A stretch of 60,359 bases of DNA, taken from Oscillatoriales cyanobacterium RM2_1_1. GTDB taxonomy: Bacteria > Cyanobacteriota > Cyanobacteriia > Cyanobacteriales > Microcoleaceae. The DNA lies in the NCBI GenBank assembly GCA_012033335.1, contig JAAURB010000020.1, positions 1 to 60,359 of the forward strand, read 5' to 3'. Position 1 is the first letter of the stretch, and each line of letters begins with the position of its first letter. Made by a program: the position numbers and the translations under genes. This document shows, piece by piece, positions 1 through 60,359 of the stretch. The notes beneath the pieces are model-generated. The model saw only the letters and a program-made list of their open reading frames with translations, was not told the origin of the DNA and did not search any database.

Positions 1-77
1 TGAGAGGAAGGGGGCAGCGCCCCTTCAACCCCCTACATGTATCTTCTGATTAATTGTGCCTAGCTACTTATTCAGAC
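1..77 (+). repeat. Dispersed repeat R2, copy 1 (cut by window edge)
   Basis: This copy runs from a GC-rich stretch (AGGAAGGGGGCAGCGCCCCT) through CCCCCTACATGTATCTTCTG to CTAGCTACTTATT. Nearly the same sequence, inverted, lies at 38761-38885, with more diverged copies at 13541-13653 and 43743-43840. The left part of the element lies outside the window. It sits just past the 3' end of the broken replication gene. No coding capacity is seen. Confidence 0.75.
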
Positions 78-144
78 TAGATAGTTAGTTAGATTAGATA
101 GTCATCAGTCATCATGGGAACCAAAAGTTTTTAAAATCTGATTT

Positions 145-3100
145 TTAAAATCGGAGATGCAACTGCTCAAACTCCGCTTCTACAGAGTCAACCGTTCGGG
201 TCTGAACCAGGGGTTGATCCAGGTTAGGGGTTCCTACCTCAGGACATTGCCCCGCAAACAACAACCATTGCTCGAATACCAAAAACCGACCATCCTGGGG
301 CATACTAACTTGATACACCCGGATCCGCTTGTGTTGCTGGCGTTCGCACCGGATCATGTGCAATCCGTAGCCTACTTTATTCAGTAGACGGCGGATAATG
401 GTAATCGGACTTGAATTTTTAGCCAACCCTATGCCAAGAATAAATCGAGTGGCTATGGGATCGCCCAGGGCCAAGGCCGCCATCACTTGCAGATCGAGAT
501 CAGTATTTCGCAGTTCGCGCTCGGGATTTTGCAGCAGCGCCGGAACCCCAAGCAGCTCCATCATGCCGATCAAAGCCCCAAATTGAGAGCGGTTAAAGTC
601 TGGGCCAAATAGATGGCCCTCCCCCTGATTCAACAATCGCTGGGCCATCAGGGCATCCCGGCCCTTGAGGTAGGCCCGACCTACGGTGAGAAAGTAGTGA
701 ATTCGCAGTTGGTCGTACCAGTTCTGATCATCCTTAATCACTAGATCAGGGGTAACGGGGATGCCGTAGCGGGATTTCAACTCGTATTTACGTTGCGATC
801 GCCGTTCATCTGGAGTCTTAATCAACTGTTTTTGCAGGGCGTAATACTGATAGCCACTCAAATCCGGCGCGATTATAATCGCCTGACATTCTCCCTGGTA
901 GTTCTGATCTCGCACTGCCGCCACCATATCAGCCAGGGTCGGGCGAGTCGTCAGGCGATTCGTGGTTTTGGCTTCCGTGTCCAGGGAGCTTGGGGTTTTG
1001 GCAGAGTCTGGAATGGCTTCTAGAATTTGATGGCCTTCCATCGCCAGACCAGAGATTACCGCCTCCCGGTAACCGTTCATTGCTGCATTAAATCGCACTG
1101 CCATCTTGGCCCAACCCCGGAGAGATTCTGCCTGGAAGCCGATTTCTAGATCGTCTAATCCCTCAAAATCAGACTGCTGCAACATCCGGATATTCAATTG
1201 CGTCAGGCGATGACCACAGCCTAATAAGCTTGTCATGGAGATCGAACCATTGCCAATGGTATTGAATCCCCTAGGCGCAACCCAGAGGTACCGGGGAACA
1301 TTGTCTCGAACCCGCCCGAGGGCCTGGCGCACACTATTCTCGGCTTGCACCCCCTGGGCAATCCCCCAGACCGAGGTAAAATGACCTCGCCTGTCAATGC
1401 TAACCCCCGTCTCAATACAGGGTGAGGCCAGCACAATGTCATAATCGGGCAGCATCTGATTCAAGTCCTGAATGCAGCCATAGGCGGGATGGTTGGGGTC
1501 AGCAAGGGAGTCTGAATCAATCCGAAGAATTTTTTTTCTCCGGAAACTGGGTTTGGAGATAAGCCTCCAGCGTGCAGGTTCCCCATTTACTGGCAACCTT
1601 TTGGGCCGATAGACAAACAAAGGGTTTGCCTCCCTCAAGAATATGTTGTTCCAGGTCGTGGACTAATTGTTTCGGGGTTTTGCCCGAGTAAGGATAAACA
1701 GCCCAGGCTTCGGCATCACCAGGCTTCCAGGTATTCTCAATCACCCAGGGAAGCTGTTCTACTCCCGCCAGGGTCAGGAGATAATCTAGGGAAACATCAC
1801 TCAAATCCGCATCGGCCACAATCACCTGACCCTTGGCCCCCAGGGTATGTTGCATCAGATTTTTCAAAGACTTCAGTACGGCCACCCGCTGATTGCGGCA
1901 GGTCTCAGAATTGAGCCCATGCCAGAGTACCTGTTCGACTTCATCAATGATCACTAGGGCATCTCTCCAGGATTCCGGGTTGAAGCCAACGCTGGAATCG
2001 GGATAGAGAGAATCAATACAGATGCCATAACCCTTGGGAGCCGCAGCGGTTCCCCCTGAATTCCCCGGGGGAACGGGAAGGTTGAGCTGGCTGTTCCCGA
2101 CTTCATCCTGGGCCAAAGGGGAGCGGTAACTTTTCAAGCCAAACCGTTGACAGAGGGCTTCTACCAGACGCACTCGATGACTGATTACCAGAACCCGTTG
2201 ACCTTGCTCGATGGCTTGGTGCACCCAACGGTCTAGCAGTTGGGTTTTGCCGGTGCCTTTCGGAGATTTGATGCCTACCAGACGGGCAGTAGCAGGGCGT
2301 TCCAGGTTACTCAGGTAACGTTCATCTACCCGCAGACTGGCGGGATAAGTCAACCGGTTGAAGGATAAAGCTCGCCAGGTGTCCAAGGGCAGGGCATCCC
2401 CATAGGCTTGATCGAATGCAGCTTTCCCATGGGCAGCGATCAGATCGTCCACTCCTTTCCCTAGGGCCGGATCCCAGGTCACCACTTTCACTTCACACCC
2501 CTGGCAATTGAGCAGATAGCCCAACTGCTGAATGGCGGTGTCTACGGCTTTGACGGTTTGGGGCTTAGAGTCCTGGTCAAAGACAATGTAAATTTTGCGG
2601 TTGCTGACAGCTAGTTTCTGTAACGGCGGAATCAGATGGGACTTGCCGGTGCGATGGCCCCATGTATCCCGGGGAACCCGATAGCCGTTATGGACTCCGG
2701 GGAGGCGATCGCCGCATATCCCGCTGTCAGCAAAGCTCCTGCTTTTTTAGCGCCCTCGGTAATGCATAGAGGCACTTCAGGATGGTGGGCAACCCAGTCC
2801 CAGAACCCTAAATCTGGGGAGTCAGCCTGAACCTGACCCGGAGCAAGGGAAAACTGTGACCGTTGGGCAATGGTCTGCCAGATGGCTTCAGTCACCTTCA
2901 GGGCAAATATCCCTGTTGCCTTCTGGGGGGGTGTTCGTATTTGATTAATTTCTCGCCCTGGGAATCCAGCCGGGGAGTAATAGGCTTGAAGCAGCCCCAA
3001 GAATCATCTTCCCCGGTCAGGATATCCACTCCAGAACACCACCAACCCCCATCAAATACATGCTGGTAGCGATGGAGCAGAGAGCTAGAAACGCGACCAT

Positions 3101-3230
3101 CGTTGCGCCGGGGCAAGGTATTGGCACACAACAAATAACTTAACGGGCGATCGCCAGCTAGGGCAGTAACATTGAGAGAGGTGAGCTGTGGATCAACGCA
3201 GCTCGCTTGCCATTCGGATAGGTGATGCAT
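145..3230 (-). pseudogene. Plasmid replication protein, CyRepA1 family, broken by three frameshifts
   Basis: Four consecutive reading-frame pieces together make one CyRepA1-type replication protein of about 1,000 residues. The N-terminal piece has the family start (HHLSEWQASCVDP). The next has the Toprim-like segment CITEGAKKAGALLTAGYAAI. The third has a helicase core with Walker A (SPKGTGKTQLL) and Walker B (LVIIDEVEQV). The last has a later helicase motif (LASPCIETGVSIDRRG). The joins are single-base lesions: a G7 run at 2925-2931 that needs one more base, one missing base beside the HIP1 site at 2705-2712, and a T8 run at 1530-1537 with one base too many. The family normally initiates replication of cyanobacterial plasmids, but copies also sit in chromosomes. 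Here it lies among housekeeping genes, so it is probably a relic of an integrated plasmid or element. Family call is sure; loss of function is likely unless the indels are sequencing errors. Confidence 0.85.
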
Positions 3231-3283
3231 GGTACTCCAGATTTAGCGTCTTGGATTTCCAGAATACACCATATCTAGTGGTA

Positions 3284-3313
3284 GTAGTGTCAGATTACGA
3301 ACTTTAACACTAC
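3284..3313. promoter_or_regulatory. Inverted repeat upstream of the replication gene
   Basis: GTAGTGT at 3284-3290 is matched by ACACTAC at 3307-3313, a perfect 7-bp inverted repeat with a 16-bp spacer. It lies about 55 bp upstream of the start of the CyRepA1 gene. The geometry suits an operator for autoregulation or part of an origin; this is inference from position. Confidence 0.35.
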
Positions 3314-3526
3314 AGATAGCGTGTCAATTGTTATCTAAGCCCATTTAAGGGTTTCAGGCACAGGTTTCAGGCAAAGTCCGCCTGGAATATAGAATTTTTG
3401 GCTTTCAATTTCCGACCACAGGTAACCCGATCGGGCAGGATATTTTTTTTTAAACTTTTTTAACGATCAGTGGGGCATGTCACACCCCACCTTGTTGCCC
3501 TGAAGTTGATATACAGTAGTTTGGGT

Positions 3527-3559
3527 TGAATTTGGTCTGAATTTAATCTGAATTTGATC
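3527..3559. repeat. Three 11-bp direct repeats (iteron-like)
   Basis: TGAATTTGGTC, TGAATTTAATC and TGAATTTGATC follow each other without gaps. The 11-bp unit is about one helical turn, and the array lies about 300 bp upstream of the replication gene start, as iterons would. Three imperfect units are few. A weak 72-codon GTG frame on the minus strand (3467-3685) covers the same DNA but has no recognisable product. The rest of 3231-3786 shows no gene. Confidence 0.35.
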
Positions 3560-3786
3560 TGCGTTAGTGTACTTATCCACGTTGACTGTACTGAGTTGAA
3601 TCACATCGCTATTCAGTAACACCAATTTCTCAGTCTGAATCTTAGCTCTAAACAAATCTGTATCTCGCCAAATGATGTACTTCACGTGGGTGAAAAGCGC
3701 TATATGATGCGGAAGACTCAGGCCCTAGACAAATGTTTATACCTGTACACACTTTTAACTAACAGTAACTTGAAAATTTAAACAAT

Positions 3787-4506
3787 ATGCAAGAATTAAT
3801 GTTTGATTATGGCCAATTACCCTATGGCATGGAAGGCAAGGAATCTGCACAAAACCGTTTTAATTGGCGCTATGAAATGCTATTTACTCGCAATCAGGAG
3901 TTAATTCAGGACAAAGTGATTCTAGACCTAGCCTGTAATAATGGTCGCCTCTCTTATCCTTGTTTAGCCTTAGGAGCCAAAAAAATTATTGGGGTTGAAG
4001 CCAGGCCAGAACTGATTGAAGTGGGAAAAGTTCATCTTCAAGGAACTAAATTTGAGGATAGGATGGAGTTTATTCAGGCCAATCTATTTGACTATTTATC
4101 ATCAGCCAAGAAAGGGGAATTTAATTTAATTTTGTGTTGCGGCTTTTTATACCATACGGTCAGGCAAGTTGAGTTTTTTAGACTGATCAAATAATTGGCT
4201 CCTGACCACATGATTATCGATACCAACGTTGCTACAAACTACATCTGGTATGGACTAAAAAGTTTCTTCCAAAAGCCTCCTATGTTGTACATGATTATAG
4301 AGAATCCTGAAAAGACAAGTGATACAACAGATGATGATGGGGTTGCATTCTGGCCAACTTGTTCATTTCTGGAGTCAATGTTTGATATCATCGGTTACAA
4401 ACACCGCCGGATTGAATATTCTGCCAGGGATATTAAGGATTGGTCTGGTATGGCAGACTATAAAAGAGGTTATAGAGCTTCCTATGTGGGATATCGTCAG
4501 GATTGA
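3787..4506 (+). pseudogene. SAM-dependent methyltransferase with an in-frame stop
   Basis: This is a class I methyltransferase reading frame of about 239 codons. The SAM-binding motif I is ILDLACNNGRLSYP near residues 44-57, followed by an acidic strand end (IGVEARPE). A TAA at 4192-4194 interrupts it after LIK, and the same frame continues with LAPDHMIIDTN, so a single change such as CAA to TAA explains the break. The C-terminal half keeps a plausible methyltransferase ending. The codon and base composition is more AT-rich than the flanking genes, which suggests recent acquisition. An R1 repeat begins about 10 bp after the stop. The substrate is unknown. Read-through or a sequencing error are the alternatives to a pseudogene. 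Confidence 0.75.
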
Positions 4507-4516
4507 GATTCCTTTA

Positions 4517-4617
4517 TACAGCGTTTCTCGTGCTGCTGGGGTACAGAAGTTATTGGCGCAGTGCGCCAATAACTTCCAAATCCTTAACCTCACAGGATTG
4601 AACATTGCCGTAACCTT
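4517..4617 (+). repeat. Dispersed hairpin repeat R1, copy 1
   Basis: The left flank (TACAGCGTTTCTCGTGCTGC) and right flank (CCAAATCC...AGGATTGA) match the other R1 copies at 43641-43740, 46291-46389 and 50014-50106. The centre is a perfect 15-bp inverted repeat (4546-4560 with 4562-4576). Its arm sequence, GAAGTTATTGGCGCA, differs from the GAGGTGGCGGCGC arm of the other copies, yet pairing is complete. Confidence 0.8.
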
Positions 4618-4722
4618 CCTGGAAAAAGAGGAATATAGAGAGAATTATCGAATCAAAGTATTTTAATATCGTTTAAGTGTCCCCATGCGTTGCTGCCCAA
4701 AGCTGCAATAAAGTGAGAGAAA

Positions 4723-5397
4723 ATGACCGTGCGAATTTTGCTCGTTGAAGATGAAGCGGCTCTGGCCCAATTTCTCAAGCAGGAACTCACCTACGAAGGC
4801 TATGAAGTCGCTGTTGAACAAGACGGCATGGGTGGATTGGTAGCAGCCCGGGAATCAAACCCGGATTTGCTGATTCTGGACTGGATGTTGCCGCGATTGT
4901 CTGGGGTAGAGATTTGTCGGCGCTTGCGTTCAAGCCACAGCACCGTGCCAATTATTTTGCTCACCGCCAAAGATGAAGTGGGCGATCGCGTTTCTGGACT
5001 GGATTCGGGAGCCGACGACTACATTGTCAAACCCTTCAGTTTAGAGGAATTTCTTGCCCGGGTACGGGCCCACGTCCGCCGCCTGCAAGATCCCAATCCG
5101 GATATTCTCCAGTTTGATGATCTGACCCTGAATCGCCGTACCCGGGAAGTCCATCGGGCCAGTCGCGGGATTGAGCTGACCGCCAAGGAGTTTGACCTGC
5201 TGGAATATCTGATCAGTCATCCCCGGCAGGTACTGACCCGAGATCAGATTCTTGAAAAAGTCTGGGGCTATGACTTTATGGGGGATTCCAATATTATCGA
5301 AGTGTATATTCGCTATCTCCGATTGAAGCTAGAGGCGAAGCGGGAGACCCGGTTGATTCATACCGTTCGCAGTGTGGGCTATGTCCTGCGAGAGTAG
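4723..5397 (+). CDS. OmpR/PhoB-type two-component response regulator
   Basis: The 224-residue protein has an N-terminal receiver domain with the acidic pocket (VEDE, residues 8-11), the phosphoacceptor Asp53 in ILDWMLP, Thr81 and Lys103 (IVKPF). The C-terminal half (from about 125) is a winged-helix DNA-binding domain with ELTAKEFDLLEYL and the wing VRSVGYVLRE. No histidine kinase lies nearby, so it is an orphan regulator here. Cyanobacteria have many paralogues and I cannot say which one this is or what it controls. It starts at ATG 4723 and is followed after 20 bp by a methyltransferase gene on the same strand. Confidence 0.93.
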   Translation: MTVRILLVEDEAALAQFLKQELTYEGYEVAVEQDGMGGLVAARESNPDLLILDWMLPRLSGVEICRRLRSSHSTVPIILLTAKDEVGDRVSGLDSGADDYIVKPFSLEEFLARVRAHVRRLQDPNPDILQFDDLTLNRRTREVHRASRGIELTAKEFDLLEYLISHPRQVLTRDQILEKVWGYDFMGDSNIIEVYIRYLRLKLEAKRETRLIHTVRSVGYVLRE

Positions 5398-5417
5398 GGG
5401 ATAGAACCAAAAACTAT

Positions 5418-6029
5418 ATGGATGAACGCCAATTTTCCCCTGCAACTGACCGCAACCGCCAGCCTATTTTAGAGGTATTACAGCGGGTGTTACCCCCTGA
5501 TGGCATGATTTTAGAAATTGCCAGCGGCACAGGACAACATTCGGTATTTTTTGCCCCCCATTTTCCGGCTCAAATCTGGTTGCCTTCCGATCTGAACCCT
5601 AGAAATCTCAGCAGTATTCTGGCCTGGCAAAGTCGTGAACCTGCGGATAATTTACTGCCCCCGATCACCCTGAATGCTAGCGCTTCCACTTGGCCAGTAG
5701 AAACTACAGAATTTCAGATCGCAGCCATTGTTAATATCAACATGATTCACATTTCTCCCTGGTCAGTATGCCTGGGATTATTGGCGGGGGCAAATCGGGT
5801 ATTGCCATCCGGGGGAGTTCTCTATCTCTACGGCCCTTTTAAGCAAGGGGGACAACATACGGCCCTGAGTAATGCAGCCTTTGACCAATCTCTCCAACTG
5901 CAAAACCCAACCTGGGGGGTTCGAGATCTAGATGAGGTGATCGCGGTGGCTCAAACCAAACAGTTGAAGTTAATTGAAGTGGCTCCAATGCCAGCAAACA
6001 ATTTGTCTGTCATTTTTCACAAAATCTAG
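5418..6029 (+). CDS. DUF938 family SAM-dependent methyltransferase
   Basis: The 203-residue protein has the usual DUF938 length and start (DERQFSPATDRNRQPILEVL). The glycine-rich SAM site ILEIASGTGQHSVFF lies near residues 31-45, and NINMIHISPW and GGVLYLYGPFK are later conserved segments. The family is a soluble methyltransferase-like fold of unknown substrate, common in bacteria. It may be cotranscribed with the response regulator just upstream. Confidence 0.9.
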   Translation: MDERQFSPATDRNRQPILEVLQRVLPPDGMILEIASGTGQHSVFFAPHFPAQIWLPSDLNPRNLSSILAWQSREPADNLLPPITLNASASTWPVETTEFQIAAIVNINMIHISPWSVCLGLLAGANRVLPSGGVLYLYGPFKQGGQHTALSNAAFDQSLQLQNPTWGVRDLDEVIAVAQTKQLKLIEVAPMPANNLSVIFHKI

Positions 6030-6118
6030 ACATTAACCCATCTGGCTGAGAAGCCGGAAATATTTGGAGCGATCCGGAGAATCTCCACGGGTAATCTTTG
6101 ACTTGCGTGAAGAGGATG

Positions 6119-8030
6119 TCAGGCTGGAGTGAATCCAAAAACCCTGGCATAGAAGCGATATTCTTCCTCCAGGGTGCGCTTAATTGTTTCAGCCCGGCGA
6201 AATCCATGCTGCTCCCCTTCGTAAGCAATGTATTCAACATCTAAACCTTTGGATTTCAATGCTTCCACCATTTTTTCAGCTTGATTGGGGGGAACCACCT
6301 TGTCTTCCAATCCCTGAAAGAAAATCACCGGGCAGGAGAGTTGCTCCGTTGCATAGATGGGCGATCGCGCCCGGTAAATATCTTGACAAGCAGGATAGGG
6401 CCCAACTAAACGATCTAGATAGCGGGACTCAAACTTATGGGTATCTCTTGCCAGGGCTTCTAGGTCACTGACCCCATAGTAGCTGGCCCCGGCTTTGAAA
6501 ACAGTTGTAAATGTCAAAGCGCAGAGGGTCGTATAACCCCCAGCGCTCCCTCCAGCGATCGCCAGGCGATTTTCATCGACTAAGCCCTGCTGCGCCAGAT
6601 ACCGAGCCCCATTGGCGCAGTCTTCTACATCAACAATGCCCCAATGATCCTGTAGCCGTTGACGATACTCCCGTCCATAGCCCGTACTGCCCCCGTCAGT
6701 TGACATCTAGCACCGCAAAACCCCGGCTTGTCCAGTATTGGATTTTGAGGTTGAGGGCGCTGGAGGTTGCCGCCGTGGGGCCACCATGACTTTTGACGAT
6801 CAGGGGCGGTTTTTCGATCCCATCGGCCCGGTAGCCGGGGTGGGTTGGAGGATAGAAAAAGCCGTAGGCCATTTTTCCTTTTGTGGTCGGGAACTCAATC
6901 GATTGGGGAATGGACAGGTAGCCCCCCTCCAGTTCCAGGGTGCTAGAACGCTTTAAAACGGTTAAATCTCCCGTCAGTGTCAGCTTGACTACAGTGCTCG
7001 GTTCCGTCGGGGAACTCCCTAAAAACAACACCCCATTCCTGGAAGCCTGCACCGATGAAATAGACGTATAGGGAGTTGCAATTGTCTGCCGGGTTTTAGC
7101 CTTCAGATTCAGGCGAGCCAGGTACCATTGACCCGATGTAGTGTAGGTACAGAAAATCTCGTCCTCAGCCGTAAAACCATAGGTAGACATGCCAAACACC
7201 CATTGGGGCAGACCAATCTCAGCCGTCATTTCATCAACGATTTCACTCTGCCCTGCGATGTAGCGATAGAGATTCCACCAATTGGTGCGATCGCTAACGA
7301 AGTACAATATCCCCTCCGGTGACCACTGGGGCTGAAAAATTGACTCGGCCAACCCTCCAGCAATTTTGGTGATATCCGTTAGGAAACCGGCTGAATTGAC
7401 CTGGGCGACAAACAATTCCGTGCCATCCCAGGGCATCTCGGGATGGTTCCAACTGATCCAACAAAGCTGCATCCCATCGGGACTCAGACTAGGAGAGGCA
7501 TAGAAATCGGCCCCCGCCACTAGAACCTGAACGGTTCCAGTGGCCAGATCAATGCTGACCAGGGTGTTGACGGCTTCCCCGGGGGTGCTGTGGTCTTCTC
7601 GGACACAGATCAACCGTTGGCGATGGGAGTCCAGAATGGCATCGGCATAGCGAAATTGGCCTGGGGGAGTCAAAGGTTCCGGGGGAACTGCCGTTGGGGC
7701 AGAAGTTCCTGAAATTACCTGGCGATAAATCCGTTGATCAGCAAAGTTGGAGAAGTAAACCGTTCCGTGATGAACGAGATAAGCACCACCGCCATATTCA
7801 TGCACCCGCGTCCGGACATTAAAACCTGCAGGAGTAATATCTCGTTGCTGACCATCGGTAGACAATTGCACCAGCACATTTCGCCCCTGTTCGGCTGGAC
7901 GACCTTCCAGCCAGTAGATATCTGGCCCATCCCAGGCCAAACTCCCCAGACCAATGGTGCCAGCAACAATCAGATCCGCTGTAACGGGAGATTTCCAGGA
8001 TCCGTAGGGCGCTACTGTTGGAGAGGTCAT
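6119..8030 (-). pseudogene. S9 family serine peptidase (prolyl oligopeptidase type), frameshifted
   Basis: Two frames form one S9 peptidase of about 640 residues. The first (6696-8030) is the N-terminal beta-propeller plus the start of the hydrolase domain, ending in GFAVLDVN followed by a stop. The second (6119-6706) begins in the same conserved strand ([14 protein letters not shown]) and carries the whole catalytic triad: Ser in [10 protein letters not shown], Asp in GLEDKVVPP and His in GEQHGFRR. Removing one C at about 6697 restores [12 protein letters not shown], the normal family sequence. The break separates substrate-gating propeller from triad, so neither piece should work alone. The family cleaves short peptides or releases N-terminal dipeptides in the cytoplasm. 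Either a real pseudogene or a one-base sequencing error. Confidence 0.88.
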
Positions 8031-8158
8031 ATTACTTCGCTGAGTGTTTTGTCGGAGAAAACTTTACTGCAAGACTACAAACCTGAGAATTGAATAATAT
8101 CAATTTTTATGGCCTGGGTTGAAACATCTGAGCCAATCCCAGTATCCAGCATAAACCC

Positions 8159-8452
8159 TTAATGCAAGAACTTTCGAACCCGATATTCATAGCCTTTGGC
8201 AATGGGAAATTTTAGATCTCCCATCTGTTGGTCGAGTTGATCGATTTTAGCCTGAGGCACTGACTTCCAATCCTCACGAGTTTGCCAGCGAATCACTAAA
8301 ATCACTTTATCCTGGAATGGATCACTCCAAACTTCCTTGCCGATATAACCTGGAGAGGTTTTGAGCCCCTCAGTCCAGACCTCTTCATCCCGTTTGATAA
8401 AGGCTTCCTGCTGCGCTTTCGGCACATCAAATTCCAACCATTCGATCACCAT
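8159..8452 (-). CDS. TIGR03792-type small dimeric alpha/beta-barrel protein
   Basis: This 97-residue protein matches the cyanobacterial family TIGR03792, a ferredoxin-like fold related to antibiotic-biosynthesis monooxygenases. Typical segments are VIEWLEFDVP, EEVWTEGLKTSPGYIGKEVW and VILVIRWQTREDWK. No enzyme activity is established for the family. It lies 39 bp downstream of a DUF937 gene on the same strand and could be cotranscribed. Confidence 0.85.
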   Translation of the reverse strand: MVIEWLEFDVPKAQQEAFIKRDEEVWTEGLKTSPGYIGKEVWSDPFQDKVILVIRWQTREDWKSVPQAKIDQLDQQMGDLKFPIAKGYEYRVRKFLH

Positions 8453-8491
8453 ACGCTTCTAGCTAACCCGCCACTTTGATGTCCTATCGAT

Positions 8492-9016
8492 CTAACCCAA
8501 AAACTTCCCCGCCATCCGCATCGCATCAGCAACATCAACATCCCCATCTCCATCTGCATCCAGGAAATTGTTGAGAACCTGGTTATTGCCTCCTTTGGCA
8601 GGATTGCGAGGGTCGGTTCCAGTACTGAGTAGACCCAACACAACTGGAATCAACAGGGGCAACAATCCCTGAATCGTATTCGCACTGATACCTGTGCGCT
8701 GAGCAATAGCCTGGGCGATTTGAGCCTGTTGCTGTTGGGGAAAAAGGAAATTCACGGCGCTGGGGTTAGCTCGAGTGCCACTGAACTGATTGACTAAAGA
8801 CTGAACCGCATCAGCTCCCTGATTACTCCGTTTGTCCTGAAGTGCGGAGCGGACATAACCCCCTAGCATAGACATTGTAGTCTGGGTATTTTCAGGGGAG
8901 AGATTCTGGCTATTGGCAAGTTGCTGAACCGTATTTACAATTCCGCCAACCTGATCCTTACTGGCTTGCGAATTCGGATCATTGATGGCGGAGAGGATCT
9001 GATCGAAGAGTCCCAT
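8492..9016 (-). CDS. DUF937 protein with C-terminal EF-hand-like calcium loop
   Basis: The 174-residue protein starts with MGLFDQILSAINDPN, typical of cyanobacterial DUF937 proteins. Helical, glutamine-rich segments follow (residues 20-110), then a hydrophobic stretch, LLPLLIPVVLGLL. The C-terminus has DADGDGDVDVADAM, an EF-hand or dockerin-like calcium-binding loop. The function is unknown. It is followed by the TIGR03792 gene. Confidence 0.85.
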   Translation of the reverse strand: MGLFDQILSAINDPNSQASKDQVGGIVNTVQQLANSQNLSPENTQTTMSMLGGYVRSALQDKRSNQGADAVQSLVNQFSGTRANPSAVNFLFPQQQQAQIAQAIAQRTGISANTIQGLLPLLIPVVLGLLSTGTDPRNPAKGGNNQVLNNFLDADGDGDVDVADAMRMAGKFLG

Positions 9017-9125
9017 AGCGTTCAGTTGGATGAGGTAAACACTGTTAGTCTACCTTGATTTGGGTTCACTTGACTGGGTCGATAGGGCCCGTAAAAATCG
9101 AACCCACCCTGCCGCTCTACTTTCC

Positions 9126-9284
9126 CTAGTCGTTCCCTAAACACCAAGACAAAAGAAGACCTATGATCCCCAACCCAAGCCATCGGGGCCAGTGCAACCA
9201 GCTAATCCAGTCCAAAGGTTCAAACATCAGGCCCACCATCAAGACATTCAGCAGCAGAAAAATTAACGCTAGGATACTTCCCAT
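9126..9284 (-). CDS. Small two-helix membrane protein, 52 residues
   Basis: An ATG-initiated frame of 52 codons encodes two hydrophobic helices, SILALIFLLLNVLMVGLMF and WLGLGIIGLLLSWCLG, joined by a tryptophan-rich turn (EPLDWISWLHWPRW). This is the layout of a small inner- or thylakoid-membrane protein. It stands alone between the DUF937 gene and cysE. I do not recognise a named family. The hydrophobic pattern and absence of a competing gene support it. From 9285 to 9490 the DNA is AT-rich without a gene. Confidence 0.6.
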   Translation of the reverse strand: MGSILALIFLLLNVLMVGLMFEPLDWISWLHWPRWLGLGIIGLLLSWCLGND

Positions 9285-9490
9285 CGTGAGCAATCCCCCT
9301 CTCTTTTACAGGTACTTTTCTAACTATTTATCATTTACCTTAAACTTATAGGTATTGTAGGTATTGTAATTATCAGTACCGCAATTATAAGTGAATTGAC
9401 TTATGGCAATCACAAATAATTTATGAGATAGGGTGAAGGGAGTCACGTTCCCCAGTTAGGAGACTTTTCCCAAACCCGCCCTCATTTTTT

Positions 9491-9529
9491 CGGGATTGGT
9501 TCTCGGGATTGGTTCTCGGGATTGATTTA
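9491..9529. repeat. Three tandem 13-bp repeats upstream of cysE
   Basis: CGGGATTGGTTCT occurs twice in tandem, and a third degenerate unit (CGGGATTGATTTA) follows. The array ends 46 bp before the start codon of the serine acetyltransferase gene, within the expected promoter or leader. Slippage could change promoter spacing. Confidence 0.7.
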
Positions 9530-9575
9530 GAACTGCTATAACAACCTTTGGCGCGTATCATTCTGGTGCATAGTT

Positions 9576-10355
9576 GTGTTTAAAACTCTTCAGGCCGATT
9601 TTCAGATTATCTTTGAGCGAGATCCAGCCGCCCGTAACTGGTTGGAGGTTTTGTTTTGCTATCCTGGACTGCAAGCCATCTTTTTTCATCGGATTGCTTA
9701 TCACCTTTACCATTGGCAATTGCCCTTGATTCCACGACTGATCTCGAACCTAGCTCGCTTTTTTACGGGGATAGAGATTCATCCGGGGGCAACCCTGGGT
9801 CAGGGTATTTTTATCGACCATGGAATGGGAGTTGTGGTGGGAGAGACGGCTATTATTGGGGACTGGTGCTTGATTTACCAGGGGGTTACCCTGGGAGGAA
9901 CGGGTAAGGAAAATGGCAAGCGTCATCCCACCCTGGGGGAAAATGTGGTGGTTGGGGCGGGGGCCAAAGTCCTGGGCAATATTGAAATTGGTAATCATGT
10001 CAGGATTGGGGCTGGATCAGTAGTGCTGCGGAGTGTCCCAGCCAATTGTACCGTTGTCGGGGTTCCTGGACGAGTTGTCTATCGTTCGGGGGTCAGGGTC
10101 AATCCTCTAGAACATGGTAGCTTACCTGATTCTGAGGCGGTGGTGATTCGTGCCTTAGTGGATCGGATTGAAGCCTTAGAACAGCAGGTGAATGCCCTCA
10201 AACAGGACTCAACGGTTGCTCAAGATAGCAGTCCAAATCCTGTTCTGGTGGCGAGGGGTTTGATGGACTCCTCTAGTCATCCATCCCCAGCAACTCCATG
10301 CTGTAGCCTCGAAGACAAAGCTATTACGGAGTTTTTAGATGGTTCTGGGATTTAA
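9576..10355 (+). CDS. cysE: Serine O-acetyltransferase
   Basis: CysE makes O-acetylserine from serine and acetyl-CoA, the first step of cysteine synthesis. The 259-residue protein has the SATase N-terminal helices ([21 protein letters not shown]) and a left-handed beta-helix of hexapeptide repeats. Active-site segments are [24 protein letters not shown] and [29 protein letters not shown], given here by key residues His in IHPG, Asp-His in FIDHG and the GKRHP loop. The first codon is GTG 9576; no ATG is available upstream in a better place. The last 50 or so residues are a low-complexity tail not part of the fold. The gene stands alone after a tandem-repeat leader. Confidence 0.92.
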
Positions 10356-10494
10356 GGGCCTATGTTAAGAAAGTTGGCCAAACATGAATCTTAATTGCGA
10401 TTTTGAGGAGATTGCTGCTACCGCTGAAATCCGAATGTTAGGGTTAGACACACAGCAAATGTCTGTTTAACAAATTGATTCTGGATTTTATTAA

Positions 10495-10671
10495 ATGTAT
10501 AAAGGACGTTCACAGCGCGATCCTCTAGTGGTTGCAGTTATTGGTGCTTTGGGGGCTGGGGTAGCCACTTCCTTTGCGGTGGGGCAAGGTCAAGATCCCC
10601 TTGTGGCTCTGGGTATTACTGTGTTTGCAGGATTGACGGTAGTGTTGTGCGATCGCTTTGGGCTAGTTTAG
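10495..10671 (+). CDS. Small membrane protein, 58 residues
   Basis: An ATG frame of 58 codons (start MYKGRSQRDPLVVAV, end LCDRFGLV) contains two hydrophobic segments, VVAVIGALGAGVATSFAVG and LGITVFAGLTVVLC, joined by a short QGQDP turn. The codon use looks coding and the positive N-terminus suits a cytoplasmic-side start. It lies between cysE and a peptidoglycan-binding protein, on the same strand as both. No family is recognised. Confidence 0.6.
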   Translation: MYKGRSQRDPLVVAVIGALGAGVATSFAVGQGQDPLVALGITVFAGLTVVLCDRFGLV

Positions 10672-10973
10672 GAGCTGACACTAAGCTCTGGTACTGGTCT
10701 CTAGTAAATACTGAGATAGAATGGACATACAACAAGTTAAGGATCTGTATCTTTAGCTTGTTATTATTCCGGTTATCATTCGGCATCTCCCAAGCCCGAT
10801 CTGAAGTATGGTTCCAGAATCTGACTCGAGAAAACTGTTCGAGATGCTTGTCTGAGCTAAAATAACAAAGCTAACTGTTGTGAATTTCCACCAGGCATCA
10901 GCCGATAAAAGCTGGGAGAGCTATACTGTTGTGTCCTTTTCTAACTTTTGTCCTTTTCCAACTTAGAGAGATT
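10672..10973. other. Intergenic region without a recognised gene
   Basis: About 300 bp leads to the peptidoglycan-binding protein gene. Frames here are short or low in coding quality. The last 30 bp hold a possible ribosome-binding sequence (AGAGAG) before ATG 10974. No RNA gene or repeat stands out. Confidence 0.5.
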
Positions 10974-12683
10974 ATGATGGATTCCTATGCTTACCTGCAT
11001 CTATCCCTAACCCGCAATGAAGGTGACACCGATTCCGAAGTCAGGGTTCTGGGGGCAGTAGATTGGGAAAAGTTATCAAGCAGGGCATTTCAAGGCTTTT
11101 TATCCACTGCGATCGCCCTCAGTATAATTGGCATTCTGGCCCAGTCTGTCAAGGCGACGGTGCAGCTTGGAAGTGTAGGTTCAGCAGTAAGTTCTGTCCA
11201 GGAAGCTTTGAGGGCGCGGGGATATTTTTCGGCCAACATCACAGGATACTATGGCCCGATTACCCAGGATGCTATTCTACGGTTTCAAAGAGACGCAGGT
11301 CTACAGCAGGATGGTGTTGCTGGGCCCCAAACCCTGGCTGCCCTGGGTTTGACACAAGTTCCATCCAATCCTAATCCTACTCGTCCAGTCAGTAATCGAG
11401 AGTTGATTGGCCTGGGAATTGGGGATCGAGGCCCTGGAGTGACGGATTTACAGACTCGCCTGCGAAATCTGGGGTACTTCTCAACCACCCCCACGGGTTA
11501 TTTTGGCAATATTACCCAAGATGCAGTTGTTCAGTTTCAAAGAGTTAATGGTGTGGCGGCAACGGGCCTAGTGACAGAAGAAACCCTGGCTCTCCTGAAT
11601 CAATTTGGGGGGGTAATTGGCAATCTGCCGTCTTTTCCCCCTATTACCCAACCGACTACCTCTTTGAGGTTCGGGGATTTTGGCTTCCAGGTCGGGGTTT
11701 TACAGCAACAGTTGCAGCGCCTGGGTTATTATAATGGCCCCATCAGTAACTTATTTGATGCCGATACCGAATTTGCCGTGACTCGATTCCAGCGGGACAA
11801 TCGGATTCAGGTGACTGGCCAGGTGGGCACCACCACCCAGGCCCATCTTAACCGTTCTATCACTGTGGCGACCCTAACCAGACCTATACAACAGCCAGCA
11901 ACGCTGCCGATTAGAAATCCCGTAACCACTCTGCCAGGCCGACCCCCGGTAACAACCTTACCAACTATTACCCTGAATAATACGGTACTGAGCTTGGGGG
12001 ATCGGAGCGTTGCTGTAGGAACTTTACAGGAGCGACTCAGGGTTCTGGGATACTACACGGGCTCGATTAATAATAACTACGACCTTGAGACCCGCCGGGC
12101 TGTGATCAATTTTCAACGGGACTTCGCCATTACCCAAACGGGACAGGTGGGGCCAACTACACAAACTTTTCTGTTTCGAGCGGTCTCCTTTAGCCAACCT
12201 TCTTCCTTAACTCCTCAGAATTCTTTGAGTTTGGGGTTGAGTGGTGAGGATGTCCGGCGCGTCCAACAGGAACTTCGGGCTCTAAATTATTATGGTGGGC
12301 CAATTACCGGATTCTACGACCAGGCCACTCAAACGGCGGTGGTACGCTTCCAGCAAGCGAATAGAATTACCCCCACTGGGGTGATCGGGCCCACGACGAG
12401 AACTAGCCTGTTCAATGCTCGTTTGGTTACAGCTTCATCCCCAACCCCCTCAACGACTTCCACAACTTCTGCAATCCCAACACTCTCATCACCCATCATT
12501 GGCATCAATTCTCTAAATCTGTCATCCGATTCGATTCGTAAAGTTCAGGAGCGGTTACGGATCCAAGGGTTGTACTACGGGCCAATTAGTGGAGTCTACG
12601 ACGAACGGACTCAGCAGGCTATTTCCCGGGCTCAAGACCTCTACGGGGTCAGTGCAGACACCATTTTGTTTGGTGGGCTTTAG
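10974..12683 (+). CDS. Membrane-anchored protein with six peptidoglycan-binding repeats
   Basis: From ATG 10974 the protein has about 569 residues. The start (MDSYAYLHLSLTRNE) resembles other cyanobacterial peptidoglycan-binding proteins, so I prefer it to the upstream ATG at 10929. One hydrophobic helix (TAIALSIIGILAQSVKA) anchors or exports it. Six PG_binding_1 modules follow, each with a pattern like V..LQ..LR.LGYY.GPI.G.Y...T..AV..FQ.....TG..G..T...L. They are separated by Pro/Thr/Ser-rich linkers, notably before modules 4 and 6. There is no catalytic domain, so it probably tethers or organises the wall. The last module is degenerate (QAISRAQDLYGVSAD). Confidence 0.9.
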   Translation: MMDSYAYLHLSLTRNEGDTDSEVRVLGAVDWEKLSSRAFQGFLSTAIALSIIGILAQSVKATVQLGSVGSAVSSVQEALRARGYFSANITGYYGPITQDAILRFQRDAGLQQDGVAGPQTLAALGLTQVPSNPNPTRPVSNRELIGLGIGDRGPGVTDLQTRLRNLGYFSTTPTGYFGNITQDAVVQFQRVNGVAATGLVTEETLALLNQFGGVIGNLPSFPPITQPTTSLRFGDFGFQVGVLQQQLQRLGYYNGPISNLFDADTEFAVTRFQRDNRIQVTGQVGTTTQAHLNRSITVATLTRPIQQPATLPIRNPVTTLPGRPPVTTLPTITLNNTVLSLGDRSVAVGTLQERLRVLGYYTGSINNNYDLETRRAVINFQRDFAITQTGQVGPTTQTFLFRAVSFSQPSSLTPQNSLSLGLSGEDVRRVQQELRALNYYGGPITGFYDQATQTAVVRFQQANRITPTGVIGPTTRTSLFNARLVTASSPTPSTTSTTSAIPTLSSPIIGINSLNLSSDSIRKVQERLRIQGLYYGPISGVYDERTQQAISRAQDLYGVSADTILFGGL

Positions 12684-12775
12684 GGGACTCAAAATTGGCA
12701 TGACACACAACCCAGAACATACCGCAGCGCGTTGCGGATTTCTATCTGTAGCAATGTTTAAGAGAATTGGCATTA

Positions 12776-12823
12776 CCTGTCGGAAAACAGCCGAGATGGC
12801 TGCTCCACTTAGTCCATGATCCT
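12776..12823 (+). repeat. Dispersed repeat R3, copy 1
   Basis: CCTGTCGGAAAACAGCCGAG and the following ATGGCTG...CCA..TAGTCCATGATCC are about 80 percent identical to 42200-42249. The core CAGCC-GAGAT-GGCTG can fold into a short hairpin. It lies between convergent genes and may act as a terminator. Confidence 0.6.
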
Positions 12824-12854
12824 AACCCATGACTCTGAGTAGATTTCTAAGAAA

Positions 12855-13436
12855 TCACCTGATGTTTTGAGAATCTTCAGTCGAAGAATCTGGTTCTGGG
12901 GTGATCTGCTGAATTTCGATAGGTGGCTTCGCGATAGGTGGCTTCGCGATCGCCTGGGAACAAGTCCAGTTCGTGGAAATCATTGAGGGCCATCCCATTC
13001 TCAACGCCTCATGGCAGACAGTATGGATTGTCATCTGACAATCCAGGAGATGTAAGGCCGATTTCTCCGCCTGTTTCATCCCAATCTTCGAGATAGAATC
13101 ATTGGTAAATTCGATAGTTTTGTTGCACTGCACACAAACCAGATGATGATGGTGATGGGGATAGGGTTGATTGATTTCATAGTGCTTGTGTCCCTCTGCT
13201 AGCTCAAGCTCTCGTAAAATCCCCATCCGAGCCATTAACTTCAGGCTGCGATAGATTGTTGAAAGACTGATTGCTTCTCCCCGACTCTTGAGCAGATTGT
13301 ATAAATCCTCTGCACTCAAATGATTACCGGAGGGAAGATTTTGAAAGATGTGGAGAATAGTCTCCCGTTGTGGAGTTAAACGCCAACCTCGATTATTCAG
13401 CTCTGACTTGAAGGAACCAGCTGTATAGAGGGCCAT
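12855..13436 (-). CDS. fur: Fur family transcriptional regulator
   Basis: The 193-residue protein has the Fur winged helix (LNNRGWRLTPQRETILHIFQ, then LSAEDLYNLL and ISLSTIYRSLKLMARMGIL) and the metal-binding segment with five consecutive histidines followed by LVCVQCNKTIEF. It is close to cyanobacterial FurA over the first 130 residues. It lacks the second CxxC of classical Fur: the equivalent place reads TVCHEALRMGWP. It also has a C-terminal extension of about 50 residues. That tail contains IAKPPIAKPP, encoded by a 15-bp tandem duplication at 12918-12947. The role is probably iron- or peroxide-dependent repression; the altered second site makes the exact metal role uncertain. Confidence 0.88.
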   Translation of the reverse strand: MALYTAGSFKSELNNRGWRLTPQRETILHIFQNLPSGNHLSAEDLYNLLKSRGEAISLSTIYRSLKLMARMGILRELELAEGHKHYEINQPYPHHHHHLVCVQCNKTIEFTNDSISKIGMKQAEKSALHLLDCQMTIHTVCHEALRMGWPSMISTNWTCSQAIAKPPIAKPPIEIQQITPEPDSSTEDSQNIR

Positions 13437-13540
13437 AACTCTTTTCTCAGTAACGCCTGAATACTAACAATATTACATAGATTGTCTGATATTGTCAAAA
13501 AGAGCTTTATTGACAATGATTTATTGAGAGTAATAAACAG

Positions 13541-13653
13541 GTGGTTGTAATTGATTGTTAAATGGAAGGGAGTCTGGGGATTCGCCTCAGGAAGGGGGAC
13601 TGCCCCTTTACCCCCAGATCAATCTTCTAATTAACTGCATCAAGCTACTGATT
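13541..13653 (+). repeat. Dispersed repeat R2, copy 2
   Basis: This copy reads GTGGTTGTAATTGATTGTTA, then a GC-rich centre (TCTGGGGATTCGCC and GGAAGGGGGACTGCCCC), and ends AACTGCATCAAGCTACTGATT. It aligns with 38761-38885 and 43743-43840. Its right end overlaps the last codons and stop of the aminotransferase gene at 13640, so the repeat contributes the end of that gene. Confidence 0.75.
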
Positions 13654-14836
13654 CTCCGTTTAAAAATCCTGCAATTCTGTCCACCGCTTCAACCAAACGT
13701 TCCGGTGGATGAACTAAGGCAAATCGCACATAACCTTCCCCCGATTTGCCAAAGCCAATCCCTGGAGAAGCAGCAACTCCAGTTTGCCTGACCAGATCGG
13801 TGCAGAACCGAACTGACTCCTGTTCCCAGGGTTGGGGTAACTTTGCCCAGATATACAATGTGGCTTCCGGTAGAGGCACATCCCAGCCAATGTTTCTCAT
13901 CTGATCGACAAACACATCCCGGCGGGTTTGAAAGGTGTGTACAGTGTCTTGAATCAATTCCTGAGACCCTTTTAAAGCGGCGATCGCCCCATTTAAAATC
14001 CCCCGATATTGATTAAAATCCACGACGGATTTGATTTGTCTCAAAGCTCGAATAAGTTGCTGATTTCCCACCGCAAAACCAATCCGAAATCCCCCCATAT
14101 TGAAGGATTTAGAAAAGGTAAAAAATTCAATCGCGACGGTTTTATCCGGGTCAGCTTGCAGCACAGAGGGCGCTAACTCTATCACCGGTTGATCCCGGGT
14201 AAACACAAAATCTCCGTAGGGAAAATCATGGACTAAAACCAGATGATGAGTCCGACAAAACTGCACCGCTGTTTGAAAGAAACTCAAGGGGGCGATCGCC
14301 GTGGTGGGATTGTGGGGATAGCTCAAAATCATCAGGCGAGATTGGGCAAGGACGGCTGCTGGAATCTGCTCAAATCGGGGTAAGAATTGATCCTCTGCCC
14401 GCAGCGGCATCGAATAAACCTGCCCCCCCGCCAGGTGCACCCCGCCACTGTGGGATGGATAGCTCGGATCTTGCAATAGGGCAAAGTCCCCCGGATTAAG
14501 AATCGCCAAGGGCAAATGGGCTGTGCCTTCCTGACAGCCAATCAATTGCAACACCTCTGTTTCTGGATCCACTGACACGCCATACTTCTGGGTATACCAT
14601 CGGGCGGCGGCTTGCCGGAACGGTTGAGTACTCTGGAACAGGGCATAGCCATGGGTTGCCGGGTCACCCAAGGAGGCTTGAATCCGCTCCAGAACCGGGG
14701 GAGAAACGGGCAGATCCGATGAACCCAGAGATAGATCAATTAAATCTTGACCCAGGGCAATGGCTTCAGCCTTGGCCTGATCCATTTCGGCAAAAACATT
14801 AAACTTAAAATGGTCTAACCGTTGAGCAAATTGCAT
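13640..14836 (-). CDS. PLP-dependent aminotransferase, class I/II (DapL/AspC-like)
   Basis: From ATG 14836 the protein has 398 residues. It is a fold-type I aminotransferase: the PLP lysine is in FTFSKSFNMGGFRIGFA, the cofactor Asp/Tyr region is VLVHDFPYGD, and SYPHNPT and the C-terminal arginine region (GYVRFALVHPPERL) bind substrate carboxylates. Related cyanobacterial proteins are annotated as LL-diaminopimelate or aspartate-type aminotransferases; the substrate cannot be fixed from sequence. Its stop codon lies inside an R2 repeat. Confidence 0.87.
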   Translation of the reverse strand: MQFAQRLDHFKFNVFAEMDQAKAEAIALGQDLIDLSLGSSDLPVSPPVLERIQASLGDPATHGYALFQSTQPFRQAAARWYTQKYGVSVDPETEVLQLIGCQEGTAHLPLAILNPGDFALLQDPSYPSHSGGVHLAGGQVYSMPLRAEDQFLPRFEQIPAAVLAQSRLMILSYPHNPTTAIAPLSFFQTAVQFCRTHHLVLVHDFPYGDFVFTRDQPVIELAPSVLQADPDKTVAIEFFTFSKSFNMGGFRIGFAVGNQQLIRALRQIKSVVDFNQYRGILNGAIAALKGSQELIQDTVHTFQTRRDVFVDQMRNIGWDVPLPEATLYIWAKLPQPWEQESVRFCTDLVRQTGVAASPGIGFGKSGEGYVRFALVHPPERLVEAVDRIAGFLNGESVA

Positions 14837-14842
14837 AAGCAT

Positions 14843-15145
14843 TCTTAGTCTGAAAATTCAGAATTCAAAACTTTGTACAACGTTCAGGTACTAAGTTTTG
14901 AATTCTAAGCCTTGAGTTACAAGTCTTGAGTTACAAGTTTTAAGTCCAGGTTCTACCTTTAAGTCCCGAACTAAAGCGTTGGGTTACTCTCCAGGAAGCC
15001 AGTCAAGTGCCAATTAAGGGCCAGCCAAATGCCTCAACCCAGCCGACGTAAATTCTAAGCCTTAAATTTCGATGTAGCTCTATGCAGCATTGATTCAGAC
15101 TGCTGAGGTACGGGAGTTGATACGCGGTGCGCCTCACTGCAAACT
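14843..15145. other. Intergenic region with short degenerate repeats
   Basis: No gene is seen. The DNA holds imperfect direct repeats such as CTTGAGTTACAAGT followed by CTTGAGTTACAAGT at about 14912-14939. A segment at about 14940-15055 (TTTAAGTCC...GGTTACTCTCCAGGAAGC...CCTCAACCCAGCC) resembles 30023-30092 upstream of the helicase gene, which suggests another diverged dispersed repeat. Confidence 0.45.
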
Positions 15146-15472
15146 CTATAGTCCTGCTTCTAGCCAATCGATTAACTTAGGCTTAATAATGGCTCCTTCA
15201 TGGGATTGAACAATTTGCTTGTCCTTGAACAATCTCAAGGCGGGCACCCCTTCAACCTGACACATTTTCACTGAGTTAGGGCTAGCATCTACTTCCAGCT
15301 TAACGACTTTGAGGCGATCGCCATAGGTCAAGGCTACCGATTCAATGGCCGGAGAAATTAACCGACAGGGGCCGCACCATGAGGCCCAGAAATAAGCTAA
15401 AACTGGAGTTTCAGAATTTAGAACTTCTGCCTCAAACTCAGGATCTTGAATTGTAATTACAGATTGACTCAT
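15146..15472 (-). CDS. Thioredoxin
   Basis: This 108-residue single-domain thioredoxin has the active site WCGPC at residues 32-36 and the cis-proline loop GVPAL. It reduces protein disulfides in the cytoplasm. It is a paralogue of the thioredoxin at 43.9 kb and diverges in the helix after the active site (RLISPAIESVALTYG). It is a single gene, divergent from glpX. Confidence 0.92.
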   Translation of the reverse strand: MSQSVITIQDPEFEAEVLNSETPVLAYFWASWCGPCRLISPAIESVALTYGDRLKVVKLEVDASPNSVKMCQVEGVPALRLFKDKQIVQSHEGAIIKPKLIDWLEAGL

Positions 15473-15850
15473 GAATAGACCATCATTCTCAATATTGACA
15501 ACTTTATTAAAATCAGCCCTAAAGTCCAGTTTTTTTACTTGTGGACAATCTACCGCACCAGATCTAAAACCTCAACTCTAAGACCTTAAACTGACCAGAC
15601 GAACTTGAGTCTAATCATCACTTGCTTCATCTGGCTCAACTAACTTAACTTAATAACTTGACCAGGTAATTTGACCGGGCAGCACCAAATTTAGACATTT
15701 AATGCCCTTTACTTTCTAAAATAGATCAAAATTACGGCTTCCGTTCATTTCCCATCCTGGGAATTGGCTCAAAGATGCAAAATTTAACAAAAACCGGTCC
15801 CCTACAACTGCCTTGACGATCCCTCCTGCTGATAGACTTGAACACTGGGG
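15473..15850. other. Divergent promoter region between thioredoxin and glpX
   Basis: About 380 AT-rich bases separate two divergent genes, so both promoters should be here. No conserved operator could be identified by eye, and no small gene is convincing. Confidence 0.5.
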
Positions 15851-16936
15851 ATGTCTGATCAAATCTGGCAACCTCAGGACAATGGGAGGATCAATCTTGT
15901 GGATAATGTCATTGGTTTAGAGATCATGGAAGTGGTCGAGCAGGCGGCGATCGCCTCAGCTCGATGGATGGGAAAAGGTGAAAAAAATACTGCTGACCAG
16001 GTTGCTGTAGAAGCCATGCGTAAGCGCATGAATGAAATTCATATGCGGGGTCGCATTGTGATTGGAGAGGGGGAGCGAGATGAAGCTCCCATGCTCTACA
16101 TCGGTGAGGAAGTGGGAATTTGCACCCGGGAAGATGCGGCTAATTTCTGTGTACCCGAGCAGTTGCTAGAGGTTGACATCGCCGTTGACCCCTGTGAAGG
16201 CACTAACCTGGTAGCCTATGGTCAGAACGGCTCAATGGCAGTTCTAGCTATCTCAGAAAAAGGCGGTCTATTTGCCGCCCCAGATTTCTACATGCGAAAG
16301 CTAGCGGCCCCTGCTGCGGCCCGAAATCATGTGGACTTGCGTAAGACTCCAACCCAAAACCTGCAAATTATTGCTGATTGTTTGGATCGCACTATTGAGG
16401 AGTTAGTGGTTGTGGTGATGGATCGTCCTCGTCACAAGGAGCTAATTGCTGAGATTCGTCAAGCCGGAGCCAGGGTTCGCCTGATCAGTGATGGAGACGT
16501 TTCAGCAGCCATTTCCTGCGCCTTTGCTGGAAGCAATATCCACGCTCTGATGGGCATTGGGGCTGCTCCTGAAGGGGTAATTTCTGCGGCGGCTATGCGC
16601 TGTCTGGGGGGTCACTTTCAGGGACAGTTGGTTTACGATCCTGAGGTGGTCAAGACAGGTCTGATCGGGGAGAGCCGGGAAGGAAATCTAGCTCGCCTGA
16701 AGGAAATGGGCATTGATGAACCCGACCGGATTTACAATGCTGAAGAGCTGGCTTCAGGACAAACCGTTCTGTTTGCGGCCTGTGGCATTACCCCCGGAAC
16801 CCTGATGGAAGGTGTTCGCTTCTTCCACAATGGGGCCCGTACCCAAAGCCTGGTAATTTCTTCCCAGTCTAAGACTGCCCGGTTTATCGATACGATTCAC
16901 ATGTTTGATACACCAAAGTCTCTACAACTGCGTTAG
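15851..16936 (+). CDS. glpX: Class II fructose-1,6-/sedoheptulose-1,7-bisphosphatase
   Basis: This enzyme removes the C1 phosphate from fructose-1,6- and sedoheptulose-1,7-bisphosphate in the Calvin cycle and gluconeogenesis. GlpX signatures are present: [18 protein letters not shown], then [34 protein letters not shown] and [17 protein letters not shown]. The family is usually about 345 residues; ATG 15851 gives 361, whereas GTG 15899 (VDNVIGLEI) gives exactly 345, so the GTG may be the true start. Placement directly upstream of hemA is a known cyanobacterial arrangement. Confidence 0.95.
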
Positions 16937-17498
16937 GGACTTGATTTAAGAGGTTTGTAGGTTGGGTTGTGGCTTGTTGTCGCTTGGAAACCAGAATTGA
17001 ACCCCATTGGTTTTTGGGGGTTAATTTAAGGTTGACGTGGCTGACTTCTTCAGGTTTATTTTCTAGTAAATAACCCAACTCAATCTGGTTGTCGGTTGTT
17101 CTTTGGGAAACAGACCGTATGCTTCAATCTACCTACGGACGTTCTTTAATTGATGATCCTCAGACGTGTAGCGATCTAATTTGAATTGCAAGCTTTGATT
17201 TGTGATTGTTTGGGTTGGGTATTCTGCCTGAGCCGCTTAGAAGCCTAGAGTACAAGTATTCACACATCATTTGGAGTTGTGACACTTGAATTGCAGGATT
17301 TAGTTCAAATCTGGCTATTTTTCAGGCTTCTTCCTGGCCGAGATTGACTCTGGCAAATTCGACACTAATCGGCGGAATCAGAGCAATAATAAAAGCAAGT
17401 TCATTGTCAACCCCAATAGTCAAAGCCAGTTATCAACACTAGATTATCAAGCTGTTTTCTAAAATCACTTGTTTTTTAAATCTTTTTAAAATCGCTTT
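16937..17498. other. Long leader between glpX and hemA
   Basis: This 560-bp gap has no convincing gene. AACCCC at 17000-17005 can pair with GGGGTT at 17017-17022, a weak hairpin that could end glpX transcription. The rest is presumably the hemA promoter and 5' leader. No riboswitch or tRNA fold was recognised. Confidence 0.5.
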
Positions 17499-18794
17499 AT
17501 GAATATTGCAGTCATTGGTCTCAGCCACAAGACAGCGCCAGTTGAGGTTCGTGAAAAGCTCAGTATTCCGGAGCCTCAGATCGAAGGGGCGATCGCCCAT
17601 CTATTGAGCTATCCTCATATCGAAGAAGTGAGTATTCTGAGCACCTGCAATCGCCTTGAAATCTATATCATGGCAACGGAAACCCAGCCCGGAGTCCGGG
17701 AAGTCGTGCAGTTTTTGTCAGAACATAGCAAGTTGCCGCTCCATCAGTTGCGACCCCACTTATTTACCTTGTTACATGAAGATGCCGTCATGCATTTAAT
17801 GCGGGTGGCCGCAGGTTTAGATAGTTTGGTATTGGGGGAAGGGCAGATTCTCGCCCAGGTGAAACAAGCCCATAAACTCGGTCAACAGTATAAGGGCATT
17901 GGACAAATTCTCAATCGCCTATTCAAGCAAGCCTTAACCGCAGGCAAACGGGTGCGAACAGAGACCAGCATTGGCACCGGGGCAGTTTCCATCAGTTCCG
18001 CCGCCGTCGAACTGGTACAGATGAAGGTGCAGAGTCTTCATGGCTATCGATTTACCGTGATTGGGGCGGGGAAAATGTCTCGCCTGTTGGTGCAGCATTT
18101 GATTTCTAAAGGGGCTACGCAAATTGCCATCGTAAATCGCTCCCTCAAGCGGGCTGAAGAGCTAGCTCGACAGTTTTTTGAGGCAGACCTAAAACTGCAT
18201 CCATTGGCAGAGATGATGGCGGTAGTTGCCCAGTCAGATGTTGTTTTTACCAGCACGGGAGCCACTGAACCGATTCTAGATCGGATCAAACTAGAAGCTT
18301 GCCTGGATCTGAGTTGTTCCTTGATGTTGGTGGACATCTCAGTGCCCCGAAATATTGCAGCGGATGTCACCGAGCTCTTAAATGTTCAGTGCTTTAATGT
18401 GGATGATTTAAAGGCTGTGGTCGCCCAGAACCATGAAAGTCGCCGTCAGATGGCTCAGGAAGCGGAAGTTCTTTTAGAGGAAGAAGTCGAAGCCTTTGAG
18501 GTCTGGTGGCGCAGCCTGGAGACGGTTCCGGTGATTAGCTGTTTGCGGGACAAAATTGAAGGGATCCGTGAGCAAGAACTGGAAAAAGCCCTCTCTCGCC
18601 TGGGGTCTGAGTTTGCCGAAAAACATCAGGAAGTGATTGAAGCCCTGACCCGAGGGATTGTGAATAAAATTCTCCATGATCCGATGGTACAACTGCGGGC
18701 CCAACAAGACATTGAAACCCGTCGGCGCGCCATGAGCACGTTACAAACCCTGTTTAATCTTGAGTTAGATGCTTCAGGTCAGCAGTACGGTTAG
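17499..18794 (+). CDS. hemA: Glutamyl-tRNA reductase
   Basis: HemA reduces glutamyl-tRNA to glutamate-1-semialdehyde, the committed step to haem and chlorophyll. The 431 residues match the family. The catalytic cysteine is Cys50 in STCNRLEIY. Other conserved parts are [15 protein letters not shown], the NADPH-binding [10 protein letters not shown] and the substrate segment [18 protein letters not shown]. The C-terminal dimerisation helix contains [14 protein letters not shown]. The gene is intact, unlike several neighbours. Confidence 0.97.
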
Positions 18795-18807
18795 GGATAT
18801 TCAGCCC

Positions 18808-20717
18808 TCAAGATTCAATGCTCTTTTCCAGTTCTCTGAATGGAGTCAACCAGGCAACCTCATAGGGTTGCAGGGCAATAGCTAGCGATCCATCTTCCCG
18901 GGCTGTCCAACCCCGGCGGCCCACCAGATCGTACCATTGAGTCTCAAATAGTCCTAATTCTTCCTGGGCGATTTCAGCTCCACAAGGACGATTTGAGACA
19001 TTAGTTAAGGCTAGAATATGCCGATCGCGCTGAGGTGAAGTTCTGAAAATCCCAAAGATTTCTGGAGCCAGGGTCAAGATTCGTTGCTCACCGTTGGGAT
19101 GGAAGGGGGTTTGTTGAACCCGAATATCCAGCAAACGTCCCAGTTTACGAAGCAGATAGGCCAATTTCGAGTCGGGATCATTCAGGTCAGCTAAAAGACG
19201 ATGTTCATCGATCACCTGACGGTTAATATCCCGTTTGGATTTTGTTTTTAGCACCGCGTCCACATCGTTGCGGGTGCCGATCAAGCCATGAAAATAAATG
19301 CCAGGAACTCCCCGCAAAACCAGGGCAATGCTACGGGAAGCCACAAACCGTTTGACCTGAAACGTAATATCTTCCCCGTTATTATCCAGATTCAGGGCAC
19401 TGAACCAGGTTGTATTGATTTCATAGGGTTCTTCTCCCCCGTCTCCAGTTTTATAGGAGATAAATGCCCCGTGTTCCCTGGCTTTTTGAATAATAAACTC
19501 GATTTCGGCTCGGGGCAAAATATTTTTCACCCCCATCAATCCCACTCCATCATGGGTATCTAGCATATTCAGAAATGTGGTGGTTTCTGAGACAAATTTT
19601 AAGTCCTTTGCCCAGTTTGACAAAGCCGTCGCGTCTTCTTTATAAAAGCTGTACAGCACCAAAGGAGGGAGAGCAAAGTTGTACACCATCTGGGCTTGAT
19701 CGTGGCCATTGCCGAAATAGGAAACATTTTGCTCATGGGGCACATTGGTTTCTGTGATCAGGGCAACACTGGGGGCCACAACTTTTAATATATCCCGAAA
19801 TAGTTTGATTACCTCGTGGGTTTGTTCTAAGTTGGCGCAGGGAGTACCGGGTTCTTCCCAGAGGTAAGTCACTGCATCCAGACGGACTAAATTGGCTCCC
19901 CGGCGAATATACAGCAGCAGGGTTTCTAGCACTCCCAAAAGAACTTTTGGGTTCTTGTAGTTCAAGTCAATTTGATCCGGGGAAAAGGTTGTCCATACCC
20001 AGATTGGGCCATTGATGGATTCGAACCGGGTCAGAATATCAGACGTTCGGGGACGAACAATCATTTGTCGCTCTTCTGGAGTCAGCTCGTCAGGAGACTG
20101 ATAAACCGTAAAAAAGTCCTGATATTCCGGATTGCCATTCAACATCCGCCGAAATAACGGACTGTGGGAAGATACATGGTTGAACACCCCATCAAACATC
20201 AATTGATAGTAATCTCCCATTTGCTCAATATCCTTCCAGGAGCCCAGATTGGGATCAACATTATCAAAATCAATTACGGAGAAACCCCGATCCGAAGAAT
20301 AGGGAAAAAACGGCAGAATATGCAAGGTATTGATACTCAGACCCAATGATGATTGAGGAACTGGGCCAGAGTAGCCAGGGGCGATCGCCCCTGACTCTTC
20401 AACAAATCTCCATAGGTAATCAGGATCAAATCCCATTCCGTAAACCGATTGGTGGGATCAAAGGTTTTCTCTGCCTCAATCAATACCTCAGGTTTATGGG
20501 CGTAGTGAACCCGAAGAATCCGCTCTAATTCAGGTAGATAGGTGGTCGCCAGTTCGTCACCGTAGAGAAACTGCAACCGTTGTCCTATCTGCTCTCGAAT
20601 CTGATCAGGAATCACCAACAAGGGTTGGGTATAGTCCGGGGCATCCCGGTAATGCACCCGATCTCGTCGCATTGATTTCTGTAGGGATTCAGTCTTGCTT
20701 GAGGTTCCGGTAGTCAT
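18808..20717 (-). pseudogene. GH13 sugar phosphorylase (sucrose-phosphorylase type), frameshifted
   Basis: Two frames make one protein of about 590 residues. The first (20337-20717) is the N-terminal part, ending QFLNHHWV before a stop. The second (18808-20436) continues LSINTLHILPFFPYSSDRGF. One missing base in the AA at 20345-20346 would give NHHLGLSINTLHILPF, the expected family sequence. All GH13 catalytic regions lie in the second piece: DGVFNHVS, the nucleophile region VRLDAVTYLW, the acid region LITETNVP and NMLDTHDG. It belongs to the GH13_18-like phosphorolytic enzymes acting on sucrose, glucosylglycerate or related sugars. The first barrel strand is lost from the second piece, so activity is doubtful if the lesion is real. 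Confidence 0.87.
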
Positions 20718-22583
<1,866 letters not shown>

Positions 22584-22618
22584 GAAAAAAGCCCTGGGAT
22601 GAATTCTAGAAATACTGG

Positions 22619-22637
22619 AACAGCCGTCTTGGCTGTT
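22619..22637 (+). terminator. Hairpin downstream of eno
   Basis: AACAGCC at 22619-22625 pairs with GGCTGTT at 22631-22637 around the loop GTCTT. It lies 36 bp after the eno stop and between convergent genes. There is no strong T-run after it, so termination strength is uncertain. The stem resembles the core of repeat R3. Confidence 0.6.
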
Positions 22638-22688
22638 TCACGGCAAACCAGATCCCTGTATCACCAGGTTTTCGTCTGATTGTTAGAG

Positions 22689-23912
22689 TTACCCCCTTGG
22701 GGCATCATCTGATTCTTCCAGATTCAATTCATTCACAAGTTGCTCAAGGGAGGGGAGTTCTTCCTGATCTGATTTTTTTACAATCCCAGGGCAGGACTGA
22801 TCCTGTTGGGTCAGTTGGAGTTCTGTCAATACATCCCGCAAGGTTAGCTGAGATTCTGCTTCAGCGGGCAAAGCATCCATTGATGGGTCTAACTGAATAT
22901 AGGTCTGTTCTTCTAGCTCAAATTGTTCCAGGGCGATCAAATCGACTTCGAGTTGTTCGAGGGTGTGTTTTTCAACTAAAAGATGAGTTTCTATCTGACT
23001 CAGGGGATTAACCTCATCCGCAGTCGGGAGCAGGTTTTCATGGGGAGAAGCGAGAATGTAATCTTCTTGCTGCCAGGGTTCATAGTCGATCAATTCAGGA
23101 GTGGAAACCTGGGGACGGGGCATCTGATCCTGGGGTTGACTCAAATCAATCTGACCAAAGATCTCATTGAGTCCACGGGTTTGAGCTGCTGTGAATTCGA
23201 GACTTGAATTAGAGTTTTTTGAGTTTTTTTTTGAGCTTGTGGTTAGAGAAGATTCGGAATCTATCTCTGCCTCGACCCTCAAACGTTTTTCAGGATGGGA
23301 AACTCCTGAATGAACAGCAGCACCCTGAGAAGACTGGACAGACTTTGTTGGAATTTCGGCCCCGGCATAGGGCCAGAAGACTGGGTCAGGTTGAGAGGGA
23401 GTAGCACTAGGGTCAGTTGATTCTGGAGACGAGTCTGGGGAGGTTCGGGGCTGTCTAGAGGTTTGAGAGCGAGATTTAGGTGGCGGAGGAGGGGGAGATA
23501 GATGAGTTGATCCTTGAGAACGGCTTGGTGGAGGGGGAAGAGGGGCTTTGGTTCCTGCCCTCCCCTGGAGTTGGCGGATTTCGTGTAGGAGCCTAACCTG
23601 ACCCTGACGCAACACCTTAATTTCTTGCTGAAGGTCTTGCAGGACTTGGGCTTGAAATATTGCAAATTCCTCTCTGAGAAATTGCTGCATTGGTGCTGAG
23701 ACAGAGCCAGTATCCGCAGTGCCAGGCTCCAGGCCCGACGGATTGAGATCTACATCCAGAGACACTAGGTAATCCCGAACCTCTTTGAGTACTTGCCGAG
23801 AGTGCAAAACCGTATCCCCCATGACCACCAAGGGAGGGCGGGGATTGGACTGACTGAGGGCCCCATCAATCTGGATGATTAACTGCTTGATCTGCTCTGA
23901 CTGAATACTCAA
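22689..23912 (-). CDS. Hypothetical protein, acidic and proline-rich
   Basis: This 407-residue protein has an ordered N-terminus of about 130 residues (IKQLIIQIDGALSQSNPRPP, then VMGDTVLHSRQVLKEVRDYL and a coiled coil VLQDLQQEIKVLRQG). The middle, about 130-300, is low complexity, rich in Pro, Ser and Gln with several short proline runs. The acidic C-terminus repeats Leu/Glu/Gln motifs. No enzyme motif is seen. It may be a cytoplasmic scaffold protein; the function is unknown. Confidence 0.75.
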   Translation of the reverse strand: MSIQSEQIKQLIIQIDGALSQSNPRPPLVVMGDTVLHSRQVLKEVRDYLVSLDVDLNPSGLEPGTADTGSVSAPMQQFLREEFAIFQAQVLQDLQQEIKVLRQGQVRLLHEIRQLQGRAGTKAPLPPPPSRSQGSTHLSPPPPPPKSRSQTSRQPRTSPDSSPESTDPSATPSQPDPVFWPYAGAEIPTKSVQSSQGAAVHSGVSHPEKRLRVEAEIDSESSLTTSSKKNSKNSNSSLEFTAAQTRGLNEIFGQIDLSQPQDQMPRPQVSTPELIDYEPWQQEDYILASPHENLLPTADEVNPLSQIETHLLVEKHTLEQLEVDLIALEQFELEEQTYIQLDPSMDALPAEAESQLTLRDVLTELQLTQQDQSCPGIVKKSDQEELPSLEQLVNELNLEESDDAPRG

Positions 23913-24309
23913 AGTTGGAGCCCCTCCTAAAATCCAGGTCTACTGAACCATCAAACCTCGTTTTATTTATATCATTTCTAGCCAGGATCGTTAATGAGGT
24001 TTGGAAAATGATGTAAAAATTAGTACCAAAGTGGGGACAAAGACTGGCAGAAAATTTAATAAAAAAATTGATCCCAACAGTGGGGTAAGTATTTGGCTTT
24101 GACTGCTACAGCCTCGATCTGTAGCACTTTATTCCTAAAGCGATTAACAGAAAATAATGGTATCTTTGAAATCGTGGCTATTTCTCCAAAGAATGGAGCT
24201 TCGTACCATAATTTCTGAGCGGAGTTCCTTTGATGTACTTCATCTCTGAGGCCATTTTTTAAGCCGCTGCGCTATCTTCTCTAGCTCGACTATCCCAGGC
24301 ATTTCCCTT
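23913..24309. other. Divergent promoter region, no gene seen
   Basis: The 400-bp gap lies between the acidic hypothetical gene and the Crp/Fnr gene and should hold both promoters. It includes an A/T-rich stretch near 24050-24070. No operator was identified. Confidence 0.45.
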
Positions 24310-25017
24310 ATGGACGATTGGCATTTCTCCCGCGAGCCGCAAAGTGAAATTATCCAGATGACTCTGGCCAACCCTTTTTTCAAGGCTCTGCCTGCGGAGG
24401 CGATCGAAAAAGCAACGGCCCATATTGTAGGCCGCCAGCATCCGGCGAACCAGGTGATTTTGTTGGAAAATGATTGGGGAAGCTCAGTTTACTTCATTGT
24501 AGATGGCTGGGTCAAAATTCGCACTTACAATCTGGAAGGTAAAGAAGTCACCCTCAATATCCTGGGGAAAGGAGAAATCTTTGGGGAAATGGCAGCCCTG
24601 GATGAAGTGCCTCGCTCTACCGATGTGATTACCCTGGTTCCCACCCTGATTGGTAATATGCCGGCCCAGGATTTTGTGGAGCTGATCAGCACTGAGCCCC
24701 TGGCGGGAATTCGGCTAGCCCAATTGATGGGACGACGGCTGCGACAGGTGAATCGTCGATTGCGCCTGCGGGAGTCGGACAGCACATCTCGGGTTGCCGA
24801 TATTTTGCTGTTCCTGGCAGAAGGGCAGGGTAAACTTTCCGACCAGGGAACTCAAATTCCCAACTTGCCCCACCGGGAACTGAGTGGTCTCAGTGGGTTG
24901 GCCCGGGAGACGGTTACTCGGGTTCTCAGTAAACTGGAGAAGAAGGGCTTGATCCATCGAGATCGCGATCTACTCAATATTCCCGATGTCCATGCCCTGG
25001 AACGAATGCTAGTTTAA
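24310..25017 (+). CDS. Crp/Fnr family transcription regulator
   Basis: The 235-residue protein has a cyclic-nucleotide-binding-type beta-roll (about 20-140; FIVDGWVKIRTYNLEGKEV, GKGEIFGEMAALDEVPRS) and a C-terminal winged helix whose recognition helix is SGLARETVTRVLSKLEKKG. It lacks the Fnr N-terminal cysteine cluster. The phosphate-binding segment GEMAALDEVPRST resembles that of ligand-binding Crp proteins, but cAMP binding is not certain. It is not a clear NtcA. It is likely monocistronic, with a DUF2232 gene 83 bp downstream. Confidence 0.9.
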   Translation: MDDWHFSREPQSEIIQMTLANPFFKALPAEAIEKATAHIVGRQHPANQVILLENDWGSSVYFIVDGWVKIRTYNLEGKEVTLNILGKGEIFGEMAALDEVPRSTDVITLVPTLIGNMPAQDFVELISTEPLAGIRLAQLMGRRLRQVNRRLRLRESDSTSRVADILLFLAEGQGKLSDQGTQIPNLPHRELSGLSGLARETVTRVLSKLEKKGLIHRDRDLLNIPDVHALERMLV

Positions 25018-25100
25018 TCGTTGAATGAATCAGGTTTAAATCACGAGCTGAAAATCACAAGTCTAAACTGAATCAAGTCAATCGAATCCCAGTCAATATT

Positions 25101-25844
25101 GTGCAAACTCCATCCCCTGATTCTGCTTCAACCCCCTCAACGGCTCAGTCCTGGCAAACTGAATCTGCTCAAATTCCTGACGATTCCCTGATTTCCTCAA
25201 GCGATCGGCGGCATACTGTTCAGGCTGGCTCTCCTTTGATGATGGTGGAGACCGCGTTTCTGGCCAGCACCGCGAGCTTAATCTGGTTTGTCAATTACTA
25301 TTTTCCCCTGGGGCCATTGCTGCGGATATTTTTTCCTCTGCCGATTGCCCTGTTGTACCTGCGCTGGGGCAAACGGGAAGCCCTCATGGGGGTCATCACC
25401 TCGGGACTATTGCTAACGGTGCTGATGGGCCCTACCCGCAGCATTGGATACCTGATTCCCTATGGCTGGCTGGGGGTTATTCTGGGAGAAACCTGGAAGC
25501 GTCAAGCCCCTTGGTTTGTGTCCATTGGCATGGGAACAATCATTGGTGCCCTGGGGTTTTTCTTTCGCTACTGGCTGTTATCAATTTTGTTGGGACGAGA
25601 TCTGTGGGTCTATGCCACCACTCAGATTACAGAGTTAGTCGATTGGTTTTTCATTCGCCTGGGAATTCTAGCTCAGCCCGATTTGACCCTGATTCAGGGA
25701 ATTGCCATCCTGGTAGTGCTACTCAACAGCATGATCTATCTATTTGTGGTTCATCTGGTTAGCCTGCTACTGTTTGATCGTCTGCGGAACCCCATTTCTC
25801 GCCCCCCTAAGTGGGTACAGGTTTTGCTGGATTATGAAGCTTAA
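25101..25844 (+). CDS. DUF2232 integral membrane protein
   Basis: The 247-residue protein has a hydrophilic Ser/Pro-rich N-terminus of about 45 residues, then six or so hydrophobic helices, for example LIWFVNYYFPLGPLLRIFF and IAILVVLLNSMIYLFVVHL. The motif PIALLYLRWGKREALMGV is typical of cyanobacterial DUF2232 proteins. The function is unknown; the fold resembles small-molecule transporter subunits. Its stop overlaps the stop of the convergent gene at 25841. Confidence 0.82.
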   Translation: MQTPSPDSASTPSTAQSWQTESAQIPDDSLISSSDRRHTVQAGSPLMMVETAFLASTASLIWFVNYYFPLGPLLRIFFPLPIALLYLRWGKREALMGVITSGLLLTVLMGPTRSIGYLIPYGWLGVILGETWKRQAPWFVSIGMGTIIGALGFFFRYWLLSILLGRDLWVYATTQITELVDWFFIRLGILAQPDLTLIQGIAILVVLLNSMIYLFVVHLVSLLLFDRLRNPISRPPKWVQVLLDYEA

Positions 25845-27402
25845 CGTTGGCAAAACTTCCGGTCTTGGGTGGTCTGGGGATTGAGCCAATCATAGGAATA
25901 ATGGCTAACGGAGCGCACCTGTGGGGTCGCAGCTCGAATTGCCTGCATCTGGCTTTCCAGGGAAGGGCGGTTGTTGGTGGCTCTGCCCCAGGTTCCCGCT
26001 AGGGCCGGAATCACTTGAGTTCCGGGGGGAGCTTGGGCAACCACGGTTTGCACCTGGGAAACAATGCAACTGGCATTGCCACAAACCCCGTAAGCCATGG
26101 GATGCCACTCCATTGAACCGGGAAAGAGTGACCAGGGCTGGAGCCTGGAGTCAAATCCCTGCTCCCGAATCCGGCGATTGCCTTCGGGAAAAAATACGGC
26201 TCCGGCGGGGATTCCCCGACTTTGAACCGTGCGACTGGCATTGCCCAAAAAATCTAGAACCCCTTGCTGAGCATGGGCAACACTCAAGCGCCACAGTTGC
26301 ATTTGCAACGTCTCCCCGAGGGGAGAAATTGTACTGAGGGGTTTGAGGACTTGTTCATCCTGCCAAAACGGAGCTTTTTGTTCGGGGTAGAGCTTTTCGA
26401 CTTGCTTGACATCGTTTTCTGTGACAAAGCCCTGGTTCAAGAATCGTCGGATAAATTCTTTGCCCCGGTCATTGGTGGCCCGCTGTAAAAATACCTGTTG
26501 GGAAGCATCCCCATAGATCCACAGATCTTTGACTCGGGTGGCGACGGACTCTGAACCCAATCCCTTGGGATAGCGCACGTAGTCAAACAGAACACCGTTG
26601 GGCTTCCGCTGGAGAATTGCATTCAGCAGGGCTTGATAGTCCTGTTGCCCCAAGGGGTTGTAGGGATCAACAAACCCTTGATTGACATGGCTTTCACCAA
26701 AATCATTCAGGGTTGTCCCATCTATCTGGGTGGTTGTGGTGGTTTCCCCCGCCCCATTTCGGGCTAGAACTTGCTGCCGATCCGGTCTCAGGGTGTAGGT
26801 ATAGCCAAAGTTCAGCATAAACATCCAGGCATAAACCTTCAGGCCCCGCTGTCGGCCTTTTTGGATGGTTTCGGCCAGTAAATCCAGATTTTCGGCTCCA
26901 GGGGATCGCACCGCTGAGGGCCAGGGGGTAGGGTTATTGCCCTGGGGTAATAATACCTGGCCATCATAGAATACCTCCAGATAGACCTCGTTATAGCCCC
27001 GGTTGACAATATCATCCAAAATTTGATCAACGGCCCCCGGACGGGCATCGCAGGGATAGAGACGGAGCCAGATCGCCTGATTTTGGGGCCAGTTTTGTTG
27101 ACGACACTGACCTACAGCTTGGGCATGTTGAGTCAGAACAGCTTGATATTGTTGCTGGGCGGCGGGATTTCCCTGGCGGGTTGCCTGACGCAGAGTTTCT
27201 TTCTGGGCGATCGCTCCGGAGAAACCTGGCAATAGGACAGAGTTTGAGAGTGGGCCGATTGATTCCCCAGTCCGGGCGCAAACATCATGGCCAACAGCAT
27301 CACTGCGATCCGCCGTAATCCTTTATGGTATGCCAAACCCAACCATGACGACCGTAAGATAAACTGAACCGAAGACCGAGCTAAAAAATCAGACATTCCC
27401 AT
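25841..27402 (-). pseudogene. Secreted glycosyl-hydrolase-like (GHL10/family 10-type) protein, frameshifted
   Basis: The N-terminal piece (27133-27402) has a signal-like hydrophobic segment (RRIAVMLLAMMFAPGLG) and then QTLSYCQVSPE before the frame is lost. The main piece (25841-27232) continues AIAQKETLRQATRQGNP and then the catalytic-like barrel: QAIWLRLYPCDARPGAVDQIL, NEVYLEVFYDGQVLLP, LKVYAWMFMLNFGY, VLFDYVRYPKGLG. One missing base next to the HIP1 site at 27207-27214 would restore CQVSPEAIAQKETL. Without the join the barrel has no export signal. Related proteins are extracytoplasmic and act on unknown polysaccharide. Confidence 0.82.
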
Positions 27403-27569
27403 AACATCAAAAAACTGAAGCCACTTTAAAGTTCTTCAACTTCAATTCAGTGACTTCAGCACAATTATAGATATAGATGGTGCCCGGGGAATATCCTTAA
27501 AAAAATCTTACCGGGATTACAGGTAATCCCTTAGCAGAGTTGATGTCAGAACCGGGTAAAAATCCAGAT

Positions 27570-27968
27570 CTAAACACCCCGCTTAATTGCCAGCTCAACT
27601 TGATCAAATTCCTCTCCAACTCGCTGCTTCAGATTGTCTGGTAGGGGACGGTTGGGATAGGAGCTATAATGTCCTGCCAGAGCATTTAGGGCAGTTCGCA
27701 TCGTGGTGAATGAACGCAGGTTAGACACAGAACCATCCCGACGGTAGCGAGCAATGAATTCATTAATCATCTGACGAGCATCAGCCTGGGCCGCTACCTT
27801 GTCCGCTGAAGCCTCTGGCAACTCAATCGCATTTCTTAAACTCGTAACGACCGCCAGGGTATCCTCGGAGTAGTTCCCAGTCAGGCCAGCGGGGGAAGAG
27901 GTACAGCCCACCAGGGTGATAGCACAGACCAGGACTAAAGCAAACAAGCGAGAGAGGAAGTTTTTCAT
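27570..27968 (-). CDS. psb27: Photosystem II assembly lipoprotein Psb27
   Basis: Psb27 binds CP43 on the lumenal side during photosystem II assembly and repair. The 132-residue protein has a lipoprotein signal with Cys22 (VCAITLVGCTSS) and the four-helix Psb27 body: YSEDTLAVVTSLRNAIELPE, ARQMINEFIARYRRDG and FTTMRTALNALAGHYSSYP. The gene is intact and stands alone. Confidence 0.96.
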   Translation of the reverse strand: MKNFLSRLFALVLVCAITLVGCTSSPAGLTGNYSEDTLAVVTSLRNAIELPEASADKVAAQADARQMINEFIARYRRDGSVSNLRSFTTMRTALNALAGHYSSYPNRPLPDNLKQRVGEEFDQVELAIKRGV

Positions 27969-28092
27969 AGAATTGATTCAAGCAGGCGCTGAATTCCAAA
28001 TATTAAATTTCATGGAATATTTTACCCTGAATCAGGAACCGACTACTATAGCCGCAAGACTTATGTACCTGGCAGTTATACCTGGCAATTGA

Positions 28093-28291
28093 TTAATCCC
28101 GGTGCCACACCACAACCCCTAAAAATCCTAAAATTTGTACCAGCATAAGGGGTCATGAGCCAGGGTATTCCCCAGTATTGAAAGGTTTCGTACACCACAA
28201 TCCCTCCTAATAAACCCCCACAACCCCGAGAATAACTCCCTCCAAAATTGCCCGCTCTATGAAACAGTTCTAACCATTCAAAATTGGTCAT
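28093..28291 (-). pseudogene. Small two-helix membrane protein gene with four single-base indels
   Basis: Read with four one-base corrections, this stretch gives a clean 66-residue membrane protein. Its segments in order are MTNFEWLELFHRAG, ILEGVILGVVGV, LLGGIVVYETFQYWG, NTLAHDP and LMLVQILGFLGVVVWHRD, then a stop. The lesions are an extra base in the AATTTT after the first segment, a missing T in GGGGGTTTATT, a missing G in TGGGGAAT and a missing C in GACCCCTTA. The length, 199 bp, fits 201 bp minus the net two lost bases. Uncorrected, one frame runs on as a glycine/aromatic-rich string with no membrane pattern. The family is not named. The density of lesions in so short a gene suggests real decay. 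Confidence 0.65.
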
Positions 28292-28366
28292 GGAAAATTG
28301 GTCATGAAAATAATTTTCAGGCAAAACTGAAAAACAGAATTGAAATAAGACAGATTTTAGGCCGGA

Positions 28367-28729
28367 CTAACTGGCTCGAACCCCTCCTTCCAGGGCTTCA
28401 TCTTCTGTGTCAAAGATTTCAAATACCGAATCCATCATGGTTACTTCAAATACTAACTTGGCTTCAGGATGAACATTGCAGATGCGGAAGCTGCCTTTTA
28501 CCTTATCCGCATCCCGCATCCCTGCCACCAGGGAAGTCAGACCAGAACTATCAATAAAGTTGACTTGACCTAGATTGACAACCACATGGCGACTGAGCTT
28601 AGAAATACATTCCTGAAGCTTCAGACGAAATTGCCATGCTGTTGTAATATCTAACCGACCTGAAGGGACTAAAACAATAACCTTTGTACCGTCTCGGGTC
28701 GTATGTTCTTTTTGATCGATATGAATCAC
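28367..28729 (-). CDS. STAS-domain anti-sigma factor antagonist
   Basis: The 120-residue protein is a single STAS domain. The phosphorylatable serine lies in NFIDSSGLTSLVAGMR, and PSGRLDITTAWQFR is the first conserved strand/helix. Such proteins bind and release anti-sigma or partner-switching kinases according to their phosphorylation. No partner kinase or phosphatase is adjacent. It lies upstream of the small decayed membrane protein gene on the same strand. Confidence 0.9.
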   Translation of the reverse strand: MIHIDQKEHTTRDGTKVIVLVPSGRLDITTAWQFRLKLQECISKLSRHVVVNLGQVNFIDSSGLTSLVAGMRDADKVKGSFRICNVHPEAKLVFEVTMMDSVFEIFDTEDEALEGGVRAS

Positions 28730-28812
28730 TGACCGTCCCCTTAAAATCTCTGATATGACTTCAAAAACCTGGCTTCACTGACTGGCTTCACTGACAAATT
28801 AGCCAACCTATG

Positions 28813-29895
28813 CTAGCAGGAAACAGCTCCATTTACCCAATCCTGAGGCTTTAAAAATACCTCATAAAGCTCAGCTTCAGGAGTGCCAGCCTCAGGTTGA
28901 TAGCCATATTCCCATCTTACCAAAGGCGGCAAAGACATGAGTATCGATTCTGTTCGACCATTGGTTTGGAGGCCGAATACTGTCCCCCGGTCATAGACCA
29001 GATTAAATTCAACATACCGACCCCGCCGATAGAGCTGAAAATTACGCTCATGGTCACCATAAGGGTGGTGCCGACGACGCTCTACAATGGGGCTGTAGGC
29101 CGGTAAAAATGCCTGTCCGCACTCCTGAATAAAGTCAAATAAGGTTTCCCAGTCCCGAACTTCAGGAACTCCTACCTGTTGACTGTGGCATCCAGCCAGT
29201 CCCCCTGGGTTGGGGCCACGATATAACTCTCCCTGGCCATCCTGATAATCGAAGAAAATCCCGCCAATGCCTCTGGATTCCTGGCGATGTTTCAGGTAGA
29301 AATATTCATCACACCAGTGCTTGAATACGGAGTAATACTCGGCATGATGGCGATCGCAGGCAGCTTTCAAGGTGCGGTGAAAATGGGTGGCATCCTCCGC
29401 AAAGGGATAGTAAGGGGTTAAGTCGATCCCTCCGCCAAACCACCATACAGGCCCAGCCTCGAAGTAGCGGTAGTTGAGATGAACGGTGGGAACGTAGGGA
29501 TTACTGGGATGGAGCACCATGGAGGTGCCGGTGGCGTAGAAGCCATGGCCTTCCGCCTCAGGACGCTGGGCTAGAATCGAAGGGGGCAAATGCTCCCCCC
29601 AAACTTCAGAAAAATTGACTCCCCCCTGTTCAAAGACATCTCCATCCCGGAGTACCCGAGAACGGCCTCCGCCTCCACCAGGACGTTCCCAGGCATCCTC
29701 TTGAAATCTGCCGATACCATCAAGTTGTTCTAAGCCCTGACAAATCTGATCTTGAATTTGCTGCATGAATTGGCTGACCCTGGCCTGAGAATCGCCGGGG
29801 GGTGCGGTGGAGGCAGCCATCATTTCTGAATTACTTTCTGAAGCAGTTTCTAGAATAGTTTCAGAGGGCTTTTGAGGAACTTGAGACAATACCAT
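28813..29895 (-). CDS. hemF: Oxygen-dependent coproporphyrinogen III oxidase
   Basis: HemF decarboxylates coproporphyrinogen III to protoporphyrinogen IX using oxygen, for haem and chlorophyll. From ATG 29895 it has 360 residues, close to the family length; an upstream ATG at 29997 would add 34 atypical residues. Signatures are [58 protein letters not shown], and [17 protein letters not shown]. It is intact. Confidence 0.96.
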
Positions 29896-30351
29896 AACCT
29901 GATCCTGAATATCTTGTCTAACAGTTGATTTTAAACCAGAGTGCCAGATCTTGCGATTGGGCATTAAGAATTGGGGCAATGAATAATTTAGCACCAACTT
30001 AAACTTCTAGCTAATAACGTTCTAGTTTAAGTCCTGTACTAAGGGTTATCCTGGGGAAGCAAGCTACGTACCTCAACCCAACCCACGGCAGTCTAGCGAC
30101 ACTCACTTAGTAAGTCTGCTAGTAGTTCCGCAAAGCGTTTCCTTTGCAAATTTCATCTACAAGTTTCATTTACAAATTTTGTTCACAAATGAAATTCTGC
30201 AAGTGAATTCATCATCTGACTTGGGGTTGAGCACAGTCAAGGGAAAACCTGAAAAATTGATAGTTTCAGTGAATTTTGTAAAGATTCTTTAGCTTTAGGG
30301 CCATTGAGTTCATAAAACTTTACGCTTTCAAACTGTTAAGATTGATTTGGT
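29896..30351. other. Divergent upstream region of hemF and helicase
   Basis: No gene is seen. Near 30023-30092 (TTTAAGTCC..., GGTTATCC, GGGAAGCAAGC, ACCTCAACCCAACC) the sequence resembles 14940-15055, so both may be copies of one diverged repeat. Around 30150-30200, related short units (CAAATTTC, CAAGTTTC, CAAATTTT) recur. The region should hold both promoters. Confidence 0.45.
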
Positions 30352-32712
30352 TTGCAAGTTTTTTCCGGATCAACCTTGACTGACGACTTCAATCCTCCAA
30401 TTCTGAACCAGACCTGGCAAGAAATCCAAGGGAAATTGCGCCCCGGTCAACAACAGATGGCCAACTGGTCAGGGGGGCCCCTGGCTGTTTCGGCGGTTCC
30501 GGGGGCTGGGAAGTCAACTGGATTGGCGGTGGCGGCGGCAACAGCGATCGCCCGGTTTCGCCTCCATCCCCAGAATCAACTGGTGGTTGTCACCTTCACC
30601 CGGGCTGCCGCCGCTAACATTCGGGCTAAAATCCGTCAGCAGTTACGAGATCTCAATATCCCAGCCACGGGGTTTGTTGTTCATACCCTGCATGGTCTGG
30701 CCCTTTATATTGCCAACAGTCATCGGGAATTGTCGGGTTTGGACTTGAACAATTCCACCTTAATTCTCCCGACCCCCAGCAATCGGATTACCCGCACCGG
30801 TGTGGAGCAGTGGATTAATGACAATCCTAAACTCTATCAACAACTGATCGAAGGAACCGTCTTTGATGGGGAAGAAACTGAACGAATGCGACGGCAGTCG
30901 GTGTTGAGAACAGAAGTTTTGCCCGAACTATCCTGGAAGGTGATTCAGGAGGCCAAAAGTTCTGGCCTGACTCCAGAGAAGTTGCGGCAGATGGCGGAAC
31001 AGATCCCCGATGACTATCAAATTCTAGAGATTGCGGCGGGATTGTATGAAAACTATCAACGAATTTTGCAGGAGCGCAGTCTGATTGACTATGATGAAAT
31101 GATCCTGGCGGCCCTGCGGGTATTGAAGCATAAATCCATTCGCCAGCGCTGGCAAGGTCAGATTTTTGCGGTGTTTGAGGATGAGGCCCAGGATTCAACA
31201 CCCCTACAGAATCAATTGCTGGACATTCTCGCCAGGGTTCCCGATTCAACCGCGACCACCCCTAGCCCAAACCTGAATCTAATTCGAGTGGGGGATCCCA
31301 ACCAGGCGATCAACTCTACCTTTACTCCGGCTGATCCGATCTACTTTCGGCAGTTCTGTCAGGACTGCGAGGAATCGGGGTATCTGGCCACTATGGATCA
31401 GGCGGGACGCAGTAGCCAGATTATTCTAGATGCGGCAAACTTTATGGTGCAGTGGGTGAATAATGCCAAGCCAGCGGGGACTGAACAGCCCTTCCGGTTC
31501 CAGTTAATCCATCCCGTCGGCCTCCAGGATCCCCAACCCGATGCTAATCCTGTCCCGGCAGGTCGGGGCTTAGAACTCTATCAACCCCGCAACATCTACC
31601 AAACGGTAGAGCTGATGGCCCAGCGGATTCTACAGCTTCAGGAACAGCATCCATCGGGAAAATTTGCCATCCTGGTGCGGGAGAATAAACAGGCCGAGTT
31701 CATCACCAACGTTTTAAGAAATCCCCAGACCTACAACCTCAAAATCAGTCTCAGCCAATCGGGGTTAAAGCTTTATGACACTTCCCAGTCCGCCCGCCAC
31801 TCAAAAATTCCAGGGGAACTGCTGGCCCTGTTGCAGTTTATTGATCGGCCCCATTCACCTGATCATCTCAAGTCAGCCCTGAAAACCCTAGGGGAACGTA
31901 CCCTGATTCCACCCCAGGACTTTAATGCCCTGGCGACTCAACCGGAGCAGTTCCTCTATCCTGGCCCCCTGGATCCGCCTCAATCAGACAGTATTCGTGC
32001 CGGTCGTGCCTTCTGTTGCAATCTATTAAAAGCTCGATTGGAGTTGCCGCCGTTTCAACTAATTTCATTCCTGGCCCTGGCCCTGAAATACGAACAGAGT
32101 GAGCTTGCCACGGCGGATAAACTGGCTGAACGGATTGCCCGACAAACCGCCGGGGACAACACCCTACCTGGGATTCTGACCGCGTTGAGTGAGCTGGTCA
32201 GTTCCGAGCGATTTGATCCCGTAGAAATTGACGAGGATCAACCGGGGGAAAGTCCCTTTACCCGTTCGGGACAGTTGACTATTATCACCATGCATAAGGC
32301 CAAAGGTCTGGACTGGGACTACGTATTTCTGCCGTTTCTGCATGAAGCCACCATTCCTGGTAGTTTGCGGGTCTCGGCATCGGGTCGGTTTTTGGGAGAC
32401 TTTACCCTCTCTGAGGTAGCCCGAGCACAAATCCGTAACGTTCTGCATCAGCAGACAGGTTCTCACGATGGTTCCGACTCTTCCCTCACCGTAGCTCGGG
32501 CCTGGGAACAGGCGGGAAATTTGAAGACGGCTGAAGAATACCGTTTGCTCTATGTCGCCATGACCCGGGCCAAACGTCTACTGTGGATGTCCGCTGCCCG
32601 TCAGGCCCCCTATTTTTGGTTTAAACCTGACAATCTCCAAGACCAAAAACCCTGCCCGGTTTTTCTGGCTTTGAAAGCTCACTTTTTTAATCATTTCATT
32701 TTCGTGGGCTAG
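30352..32712 (+). CDS. UvrD/Rep-type superfamily 1 DNA helicase
   Basis: The 786-residue protein has SF1A helicase motifs in order: Walker A VPGAGKST (49-56), motif Ia VVTFTRAAAANIRAKI, Walker B-like FEDEAQDSTPLQ, motif III RVGDPNQAINSTF, motif V ITMHKAKGLDWDYVFLP and motif VI YVAMTRAKRLLW. These enzymes unwind DNA from 3' to 5' in repair or replication restart. The first codon is TTG 30352; the next Met (residue 36) would remove the conserved Q-motif region, so TTG is preferred. No nuclease domain is fused. Confidence 0.92.
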   Translation: MQVFSGSTLTDDFNPPILNQTWQEIQGKLRPGQQQMANWSGGPLAVSAVPGAGKSTGLAVAAATAIARFRLHPQNQLVVVTFTRAAAANIRAKIRQQLRDLNIPATGFVVHTLHGLALYIANSHRELSGLDLNNSTLILPTPSNRITRTGVEQWINDNPKLYQQLIEGTVFDGEETERMRRQSVLRTEVLPELSWKVIQEAKSSGLTPEKLRQMAEQIPDDYQILEIAAGLYENYQRILQERSLIDYDEMILAALRVLKHKSIRQRWQGQIFAVFEDEAQDSTPLQNQLLDILARVPDSTATTPSPNLNLIRVGDPNQAINSTFTPADPIYFRQFCQDCEESGYLATMDQAGRSSQIILDAANFMVQWVNNAKPAGTEQPFRFQLIHPVGLQDPQPDANPVPAGRGLELYQPRNIYQTVELMAQRILQLQEQHPSGKFAILVRENKQAEFITNVLRNPQTYNLKISLSQSGLKLYDTSQSARHSKIPGELLALLQFIDRPHSPDHLKSALKTLGERTLIPPQDFNALATQPEQFLYPGPLDPPQSDSIRAGRAFCCNLLKARLELPPFQLISFLALALKYEQSELATADKLAERIARQTAGDNTLPGILTALSELVSSERFDPVEIDEDQPGESPFTRSGQLTIITMHKAKGLDWDYVFLPFLHEATIPGSLRVSASGRFLGDFTLSEVARAQIRNVLHQQTGSHDGSDSSLTVARAWEQAGNLKTAEEYRLLYVAMTRAKRLLWMSAARQAPYFWFKPDNLQDQKPCPVFLALKAHFFNHFIFVG

Positions 32713-32918
32713 CAGAGAATTATGTACGTCCCGACCCATAAACAAGTCAGTTAACGCTTCTGGTCAACGGTTTTCAGGATCTTTGCTGCATAGCAAGCGG
32801 CTTCGGGAAATCCGTTGTACCAGGGCTGTTATGCCGCGACTGCTCCAGTAGATATCAGTCCTCTTTTGCAGTTGCTGGTTATCCTGCACAGAGCGCAATG
32901 TCATACAGGATCAGAAAC

Positions 32919-33815
32919 TTAATCTTTGCAGAAGTTTTTAATCAAGGTAGTCTGAATAAATTCTTCAAGGGCGGGAGACGGATTTTTGACTAAAAAAGGC
33001 TCTGCGATCGCATCTGACCAGAGTTGCTGATCAATAAAGTAGACAAATCGGGCATAGGCGGCGGCCTCTGCGGTGGCATTTTTTTGTTGGAGCTGGTTAT
33101 CTAGCTGGGCCAACTCCTGGGTAATTTTCTGGCGCTGATTTTCATCCGCTAGAATCTGAACGGTGATCTGTTGGCTGGGAATCGGCAGGACAGTGGTTTC
33201 GTACATGAGCACCTGATATTTCTGGCCGGATTTGAGGGTGACTTCTGGGATGAGGACTTTGATTCGAGGGTCTGTGATCTCTTGGCTCCACAGCAGATCA
33301 GAATTCCCCTGGGCATAAATCTCAACCCTGGACAGGGGCCCCTTCCAGACCAGCACCGGGCGACTGCTCCAAACCTGAACCTGGGTTTCAATATCAAGGG
33401 GGGCGATGGCGCAGAACCGATCATCTCCTCGGGATCCGCCGCTCCGGCGTTTTCCCTTTGGGGGTTGATTGTTCCAGAACTGGGTTTCCCAGGAGATCTC
33501 CCCGGTGGATGGCCCTTGAGTGGACTCAGTCCCCTGGGTCAGTTGAACCGGAGTCGCCCCTCCCTGGAGTGCCGTTATCGCTTCCCATCCGCTGATGATG
33601 ATAATCACAATACCTGACAACCCCGCTAGTTTGACCCTGAGGCGCTTAACAGTTGTCAGTTTAGTATTCATCGGTTTGATCTTGATGGGTTCAACAAGTT
33701 GACTCTCAGGACTGTCCATCAAATTAGATGAAAATTTTGGAGTGCAGGGCTTTGATCTACCAAAAGACAGTTGAGATGGTGACTTGACTCGATTGACTCT
33801 ATGATCCTTAGCCAT
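32919..33815 (-). CDS. Single-pass membrane protein with extracytoplasmic domain, CHASE2 partner
   Basis: From ATG 33815 the protein has 298 residues. A cytoplasmic Ser/Lys-rich stretch of about 60 residues is followed by one transmembrane helix (LAGLSGIVIIIISGWEAI). The outer part starts with RGDDRFCAIAPLD and a beta-rich domain with WSSRPVLVWKGP and LKSGQKYQVLMYE, similar in layout to DUF928-type proteins, then a coiled, helical C-terminus. The start codon overlaps the stop of the CHAT-CHASE2 gene by 8 nt (ATGGCTAA), so translation is probably coupled. It may form a complex with, or present ligand to, the CHASE2 domain; this is inference. Confidence 0.72.
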   Translation of the reverse strand: MAKDHRVNRVKSPSQLSFGRSKPCTPKFSSNLMDSPESQLVEPIKIKPMNTKLTTVKRLRVKLAGLSGIVIIIISGWEAITALQGGATPVQLTQGTESTQGPSTGEISWETQFWNNQPPKGKRRSGGSRGDDRFCAIAPLDIETQVQVWSSRPVLVWKGPLSRVEIYAQGNSDLLWSQEITDPRIKVLIPEVTLKSGQKYQVLMYETTVLPIPSQQITVQILADENQRQKITQELAQLDNQLQQKNATAEAAAYARFVYFIDQQLWSDAIAEPFLVKNPSPALEEFIQTTLIKNFCKD

Positions 33816-36360
33816 AAAACTTTTTCTCCATTGATGCAGACAAAACATAGATCCACAAAATGACCATGGGAAGGCTGAATGGGATGAGTAGTGCCCCGGT
33901 AGTGTAAAACTGTAGGCTGAGCAGTCCGTATAATCCAGTGGCTCCGATCAGTAAGAACATCCATCTAATCTGTTGCCGGGGAGCCTGACGAATCGCGATC
34001 GCGGCTCCCTGACCCACCAAGGCAAAGACTAATACCATCCACAGATCAGGAATGGGTATAACAAAGCGTTGGTTGAGAAAGTGATCGGTCATGTAGGCAT
34101 GAACCTCGGCCCCCGGCATTTTCTCAGGAATTGCCGCATTGGCTTCCGGGGAGTTTGCCTGGGTTCGCCAGTAATCCAGGGCCCAGGGAACTGGAAAGTT
34201 GTCTTCCCCATCCTGATTGATCCCCGCTTCACCATAGCCCCAAGGGGCAATCAAGGCAATAAAAGGTTCTGAGGGCAGGGCCAGGGTTTCGGGGGGATTT
34301 TCCAACAGTTTCCAGGCGGGGAGCCATTGATAAATCTGTTGGGGCGGAATGGAATAATCCACAATCGGATGCAACCACCACTGGTTCAATCGATAGGCCA
34401 GTCCCGTCACTGGATTCAAGTTAGAGCGGTGAGAAAATAGGGTTTGATAGTCTTGGCCGGTGTTCTCGGTCAGACTGACCTTGACCTGGGCCAGCCATTG
34501 AGTTGAGGCATTGAGTTGGGGTTGGGGTAATTTTTTCAGGGGCTCCCGGTGCATTTGATAGCTCAGAGCCAATAGATAGGAAAATGGCAACCGCCGAGGG
34601 CAGGTCTTTTCTAAGGACTGTTGCAGGGGTGGGGGCAGTAAAACCATGTAGGCGGGCAGATCCCCTAGAACGCTCATGTCTCCATTCAAGCTCCAGTTCG
34701 GGCTGGCCAGTTCGGACACCGTATCGACAAAGCAGCCATTGCCTTCATGGAGCCGACTGACAAAGACAAACCAGACCTGATGTTGCTCAATCGCGTTTTG
34801 GATGGCAGTCGCCAGATAGGCATCATTGTCAGCTTGATAACGATCCAGTAGATAATCAATCCCAATAATCGGGGCATTGGCTGCTGCCAGACGGTCAATA
34901 ATTTGGGCCAGGAATTGTCGGTCAAAGGGCTTGGGATTGGAGATCCGATTGCGCTTAATAAACTCTTCATCCACCCCCACCATCACCACCGGGGGGGAGG
35001 TGACCGCCGGAACCTGGTGAGTCAACTGACGATAAACCGCTTGAGCAAACACCCGCCGATCCAGCAAAAAGCTTTGCAGGCCACCCTGAAAGCTCGCCAG
35101 CATCACCGCCGCTAGGGCAACGGCTTCGAGCTTGCGGGGCTTCCATTGTTTGAGGCGATCGCTCCAACGGGTATGTCTGAGCCGGAAAACCGGAGCATTG
35201 GGATGGCGAAACAGGGACGGAATCAGGTAAGCGCTGGGATAGGTCAATTGCTTTTCCAGCTTGAGGAACTGACAGGCGGACAGTAGGGCATCATGGGCAT
35301 CCTGATAACTGGCTAAGCCCCGAAGAAAATGGCGCAAAAATTCCTGGGCCACTTGATTGTGAACCGGTTCTCGCATCACCGCTACCTGGCACAATCCCAG
35401 GTCAATCAGGGTATTGGCCAGATTCAGTCCTTTGCAGGAATTGAAAATGGCAAATTGTAAGCCCCGCTCCTTGGCCAGGGTCAGGGGTTGAATCAGCTCA
35501 TTTAGATAGAGGGAAATATTCGGGCCAATAGCCAGTTCTCCCCCCACCAGATCGGCTTCGTTACTATGGCCGGCAAAAAACAACACATCCCAGCCTTGGC
35601 GGTCGGCGATCTTCAAGGCAATGTCGGTTCGGAGTTCCTTGGGTTGTTTTCCCGGTTGCCAGCCGACAAACTGGATCTCCGCCATTGAAGATAGGGATCG
35701 CACCGCATCTTTGTCCGCTTGAAAATCCAGTCCCGTTTCATCCCCTAGAATGGCCAGAACCCGAATGCGCCGACTTCGGTCCTGGGCACAGCTTGCGGGC
35801 GGTTCTCCACGAATATTCAGGGGCTTGCGAACGATCCGAATTTTTTCTGTGGTGGTAAATTCAGTGCCAATTTCCCAGGCTTCCCAGGGCAAACGGGCCA
35901 GATCCAGGGGAGTAGCTGTCAAAAATACGTTCACTGGGGTGGCGATCGCCCCTGGTTGTTCAGTCAGAGGGGCGGATTGGGACACCGCCCGGGCAATGGT
36001 GGCCCGAATTTCATACAATTCCTCATGGCGCAGCCAGCGATGAAATTGATACAGCAATTTGGCCTCTGCCTGTACCAGCCTGGCGTGCCAGTCAATGATC
36101 GGTGCCACCTTACCAGACCTCTCGACGCGACCCCGCAGGGCTTGCTGATAAAATCCCAGGTACATCTGCTGCCAGTCCTGGTAGAGGTGGCTGATCAGAT
36201 CGGGATAGGGAATTTGAACCCCTAGCCGTTGTCCCTGGCCCCAGGATAGATCAAATAGACAGACCCGCTCAACCTGTTGAGCCGTGAGATGAAAGATCGG
36301 CCCTGGCTTGTTGGGGCCAATGGTGGTTTCTGCTGGCTGAGCCAATTCACCCTTGTCCAT
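33808..36360 (-). CDS. CHAT caspase-like protease fused to CHASE2 sensor domain
   Basis: The 850-residue protein is a predicted membrane sensor with a cytoplasmic protease. Residues 140-395 form a CHAT (caspase-fold) domain with the catalytic dyad His265 (LFFAGHSNE) and Cys309 (FAIFNSCKGLN). A transmembrane helix (about 411-434) leads to an extracytoplasmic CHASE2 domain (about 445-770; PPVVMVGVDEEFI, APIIGIDYLLD). Three C-terminal helices (PDLWMVLVFALVGQGAAIAI onward) close the protein. CHAT proteins elsewhere act as regulated proteases; CHASE2 usually senses external signals. It lies in the middle of a three-gene operon: TPR gene upstream by 36 bp, membrane protein gene overlapping downstream. 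The target is unknown. Confidence 0.88.
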   Translation of the reverse strand: MDKGELAQPAETTIGPNKPGPIFHLTAQQVERVCLFDLSWGQGQRLGVQIPYPDLISHLYQDWQQMYLGFYQQALRGRVERSGKVAPIIDWHARLVQAEAKLLYQFHRWLRHEELYEIRATIARAVSQSAPLTEQPGAIATPVNVFLTATPLDLARLPWEAWEIGTEFTTTEKIRIVRKPLNIRGEPPASCAQDRSRRIRVLAILGDETGLDFQADKDAVRSLSSMAEIQFVGWQPGKQPKELRTDIALKIADRQGWDVLFFAGHSNEADLVGGELAIGPNISLYLNELIQPLTLAKERGLQFAIFNSCKGLNLANTLIDLGLCQVAVMREPVHNQVAQEFLRHFLRGLASYQDAHDALLSACQFLKLEKQLTYPSAYLIPSLFRHPNAPVFRLRHTRWSDRLKQWKPRKLEAVALAAVMLASFQGGLQSFLLDRRVFAQAVYRQLTHQVPAVTSPPVVMVGVDEEFIKRNRISNPKPFDRQFLAQIIDRLAAANAPIIGIDYLLDRYQADNDAYLATAIQNAIEQHQVWFVFVSRLHEGNGCFVDTVSELASPNWSLNGDMSVLGDLPAYMVLLPPPLQQSLEKTCPRRLPFSYLLALSYQMHREPLKKLPQPQLNASTQWLAQVKVSLTENTGQDYQTLFSHRSNLNPVTGLAYRLNQWWLHPIVDYSIPPQQIYQWLPAWKLLENPPETLALPSEPFIALIAPWGYGEAGINQDGEDNFPVPWALDYWRTQANSPEANAAIPEKMPGAEVHAYMTDHFLNQRFVIPIPDLWMVLVFALVGQGAAIAIRQAPRQQIRWMFLLIGATGLYGLLSLQFYTTGALLIPFSLPMVILWIYVLSASMEKKFYG

Positions 36361-36396
36361 TGCAGCAATGTCTTTTAGCGCTATTCTAATTTACCT

Positions 36397-37476
36397 TTAA
36401 CCAACCTCTGAGCCCAAAATTTCTATCAATTCCTGGGAACGACGATAGAGCCGAACCCCTTCATTGGAGAGATTAAATTGACGATAAACGGTGAGGATAT
36501 GGGGCAACTTCTCAGGTTGGTTGATCCAGTTCTCCAGGGTTTTGAATTGCTCCAGGGCTTTCAGGTGATACCACAGGGCTTGGGATTTATTGCCCCGCCG
36601 ATAACAAATGATCCCCAGATAGTCTAACACTTCAGCATGGGGTTCTAGCTGACCCGTGGTGCGATAGATTCTTTCAGCTTTTTGGTAGGCCTCAAAGGCC
36701 GGGTAATGTTTGCCCTGGAATAAATAGACGGTGCCCATCTGCTTCAGGGTGTCTGCTGATTGCAGGGCGAGCTTTTGGGTTGAAACTTGATTGGGGCTGG
36801 TTTCTGGGGATTGCCCATGCCTGTGAAGTTGCTGTTGAATGGCTAGAGCCTGGGACAAGTAGGCCAGGGCTTGGGGATAACGCCGGGTTTGAGCTTGGGT
36901 AACTCCTAAGTTGTACAGGATTAATGCTTTTTGATCGGGGGATAAGCGGGGGCAAGGTTCGGGCATTTGTTCTAAGGTTTTGAGGATCATCAGGGCCTTC
37001 TGGCAACTTCTGAGGGCTTGATCGAATAGGCCGATGGCGTTGTAGACTTCGCCGAGATGATTCAACACGGAACAGATGCCTTCGAGGTCGGAATGGTGTT
37101 GGAAAATCTCCAGGGCCTTGACATAGGCTCTGAGGGCTGGAGAATATTGCCGGGAAATCCAATAAACCTGACCAATTTCTTGATGAATTCCCCCTTGCTT
37201 GAGACTATTATCTGCAGGGCCAATGACGCTCAAGGCCCGCTCAAAGCATTTGATTGACCAGGCAAAATGCTGGAGATGACGATGAATTTTGCCGATCTCG
37301 ATGAGCCCATCGACCTGGAGGGCTGTGATGTCATCTGAATGTTCACGGGTTTGGGCCAGGGTTAGAAGTTTCTGGAATACTTTCAGGGCGGGTAAAAATT
37401 GCCCTTGATGTAACTGGGCTTGACCGGTTTGATAGAGGGCTGCAAGGTCGGATTGGACGGATGTTGTGGGTTCCAT
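36397..37476 (-). CDS. TPR-repeat protein
   Basis: The 359-residue protein is built of tetratricopeptide repeats, seen in units such as ALKVFQKLLTLAQ, IKCFERALSVIGPADN, ALRAYVKALEIFQHHSD, ALRSCQKALMILKTLEQ, ALAYLSQALAIQQQLH and AFEAYQKAERIYRTTGQ. There is no signal peptide, so it is probably cytoplasmic. It precedes the CHAT-CHASE2 gene by 36 bp in the same direction and is the likely adaptor or regulator of the protease; TPR and CHAT domains occur together in other proteins. Confidence 0.9.
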   Translation of the reverse strand: MEPTTSVQSDLAALYQTGQAQLHQGQFLPALKVFQKLLTLAQTREHSDDITALQVDGLIEIGKIHRHLQHFAWSIKCFERALSVIGPADNSLKQGGIHQEIGQVYWISRQYSPALRAYVKALEIFQHHSDLEGICSVLNHLGEVYNAIGLFDQALRSCQKALMILKTLEQMPEPCPRLSPDQKALILYNLGVTQAQTRRYPQALAYLSQALAIQQQLHRHGQSPETSPNQVSTQKLALQSADTLKQMGTVYLFQGKHYPAFEAYQKAERIYRTTGQLEPHAEVLDYLGIICYRRGNKSQALWYHLKALEQFKTLENWINQPEKLPHILTVYRQFNLSNEGVRLYRRSQELIEILGSEVG

Positions 37477-37583
37477 AACAGGGTAGGGGTGAAGTTTGAG
37501 TGGTCTGAAAAATGGGGTGACTGGCTATTCAGAATGCATCATTCAGAATTATTAACTCAGCATGAGTAATTCAGATTGAGTAT

Positions 37584-37742
37584 TCAAAATTTGAGTAAGG
37601 GTAGGTTCAGGTTGCCGGAAGCGCTGGCATTGAGGGCATGGGTGGGGGATGATTGGGTTTGGGTGACTACAGCCGTCGCGGCTAGAACTGTAATCAAGGA
37701 GCTCAGGATAACTCGTTCAAAGATGGTAGGGGAAAGTGGCAT
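37584..37742 (-). CDS. Possible small secreted peptide, 52 residues
   Basis: An ATG frame of 52 codons has a signal-peptide layout: short charged start (MPLSPTIFERVI), hydrophobic core (LSSLITVLAATAVV), then a Gln/Ser/Thr-rich exit (TQTQSSPTHALNASASG) and a hydrophobic end (NLNLPLLKF). It lies 107 bp upstream of the TPR gene on the same strand, so it could be the first gene of that operon. A 98-codon frame on the opposite strand overlaps it and looks non-coding. The region from 37743 to 38053 holds no other gene. No homologue is known to me, so this is a candidate only. Confidence 0.35.
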   Translation of the reverse strand: MPLSPTIFERVILSSLITVLAATAVVTQTQSSPTHALNASASGNLNLPLLKF

Positions 37743-38053
37743 GGCTGTGACCTCTGACAAAACTATCGGATCAGGCTCGATGAGCTATCTGTTTCTACAT
37801 ATGTCTGACGGAGGATTCCTTATGCAGTTTGAATTTTTTTGGGGAGTTTGCCGGGTCAGATTGGGGCTCTGAACAACGAAAGGGAGCCGAAAAAAAGTTT
37901 CAGGAATGAAACGAAAAGGGAATATAGAGAATATCTATGTAATGGGAGGAAGATCCTTCTCAAACAAGCCGCGATTTATTGATCTTCTGCCAGATTGACT
38001 GGAGGGAGGATGATGTAGCCTGATGATTAGACGAGCATTCTGGAGGCAGTTGA

Positions 38054-38572
38054 TTGAGCGAATTCGGCACGGTTCAAACTATCTGGCTGGAAAATCTGAG
38101 TTTTTTTGCAGGAGCAACCTCGTTCCTGGTAGCCGTTGGATGGATATGGCGCAACCTGGAACCATTCGATCTACCCAGTCCGCTTCCCAACTGGTTCAAA
38201 GTTTGGTTTAGAATTGTGCAGATTTTCGGGGTTTTTCTGCCATTGGTTGCCCTGATTGGGGGGGGAGTTTGGCGAGGAAACTTGAATGTCCTGGTCATTT
38301 TCCTCAGTTATTTTCTGATGTTGGGTCTGCAAATTCTGACTGAAATCGTTAGCTTGAGGAAGTTCCAAACCGTTATCTGGGTGATGATTCCCTACCTTTA
38401 TCTGCCTTATCGTATCTGGCAACTGTATGAGGGTTTGGGGATTGTGAGCTTAGAAGCAGATATGTTCTGGGTCAGAATTTTATTAATTAGTGGAATTTTG
38501 CTTTGGATGGTCAACTACTTGGTCAACCTGATCCAGTTACCCCAGTTGTTGCGGTGGAAGTCTTTCACCTAA
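38054..38572 (+). CDS. Hypothetical integral membrane protein
   Basis: The 172-residue protein has about five hydrophobic helices, including LSFFAGATSFLVAVGWIWR, IVQIFGVFLPLVALIGGGVW, LNVLVIFLSYFLMLGLQIL and ILLISGILLWMVNYLVNLI. The segment VIWVMIPYLYLPYRIWQLYEG is aromatic-rich. Initiation would be at TTG 38054, as no ATG or GTG is suitably placed. It is divergent from the TPR operon. The function is unknown. Confidence 0.72.
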   Translation: MSEFGTVQTIWLENLSFFAGATSFLVAVGWIWRNLEPFDLPSPLPNWFKVWFRIVQIFGVFLPLVALIGGGVWRGNLNVLVIFLSYFLMLGLQILTEIVSLRKFQTVIWVMIPYLYLPYRIWQLYEGLGIVSLEADMFWVRILLISGILLWMVNYLVNLIQLPQLLRWKSFT

Positions 38573-38760
38573 ATCAGGAAATCAGATCCAGCAAAAATCC
38601 TGAAAAATTAATAGAATATCATCAGTAAAATCAGTTTGATTGACGATTCGCTATCGACTTGTAGAATGGCTCGACCTCGACTGGGATGAGCTGTTAACGT
38701 TAATATTTAACGTTAATATAGGGTAGTATCGAGCATAATTTTGATTATGTAATTTTGATT

Positions 38761-38885
38761 AAGTAGCTAGGTACAATTAATCAGAAGATACATGTAGGGG
38801 GTTGAAGGGGGCGCTGCCCCCTTCCTGGGGCAAAGCTCCAGACCCTCTTCTATTTGATAATTAATTACAACCATCTACTTATTAA
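38761..38885 (-). repeat. Dispersed repeat R2, copy 3 (full length)
   Basis: Read on the minus strand, this starts TAATAAGTAGATGGTTGTAA, passes a GC-rich hairpin-forming centre (AGGAAGGGGGCAGCGCCCCC) and ends CTAGCTACTT. It aligns end to end with 1-77 over their shared part. It stops 15 bp before the start codon at 38901, so the leader of the next gene comes from the repeat. Just before it, ACGTTAATATTTAACGTTAA at 38697-38716 has an AT-rich palindromic element. The rest of 38573-38760 holds no gene. Confidence 0.8.
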
Positions 38886-38900
38886 GAGTGAACGATAGAA

Positions 38901-40130
38901 ATGGCTTTAGAAAATCTTATTCAGCGGGTTCGAGCCTGGCTTCCGGCTGCTCAATCTCAACTTCAAGCTAACGTTGCAGAGCTAGAAGCACAGCTCTCCG
39001 AATCAGATTTTACATCTCTTTCTCCTGCTACATTTGCCGATCTAAAAACCCGCTTGGAAACATTGAGAAGTCCCATATCCTATCGACAAACCCTGCAGAC
39101 AGAGCTTAAAGAAGCTTTAGATCAATGGCTAAAACCTGGAACCAAAAGTAATAGCCTGGTTGTACAATGTCACCCAGTAGAGCCTATCGAAAGAATTTTA
39201 CGGGAGGCAATTGTAACCTGGATTCCAGAATATCCAGTCTCAATTGAAGTACTTCAGGAATCCAATCAGCGCCTTGAATGTTCTAGTATTCAGCCTCGGC
39301 TTCAGGAACAACTTGGATCTTTGCAAACCAGTTCCTTCTCCCAGAAAGAAAAGGATTTAATCATTGTTATCCCAAACTTGAGTCAGCTATTTTTGCGTTG
39401 TTTAGATGGATTTGATGCCATAGAATATCTCAAGGATCAAGCCTTTCAAAATCCATCGATCTTCTGGCTAATTGGATGTAATGAATGGTTGTGGCGGTAT
39501 CTAAATCGAGTCTGCGATCTCTCTGCATATTTTGGAGACCCGATTTCACTACCTTTTTTAGGTGGCTTTGAACTGAAGGAATGGCTTGACCCTGTATGCG
39601 AATCAATTAACTTTGAATTCACCCAACAGAATCAACAGAAAGCCCAGAAAAAATTCCAGAATAATCATAGCTCAGATACAAATCAGCCGCGTTGGGCTTC
39701 CGAGCTAGAACAAAAATACTTTGATAGTTTAGCCAATGTGGCATCAGGAATTGGTCAATCTGCTGCCCGTTTGTGGTTATATTCTTTGCATATTTTACAA
39801 TCCGATGAGAATGGTGATGATGATGTTGATGAATCTAGCCAACCTACAAAATTAGTTACATTAAAGGCCAAATTGCCCGACTTACCAGATTTAACTCAAG
39901 ATCAAAGGTTTTTGCTCTATTCTCTGGGTTTACATGAGCGGATGGGCTTATCTGAACTGTCTATAAGCTTAGGAGATTCGATCAGTCAGGTGAGAAATCA
40001 GATTCAAGTTTTGCTAAAAGCTGATGTTGTTGAAAGAAATCATAATTTATTACAAGTTAATCCGGCTCATTACTCTCAGCTTCAACAAGACTTAGCCAAT
40101 AATTATTTTCTGGTAGGAGATTCAAAGTGA
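38901..40130 (+). CDS. AAA/STAND-like protein without Walker A, with winged-helix end
   Basis: The 409-residue protein has a helical N-terminus (to about 85), then a domain with the look of an AAA/STAND ATPase but no GxxxxGK. The place where a P-loop would sit reads LVVQCHPVEPIERIL. A Walker B-like strand (LIIVIPNLSQLFLRCLDGFD) and a sensor-like strand (IFWLIGCNEWLWRYLNRV) follow. Residues 240-310 are Gln/Asn-rich and acidic (NGDDDVDESS). The end resembles a winged helix (LLYSLGLHERMGLSELSISLGD). It is AT-rich against neighbours. The stop overlaps the start of the MscS gene by 4 nt (GTGA), so the two are coupled. It may regulate the channel; this is inference. Confidence 0.78.
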   Translation: MALENLIQRVRAWLPAAQSQLQANVAELEAQLSESDFTSLSPATFADLKTRLETLRSPISYRQTLQTELKEALDQWLKPGTKSNSLVVQCHPVEPIERILREAIVTWIPEYPVSIEVLQESNQRLECSSIQPRLQEQLGSLQTSSFSQKEKDLIIVIPNLSQLFLRCLDGFDAIEYLKDQAFQNPSIFWLIGCNEWLWRYLNRVCDLSAYFGDPISLPFLGGFELKEWLDPVCESINFEFTQQNQQKAQKKFQNNHSSDTNQPRWASELEQKYFDSLANVASGIGQSAARLWLYSLHILQSDENGDDDVDESSQPTKLVTLKAKLPDLPDLTQDQRFLLYSLGLHERMGLSELSISLGDSISQVRNQIQVLLKADVVERNHNLLQVNPAHYSQLQQDLANNYFLVGDSK

Positions 40131-40984
40131 ATTTTCAAACAATTTTCTGGCTAGCTCAGGCCAAAAATGAGACCCTGGACAAAGCTTCAGAGCTAGTTCG
40201 AGATATTACTACTTTCCGGGTTGCTCAAGCTTTAATTATTATCTTTATTACCTACTGGGTAATCTTCTCCATTGAAAAATTGTTAATCTGGCTCTCTGAA
40301 AAAGCTGCATTAAGATTTCGTCTAACGATCAAACAGTCTCTACCCTTTTGGCGAGCTTTTTGTTTGACTCTGGCTGGAATTTTTTTGGGGAATCTTCTCC
40401 TAAATCTTTCTGAAAGCAATGTTTTAGCCGTGACAGGAACGGTGGCTGTTGCCCTGGGTTTTGCATTCAAAGATTATGCAAGTTCTGTAATTGCGGGGAT
40501 TATCGGATTATTTGAACGGCCCTATCAAGTGGGCGATCGCGTTAGAGTTGGGAATTATTATGGGGAAATTGTCAGCTATGGTTTGAGAGGAATCAAACTC
40601 AGAACTCCTACTAATGATGTTGTGATGATTCCCCACAATAAACTCTGGACAGAAGCCATTGTCAACGCCAATGATGGCAACGTAGAAATCCAGGTTGTAA
40701 CAGATTTTTACCTGGCCCATAGAGTAGATTTAGAAAAAGTAATGCAGATTTTATATCGTGTAGCACAGACCAGTAAATACACACAAATCAAACTGCCCAT
40801 TCAAGTTATTCTGGATGAACAGCCCTGGGGAACTCACTTCAGATTAAAATGCTATCCCATTGATGCTAGGGATGAATTTATCTATAAAACCGATTTGATT
40901 AAACGAACCAAACAAGCTCTCCAACAGATGAACGTTAAATACCCAAGTTTTCCTGCTTCAGAGTTTGAGCTCTCGTTTACCTGA
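40127..40984 (+). CDS. MscS-family mechanosensitive ion channel
   Basis: The 285-residue protein has three transmembrane helices (ALIIIFITYWVIFSIEKLL, FWRAFCLTLAGIFLGNLLL and the pore helix VTGTVAVALGFAFKDYASS), followed by the MscS beta domain: IIGLFERPYQVGDRVRVG, GLRGIKLRTPTNDVVMIPHN and a C-terminal alpha/beta part. It begins at GTG 40127 inside the end of the preceding gene. MscS channels open under membrane tension and release solutes. Pairing with an AAA-like cytoplasmic protein suggests control by something besides tension. Confidence 0.92.
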   Translation: MNFQTIFWLAQAKNETLDKASELVRDITTFRVAQALIIIFITYWVIFSIEKLLIWLSEKAALRFRLTIKQSLPFWRAFCLTLAGIFLGNLLLNLSESNVLAVTGTVAVALGFAFKDYASSVIAGIIGLFERPYQVGDRVRVGNYYGEIVSYGLRGIKLRTPTNDVVMIPHNKLWTEAIVNANDGNVEIQVVTDFYLAHRVDLEKVMQILYRVAQTSKYTQIKLPIQVILDEQPWGTHFRLKCYPIDARDEFIYKTDLIKRTKQALQQMNVKYPSFPASEFELSFT

Positions 40985-41156
40985 GAGTGGTGTATTGTGC
41001 CCCAGTCAAATCCTCAGTTAATTAGTCAGTTAATTAGTTGATTGTGTAAAAAAATGTGAAATTTCTCAACTTTAACCGGGTTAATCGCGTCAACACTGAT
41101 AATTCAGTCATGATTCTGAATTGAGGGTTATTGACAACCTTAGAGGAGCGCAAACC

Positions 41157-42074
41157 ATGATCAAGGTTAAGATTAAGGATGCCCGCAATCCCCAAATTCT
41201 CTTTCTGGCAACGTTTCTAATTTTAGGGATTGGCACTCGGGATTGGACAGTGCGACCTGAATTTGTTGCCCTGACTATTGGAACTTGTTTGCTGACTCAG
41301 GGGATTGCTGACCATCTTCAGCACCAACTAACCCAGCAATATCCTATTCAGACCAGCCTGGCAAATGGTTTGAATCCAGGCGCAAATTCTAGTCCTGACC
41401 AGAACTTGAATCCCACTCAGGGAACCTGGCGCAGTGCCTTGATTACTGCATTGGGATTGGGCTTACTGCTGCGGGCCAATAGCCCGACTACCATGATTTT
41501 GGCTGGGGTTTGTGCGATCGCTAGCAAATTTTTGTTTCGCCACCAGGGCAAGCATTGGTTCAATCCCGCCAATTTTGGCATTATTATGGCGTTGACGTTT
41601 ACCCCCGATGCTTGGGTTTCCCCGGGACAATGGGGCACGGATTGGTGGTATCTGCTATTGTTTCTGGGGGCTGGGGGTTTGGTACTCAGACAGGTGGGGC
41701 GTTGGGACACCTCTGTAATTTTTCTAGCAACCTATGGGGGATTAGAGGCGATTCGTTCAGCCTGGTTGGGCTGGAGCTGGGATGTATATGGTCATCAGTT
41801 GATGAGTGGGAGCTTGCTATTATTTGCCCTGTTCATGCTGACGGATCCTCGCTCCATTCCCGATGCCCCCCAGGGTCGAGGGATTTGGGCGATGGGATTG
41901 GCTGGGTTAACATTAATTTTGCAGCATCAGTTTTTCTTGCCAACGGCACTATTTTGGGCTTTGTTCTGTCTGAGCCCCCTGACCCTATTGCTGGATCAGA
42001 TCTGGTCTGCTCCCCGGTTTGTCTGGCAGTTGCCCCGTTTAGAAACTCTCTCAGGGGATAGCTCCGGATCCTAG
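41157..42074 (+). CDS. RnfD/NqrB-like integral membrane protein
   Basis: From ATG 41157, with GAGGAG about ten bases before it, the protein has 305 residues. It has some eight helices and the RnfD/NqrB segments RANSPTTMILAGVCAIASKFLF, written here by key residues, then HWFNPANFGI and LFMLTDPRSIPDAPQGR. In Rnf and Nqr complexes this subunit carries flavin and ubiquinone or flavodoxin sites. No other rnf or nqr gene is nearby. It is followed by a DUF2330 protein, a pairing I believe recurs in cyanobacteria, which suggests a small redox module at the membrane. Confidence 0.85.
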   Translation: MIKVKIKDARNPQILFLATFLILGIGTRDWTVRPEFVALTIGTCLLTQGIADHLQHQLTQQYPIQTSLANGLNPGANSSPDQNLNPTQGTWRSALITALGLGLLLRANSPTTMILAGVCAIASKFLFRHQGKHWFNPANFGIIMALTFTPDAWVSPGQWGTDWWYLLLFLGAGGLVLRQVGRWDTSVIFLATYGGLEAIRSAWLGWSWDVYGHQLMSGSLLLFALFMLTDPRSIPDAPQGRGIWAMGLAGLTLILQHQFFLPTALFWALFCLSPLTLLLDQIWSAPRFVWQLPRLETLSGDSSGS

Positions 42075-42199
42075 AGTATTAGCCCCAGGAACATTTATCA
42101 AATCAGATACAAATCCTGTGGGGCAGTCATTTTGTCTGCTGGACGAGACGGCGGTTCTACTTCCAAGTGTGTTGTCAGGAACATGGAATACTGAACTTG

Positions 42200-42249
42200 C
42201 CTGCTGGAAAACAGTCGAGACGGCTGTGCCACATTTAATCCATAATCCT
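42200..42249 (+). repeat. Dispersed repeat R3, copy 2
   Basis: CTGCTGGAAAACAGTCGAGA is followed by CGGCTGTGCC and TTAATCCATAATCC. It matches 12776-12823 at about 80 percent. The core pairs CAGTC/CAGCC with GGCTG. It lies between two genes on the same strand. Confidence 0.6.
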
Positions 42250-42312
42250 TGGAGCCTTTCCTCTACAACTTGAAACTCACAACTTGAAACTCACAACCAT
42301 CCATTTGCAGCT

Positions 42313-43638
42313 ATGAAATACTTCTCTCGATTGCTCATTGCCCTTCTGGGGGCAGTGGCCGCTGTTTTGTTGTTGGCGACTCCGGCCCTGGCATTTTGTG
42401 GGTTTTATGTCGCCAAGGCGGATGCCAGTTTGTATAATCAGGCTTCCCAGGTGGTGATTGCCCGCGACGGCGATCGCACCGTCTTGACCATGGCAAATGA
42501 CTATCAAGGGGCGGTGCAGGATTTTGCCCTGGTGGTTCCTGTACCTGGGGTGCTCAAGCAAGAACAGGTGCGGGTGGGAGAAGCCAAAATCATTGAGAGA
42601 CTCGATGGGTTTAGTGCTCCCCGATTGGTGGAGTATTTTGATGCCAATCCCTGTGAAGTCTATTTCCCAACCCGTGGGGCTGGAGATGGGGTATTCCAAT
42701 CTGCCCCGGAAGCAGAAAGTCGGGGTCGCGATCGCAGCTTGGGGGTGACCGTGGAATCGCAGTTTACAGTGGGGGAGTATGACATTGTCATCCTCAGCGC
42801 CCTGGAATCGGATGGCCTGGAAACCTGGTTGAGGCAGAATGGCTACCAGATCCCTCAAGGGGCAGCCCAATTGCTACAGCCTTATATTCGTCAGGGCTTG
42901 AAGTTCTTTGTGGCCAAGGTCAACCTGGCTGAATTTGACAAGGGCGGGTTTCGATCCCTGCGGCCCCTAATGATGGCCTATGAGTCCCCCCGGTTCATGT
43001 TGCCGATTCGCCTAGGGATGATCAATGCCCAGGGAGAGCAGGATTTAATCATTTATCTATTGTCTCCCAAGGGACAAGCCGAACTGGTTAACTATCGTCT
43101 GGTGAAAATCCCCTCCGATGCCAATATTCCTGAGTTTGTTCAGCAGAAGTTTCCAGAATTCTACAGGGCTCTGTTCAATACCGCCCATCAGCGAGAACAG
43201 AAAAAGGTAGCGTTCTTAGAATATGCCTGGGACATGGGAAGCTGCGATCCCTGTTCGGCTGATCCCCTAACCCCGGAGGAGCTGAAACAGGCGGGGGTAT
43301 TCTGGTTGACCCCGGAGCAATTGGGCAACGGATCGGCCAATGTATTTATCACTCGGATGCACGTCCGCTACAGTCGGGACAGATTTCCTGAAGATTTGCG
43401 GTTTCAGGAAACGGGGAACCGTGAGCAGTTTCAGGGGCGCTATGTGATCCAGCATCCCTACAAGGGGGAGATCGCCTGTGGTGCAGCTCAACCTTACCAG
43501 GCCTCTGTGCGGGAGCGGCAGGAACAGGAAATCCAAATTCTGGCCAGACTCACTGGCTGGCCCACCCAGGAGATTCGTCAACAGGTGAAGCTAATTAACC
43601 TTGAACCGCAACCTTGGTGGCGACAATTATTTAATTAG
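42313..43638 (+). CDS. DUF2330 secreted protein
   Basis: The 441-residue protein has a clear signal peptide (LLIALLGAVAAVLLLATPALAF) and the DUF2330 start: FCGFYVAKADASLYNQASQV, then VVIARDGDRTVLTMANDYQG and VVPVPGVLKQEQVRV. A cysteine pair (GSCDPCSADP) and single cysteines (ANPCEVY, EIACGAAQP) suit disulfides outside the cytoplasm. The function is unknown. It follows the RnfD-like gene after 238 bp and may be its partner. Confidence 0.88.
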   Translation: MKYFSRLLIALLGAVAAVLLLATPALAFCGFYVAKADASLYNQASQVVIARDGDRTVLTMANDYQGAVQDFALVVPVPGVLKQEQVRVGEAKIIERLDGFSAPRLVEYFDANPCEVYFPTRGAGDGVFQSAPEAESRGRDRSLGVTVESQFTVGEYDIVILSALESDGLETWLRQNGYQIPQGAAQLLQPYIRQGLKFFVAKVNLAEFDKGGFRSLRPLMMAYESPRFMLPIRLGMINAQGEQDLIIYLLSPKGQAELVNYRLVKIPSDANIPEFVQQKFPEFYRALFNTAHQREQKKVAFLEYAWDMGSCDPCSADPLTPEELKQAGVFWLTPEQLGNGSANVFITRMHVRYSRDRFPEDLRFQETGNREQFQGRYVIQHPYKGEIACGAAQPYQASVRERQEQEIQILARLTGWPTQEIRQQVKLINLEPQPWWRQLFN

Positions 43639-43640
43639 TT

Positions 43641-43740
43641 TATGGCGATTCCTAATCACGTGAGATACAGATTTGAGAGGTGGCGGCCCACCGCGCCGCC
43701 ACCTCTCGTACTCTAGCAGCGTTGGAAATGCTGTAATTAA
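43641..43740 (-). repeat. Dispersed hairpin repeat R1, copy 2
   Basis: On the minus strand it reads TTACAGCATTTCCAACGCTG, then the hairpin, then AAATC...GTGATTAGGAATCGCC. The hairpin arms are 43675-43687 and 43695-43707 (13 bp, GAGAGGTGGCGGC). It starts directly after the DUF2330 stop and almost touches an R2 copy on its other side. Confidence 0.85.
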
Positions 43741-43742
43741 GT

Positions 43743-43840
43743 AAGTGGTTATGATGAGTGGTTAAATGGCAGGGGATCTGGGGCGAAGCCTCCTTACCCC
43801 CACGTCAATCTTTTAATGAATTGCGTCAAGCTATTTAGTG
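43743..43840 (+). repeat. Dispersed repeat R2, copy 4
   Basis: AAGTGGTTATGATGAGTGGT, GGGGATCTGGGGCGAAGCC and AATTGCGTCAAGCTATTTAG match the 13541-13653 copy, with the GGAAGGGGG centre deleted. With the R1 copy two bases away, it fills nearly the entire gap between the convergent DUF2330 and thioredoxin genes. Confidence 0.75.
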
Positions 43841-43854
43841 GCTTAACCAGTTGC

Positions 43855-44193
43855 CTAATCAGTTGTTGAATCCAAAGACCGCTGTAAGGCGTTGCTAAAT
43901 TCCTCATAGGGTTTTACGCCAATCAGGGTTTCAACCAACTCGCCCTGCTTAAAAAACATCACTGCTGGGATGCTGCGAACCTCAAACCGCTTAGCGATCG
44001 CCTTATTAGCATCCAGGTCAAGCTTAAATACTTTAGCGCGATCGCCATATTCATCCGCGAGTTGATCTATGAGGGGAGCGACGAGTTTGCAGGGCCCACA
44101 CCAGGTAGCAGTACAATCTACTACTAGGAAGGGCTCCGCCGATAGGAGAGAATTGAATTCAATTTCATCTTGAATAAACATAGCGGTGCCCAT
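43855..44193 (-). CDS. trxA: Thioredoxin
   Basis: From ATG 44193 the protein has 112 residues with WCGPC at 31-35 (ATWCGPCKLVAPLIDQLADEY) and the cis-proline loop RSIPAVMFF. It matches the common cyanobacterial thioredoxins. GAGAGA lies shortly before the start. It is the second thioredoxin in the window. It is divergent from the MPBQ methyltransferase gene. Confidence 0.92.
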   Translation of the reverse strand: MGTAMFIQDEIEFNSLLSAEPFLVVDCTATWCGPCKLVAPLIDQLADEYGDRAKVFKLDLDANKAIAKRFEVRSIPAVMFFKQGELVETLIGVKPYEEFSNALQRSLDSTTD

Positions 44194-44340
44194 AGTTGTC
44201 TCTCCCAATAATACTGATATGAATTAGCTAAATGCTGGAACTGCTAAACTTAGAGATGGCACCAGCAAGCCCATAGTTTATTCTACGTCATCCTCACCAC
44301 TCTGAAAGCCTTTTCGGGGGTATCAACTTGAGACTTTAAA

Positions 44341-45363
44341 ATGAATTTACTCTTGATCCTGGGAATTTTACTCACACTGTTAACGATAGGAATAGTTTTT
44401 TATCTCGTTACAGCCCGTCGCTATCAATCCTCCGATTCCGTTGCCAACTCCTACGATCAATGGACAGAGGATGGAATCTTAGAGTTCTACTGGGGAGAAC
44501 ACATTCACCTGGGATATTACGGTTCCCCACCTCAACCCCAGGATTTTCTCAAAGCGAAGGAAGATTTTGTCCATGAAATGGTGCGTTGGGGAGGTCTAGA
44601 TCAACTACCTCGGGGTACAACCGTGCTGGATGTAGGCTGTGGGATTGGAGGAAGTAGTCGGATTTTAGCTCGGGATTATGGATTCAAGGTAACGGGGGTG
44701 ACGATCAGTCCTCAACAGGTAGAACGGGCTAAGGAATTGACCTCTGAAGAACTCGATGCCCAGTTTCAGGTGGATGATGCCATGGCCCTGTCTTTTCCCG
44801 ATGGTCGCTTTGATGTGGTCTGGTCGATTGAGGCGGGGCCCCACATGCCGGATAAAGCGGTGTTTGCCCGAGAGCTGTTGCGGGTATTGAAGCCCGGCGG
44901 AATTCTGGTGGTAGCCGACTGGAACCAGCGGGATGATCGCCAGAAACCTTTAAACTTCTGGGAACGCCCGGTCATGCAGCAGCTCCTGGATCAATGGTCT
45001 CATCCAGCTTTTGCCAGCATTGAGGGGTTTTCTGAGTTGTTAACGGCAACCGGACTGGCTACAGGAGAAGTGATTACAGCAGACTGGACAGCCCAAACCC
45101 TGCCGTCTTGGCTAGATTCAATCTGGCAGGGTGTTGCCCGTCCCCGAGGATTAGTCCAATTTGGGGTTTCTGGCTTCGTCAAATCCTTGCGGGAAGTTCC
45201 GACTATTCTGTTGATGCGACTGGCTTTTGGTACTGGGCTTTGTCGATTCGGGATGTTCCGGGCAATTCGGGTCAATACCATATCCCAACCCTTAGAAGCA
45301 GCCGCTTCAGAAGTCATCGAAGATCAGAGCCACGTTAAACTGAGGACAGAAATGGCATCGTAA
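44341..45363 (+). CDS. MPBQ/MSBQ methyltransferase (plastoquinone and tocopherol synthesis)
   Basis: The enzyme methylates 2-methyl-6-phytyl- and 2-methyl-6-solanesyl-benzoquinone in the tocopherol and plastoquinone pathways. The 340-residue protein closely resembles Synechocystis Sll0418 as I remember it: one N-terminal membrane helix (3-23), then YQSSDSVANSYDQWTEDGIL, the SAM motif VLDVGCGIGGSSRILA (95-110), DDAMALSFPDGRFDVVWS, GPHMPDKAVFARELLR and VADWNQRDDRQ. The C-terminal part (EVPTILLMRLAFGTGLCRFG) is also conserved. It is probably attached to the thylakoid or plasma membrane. Confidence 0.93.
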   Translation: MNLLLILGILLTLLTIGIVFYLVTARRYQSSDSVANSYDQWTEDGILEFYWGEHIHLGYYGSPPQPQDFLKAKEDFVHEMVRWGGLDQLPRGTTVLDVGCGIGGSSRILARDYGFKVTGVTISPQQVERAKELTSEELDAQFQVDDAMALSFPDGRFDVVWSIEAGPHMPDKAVFARELLRVLKPGGILVVADWNQRDDRQKPLNFWERPVMQQLLDQWSHPAFASIEGFSELLTATGLATGEVITADWTAQTLPSWLDSIWQGVARPRGLVQFGVSGFVKSLREVPTILLMRLAFGTGLCRFGMFRAIRVNTISQPLEAAASEVIEDQSHVKLRTEMAS

Positions 45364-45425
45364 GCTGTTAGATTGTTAGCTGAACGAATGAACTATACCC
45401 TCTCTCAGGGATTGGAAGATCATTT

Positions 45426-46253
45426 ATGAAAACCCCCACGAAAACCCCTATGAAAACCCCAGCCCATCAGCGGAGTTTGCCGGGTTGGCGAGCCTTGGGC
45501 ATGGGCTTGCTCTATCTAACCTGTATCGTTTTGGTCAGTTGCTCCCAACCGGCTCCATTGTCTGACCCCGCCAAAGTCAGTTCGGAGTTTGAGCAACAGG
45601 TGCTTCAGGTGATTCGCAACAATCCTGAAGCCATTCTAGAATCCGTTCAAGCCTACCAGCAAACCCAACAGGAGAATCTCCAACAGGCTCGAGGGACTTT
45701 CCTGGAACAGATGCGAACTAATCCTCAATCCGTGATTGGCAATTCTCCCACCCAGGGTTCCCCCGATCAAAAAATTGTCCTGGTGGAGTTTTCAGATTTT
45801 CAATGTCCCTTCTGCCAGCGCGCCCACAAAACCGTTCAGCAATTCATGGCGAAGCATCAAGGTCAGGTGACTTTAGCCTACAAACACCTACCCCTATCCC
45901 AGATTCATGCGGAGGCCCTACCCGCAGCTAAGGCATCCTGGGCTGCTCAACAGCAGGGTAAGTTCTGGGAATATCAGGACGCTCTATTTACCAACCAGGA
46001 CAAATTGGGGGAGGATCTGTATGTCAAGATTGCTCAGGATCTCAAGCTGGACTTAGAGCAGTTTAACCGCGATCGCCAGAGTGCAGCAGCCGGACAGGCT
46101 ATTGAGGAGGATCTCAAGCTTGCCAATGAATTAGGGATTCAGGGGACACCGTTCTTTGTAATCAATGGAGAAACTCTCTCTGGAGCAGTGGAATTGTCTG
46201 CACTAGAGGAAGCCCTATCCCGGGTGGCTCAGAAACCCTCAACCACTCCTTAA
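45426..46253 (+). CDS. DsbA-like thiol oxidoreductase lipoprotein
   Basis: The 275-residue protein has a lipoprotein-type signal with Cys39 (YLTCIVLVSCSQP), a helical linker to about 110, and a DsbA/DsbG-like thioredoxin fold with CPFC at 127-130 (FSDFQCPFCQRAHKTV), an inserted helical domain and the cis-Pro loop IQGTPFFVINGE. It should form or isomerise disulfides outside the cytoplasm. The N-terminus holds a short repeat (KTPTKTPMKTP), so initiation at 45426 or at the second ATG is possible. It follows the MPBQ methyltransferase after 62 bp. Confidence 0.88.
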   Translation: MKTPTKTPMKTPAHQRSLPGWRALGMGLLYLTCIVLVSCSQPAPLSDPAKVSSEFEQQVLQVIRNNPEAILESVQAYQQTQQENLQQARGTFLEQMRTNPQSVIGNSPTQGSPDQKIVLVEFSDFQCPFCQRAHKTVQQFMAKHQGQVTLAYKHLPLSQIHAEALPAAKASWAAQQQGKFWEYQDALFTNQDKLGEDLYVKIAQDLKLDLEQFNRDRQSAAAGQAIEEDLKLANELGIQGTPFFVINGETLSGAVELSALEEALSRVAQKPSTTP

Positions 46254-46290
46254 GCCGAAAAGCAGGGTTAAATGGGATTAGTTAATGGGA

Positions 46291-46389
46291 TTAATACAGC
46301 GTTTCCAACGCTGCTGAAGTACAAGAGGTGGCGGCGCGGTGCGCCGCCACCTCTCAAATCCATACCTCATGTGATTAGGAATCGCTATA
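46291..46389 (+). repeat. Dispersed hairpin repeat R1, copy 3
   Basis: It reads ATACAGCGTTTCCAACGCTG, then the hairpin, then CAAATCCATACC and GTGATTAGGAATCGCTAT. The perfect 14-bp arms are 46324-46337 (AGAGGTGGCGGCGC) and 46341-46354, with loop GGT. It is the inverse of copy 2 and lies between the DsbA-like and DmeF genes. Confidence 0.85.
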
Positions 46390-46455
46390 GATGTGTAATC
46401 AAGTTGATAAACTTAAGGATTATCTATCTGATTCAGTTTCTATTGAGCAGTTTTA

Positions 46456-47457
46456 ATGCATATTCACACCCTGAACTCCTGGCAACATTCCCATGATTTT
46501 TCGATTCATCACGATCAAGCCGAAAAAAACACTCGGATCGTGCTTTTATTAACAGCGATCACGATGGTTGCTGAGATCATAGCCGGAACTCTATTTGGAT
46601 CAATGGCTCTGCTGGCAGATGGTTGGCACATGGCGACCCATGTAGCAGCGTTTGGAATCACAATATTTGCCTACCAATATGCTCGACGTCATGCCAATAA
46701 TCCTCAATATACTTTTGGCACAGGCAAAGTTAGCATCCTGGGGGGGTTCACCAGTGCTGTTGCCCTGGCAGTGATTGCCCTATTGATGGTGCTTGACTCC
46801 TGTGTACGGCTTTTTCAACCTCAAGCCATTCAGTTCAATCAAGCAATCTCGGTTGCGGCGCTCGGACTGATGGTGAATCTTATCAGCGCTTTCCTCCTGC
46901 AAAACCATCACGATCATGATCACGATCACAGTCCACACCATCCTGATCACTTATCTGACTCTCATCTTCCCGATCACAATCTTCGGGCGGCTTACATTCA
47001 TGTTCTGGCGGATGCTCTAACCTCTATTCTTGCCATTGTTGCTCTGTTTGCTGGAAAGTTTCTAGGTTGGATCTGGATGGATGCCCTCATGGGTTTAGTG
47101 GGTGCGGGGGTAATTGCGAAATGGTCTTATGGATTAATGGGTGAAACGGGTGCCATTTTGCTTGATGGGGCAATTGATAAGCAAACCAAGTTAGCTATTG
47201 TCAGTGCGATTGAGGCGGATGCTGATAATCGGGTTACCGATTTACACATTTGGAATGTTAGTCAGTATCATTTGGCGGCTACTATTGCCCTTGTGACCCA
47301 TCATCCTCAGCAACCGGAATATTACAAGGGCTTGCTCAACCCTATTCCATCCCTTTCCCATGTTCTCGTTGAAGTCAATCCCTGCCATGGAGAGCCTTGT
47401 GTAGACTTGCATCCCGTTCAGGCATCTATCAAATCAGATCAAAGTTCTATGGTGTAG
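46456..47457 (+). CDS. dmeF: Cation diffusion facilitator, DmeF type (Co/Ni export)
   Basis: The 333-residue protein starts with MHIHTLNSWQHSHDF, typical of DmeF, and has six helices with the CDF metal site: SMALLADGWHMATHVAAF in helix 2 and ADALTSILAIVALF in helix 5. A histidine/aspartate-rich loop (HHDHDHDHSPHH) lies between helices 4 and 5. The C-terminal domain has VTDLHIWNVSQYH. It exports divalent cations, Co and Ni in studied relatives, in exchange for protons. Confidence 0.9.
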   Translation: MHIHTLNSWQHSHDFSIHHDQAEKNTRIVLLLTAITMVAEIIAGTLFGSMALLADGWHMATHVAAFGITIFAYQYARRHANNPQYTFGTGKVSILGGFTSAVALAVIALLMVLDSCVRLFQPQAIQFNQAISVAALGLMVNLISAFLLQNHHDHDHDHSPHHPDHLSDSHLPDHNLRAAYIHVLADALTSILAIVALFAGKFLGWIWMDALMGLVGAGVIAKWSYGLMGETGAILLDGAIDKQTKLAIVSAIEADADNRVTDLHIWNVSQYHLAATIALVTHHPQQPEYYKGLLNPIPSLSHVLVEVNPCHGEPCVDLHPVQASIKSDQSSMV

Positions 47458-47588
47458 GCATCTAGCCCATGGGTATCAACTCGGTTAGAACTGAAGCGGC
47501 TTGAATTTCTCAGCTTTTTCTAAAGTTGGATAAAACAGGTTGGTCAAAGGACGAATTACTCTTACATTTGAACTCACGCAGAAAGTGT

Positions 47589-48272
47589 ATGCAGAAAGTG
47601 ATTGTGATAACTGGGGTTAGTCGAGGTTTAGGTCAGGGGATGACCGCAGAATTTATTGACAGAGGTCATGCTGTAATCGGGTGTGCCCGTTCTCAAGCGG
47701 CAGTCAATCAGTTGAATCAAACCTATGGTCAACCCCATCAGTTTTCAGTGGTTGATGTGGCGGATGAAACCCAGGTCAAAGCCTGGGCTGGGTCGTTTTT
47801 ATCCCGGAATTTCGTTCCAGATTTACTGATTAATAATGCGGCTCTGGTTAATGATCTCGCTCCACTTTGGGAGGTTCCCAGTGACGAATTTTCCCAACTG
47901 ATTGATGTCAATATTAAAGGGGTGACCCATGTGATTCGCCATGTGATTCCGGCGATGCTAGCCCGCAGGCAAGGAATTATCGTCAACTTGAGTTCCGGTT
48001 GGGGTCGATCTACGTCCCCAATGGTTGCCCCTTACTGTGCCTCCAAGTGGGCAATTGAAGGATTAACCCGGGCCTTAGCCCAGGAACTTCCCCCGGGTAT
48101 GGCTGCAATTCCCCTGAGCCCCGGGATCATTCATACAGATATGCTAGAAACGTGCTACGGAGAACAGGCGGCAAACTATACCTCGATTCAAACCTGGGTC
48201 AAAACTGCCGTACCGTTTATTTTGCAGCTTTCTGCCCGGGATAATGGGGTTCCCCTCAGCGTTCCGGCATAA
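47589..48272 (+). CDS. Short-chain dehydrogenase/reductase
   Basis: From ATG 47589 the protein has 227 residues and begins directly with the Rossmann strand (KVIVITGVSRGLGQGM). NNAALVND, the catalytic Ser (IIVNLSSGWGRST) and YCASK are present, so the SDR catalytic set is complete. A longer start at TTG 47526 adds 21 unlikely residues. Cofactor is probably NAD(P)(H); the substrate is unknown. Confidence 0.9.
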   Translation: MQKVIVITGVSRGLGQGMTAEFIDRGHAVIGCARSQAAVNQLNQTYGQPHQFSVVDVADETQVKAWAGSFLSRNFVPDLLINNAALVNDLAPLWEVPSDEFSQLIDVNIKGVTHVIRHVIPAMLARRQGIIVNLSSGWGRSTSPMVAPYCASKWAIEGLTRALAQELPPGMAAIPLSPGIIHTDMLETCYGEQAANYTSIQTWVKTAVPFILQLSARDNGVPLSVPA

Positions 48273-48308
48273 TTCACCTAGAATGGGAGGTATGGAGAGA
48301 ATGCTGTG

Positions 48309-49640
48309 ATGAACCAATTGCTTAGAAAAACCACTCAATCTTTAGGTTTAGGAATTGCTCTGGTCTCTGTCTTGAGTGCCTGTGCCAATAGTCCCAAGGG
48401 TCAGTCTTTGGAAGAGTCGCTGAAAGCCGATCCCCAGCTTGCCAGCAGTACCACTGATGCCCAGACTGATGATGCTCAGACCAAACCGGCACCGACGGCA
48501 GACCCAATTCTCACGGTTTCATTGCCCCTTGATTTCCCTTCGGAGATTCCGATCTACCCAGGGGCTCAGCTTCTAGATGTGAATTCTCCCGGTCAAAACA
48601 GTCAGTCAGCCACCACCCGTTGGCGAACCCAGGATCCCAGTAATGCTGTCCAGACCTATTACCGCAACCAGTTTCGTGATCAGAACTGGGAAGTGACCCG
48701 CCGTCCTGTAGAAGAAGGGGAGGGCACTTTTCTGGCGGAAAAGGACAACTTGCAAATAACCGTTGCTCTCAATCCTGACCGATCTACGTCGGGTCAGACT
48801 GAATTTGAAGTTAGTTATCAGCAGTCTGTAGGAGCCTCACCCCTGCCTCTACCCCCGGGCAGTTTACCCCCGACATCGTCTCCTACCCCTGGCCCAGCAG
48901 CCTCCCCAACAACCACTCCAACAACCACTCCAACAGAAACCAGCAGTTCTAGCGGGGGGAGTGGGACTGTTCCTGCCGATCTCCTGCCCTTTGTCCAGGA
49001 TGTCACCCAGGCGGGTCTATTGATTTCTCCCCAGGGCTCAAAGTCAGCTTCAGATAATACCCTCTCTAGTCCCAACAGCTCGATCACCCGAGGAGAGTAC
49101 GCCCGCTGGTTAGTCAATGCCAATAATAATTTTTACAGCAAAACTCCAGCCAAACAGGTTCGTGGGGCTACTCCTACCAGCAAACCTGTGTTTACAGATG
49201 TTCCCCCCAGCCATCCCTATTTTAGTGAAATTCAAGGGTTGGCTGAGGCGGGATTGATACCCAGTTCTCTATCTGGAGACTCCACCGTCACTCAGTTTCG
49301 CCCCGATGCCTCCCTAACCCGGGAGGATCTGGTGTTGTGGAAAGTTCCTCTCGATACCCGGCAAGCTCTACCCAAGGCCACCGTGGATACGGTGAAAGAG
49401 CGTTGGGGATTTCAAGACGCTTCTAAGATTGATGCCAGGGCCTTGGGGGCAGTGTTGGCAGATTTTGACAATGGCGATAATGCTAATATTCGGCGGGCTT
49501 ATGGATTCACGACGTTATTTCAACCGAAGAAGCCTGTAACCCGATCAGAAGCCGCCGCCACCCTATGGTATTTTGGCTTTCAGGGGGATGGCATCTCAGC
49601 GGCAGAGTTGGCCCAGGGAAAACAGTTGCCAACCAATTAG
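48309..49640 (+). CDS. SLH-domain lipoprotein
   Basis: From ATG 48309 the protein has 443 residues. A lipobox ends at the cysteine of SVLSACANS. An N-terminal domain (about 55-170) has LPLDFPSEIPIYPGAQLLD and a mixed alpha/beta pattern. A Pro/Thr/Ser linker (SPTPGPAASPTTTP) follows. The C-terminal half has S-layer-homology-like segments (TRGEYARWLVNANNNF, PVFTDVPPSHPYFSEIQGLA, SLTREDLVLWK, VTRSEAAATLWYFG). It is likely held to the cell envelope and peptidoglycan. Confidence 0.87.
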   Translation: MNQLLRKTTQSLGLGIALVSVLSACANSPKGQSLEESLKADPQLASSTTDAQTDDAQTKPAPTADPILTVSLPLDFPSEIPIYPGAQLLDVNSPGQNSQSATTRWRTQDPSNAVQTYYRNQFRDQNWEVTRRPVEEGEGTFLAEKDNLQITVALNPDRSTSGQTEFEVSYQQSVGASPLPLPPGSLPPTSSPTPGPAASPTTTPTTTPTETSSSSGGSGTVPADLLPFVQDVTQAGLLISPQGSKSASDNTLSSPNSSITRGEYARWLVNANNNFYSKTPAKQVRGATPTSKPVFTDVPPSHPYFSEIQGLAEAGLIPSSLSGDSTVTQFRPDASLTREDLVLWKVPLDTRQALPKATVDTVKERWGFQDASKIDARALGAVLADFDNGDNANIRRAYGFTTLFQPKKPVTRSEAAATLWYFGFQGDGISAAELAQGKQLPTN

Positions 49641-50013
49641 CAGTCAAGATCATGGCATACATCGGGTTGAGCAACCGTATTGGCTATTGCCCAATAAACC
49701 AAATACCTACACCCAGAGGTTTTCAACAGATTGGATAGACGTTCCTCATCCGATCAACTGGAAACTTTTGCAGACCTGAGGCTATACTGAACTTGAACCC
49801 ACCAAATCCACCGAAAGCAAGTAGCAGCTCACTGCTCCCCTGGGGGTGACAACTTTTTACCCGGCAAGGTTAGTTAAAAACTACTTAAAATATTGATCGT
49901 CATGCCAAGAGCAGGCTTGACTCCTTCCCAAGTGCCGACTGAGTGGCAGGTTTAGCCTGAATAGCAACTTTAATCCAGTGAATCTAAATAAGCAAATCTA
50001 ATCAATAATTTCA

Positions 50014-50106
50014 TCCAGCGTTTCTCCCGCTGCTGGAGTACAGGAGGGCTGATGCGGTACGCCGCCACTCCCTAAATCCAGATCTGACGGGATTGAAAAT
50101 CGCTAC
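50014..50106 (+). repeat. Dispersed hairpin repeat R1, copy 4 (diverged)
   Basis: CCAGCGTTTCTCCCGCTGCT and GGAGTACAGGAGGGC match the left half of the other copies; CTAAATCC and GGGATTGAAAATCGCTA match the right. The central arms (AGGAGGGCTGATGC and ACGCCGCCACTCCCT) pair only in part, so this copy looks degenerate. Confidence 0.7.
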
Positions 50107-50254
50107 GGGAGACGTGATTGCTTTGAGTGTTGATCTCAATCCTGGAAACCGTTAAGTATCTGATGAGAAAAATCATCAGAAAACTCCATGAGTCACGGGT
50201 CAAGGTGGGTTGATTTTTAACCCCTGAAGCTGATACTCAAAACGGTTTCATCTC

Positions 50255-50290
50255 AGGGAAGTTTTAGATTTTAGGGAAGTTTTAGATTTT
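50255..50290. repeat. 18-bp tandem repeat, two units
   Basis: AGGGAAGTTTTAGATTTT occurs twice exactly. It lies 142 bp before the acetyltransferase gene. Two units only; function unlikely beyond spacing. Confidence 0.8.
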
Positions 50291-50431
50291 GATGAGTTGC
50301 AATTCTGGAAACTCGTTCTCAAGGCCCTGATCCTCAAATTTCAGTCAAAATTACTCAGTCAAATATCAGTCAAATACTTAGTCAACACTACTAATTTTTG
50401 GAGGGCTGTCCGAATTTCGGACTAGCATTTT

Positions 50432-51496
50432 ATGACAGCTTTAATCAAACGATCCTATCAAGCGGATCAAGACTTTGCAGCGGTTTCTTATCTGGTAAAT
50501 CTCTGTGCTGCTTTTGATCGGTTAGGAGAAGATGCCGCTTTTTCAGAGTTCCAGTTTCGCTTGAATGCCCCCGATCTCAACCTCAATCAAGACACTTGTT
50601 TAATTACCTCTGAACCTCAATTCGATGGGAATCCTGGCTGTATTGGAGTGGCGTTAATCCAGATTCAAGCTAACCCTAACGAAGTCGAAGGATACCTGTG
50701 GATTTTTATCCATCCGGTATTTCGGGGCCAGGGATTCGATGCCGATCTGATTCGCTGGGGAGAAAGTCGTCTGTTAGCCGCCCAAGAATTTCCCCAACGA
50801 ACCCCAATACTACGAATTTATACTCGCACCGATCAATCCGATTGGAACACCTGTCTGGCCCAGCAAAATTTCTCAATTGAACGTCAATTTTTCACGATGG
50901 TGAGGACTACTGATTTTCTAGAGGCGACCGATCAGTGGCCCAGTGAATTTACCCTCAGTAGTCTGGCAGGGAGTTTCAGGTCGGGTTCAAGGCCAGATTT
51001 AATACCAGAGTTGAGCCTAAATGCAACATCGACAGCGGCGATCGCCCGTTGGATCAAGCTCTATAACGAAGCATTTGCCAACCATTGGAATCATCATCTC
51101 CTCACCCTGGAAACGGTTCAATACTGGCAGAATCAGCCGGACTATCGACCGGAACTGGATTTAGTTGCTATTTCTGCAGCGGGAGAATTTGCGGCCTTCT
51201 GTAGCTGTCGCCTCAAGGTGCAGAATCCAACGGAGTCAATCGGCTGGATTGAATGGCTAGGAACCCATCGCCAGTTTCGTCGGTTGGGATTAGGACGGAG
51301 TATGGTGTTGGCTGGATTGAGTCAGCTCAAGGAGGCTGGGGCAACCCTGGTGAAGCTCAGTGTGGATTCTCGCAATCCTAAAGCCCTGCATTTGTACGAA
51401 TCAATCGGCTTTCAGGTCTCTGAAACCTGGTTATCCTGGGCAAAACCCCTGGATGGATGGATATCAGCCAAACGTCGGCAACTCTCAGTAGCCTGA
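50432..51496 (+). CDS. GNAT-type N-acetyltransferase with two domains
   Basis: The 354-residue protein has two GNAT-like halves. The first (about 20-160) has IQIQANPNEVEGYLWIFIHP and RGQGFDADLIRWGE. The second (about 205-340) has FAAFCSCRLKVQ, WIEWLGTHRQFRRLGLGRSM (acetyl-CoA-binding loop R.LGLGR) and NPKALHLYESIGFQV. Only the second half keeps a full acetyl-CoA motif. The substrate is unknown. It is convergent with the antiporter gene, 15 bp apart. Confidence 0.87.
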   Translation: MTALIKRSYQADQDFAAVSYLVNLCAAFDRLGEDAAFSEFQFRLNAPDLNLNQDTCLITSEPQFDGNPGCIGVALIQIQANPNEVEGYLWIFIHPVFRGQGFDADLIRWGESRLLAAQEFPQRTPILRIYTRTDQSDWNTCLAQQNFSIERQFFTMVRTTDFLEATDQWPSEFTLSSLAGSFRSGSRPDLIPELSLNATSTAAIARWIKLYNEAFANHWNHHLLTLETVQYWQNQPDYRPELDLVAISAAGEFAAFCSCRLKVQNPTESIGWIEWLGTHRQFRRLGLGRSMVLAGLSQLKEAGATLVKLSVDSRNPKALHLYESIGFQVSETWLSWAKPLDGWISAKRRQLSVA

Positions 51497-51511
51497 GGGG
51501 CTTGAACAGCC

Positions 51512-53590
51512 TCAAGAATGAGGCTCCCCAAAGAGCACGAAGGAGCAGGTGAGCTTTTTCACCATCTGGGTCGTGACATCGCTCACCGCCAGTCCTCCCG
51601 CTGTGCGCCGCCGGACAGAATGGAGCACAACCATGTCAAAGGCTCGAGAAGCCTTGAGCAAGACTTCCCCAATATCGTCATGGGCAATGATTTCAATCTT
51701 GGGCGGGGAAAGTCGGCTGCAACGAGCCAGCACTTCAACTAGCTCAGATTCAAATGTCTGAATCTGAGCTTTGGTTGTGCGGCGATCGCAGACATGCAAT
51801 AAAGTCACCTGAGCCTGGTTGGCATTGGCAAAAATCTGAGCAAATTGGATGGTTTGCATAGCCTTAGCGGTGGGGCTTTTGACCGGCACCAGAATCCGAT
51901 GCAGATTGATCGGTTCATCCAACAGGCGCAGTACGGCCACCGGGCAGTGGGATGACCAGAAGACCGTCTCAATCAAGCTGCCAAACAATCGGGCCTTGAG
52001 GCTAGTGGTAGAGCTCCAACCCATAATAATCAGGCTGGTGTTTTGTTCCCGGGCGACTCGACTGATACCCTCCGCCACATCGTCATCAATTCGGGTTTGG
52101 GGGCGAGCTTCGACCTGAAATTCCTGGGCAACCGCCACGGCCCGCTCGAGCAATCGTTCGCTCTGTTCCAGGGCAATCTCTAGCTGCGGTTCATCCATGT
52201 GGACATGGGCTGGCACAATCGAAATCGGCACAATATAACCCGACTCATGGCGCGCCAGCAAAGCCCCCATTTCAATCAGATAACGTTCCGATAGGGGGTT
52301 ATACACCGGAACCAGGACTGCAAATCGCCCCGGTCTGGATTCACGGGAGGGTTCAAATTTTTCTAACCCCTCTAGCCATTCCTGTTGGAGAGACTGGGGG
52401 GCATCCCCCTTTGGTTTGGGCAGACGATTGGCATACCGGGCCGTAATCACCGGGCCTAGAATAGAGGTGGCCAACATCATCACAATCACACTATTAAAAA
52501 TCTCCTCCGAGAGCAATCCGGCTTCTACCCCCGCCAGGGTTGCCGCCAGAGTTGCCGCCACCTGAGGCAGGGACAACGACCACATCGTCAGGGTTTCGTT
52601 CCAGGTGTAGCGGTAGAGTAATTTGGCCGCAAAAGCCGCGAGGAACTTACTGCCAATCAGACCCAGAACAATACCTGCTGTCAACCACACCCCCGTTGTC
52701 AGGCTCTCCACAAACTTGTTGACATCAATCAGCAAACCCATAGTGACGAAGAAGAACGGAATAAACAGGGTACTGCCGACAAATTCCACCTTCTCTTCCA
52801 CCGGGCTGTGTTGCAGCACATCATTCACCGCTAGCCCCGCCAGGAACGCCCCGACAATTTTGTCAACATTGATCACCTGAGCCCCAACCGAAGCCAGAAA
52901 TACCGCCAGAAGCACAAACAAAAACTGGTTACTTTCTTCATCGCCAGTGCGACGGAAATACTCTTTTCCAGCCCAATCCAAACCTACTAAAACAATGGTG
53001 CAATACAGGGCTAAGGCCCCCAGTTGAATAATTAAACTGGTCAGGGAAAAAGCCCCACCGTGGATTGAGATACAGATTGCCAGTACCAGCAACGCGGCAA
53101 TATCGGTGAAAATTGTTGCACCAATGGTGACAATCACAGACTCAGTTTTGACAACTCCTAAGCGATTTACAATCGGATAGCCTAGAAGAGTATGGGAAGC
53201 TAGGAGGGAACCAATCAGGATCGCCGCGTTGAGTCCAAACCCGAAGAGCAATCCCAACGCTGTGCCCACCATTAAGGGAATGGCAAACGTCGCAAAACCA
53301 AACCCCAATGAGCGATCTCTGGTGCGGCGAAACTCCTCTAGATCAATTTCTAAACCGGCCACAAACATCAGGTAAATCTTACCAACATCCCCCAATAAAT
53401 TCAGGGTTTCAGAATCTTTGTCGAGGAGTTGCAATCCGCTTGGCCCCAGGACAACCCCCGCCACCAACAGTCCAACCAGACCGGGAAGCCGCAACTTTTC
53501 AAAAATAGGAGGGATAGTCAAGCTGACCAGAATCAGCAGAGTAAATGGCACCAGTGGGGTATTGGGAATGGCTTGGAGAAAGTTTTCCAT
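51512..53590 (-). CDS. CPA2-type cation:proton antiporter with universal stress domains
   Basis: The 692-residue protein has about 12 membrane helices in the first 395 residues, with CPA2 segments such as LGPSGLQLLD, FVAGLEIDLEEF and VGAFLAGLAVNDVL. The cytoplasmic tail has two USP-like halves, beginning near FAVLVPVYNPLSERYLIEMG and HRILVPVKSPTAKAMQTIQF; GWSSTTSLKARLFGSLIETV is a nucleotide-loop-like segment. It probably exchanges Na or K for protons, with the tail sensing nucleotide or stress. Confidence 0.93.
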   Translation of the reverse strand: MENFLQAIPNTPLVPFTLLILVSLTIPPIFEKLRLPGLVGLLVAGVVLGPSGLQLLDKDSETLNLLGDVGKIYLMFVAGLEIDLEEFRRTRDRSLGFGFATFAIPLMVGTALGLLFGFGLNAAILIGSLLASHTLLGYPIVNRLGVVKTESVIVTIGATIFTDIAALLVLAICISIHGGAFSLTSLIIQLGALALYCTIVLVGLDWAGKEYFRRTGDEESNQFLFVLLAVFLASVGAQVINVDKIVGAFLAGLAVNDVLQHSPVEEKVEFVGSTLFIPFFFVTMGLLIDVNKFVESLTTGVWLTAGIVLGLIGSKFLAAFAAKLLYRYTWNETLTMWSLSLPQVAATLAATLAGVEAGLLSEEIFNSVIVMMLATSILGPVITARYANRLPKPKGDAPQSLQQEWLEGLEKFEPSRESRPGRFAVLVPVYNPLSERYLIEMGALLARHESGYIVPISIVPAHVHMDEPQLEIALEQSERLLERAVAVAQEFQVEARPQTRIDDDVAEGISRVAREQNTSLIIMGWSSTTSLKARLFGSLIETVFWSSHCPVAVLRLLDEPINLHRILVPVKSPTAKAMQTIQFAQIFANANQAQVTLLHVCDRRTTKAQIQTFESELVEVLARCSRLSPPKIEIIAHDDIGEVLLKASRAFDMVVLHSVRRRTAGGLAVSDVTTQMVKKLTCSFVLFGEPHS

Positions 53591-53703
53591 GGGTAACCGT
53601 TGATAATGGCACGCACCTGAACCGTTTGCAGTCCGCTTCCCGCAACTTAAGCCCTGGATTTGATCATTTGATCGTTTAATGTAGACCGATTATTTAAATT
53701 GGT

Positions 53704-53934
53704 CTAAAGACCTAGGGCTCCTGCATCCATGCCACCATGGGGTTGACAAACCCAAAATTCTGGAAACACCTTGCCCCAGCCCACGCCAAAGTCAAACTCC
53801 TCAATCCGACGGCAACCGAGGGGCGCTAAAACAGCATCATAAAAACTCTTTGCTCGATTCAAGTCCCGGGTACCAATCGAAACATGATTCAGAATGCTGG
53901 GATTATCCATCTGGTCGTCCATCTGATTATCCAT
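53704..53934 (-). pseudogene. Glyoxalase/VOC family protein, C-terminally truncated
   Basis: The 76-residue frame has a VOC N-terminal half (LNHVSIGTRDLNRAKSFYDA, VLAPLGCRRIEEF, FPEFWVCQPHGGMDAGA), then stops at TAG. Family members run to about 125 residues; the second beta-alpha-beta half is missing and I see no remnant downstream in any frame. Its ATG overlaps the stop of the M41-like gene by 8 nt (ATGGATAA), so it once was coupled to it. The remaining half lacks metal ligands and should not fold into the normal active site. Confidence 0.75.
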
Positions 53935-54613
53935 GGGTCTGACCTCCATCAAGCAGCTTGCAGCACTCGGTAACCGGGGTACGTTGGGCCATTGCCACAA
54001 CCAGGGCATCGTAATTCGAGCGATGATCTTCGATTAAAGCTCGGGCCTGAAGAATTGCCCAACGTTCTTTTGTTTCGGCTTCTTCTAAGGGCCGTTTCAG
54101 TCGAGTCCAGACTGAGCGAATTTTTTGCCGATCCTCAAAGCCCCCTTCCGCTTTTTCGTAGATTAACTTTTCGGCGGCAATCCCGGCCATCCAGACCTTG
54201 CAGTATTGATCAAGCAATTGGGACGATAAGCCTCCCTGTTGCAACTGATTTAGAACCTGCTGATCGTTAAATCTGACACCCCCTTGAGCCTTCTGACCCT
54301 GGCGAAACGCTTCCCAGGAACTCAGGGCGTAGCCCTCAATTGGGATATTCAGCAGGTGGGCCACCAAAAAATGCCCGGCTTCGTGGTGCAAAATCCGATC
54401 CTGCTTAGAAGCGGACGCACCGGACAACCAATCGGTGAAAATTGCTGATCCCTGACCTTCCAGGGCAAAGTTGTCTAAGGTTGCCAGGGCCATCACCCCA
54501 AAGACAACCCCCGCTGGAACAAATGGCGAGATCCCGACAACTGGGCCAATCAGAGCCGACAGGGTCAGCAGGAAAATGGTAATGGCAATGGTATTCAGGG
54601 GGGCATCTTTCAT
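53927..54613 (-). CDS. M41 (FtsH)-like zincin membrane protein without AAA domain
   Basis: The 228-residue protein has two N-terminal helices (TIAITIFLLTLSALIGPVVG and VPAGVVFGVMALATL), then a peptidase-M41-like domain with HHEAGHFLVAHLLNIPIEGY, where HEAGH gives the two zinc histidines and the glutamate. Further on are QYCKVWMAGIAAEKLIYEKAEGG and a helical end. FtsH fuses this domain to an AAA ATPase; here none is present. Stand-alone relatives occur in cyanobacteria and plastids; their activity is unclear. It is followed by the coupled VOC remnant. Confidence 0.83.
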   Translation of the reverse strand: MKDAPLNTIAITIFLLTLSALIGPVVGISPFVPAGVVFGVMALATLDNFALEGQGSAIFTDWLSGASASKQDRILHHEAGHFLVAHLLNIPIEGYALSSWEAFRQGQKAQGGVRFNDQQVLNQLQQGGLSSQLLDQYCKVWMAGIAAEKLIYEKAEGGFEDRQKIRSVWTRLKRPLEEAETKERWAILQARALIEDHRSNYDALVVAMAQRTPVTECCKLLDGGQTHG

Positions 54614-54639
54614 GGTTATTTTAACAATTGACTGAACAG

Positions 54640-55701
54640 TTATTCCTCGGGAGTAGAAGCTTCTAATGCCGTTGGAGCCGTTGAAGACGAAGAGGAGGGG
54701 GAAGGAGAAGCAAGAGCAGGTTCAGGATTAGGCGGATCGGGGGTTGCGGACGGGCTATTTTCGGCGCTCTGAATCCTTGAGCGGGTCTTATAGAAGGTTT
54801 CTAAACTATCGCGATCGCCCACATAGCGCCAGTGCCAGGGCTCATAGCTGACTCCTTGAAGGTTATCTTTGGGGAAAGACATTTCAAAGCTGTGGTAGGG
54901 AGCCTTGTCCTGCAACCATTTGAAGGCTTTGGTTTGCTCAAAGCTTTCGTCTACATTAGCTTGGGGAGCATCCCCATCCCCAATGTCAATGGCATAACCT
55001 GTATGGTGCTCACTGTAACCTGGAGGGGCACTGACCTCAGCCCGTTTAGTCGCCCCCTGTCCCCGTTGAGCCTTGACCCCAAAGAATAAATATTCCTGCT
55101 CTTCCTGGGTTCGAAATCCGGAAAGCGCGACCAGAATTACCCCGTCCTGGCGGGCATCGGCAACCATATCCAGATAAGCTTGGGCAGCATTCTGGCGTAA
55201 TCGGATGCCACCGTCTGCGGTTAGGTTTTCTAGCTCCTCTACGGGGGCTTCTGGGTAAGGAAGATGACCCAGTAAGTTTTCTGAAGGGGTCTCTGAAGGG
55301 GCTACTGTTGAAGCTGGAGAAGCGGCCAGGTCTGGAACTGAGACTGAAGGAGTTGACGGAGTTGAGTTGCTGAGGGTATCACCGGGAGAGGGAGTTGGGG
55401 AAGCCGTTGACGAAGAACCTACAGCTACGGGGGCGGTTCGCCAGAGCTTTGTCCAGAGCTGCTCCGTAAACACCCCATATTGATAGTTGAGCCACAGACT
55501 CAAACAAAATGTCAACACCCCCAATCCTAGAAGCTTCCAGAATAGCCGTTTGCGCTTGGGCAACGGGGGCATTGGTACGGGGGCTGTAAAGTCCCGCTGA
55601 GCCTCTGGAATATCTTCCAAAACTGCCTCTGAGATTCCTTGGAGTTTCTCCGGCGAACCTGGGTTATTCAGACTTGGGTTACTCAAAAGTCTCACTCCCA
55701 C
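54640..55701 (-). CDS. VanY-type D-alanyl-D-alanine carboxypeptidase (M15B)
   Basis: The 353-residue protein has one membrane helix (FWKLLGLGVLTFCLSLWLNY), a Ser/Thr/Pro-rich linker (about 90-150) and a C-terminal M15B domain. Zinc-site segments are SEHHTGYAIDIGDG and YEPWHWRYVG; VALSGFRTQEEQEYLFFG is the family start. It trims D-Ala from peptidoglycan stem peptides outside the cytoplasm. The last 35 residues are a Ser/Pro/Ala-rich tail. It lies 26 bp upstream of the M41-like gene, likely in one operon. Confidence 0.92.
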   Translation of the reverse strand: MGVRLLSNPSLNNPGSPEKLQGISEAVLEDIPEAQRDFTAPVPMPPLPKRKRLFWKLLGLGVLTFCLSLWLNYQYGVFTEQLWTKLWRTAPVAVGSSSTASPTPSPGDTLSNSTPSTPSVSVPDLAASPASTVAPSETPSENLLGHLPYPEAPVEELENLTADGGIRLRQNAAQAYLDMVADARQDGVILVALSGFRTQEEQEYLFFGVKAQRGQGATKRAEVSAPPGYSEHHTGYAIDIGDGDAPQANVDESFEQTKAFKWLQDKAPYHSFEMSFPKDNLQGVSYEPWHWRYVGDRDSLETFYKTRSRIQSAENSPSATPDPPNPEPALASPSPSSSSSTAPTALEASTPEE

Positions 55702-55768
55702 ACATCAATCAAGTCTCAACAATCAATAATTGTAGACTGATACCAGCAGATTCATCCCAGTTTTTATC

Positions 55769-56709
55769 ATGTCTAGCTCAGTTACTGCTCTCATGCAGCT
55801 CTATCAATGGCTTATCGGTGGAGTTCTATTGGGCTGGATCCTCGGACGACTCTTACCTCGAAGGGTGCCGCTTGATTTGGGGCGGTTCCTGTTCTGGATA
55901 GGCGTACCCGTTGGGATCGTGATTTTTATGCGTCAGGCCGATTTGTCTGGACGTTTTTGGTTAGCCCCGATTGTGGCCTGGATTGCCATTGGTTCGGGGG
56001 CTGGGCTGGCCTGGATATGGATACAACGGGGAATTCCCGCTCTATCAGACTGGAGCCAGCCAACCCAGGGGAGTTTTCTCTTGGCCTCCATGGTGGGGAA
56101 TACGGGCTACATCGGCTACCCGGTAATATTAGCGCTGGTTGGTCCTGAATATTTTGGCTGGGCAGTCTTTTATGATGGCCTAGGTTCAACGATTGGAGCC
56201 TATGGGATGGGGGTGTTGTTGGCGGCTCGATTGGGCCAAGGCACCCAAAACCCACCCAGCTTTTCGGAGTGATGCTGAAGAATCCGGCGTTCTGGAACCT
56301 GTGGGTGGGGCTAATGCTGCGGGGGGTTTCATTTCCCGATGAGATTGAGCAAGGTCTGAAATGGGTCGGTTGGAGCGTAATTGGCCTGTCTCTGGTAACC
56401 ATGGGAATGCGCCTGAGTCAATTGTCCTCCCTGCAACACCTGCAAACGGCCTCCGTCAGCTTGTTCATTAAGATGTTAGTTGTGCCCCTGACCCTAGGTT
56501 TAGGTCTGGCGGCCCTGGGTTTACGGGGTGGGCCTTTGCTGGTACTGGTTTTACAGATGGCAACTCCGCCGGCCTTTGCCACCTTAATTCTGGCAGAAAC
56601 GTTTGATCTAGATCGGGAGCTAACCGTAACCGCCTTGGCAATTGGTTCAGTTGGGTTATTATTTAGTTTACCGATTTGGCTGTTTTTGTTTGGTCAATCG
56701 GTTGCTTAG
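55769..56709 (+). pseudogene. AEC-family permease, frameshifted
   Basis: The first frame (55769-56272) encodes helices and conserved segments (GSFLLASMVGNTGYIGYP, YFGWAVFYDGLGSTIGAYGMG, LLAARLGQG) and then stops. The second (56269-56709) continues with LKNPAFWNLWVGLMLRG and the last helices, ending in an AEC-like LPIWLFLFG. In the second frame, upstream codons read LFGVMLKNPA, so one base lost between about 56236 and 56262 explains the split. AEC transporters are about 300 residues with ten helices and export auxin-like or other organic anions; each piece alone has about half. Confidence 0.8.
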
Positions 56710-56744
56710 ACTCAATTCAACCGTAGTTTAGTCTTCTGGTTTTT

Positions 56745-58418
56745 ATGCCCCGTGACCTGGCTGCATCCCAAATTTCTCAAGAGCAATCTGGTAAGTATCA
56801 ATCTAGTCAATCGGGGAGAAAGCTCCCCTGGTTTAACTGGGGAATGGTTAGCTTGTTTTTGATCTCATCAGGTTTGAGATTTTGGGGACTGGGCCGCTTC
56901 AATACCCTGGTGTTTGATGAGGTTTACTATGCTAAATTTGCCAACGACTATTTAACTCAAACTCCGTTTTTTAATGCCCATCCTCCCCTGGCTCAATATT
57001 TAATTGCCATTGGCATCTGGTTGGGTTCCCATTTGCCCTTCGGTCAGGAAACCGTTAATGATCTGACCGGCTCTACCCTTTCAACCTGGAGTTATCGCTG
57101 GTTTAATGCTCTGTTTGGTTCAGGGATTCCATTGTTGGTGGGGGCGATCGCCTATCAATTAACCCGTCGTCCTAGCTATAGCTTGATAACGACGTTTTTA
57201 ATGATATTAGAAGGGTTATTCCTGGTGGAATCTCGCTACGCCCTGAGCAATGTTTATATCGTCTTTTTTGGGTTACTTGCTCAGCTCTGGTTCTTGATGG
57301 CGCTCCCTCAAAATCCTGGAAAACGCTGGGGCTTTTTAGGGTTAGCTGGAATTTGTTTTGGGGCAACCATTGCCGTTAAATGGAATGGTCTAGGATTTTT
57401 GCTGGGGATTGATCTGTTGCTGGCTTGGGCCTGGATATTGCGGTTAATTAATAAACCAATCTTCCGTCCGGTTCCTCCAATTCCTTTAGCGTCAACCTCT
57501 GAACCCGTTCCCGATTCAGTCCGAAGCCAGTTTTCCCCTCTGCAACAATTGACCACGTTGACCCCGGTTCAATGTGGGGTGAGTCTAGGCATTCTCCCCC
57601 TAATTACCTATTTCCTGCTGTGGCTACCCCATCTGCAACTCAATCCTGAACCAGGGCTCTGGCAGGTTCAGGGGGCGATTATTAATTTTCATCGGCAACT
57701 GGGCCATGGGGCTGAGGTTCATCCCTATTGTGCGGCCTGGTATACCTGGCCCTTGATGCTCCGACCTGCAGCCTACTTTTATAAAAAATTGGATGAATCC
57801 ACCCGAGCTATCTTACCGGCTTCGGCAGACCTGAAAAAATCCCTGCTCTATAGCGTTCACGGCATGGGCAATCCAGTATTGTGGTGGCTTTCAGTCATTG
57901 CCCTAGTGCTGCTTGTCGGAACAGTTATAATCTACGGTTGGAAAATCTATCGGGCCAAAGTTGAAGGCAGCCACGCTTTACAACGTTCAAGCGATTCTGG
58001 TGATTTCGGCAATCGTTTCAGGGAGTTTTCCAGGGAGCATTCAGTCAATTCTTCCGGTGATCGGGGTGATTTGGAGCGTCAAGGATTGAATCGTCAGATC
58101 AGATCCCTTGATCTCGGTGAATTCTGGTTACTGCTTTACATTGGCACCAATTGGTCAGCTAATTTTTTACCCTGGACTCAAATCACTCGCTGTGTATTTC
58201 TCTATCACTATATGGGCGCTTTGATCTTCGCAGTCATGGCCTTGGGTTGGTGGGTTGAGAAATGGGTGAGCCATGATCAAATTTGGTTTAAAGTCATGGG
58301 AATCATCTTAATTTTTATGGTAACAATTGCCTTCATTTTCTGGCTACCAATTTATTTGGGACTCCCGATCAATCCTCAAGCGTGGCAGGCAAGAATGTGG
58401 TTCCAATCATGGATTTAG
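56745..58418 (+). CDS. PMT-type dolichyl/polyprenyl-phosphate-mannose protein mannosyltransferase
   Basis: The 557-residue protein has a hydrophilic N-terminus, then PMT/GT39-type segments: LRFWGLGRFNTLVFDEVYYAKF with the acidic DE of the first loop, NAHPPLAQYLIAIG, SYRWFNALFGSGIPLL and KWNGLGFLLGIDLL. The C-terminal part has INFHRQLGHGAEVHPYCAAWYTWPLMLRP and NFLPWTQITRCVFLYHYMG, given here by key residues. It should transfer a sugar from a lipid carrier to exported protein. It follows the AEC gene after 35 bp. Confidence 0.9.
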   Translation: MPRDLAASQISQEQSGKYQSSQSGRKLPWFNWGMVSLFLISSGLRFWGLGRFNTLVFDEVYYAKFANDYLTQTPFFNAHPPLAQYLIAIGIWLGSHLPFGQETVNDLTGSTLSTWSYRWFNALFGSGIPLLVGAIAYQLTRRPSYSLITTFLMILEGLFLVESRYALSNVYIVFFGLLAQLWFLMALPQNPGKRWGFLGLAGICFGATIAVKWNGLGFLLGIDLLLAWAWILRLINKPIFRPVPPIPLASTSEPVPDSVRSQFSPLQQLTTLTPVQCGVSLGILPLITYFLLWLPHLQLNPEPGLWQVQGAIINFHRQLGHGAEVHPYCAAWYTWPLMLRPAAYFYKKLDESTRAILPASADLKKSLLYSVHGMGNPVLWWLSVIALVLLVGTVIIYGWKIYRAKVEGSHALQRSSDSGDFGNRFREFSREHSVNSSGDRGDLERQGLNRQIRSLDLGEFWLLLYIGTNWSANFLPWTQITRCVFLYHYMGALIFAVMALGWWVEKWVSHDQIWFKVMGIILIFMVTIAFIFWLPIYLGLPINPQAWQARMWFQSWI

Positions 58419-58544
58419 GTGAGAGGAGTCACAACAATTAGCCATTTTAAACTTTAAGATAGATATAAATCAATCAGGGACACGGGAAATTTTTATTCCC
58501 GGAGAACGAGCTTGCGATCGCTGATTCCTATCTATCCAAGAGCC

Positions 58545-58682
58545 ATGATGGAACCCAAAAACAGACTAACTGCTCAATCTTTAAATCAGGAAAAGAATAA
58601 GCAATTTGATGCCGTAGCCCGAGTAGTTCTAATTCAATTAGTCTGGACAATGACTGGATTAAAACGTTCGGAAAACAAGTGA
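58545..58682 (+). CDS. Possible small protein, 45 residues
   Basis: An ATG frame of 45 codons starts MMEPKNRLTAQSLNQEKN and ends QLVWTMTGLKRSENK. It is the only plausible frame in the 300-bp gap after the mannosyltransferase. Codon use is acceptable, but no family or motif is known, so it may be chance. Confidence 0.3.
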   Translation: MMEPKNRLTAQSLNQEKNKQFDAVARVVLIQLVWTMTGLKRSENK

Positions 58683-58721
58683 GCCAGTTAACATGAAAGT
58701 CTTTTTGTAGATGAGTATTTC

Positions 58722-59930
58722 TTAGGGTTCAACGGGTTGATCCTCTGAATTTTCTTCAACGTTGCGGAAGGGCAGATCTTGATTGATATAGTCAATTTCC
58801 TGCTGTTCCATGGCGTTAATTTTATCGATATAGCCCCGCAGGATTTGAGCTAAACGTTGATCATAGAACCGATGCAAACTGTAGTTGGGCAGGGCCGGAA
58901 ATCCCCGGCGTTTTTTGTGTCGTCCCCCAGCGCCGGGATCAAAGGACTGAATCCCATGTTGAATTCCCCACTCAATTGGTGAGTAGTAACAGGCATCAAA
59001 ATGGAGACAATCGATTTCCTGGTGGCTGCCCCAATAGCGCCCATAGAGGCGATCGCCCTTCGTCAAGCAAAAGGACATGCCAACGGGTTCTCGCGGGTCT
59101 TGTTCACTGTAGGCGGCGGCGAAGATTACCCGATGGCGATAATCATGGTGCAGTTGCTCAAAAAACTTGCGGGTCAAGTATTTGCTGCCCCACCAACCAA
59201 ACTTGTCACAGGTATCAGCATAAAAGTCATACATCAACGAAAACAGCGACTTGGGAATTTCATCGCCAGTGACGATTTTCAGATGCAATCCCGCTTTGGC
59301 AACGGCTTTGCGTTCTCGCTTGATGTTGCGCCGTTGATTAGCATTGAATCCCTTTAAGTATTCATCAAACGTATTAAATCCTTGATTTTGCCAGATATAG
59401 CTATGGTGTAGCCAGGCCGTAAATCCCTGTTGCTCCATCACAGTCTTCCACTCCGGATCAACATAGAGAAAATTGCAGCCCGAGATCTTATTTTCCAGGC
59501 AAAATTGATCAATTTCCTGGATCATGAAACGGGTGAGTTCCAGCTCATCTTCTGTCGGAGCAATCAAAAATCGATAGCCTTCCGCTGGTGTAAACGGAGA
59601 CATCCCCAACAGCTTTGGATAGTATTCAATTCCCAACTGGTAGGCTAGATCAGCCCATTGATTGTCGAAGACAAATTCTCCCCGGCTATGACCTTTGAGA
59701 TACAAGGGGGCAATGGCGGCTAGTTGACCTTCCCGCCAGACCACCAGATGATGGGGCAACCACCCCGCCCGACCCGTAGCGCTCCCAGAGGATTCTAGAT
59801 TGTGCAACCAATCCCACTCAAAAAAGGGGGTTTTGAGGGGTTGGGCTAGGGCATCCCATTCGGCCTTGGGAACCTCTGCAACGGCGTTGATCCAGGTGAT
59901 CGAGTAGGGAGATTTGGATGGCTTTGACAT
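58722..59930 (-). CDS. FemAB/DUF482-type GNAT-like protein
   Basis: From ATG 59930 the protein has 402 residues. It matches peptidogalycan-biosynthesis/DUF482 proteins with a double GNAT-like fold: WDALAQPLKTPFFEWDWLHN, LVVWREGQLAAIAPLYLKGH, FVFDNQWADLAYQLGIEYYP, FNANQRRNIKRERKAVAKAG, YLTRKFFEQLHHDYRHRV and DCLHFDACYYSPIEWGIQHG. FemAB relatives transfer amino acids from aminoacyl-tRNA to cell-wall precursors; for this family the substrate is not established. Confidence 0.9.
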   Translation of the reverse strand: MSKPSKSPYSITWINAVAEVPKAEWDALAQPLKTPFFEWDWLHNLESSGSATGRAGWLPHHLVVWREGQLAAIAPLYLKGHSRGEFVFDNQWADLAYQLGIEYYPKLLGMSPFTPAEGYRFLIAPTEDELELTRFMIQEIDQFCLENKISGCNFLYVDPEWKTVMEQQGFTAWLHHSYIWQNQGFNTFDEYLKGFNANQRRNIKRERKAVAKAGLHLKIVTGDEIPKSLFSLMYDFYADTCDKFGWWGSKYLTRKFFEQLHHDYRHRVIFAAAYSEQDPREPVGMSFCLTKGDRLYGRYWGSHQEIDCLHFDACYYSPIEWGIQHGIQSFDPGAGGRHKKRRGFPALPNYSLHRFYDQRLAQILRGYIDKINAMEQQEIDYINQDLPFRNVEENSEDQPVEP

Positions 59931-60359
59931 AAACTTCCACATGGATTTTGATCGAGGATTTGGAGTGACGGATTGGAGCGAATTGTCACTCTCTAGGGTA
60001 ATTCAAGAATCCGAACCCTGCCGGGAGAAACCTTAATAATCCAAACTTAGCTCTCAGGCAGTTCGCCAAAACGTTCTTGATATCGAGCTAGCAGTCTGAA
60101 TCCCCAAAAAAAGTTGCAACTGGTGACTCTAGAGATGGCCCTTTTCACTGGCTGCCATCGGTACTCCATGGATCGCTGGGTGGAAACTGAATCGCTTCAG
60201 ACTGCATCTGGGATATTTCGAGTGACTTTGCACAATACTCCGGACACTTTTGTTAGAGAGTTGTAGGAAAGCCATCCATCGTGTAAGGTGCAAAACGTCA
60301 AAACTCAATTGCACAGCGATGGATAGCCTCAAGAAGATTCTAACCGGTTTGCTGGAAAC
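59931..60359. other. Right edge: no complete gene, long imperfect inverted repeat
   Basis: No complete gene is seen. Near the edge, ATCCATCG...GTGCAA (about 60275-60295) pairs imperfectly with TTGCAC..CGATGGAT (60308-60323). An ATG at 60319 opens a frame (MDSLKKILTGLLE) that runs off the window. This could be the start of a gene or of a mobile element; the data do not decide. Confidence 0.35.

Follow-up and report, generated by a model that had tools for sequence, protein, structure and literature searches.

Kaur et al. (2021) have described proteins of the 'EACC2 plus caspase' type whose encoded neighbours are ECF sigma factors and DUF1822 proteins (PMC8195603, section 9); these neighbours are reported there for most TRADD-N-independent loci and so are not strictly defining. 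In a second system, Craspase (Csx29-Csx30-CASP-sigma), the TPR-CHAT protease Csx29 is described as acting on Csx30, an inhibitor of CASP-sigma (PMC10028731). Caspase-fold proteins of cyanobacteria include a CHASE2-bearing metacaspase of Trichodesmium (PMC2853523) and HetF, a membrane CHAT protein (PMC8406250), and one Nostoc gene cluster with DUF928-type and CHASE2 genes has been noted (PMC5587647). Our literature search found no paper joining the terms 'CHAT domain', CHASE2 and cyanobacteria.

The stretch of DNA analysed here, referred to as the window, comprises 60,359 nucleotides of contig JAAURB010000020.1 of Oscillatoriales cyanobacterium RM2_1_1. On its minus strand lies a gene for an 850-residue, EACC2-like CHAT-CHASE2 transmembrane protease (33808..36360), preceded by a gene for a 359-residue TPR protein (36397..37476) and followed by one for a predicted extracytoplasmic, DUF928-like partner of 298 residues (32919..33815). 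All three open reading frames are present where the initial annotation had placed them, as are the 36 bp gap between the TPR and CHAT-CHASE2 genes (36361-36396) and the 8 nt overlap (33808-33815) in which the downstream start overlaps the CHAT-CHASE2 stop. Hydropathy predicts four membrane segments in the CHAT-CHASE2 protein, none in the TPR protein and one in the downstream protein, in agreement with its earlier description as single-pass.

The closest resemblance is to the EACC2-caspase systems, which share the constant N-terminal domain followed by a caspase and the variable C-terminus with CHASE2 among its types. Of the ECF sigma and DUF1822 neighbours named for these systems, a sigma-like gene and DUF1822 occur in this genome but not next to CHAT-CHASE2 in the window, and a TPR gene lies upstream. 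A DUF928-like partner is absent from section 9 of PMC8195603, whereas the data of its Figure 3H may hold it. Like Craspase, as that system is presented in PMC10028731, the locus is predicted to combine a separase-type pseudo-caspase with an active caspase and has a sigma-type co-occurring partner, but the trigger here would be a membrane CHASE2 sensor rather than the RNA-guided Cas7-11, and the TPR found in the Csx29 chain has no counterpart in the CHAT-CHASE2 chain. The Trichodesmium protein also joins a cyanobacterial caspase fold to CHASE2 and may belong to the same family, although it is described as a p20 metacaspase and as a single CHASE2 case, in an account that mentions no partner genes (PMC2853523). 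HetF is likewise a cyanobacterial membrane CHAT protein, but is reported to consist of CHAT, one membrane segment and TPR without CHASE2, and to have a role in cell division (PMC8406250); we rejected orthology with HetF on architecture, as the window protein has CHASE2 and four predicted transmembrane segments. DdvA of Myxococcus (PDB 8rot/8rw5) is also membrane-bound, has a region of similar fold and is tied to an ECF sigma factor (PMC4374960), and the Nostoc cluster resembles the window in having a DUF928-type gene beside a CHASE2 receptor (PMC5587647). Other CHASE2 receptors have other outputs, such as guanylate cyclase, where this one has a CHAT protease. The architecture and usual neighbours (PMC8195603) and the CHASE2-bearing Trichodesmium metacaspase (PMC2853523) are thus already published; what we add is a DUF928-like partner, evidence that scattered genes are co-retained, and the reading of the protease as a double caspase like separase and Csx29.

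The CHAT-CHASE2 protein

Pfam finds only two domains in the 850-residue chain, CHASE2 (6.5e-19, residues 415-782) and CHAT (5.2e-7, residues 245-363), and no TPR domain. The CHASE2 domain (34015..35118, minus strand) is predicted from Pfam, hydropathy and the structural model to be extracytoplasmic, and is flanked by predicted membrane helices, one upstream and three downstream. The active caspase (CHAT) domain is placed by Pfam, alignment and fold at residues about 196-398 (35167..35775, minus strand), and before it lies an N-terminal domain of approximate boundary (residues about 22-195; 35776..36297, minus strand) that aligns with the first half, the pseudo-caspase, of the protease region in separase and Csx29. 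His265 (codon 35566-35568) and Cys309 (codon 35434-35436) were read directly. An intact CHAT dyad, fused in one chain to CHASE2, had been claimed for this protein, and both points are confirmed; the accompanying view of an outside sensor joined to an inside protease is supported.

A single pattern-based scan with the CHAT-CHASE2 protein, covering 84,980 genomes, found 63 related loci whose titles are cyanobacterial. Seven loci that are broken, partial or over-long (L040, which is split into two ORFs, L085, L095, L098, L099, L100 and L102) were left out of the alignment, and in the 57 homologues of 720-907 residues that it contains, the window protein included, H265 and C309 are invariant, together with F262, G264 and S266 around the histidine and F306, N307 and S308 before the cysteine. 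The dyad is kept also in five more diverged paralogues from the same genome, and the site is thus under selection. Loss of the dyad in most homologues, which the initial annotation had named as a refutation, does not apply.

The AlphaFold2 model is confident (pLDDT 90.3). Model residues 17-398 match separase (7nj1; Z 24.4, 2.9 Å, 296 aligned), residues 17-390 match Csx29 (8eey; Z 21.3, 3.9 Å, 290 aligned) and residues 18-385 match the anti-sigma factor DdvA (8rw5; Z 16.2, 4.3 Å, 263 aligned), these matches all concerning residues 17-398 in a search that hardly probed the CHASE2 part; a sequence search of the PDB with the 850-residue chain found no hit at E≤0.1. The cytoplasmic half is predicted to be a pseudo-caspase followed by an active caspase, resembling separase and Csx29. 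Because the separase and Csx29 matches span both caspase-like halves of the model, the EACC2 domain is most likely the pseudo-caspase half that has been described for Csx29 (PMC10028731). The module of N-terminal domain and caspase is common to three paralogues in the same genome (profile positions 28/37 to 363/365), and paralogues there carry PBP-like domains or CHASE2 C-terminally. With an N-terminal alpha+beta domain followed by a caspase (model residues 17-398), and a variable C-terminus for which CHASE2 is among the named types, the protein fits the 'EACC2 + caspase, variable C-terminus' architecture as set out in PMC8195603; the EACC2 name as we use it rests on architecture and neighbours, not on an EACC2 profile.

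The DUF928-like partner

The downstream ORF covers 32919-33848 on the minus strand, and an in-frame ATG at 33815 gives the 298-residue protein. A homologue lies no more than 400 nt after CHAT-CHASE2 at 42 of the 63 related loci, and also in the window; in 25 of these 43 adjacent pairs there is an in-frame start giving an 8 nt overlap, and in 7 more a start giving a 4 nt overlap. The recurrence of such starts makes the one at 33815 likely, and adjacency together with recurrent overlap is strong evidence that both proteins are produced jointly. The suggestion that the downstream extracytoplasmic protein is a true partner is upheld by these loci and by its co-retention in genomes where the genes are scattered (see below). 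We note that, ahead of its membrane segment, the window protein is longer by about 45 residues than most homologues (33672-33815), and that at one locus (L085:2277-5603) the CHAT-CHASE2 and DUF928-like proteins read as one chain of 1108 residues that retains the second hydrophobic segment; coverage of this contig is 1.8 and the fusion may be a frame error.

Pfam finds nothing in the window's downstream protein at E≤0.1, and DUF928 (PF06051) is matched by 27 of 37 family members at that threshold, with a best value of 3.2e-8. Comparison of the family with the DUF928 alignment by hhalign gives a probability of 96.7%, against 0.1-0.3% for three unrelated controls, and by this profile evidence the gene is probably a distant DUF928 relative. 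A simple hydropathy rule places an N-terminal hydrophobic stretch in all 37 members, and the predicted model has an Ig/fn3-like beta domain (residues about 131-224) and four C-terminal helices. Foldseek gave no match to this model at E≤0.001; a second structure comparison found fn3 domains, with Z up to 9.2 over 80 residues, a likeness that says little since fn3 is a common fold.

The association appears to extend beyond this family. At 23 of 35 loci in nine genomes, a CHASE2 gene is found no more than 1.5 kb from a genuine DUF928 gene (21 of 33 after two split genes are merged), a count that covers 35 of 67 matches and uses a CHASE2 profile built from the window's own genome. The proximity expected by chance is estimated at one or two per cent, from 11 CHASE2 matches per 5.2 Mb genome, and given this difference DUF928-type proteins look like general partners of CHASE2 receptors. 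Among the literature matches listed for DUF928, DUF1822 and CHASE2 we found no statement of such a general partnership, and only one paper that mentions DUF928. In the window's own genome (G000, 5.2 Mb) there are 11 CHASE2 and 28 CHAT matches, some of them pieces of one gene.

Sigma-like, DUF1822 and TPR genes

At 37 of 57 loci, genes of a sigma-like/DUF1822 cluster are among the four genes upstream of CHAT-CHASE2, an arrangement that we call linked, and 4 more loci end too near a contig edge to judge. The usual order is a sigma-like protein of about 470 residues, then DUF1822, then CHAT-CHASE2; Pfam identifies DUF1822 at 1.7e-49 in one upstream protein from a related locus. In the window neither gene is adjacent to CHAT-CHASE2. 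Both lie next to each other on another contig of this genome, C129, where they score 555 and 476 bits against the family profiles, with a Pfam DUF1822 match of 9e-54, and none of the 28 CHAT matches is on that contig. The window therefore holds two members of the candidate module and C129 the other two, and the initial annotation missed the usual partners, which are kept on another contig.

In a quick tree, with SH-aLRT support only and some long branches flagged, the window protein falls within a clade of 13 rows (SH-aLRT 95), none of them linked (10 are not linked and 3 are at contig edges), and 37 of the 44 rows outside this clade are linked. The linkage was probably lost in the window's lineage, and it broke more than once, as the tree requires the label to change at least five or six times. 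In one genus (g9; L188, L189 and L198, which are G014, G008 and G020) the module is reordered as DUF1822, CHAT-CHASE2 and DUF928-like, with the sigma-like gene downstream, and in G020 one opposite-strand ORF separates the DUF928-like gene from the sigma-like one.

The sigma assignment is a weak one. TIGR02937 is found in 5 of 29 family members, with a best value of 3.2e-5. When seven members were scanned one at a time, three matched, each far short of the cut-off. By hhalign the family aligns with three sequences (RpoE, FecI and one similar ORF) at 36.8% over 39 columns in the sigma4 region, with controls at 0.0-0.2%. There is no Pfam sigma hit in the 29 members and no sigma chain among PDB sequences at E≤1, and PHROGs gave nothing useful. 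For DUF1822, sequence searches for a known fold gave nothing at E≤1, and no anti-sigma likeness was found. Upstream of the scattered genes (sigma-like, CHAT-CHASE2 and DUF928-like), a search for a promoter motif in two parts gave at best a pattern in 2 of 7 genomes, compared with 1 of 7 in the reversed control and none in the reverse complement, and a shared motif is therefore unsupported.

Among 59 genomes CHAT-CHASE2 (E≤1e-100) is present in 20 and the sigma-like protein (E≤1e-60) in 20, with both in 19 and neither in 38; the DUF928-like family (E≤1e-20, a threshold set after the list was seen) is in 18, all among the 20 with CHAT-CHASE2. The exceptions are G034 without the sigma-like protein, G058 without CHAT-CHASE2, and G043 and G048 without the downstream family. 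Relaxing the DUF928 threshold to 1e-8 adds four genomes (G004, G036, G042 and G058) and changes the Fisher p from 2.9e-13 to 1.8e-9, in tests that ignore ancestry. A class sample of 145 genomes, which overlaps with the 59 as these do with the 63 loci, gives CHAT-CHASE2 in 30, the sigma-like protein in 33 and both in 29 (exceptions G111, G078, G131, G161 and G169); the CHAT-CHASE2 search in this sample used an alignment that includes two paralogues from the window's genome, and several of the 30 match only to about position 580. Here the DUF928-like family is in 24 genomes, 22 of them with CHAT-CHASE2 and two without (G073 and G188), and CHAT-CHASE2 is without the downstream family in G043, G064, G067, G080, G111, G162, G178 and G197. 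Presence is patchy within genera, with only G030 of seven genomes of genus g3 having all three. Absences are not proofs, because each genome search scores only the best first-look candidates (34 or 6, for example).

The genes are also co-retained when not linked. Nine genomes from five genera have a sigma-like gene that is not adjacent to CHAT-CHASE2, and in eight the DUF928-like gene is likewise apart from it. The 5-14 kb around CHAT-CHASE2 in G005, G007, G012, G018, G019, G023, G027, G034 and G048, which include eight of the nine genomes with an unlinked sigma-like gene, contain no sigma-like, DUF1822 or DUF928-like gene, the separation resting partly on short contigs, as the upstream sequence is about 0.5 kb in G012 and about 1.6 kb in G007. 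The sigma-like gene stays beside DUF1822 in seven of eight unlinked genomes (the exception being G048; in G007 the DUF1822 gene runs off its contig) and in the window's own genome, and a further sigma-like copy in G003 keeps the DUF1822 pair too. Membership of the four components in one module is well supported.

The TPR gene behaves differently. Its 359-residue product matches Pfam TPR_1 at 5.6e-30, and an orthologue (E≤1e-50, among the best 34 candidates scored per genome) is found in only 2 of 59 genomes, its own and G003, where it also precedes CHAT-CHASE2. We therefore rejected it as a core partner, and the expectation that all three genes would stay together across cyanobacteria holds for CHAT-CHASE2 and the downstream gene but fails for the TPR gene, which does not belong to the set as had been supposed. 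TPR-bearing genes do recur near the module, lying within 150 bp upstream of CHAT-CHASE2 at 8 of 63 loci by their own hit or by cluster: those at L053, L056, L062, L073 and L088 are CHAT+TPR fusions, those at L040 and L044 are TPR alone, and that at L057 was counted through a protein cluster in common with L056. A short member of that cluster is 465 bp upstream at L043. On this distribution the window's TPR gene is a lineage-specific neighbour.

A putative signalling module and the alternatives

We propose that the CHAT-CHASE2, DUF928-like, sigma-like and DUF1822 proteins form a four-component cyanobacterial signalling module in which proteolysis would switch transcription, a reading to which we give about an even chance. 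CHASE2 and the DUF928-like protein, perhaps in direct contact, would sense a signal on the envelope side, and the membrane helix at residues 410-447 would relay the change to His265/Cys309 in the CHAT active site, which would then cleave DUF1822, as an anti-sigma-like protein, or the receptor itself. Cleavage would free or activate the sigma-like factor and so alter transcription, provided that this protein works as a sigma factor; the TPR protein would be an accessory in the window's lineage. DUF1822 is the likeliest target, its anti-sigma role being a guess: where the module has come apart it keeps its place next to the sigma-like gene, as expected of an anti-sigma. The fuller form of this idea is a membrane-gated counterpart of Craspase, with a CHASE2/DUF928 receptor, separase-type cleavage of DUF1822, release of a divergent sigma factor and a circuit that works in trans after scattering; we think it less likely than not. 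If the proposal is right, a transmembrane receptor in cyanobacteria controls transcription with a separase-like protease as its output, and CHASE2 receptors and DUF928 and DUF1822 proteins gain a testable role. The co-retention of unlinked genes provides a concrete list of partners.

Cleavage may not be needed at all. The receptor could hold the sigma-like protein or DUF1822 and release it on a signal, with the caspase fold mainly as a docking or allosteric unit, much as might be suggested by the match of model residues 18-385 to a stretch of the transmembrane anti-sigma DdvA, reported to pair with the ECF factor DdvS as its cognate anti-sigma (PMC4374960). The invariance of His265 and Cys309 in the 57 homologues and their retention in the five diverged paralogues speak instead for selection on the site, and we regard such a binding switch as unlikely. 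If the site does cut, it might cut its own chain and free an acting cytoplasmic fragment, the sigma-like factor being merely a downstream reader; Kaur et al. proposed activation as an autopeptidase for EACC2 proteins (PMC8195603), and we nonetheless think an autoproteolytic receptor of this kind improbable.

The remaining alternative is the one suggested by the initial annotation, a cell-death or abortive-infection protease with a TPR adaptor, in which an outside signal would unleash broad or lethal cleavage. Related EACC systems have been proposed to act in apoptosis and immunity networks (PMC8195603), TPR-CHAT genes are nearby at several loci, and relatives of CHAT-CHASE2 are plasmid-borne in 35 records (E≤1e-20; the names listed are cyanobacterial), 17 of which match over at least 80% of the protein. 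However, PADLOC gives no match for the CHAT-CHASE2 protein, the TPR gene is found in only 2 of the 59 genomes, and the partners that recur with CHAT-CHASE2 are a sigma-like protein and DUF1822; for the other two window proteins PADLOC gives only a generic TPR model and, for the downstream protein, GajA at 0.057. A lethal protease thus seems distinctly unlikely and the earlier suggestion of one is unsupported; the genomic context points to transcriptional signalling, and the module's probable task is to turn genes on, not just to kill the cell.

On plasmid p1 of Leptolyngbya boryana all four module genes are consecutive (MCP04_RS29825-RS29840), which makes the module testable. Between Tolypothrix PCC 7712 and PCC 7601, a 19-base insertion and a SNP have been reported in DUF1822 genes (PMC9679502), and both changes are within about 6 kb of CHAT-CHASE2 matches, on plasmids CP063787 and CP063788. 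In the window's own genome three further EACC2-like CHAT genes are near a DUF1822 gene (L138, G000:C118:44000-62000), and two of the three have a C-terminal PBP-like solute-binding domain in place of CHASE2. Elsewhere in the window, at 38901-40984 on the plus strand, genes for a hypothetical protein and an MscS-type mechanosensitive channel overlap by 4 nt.
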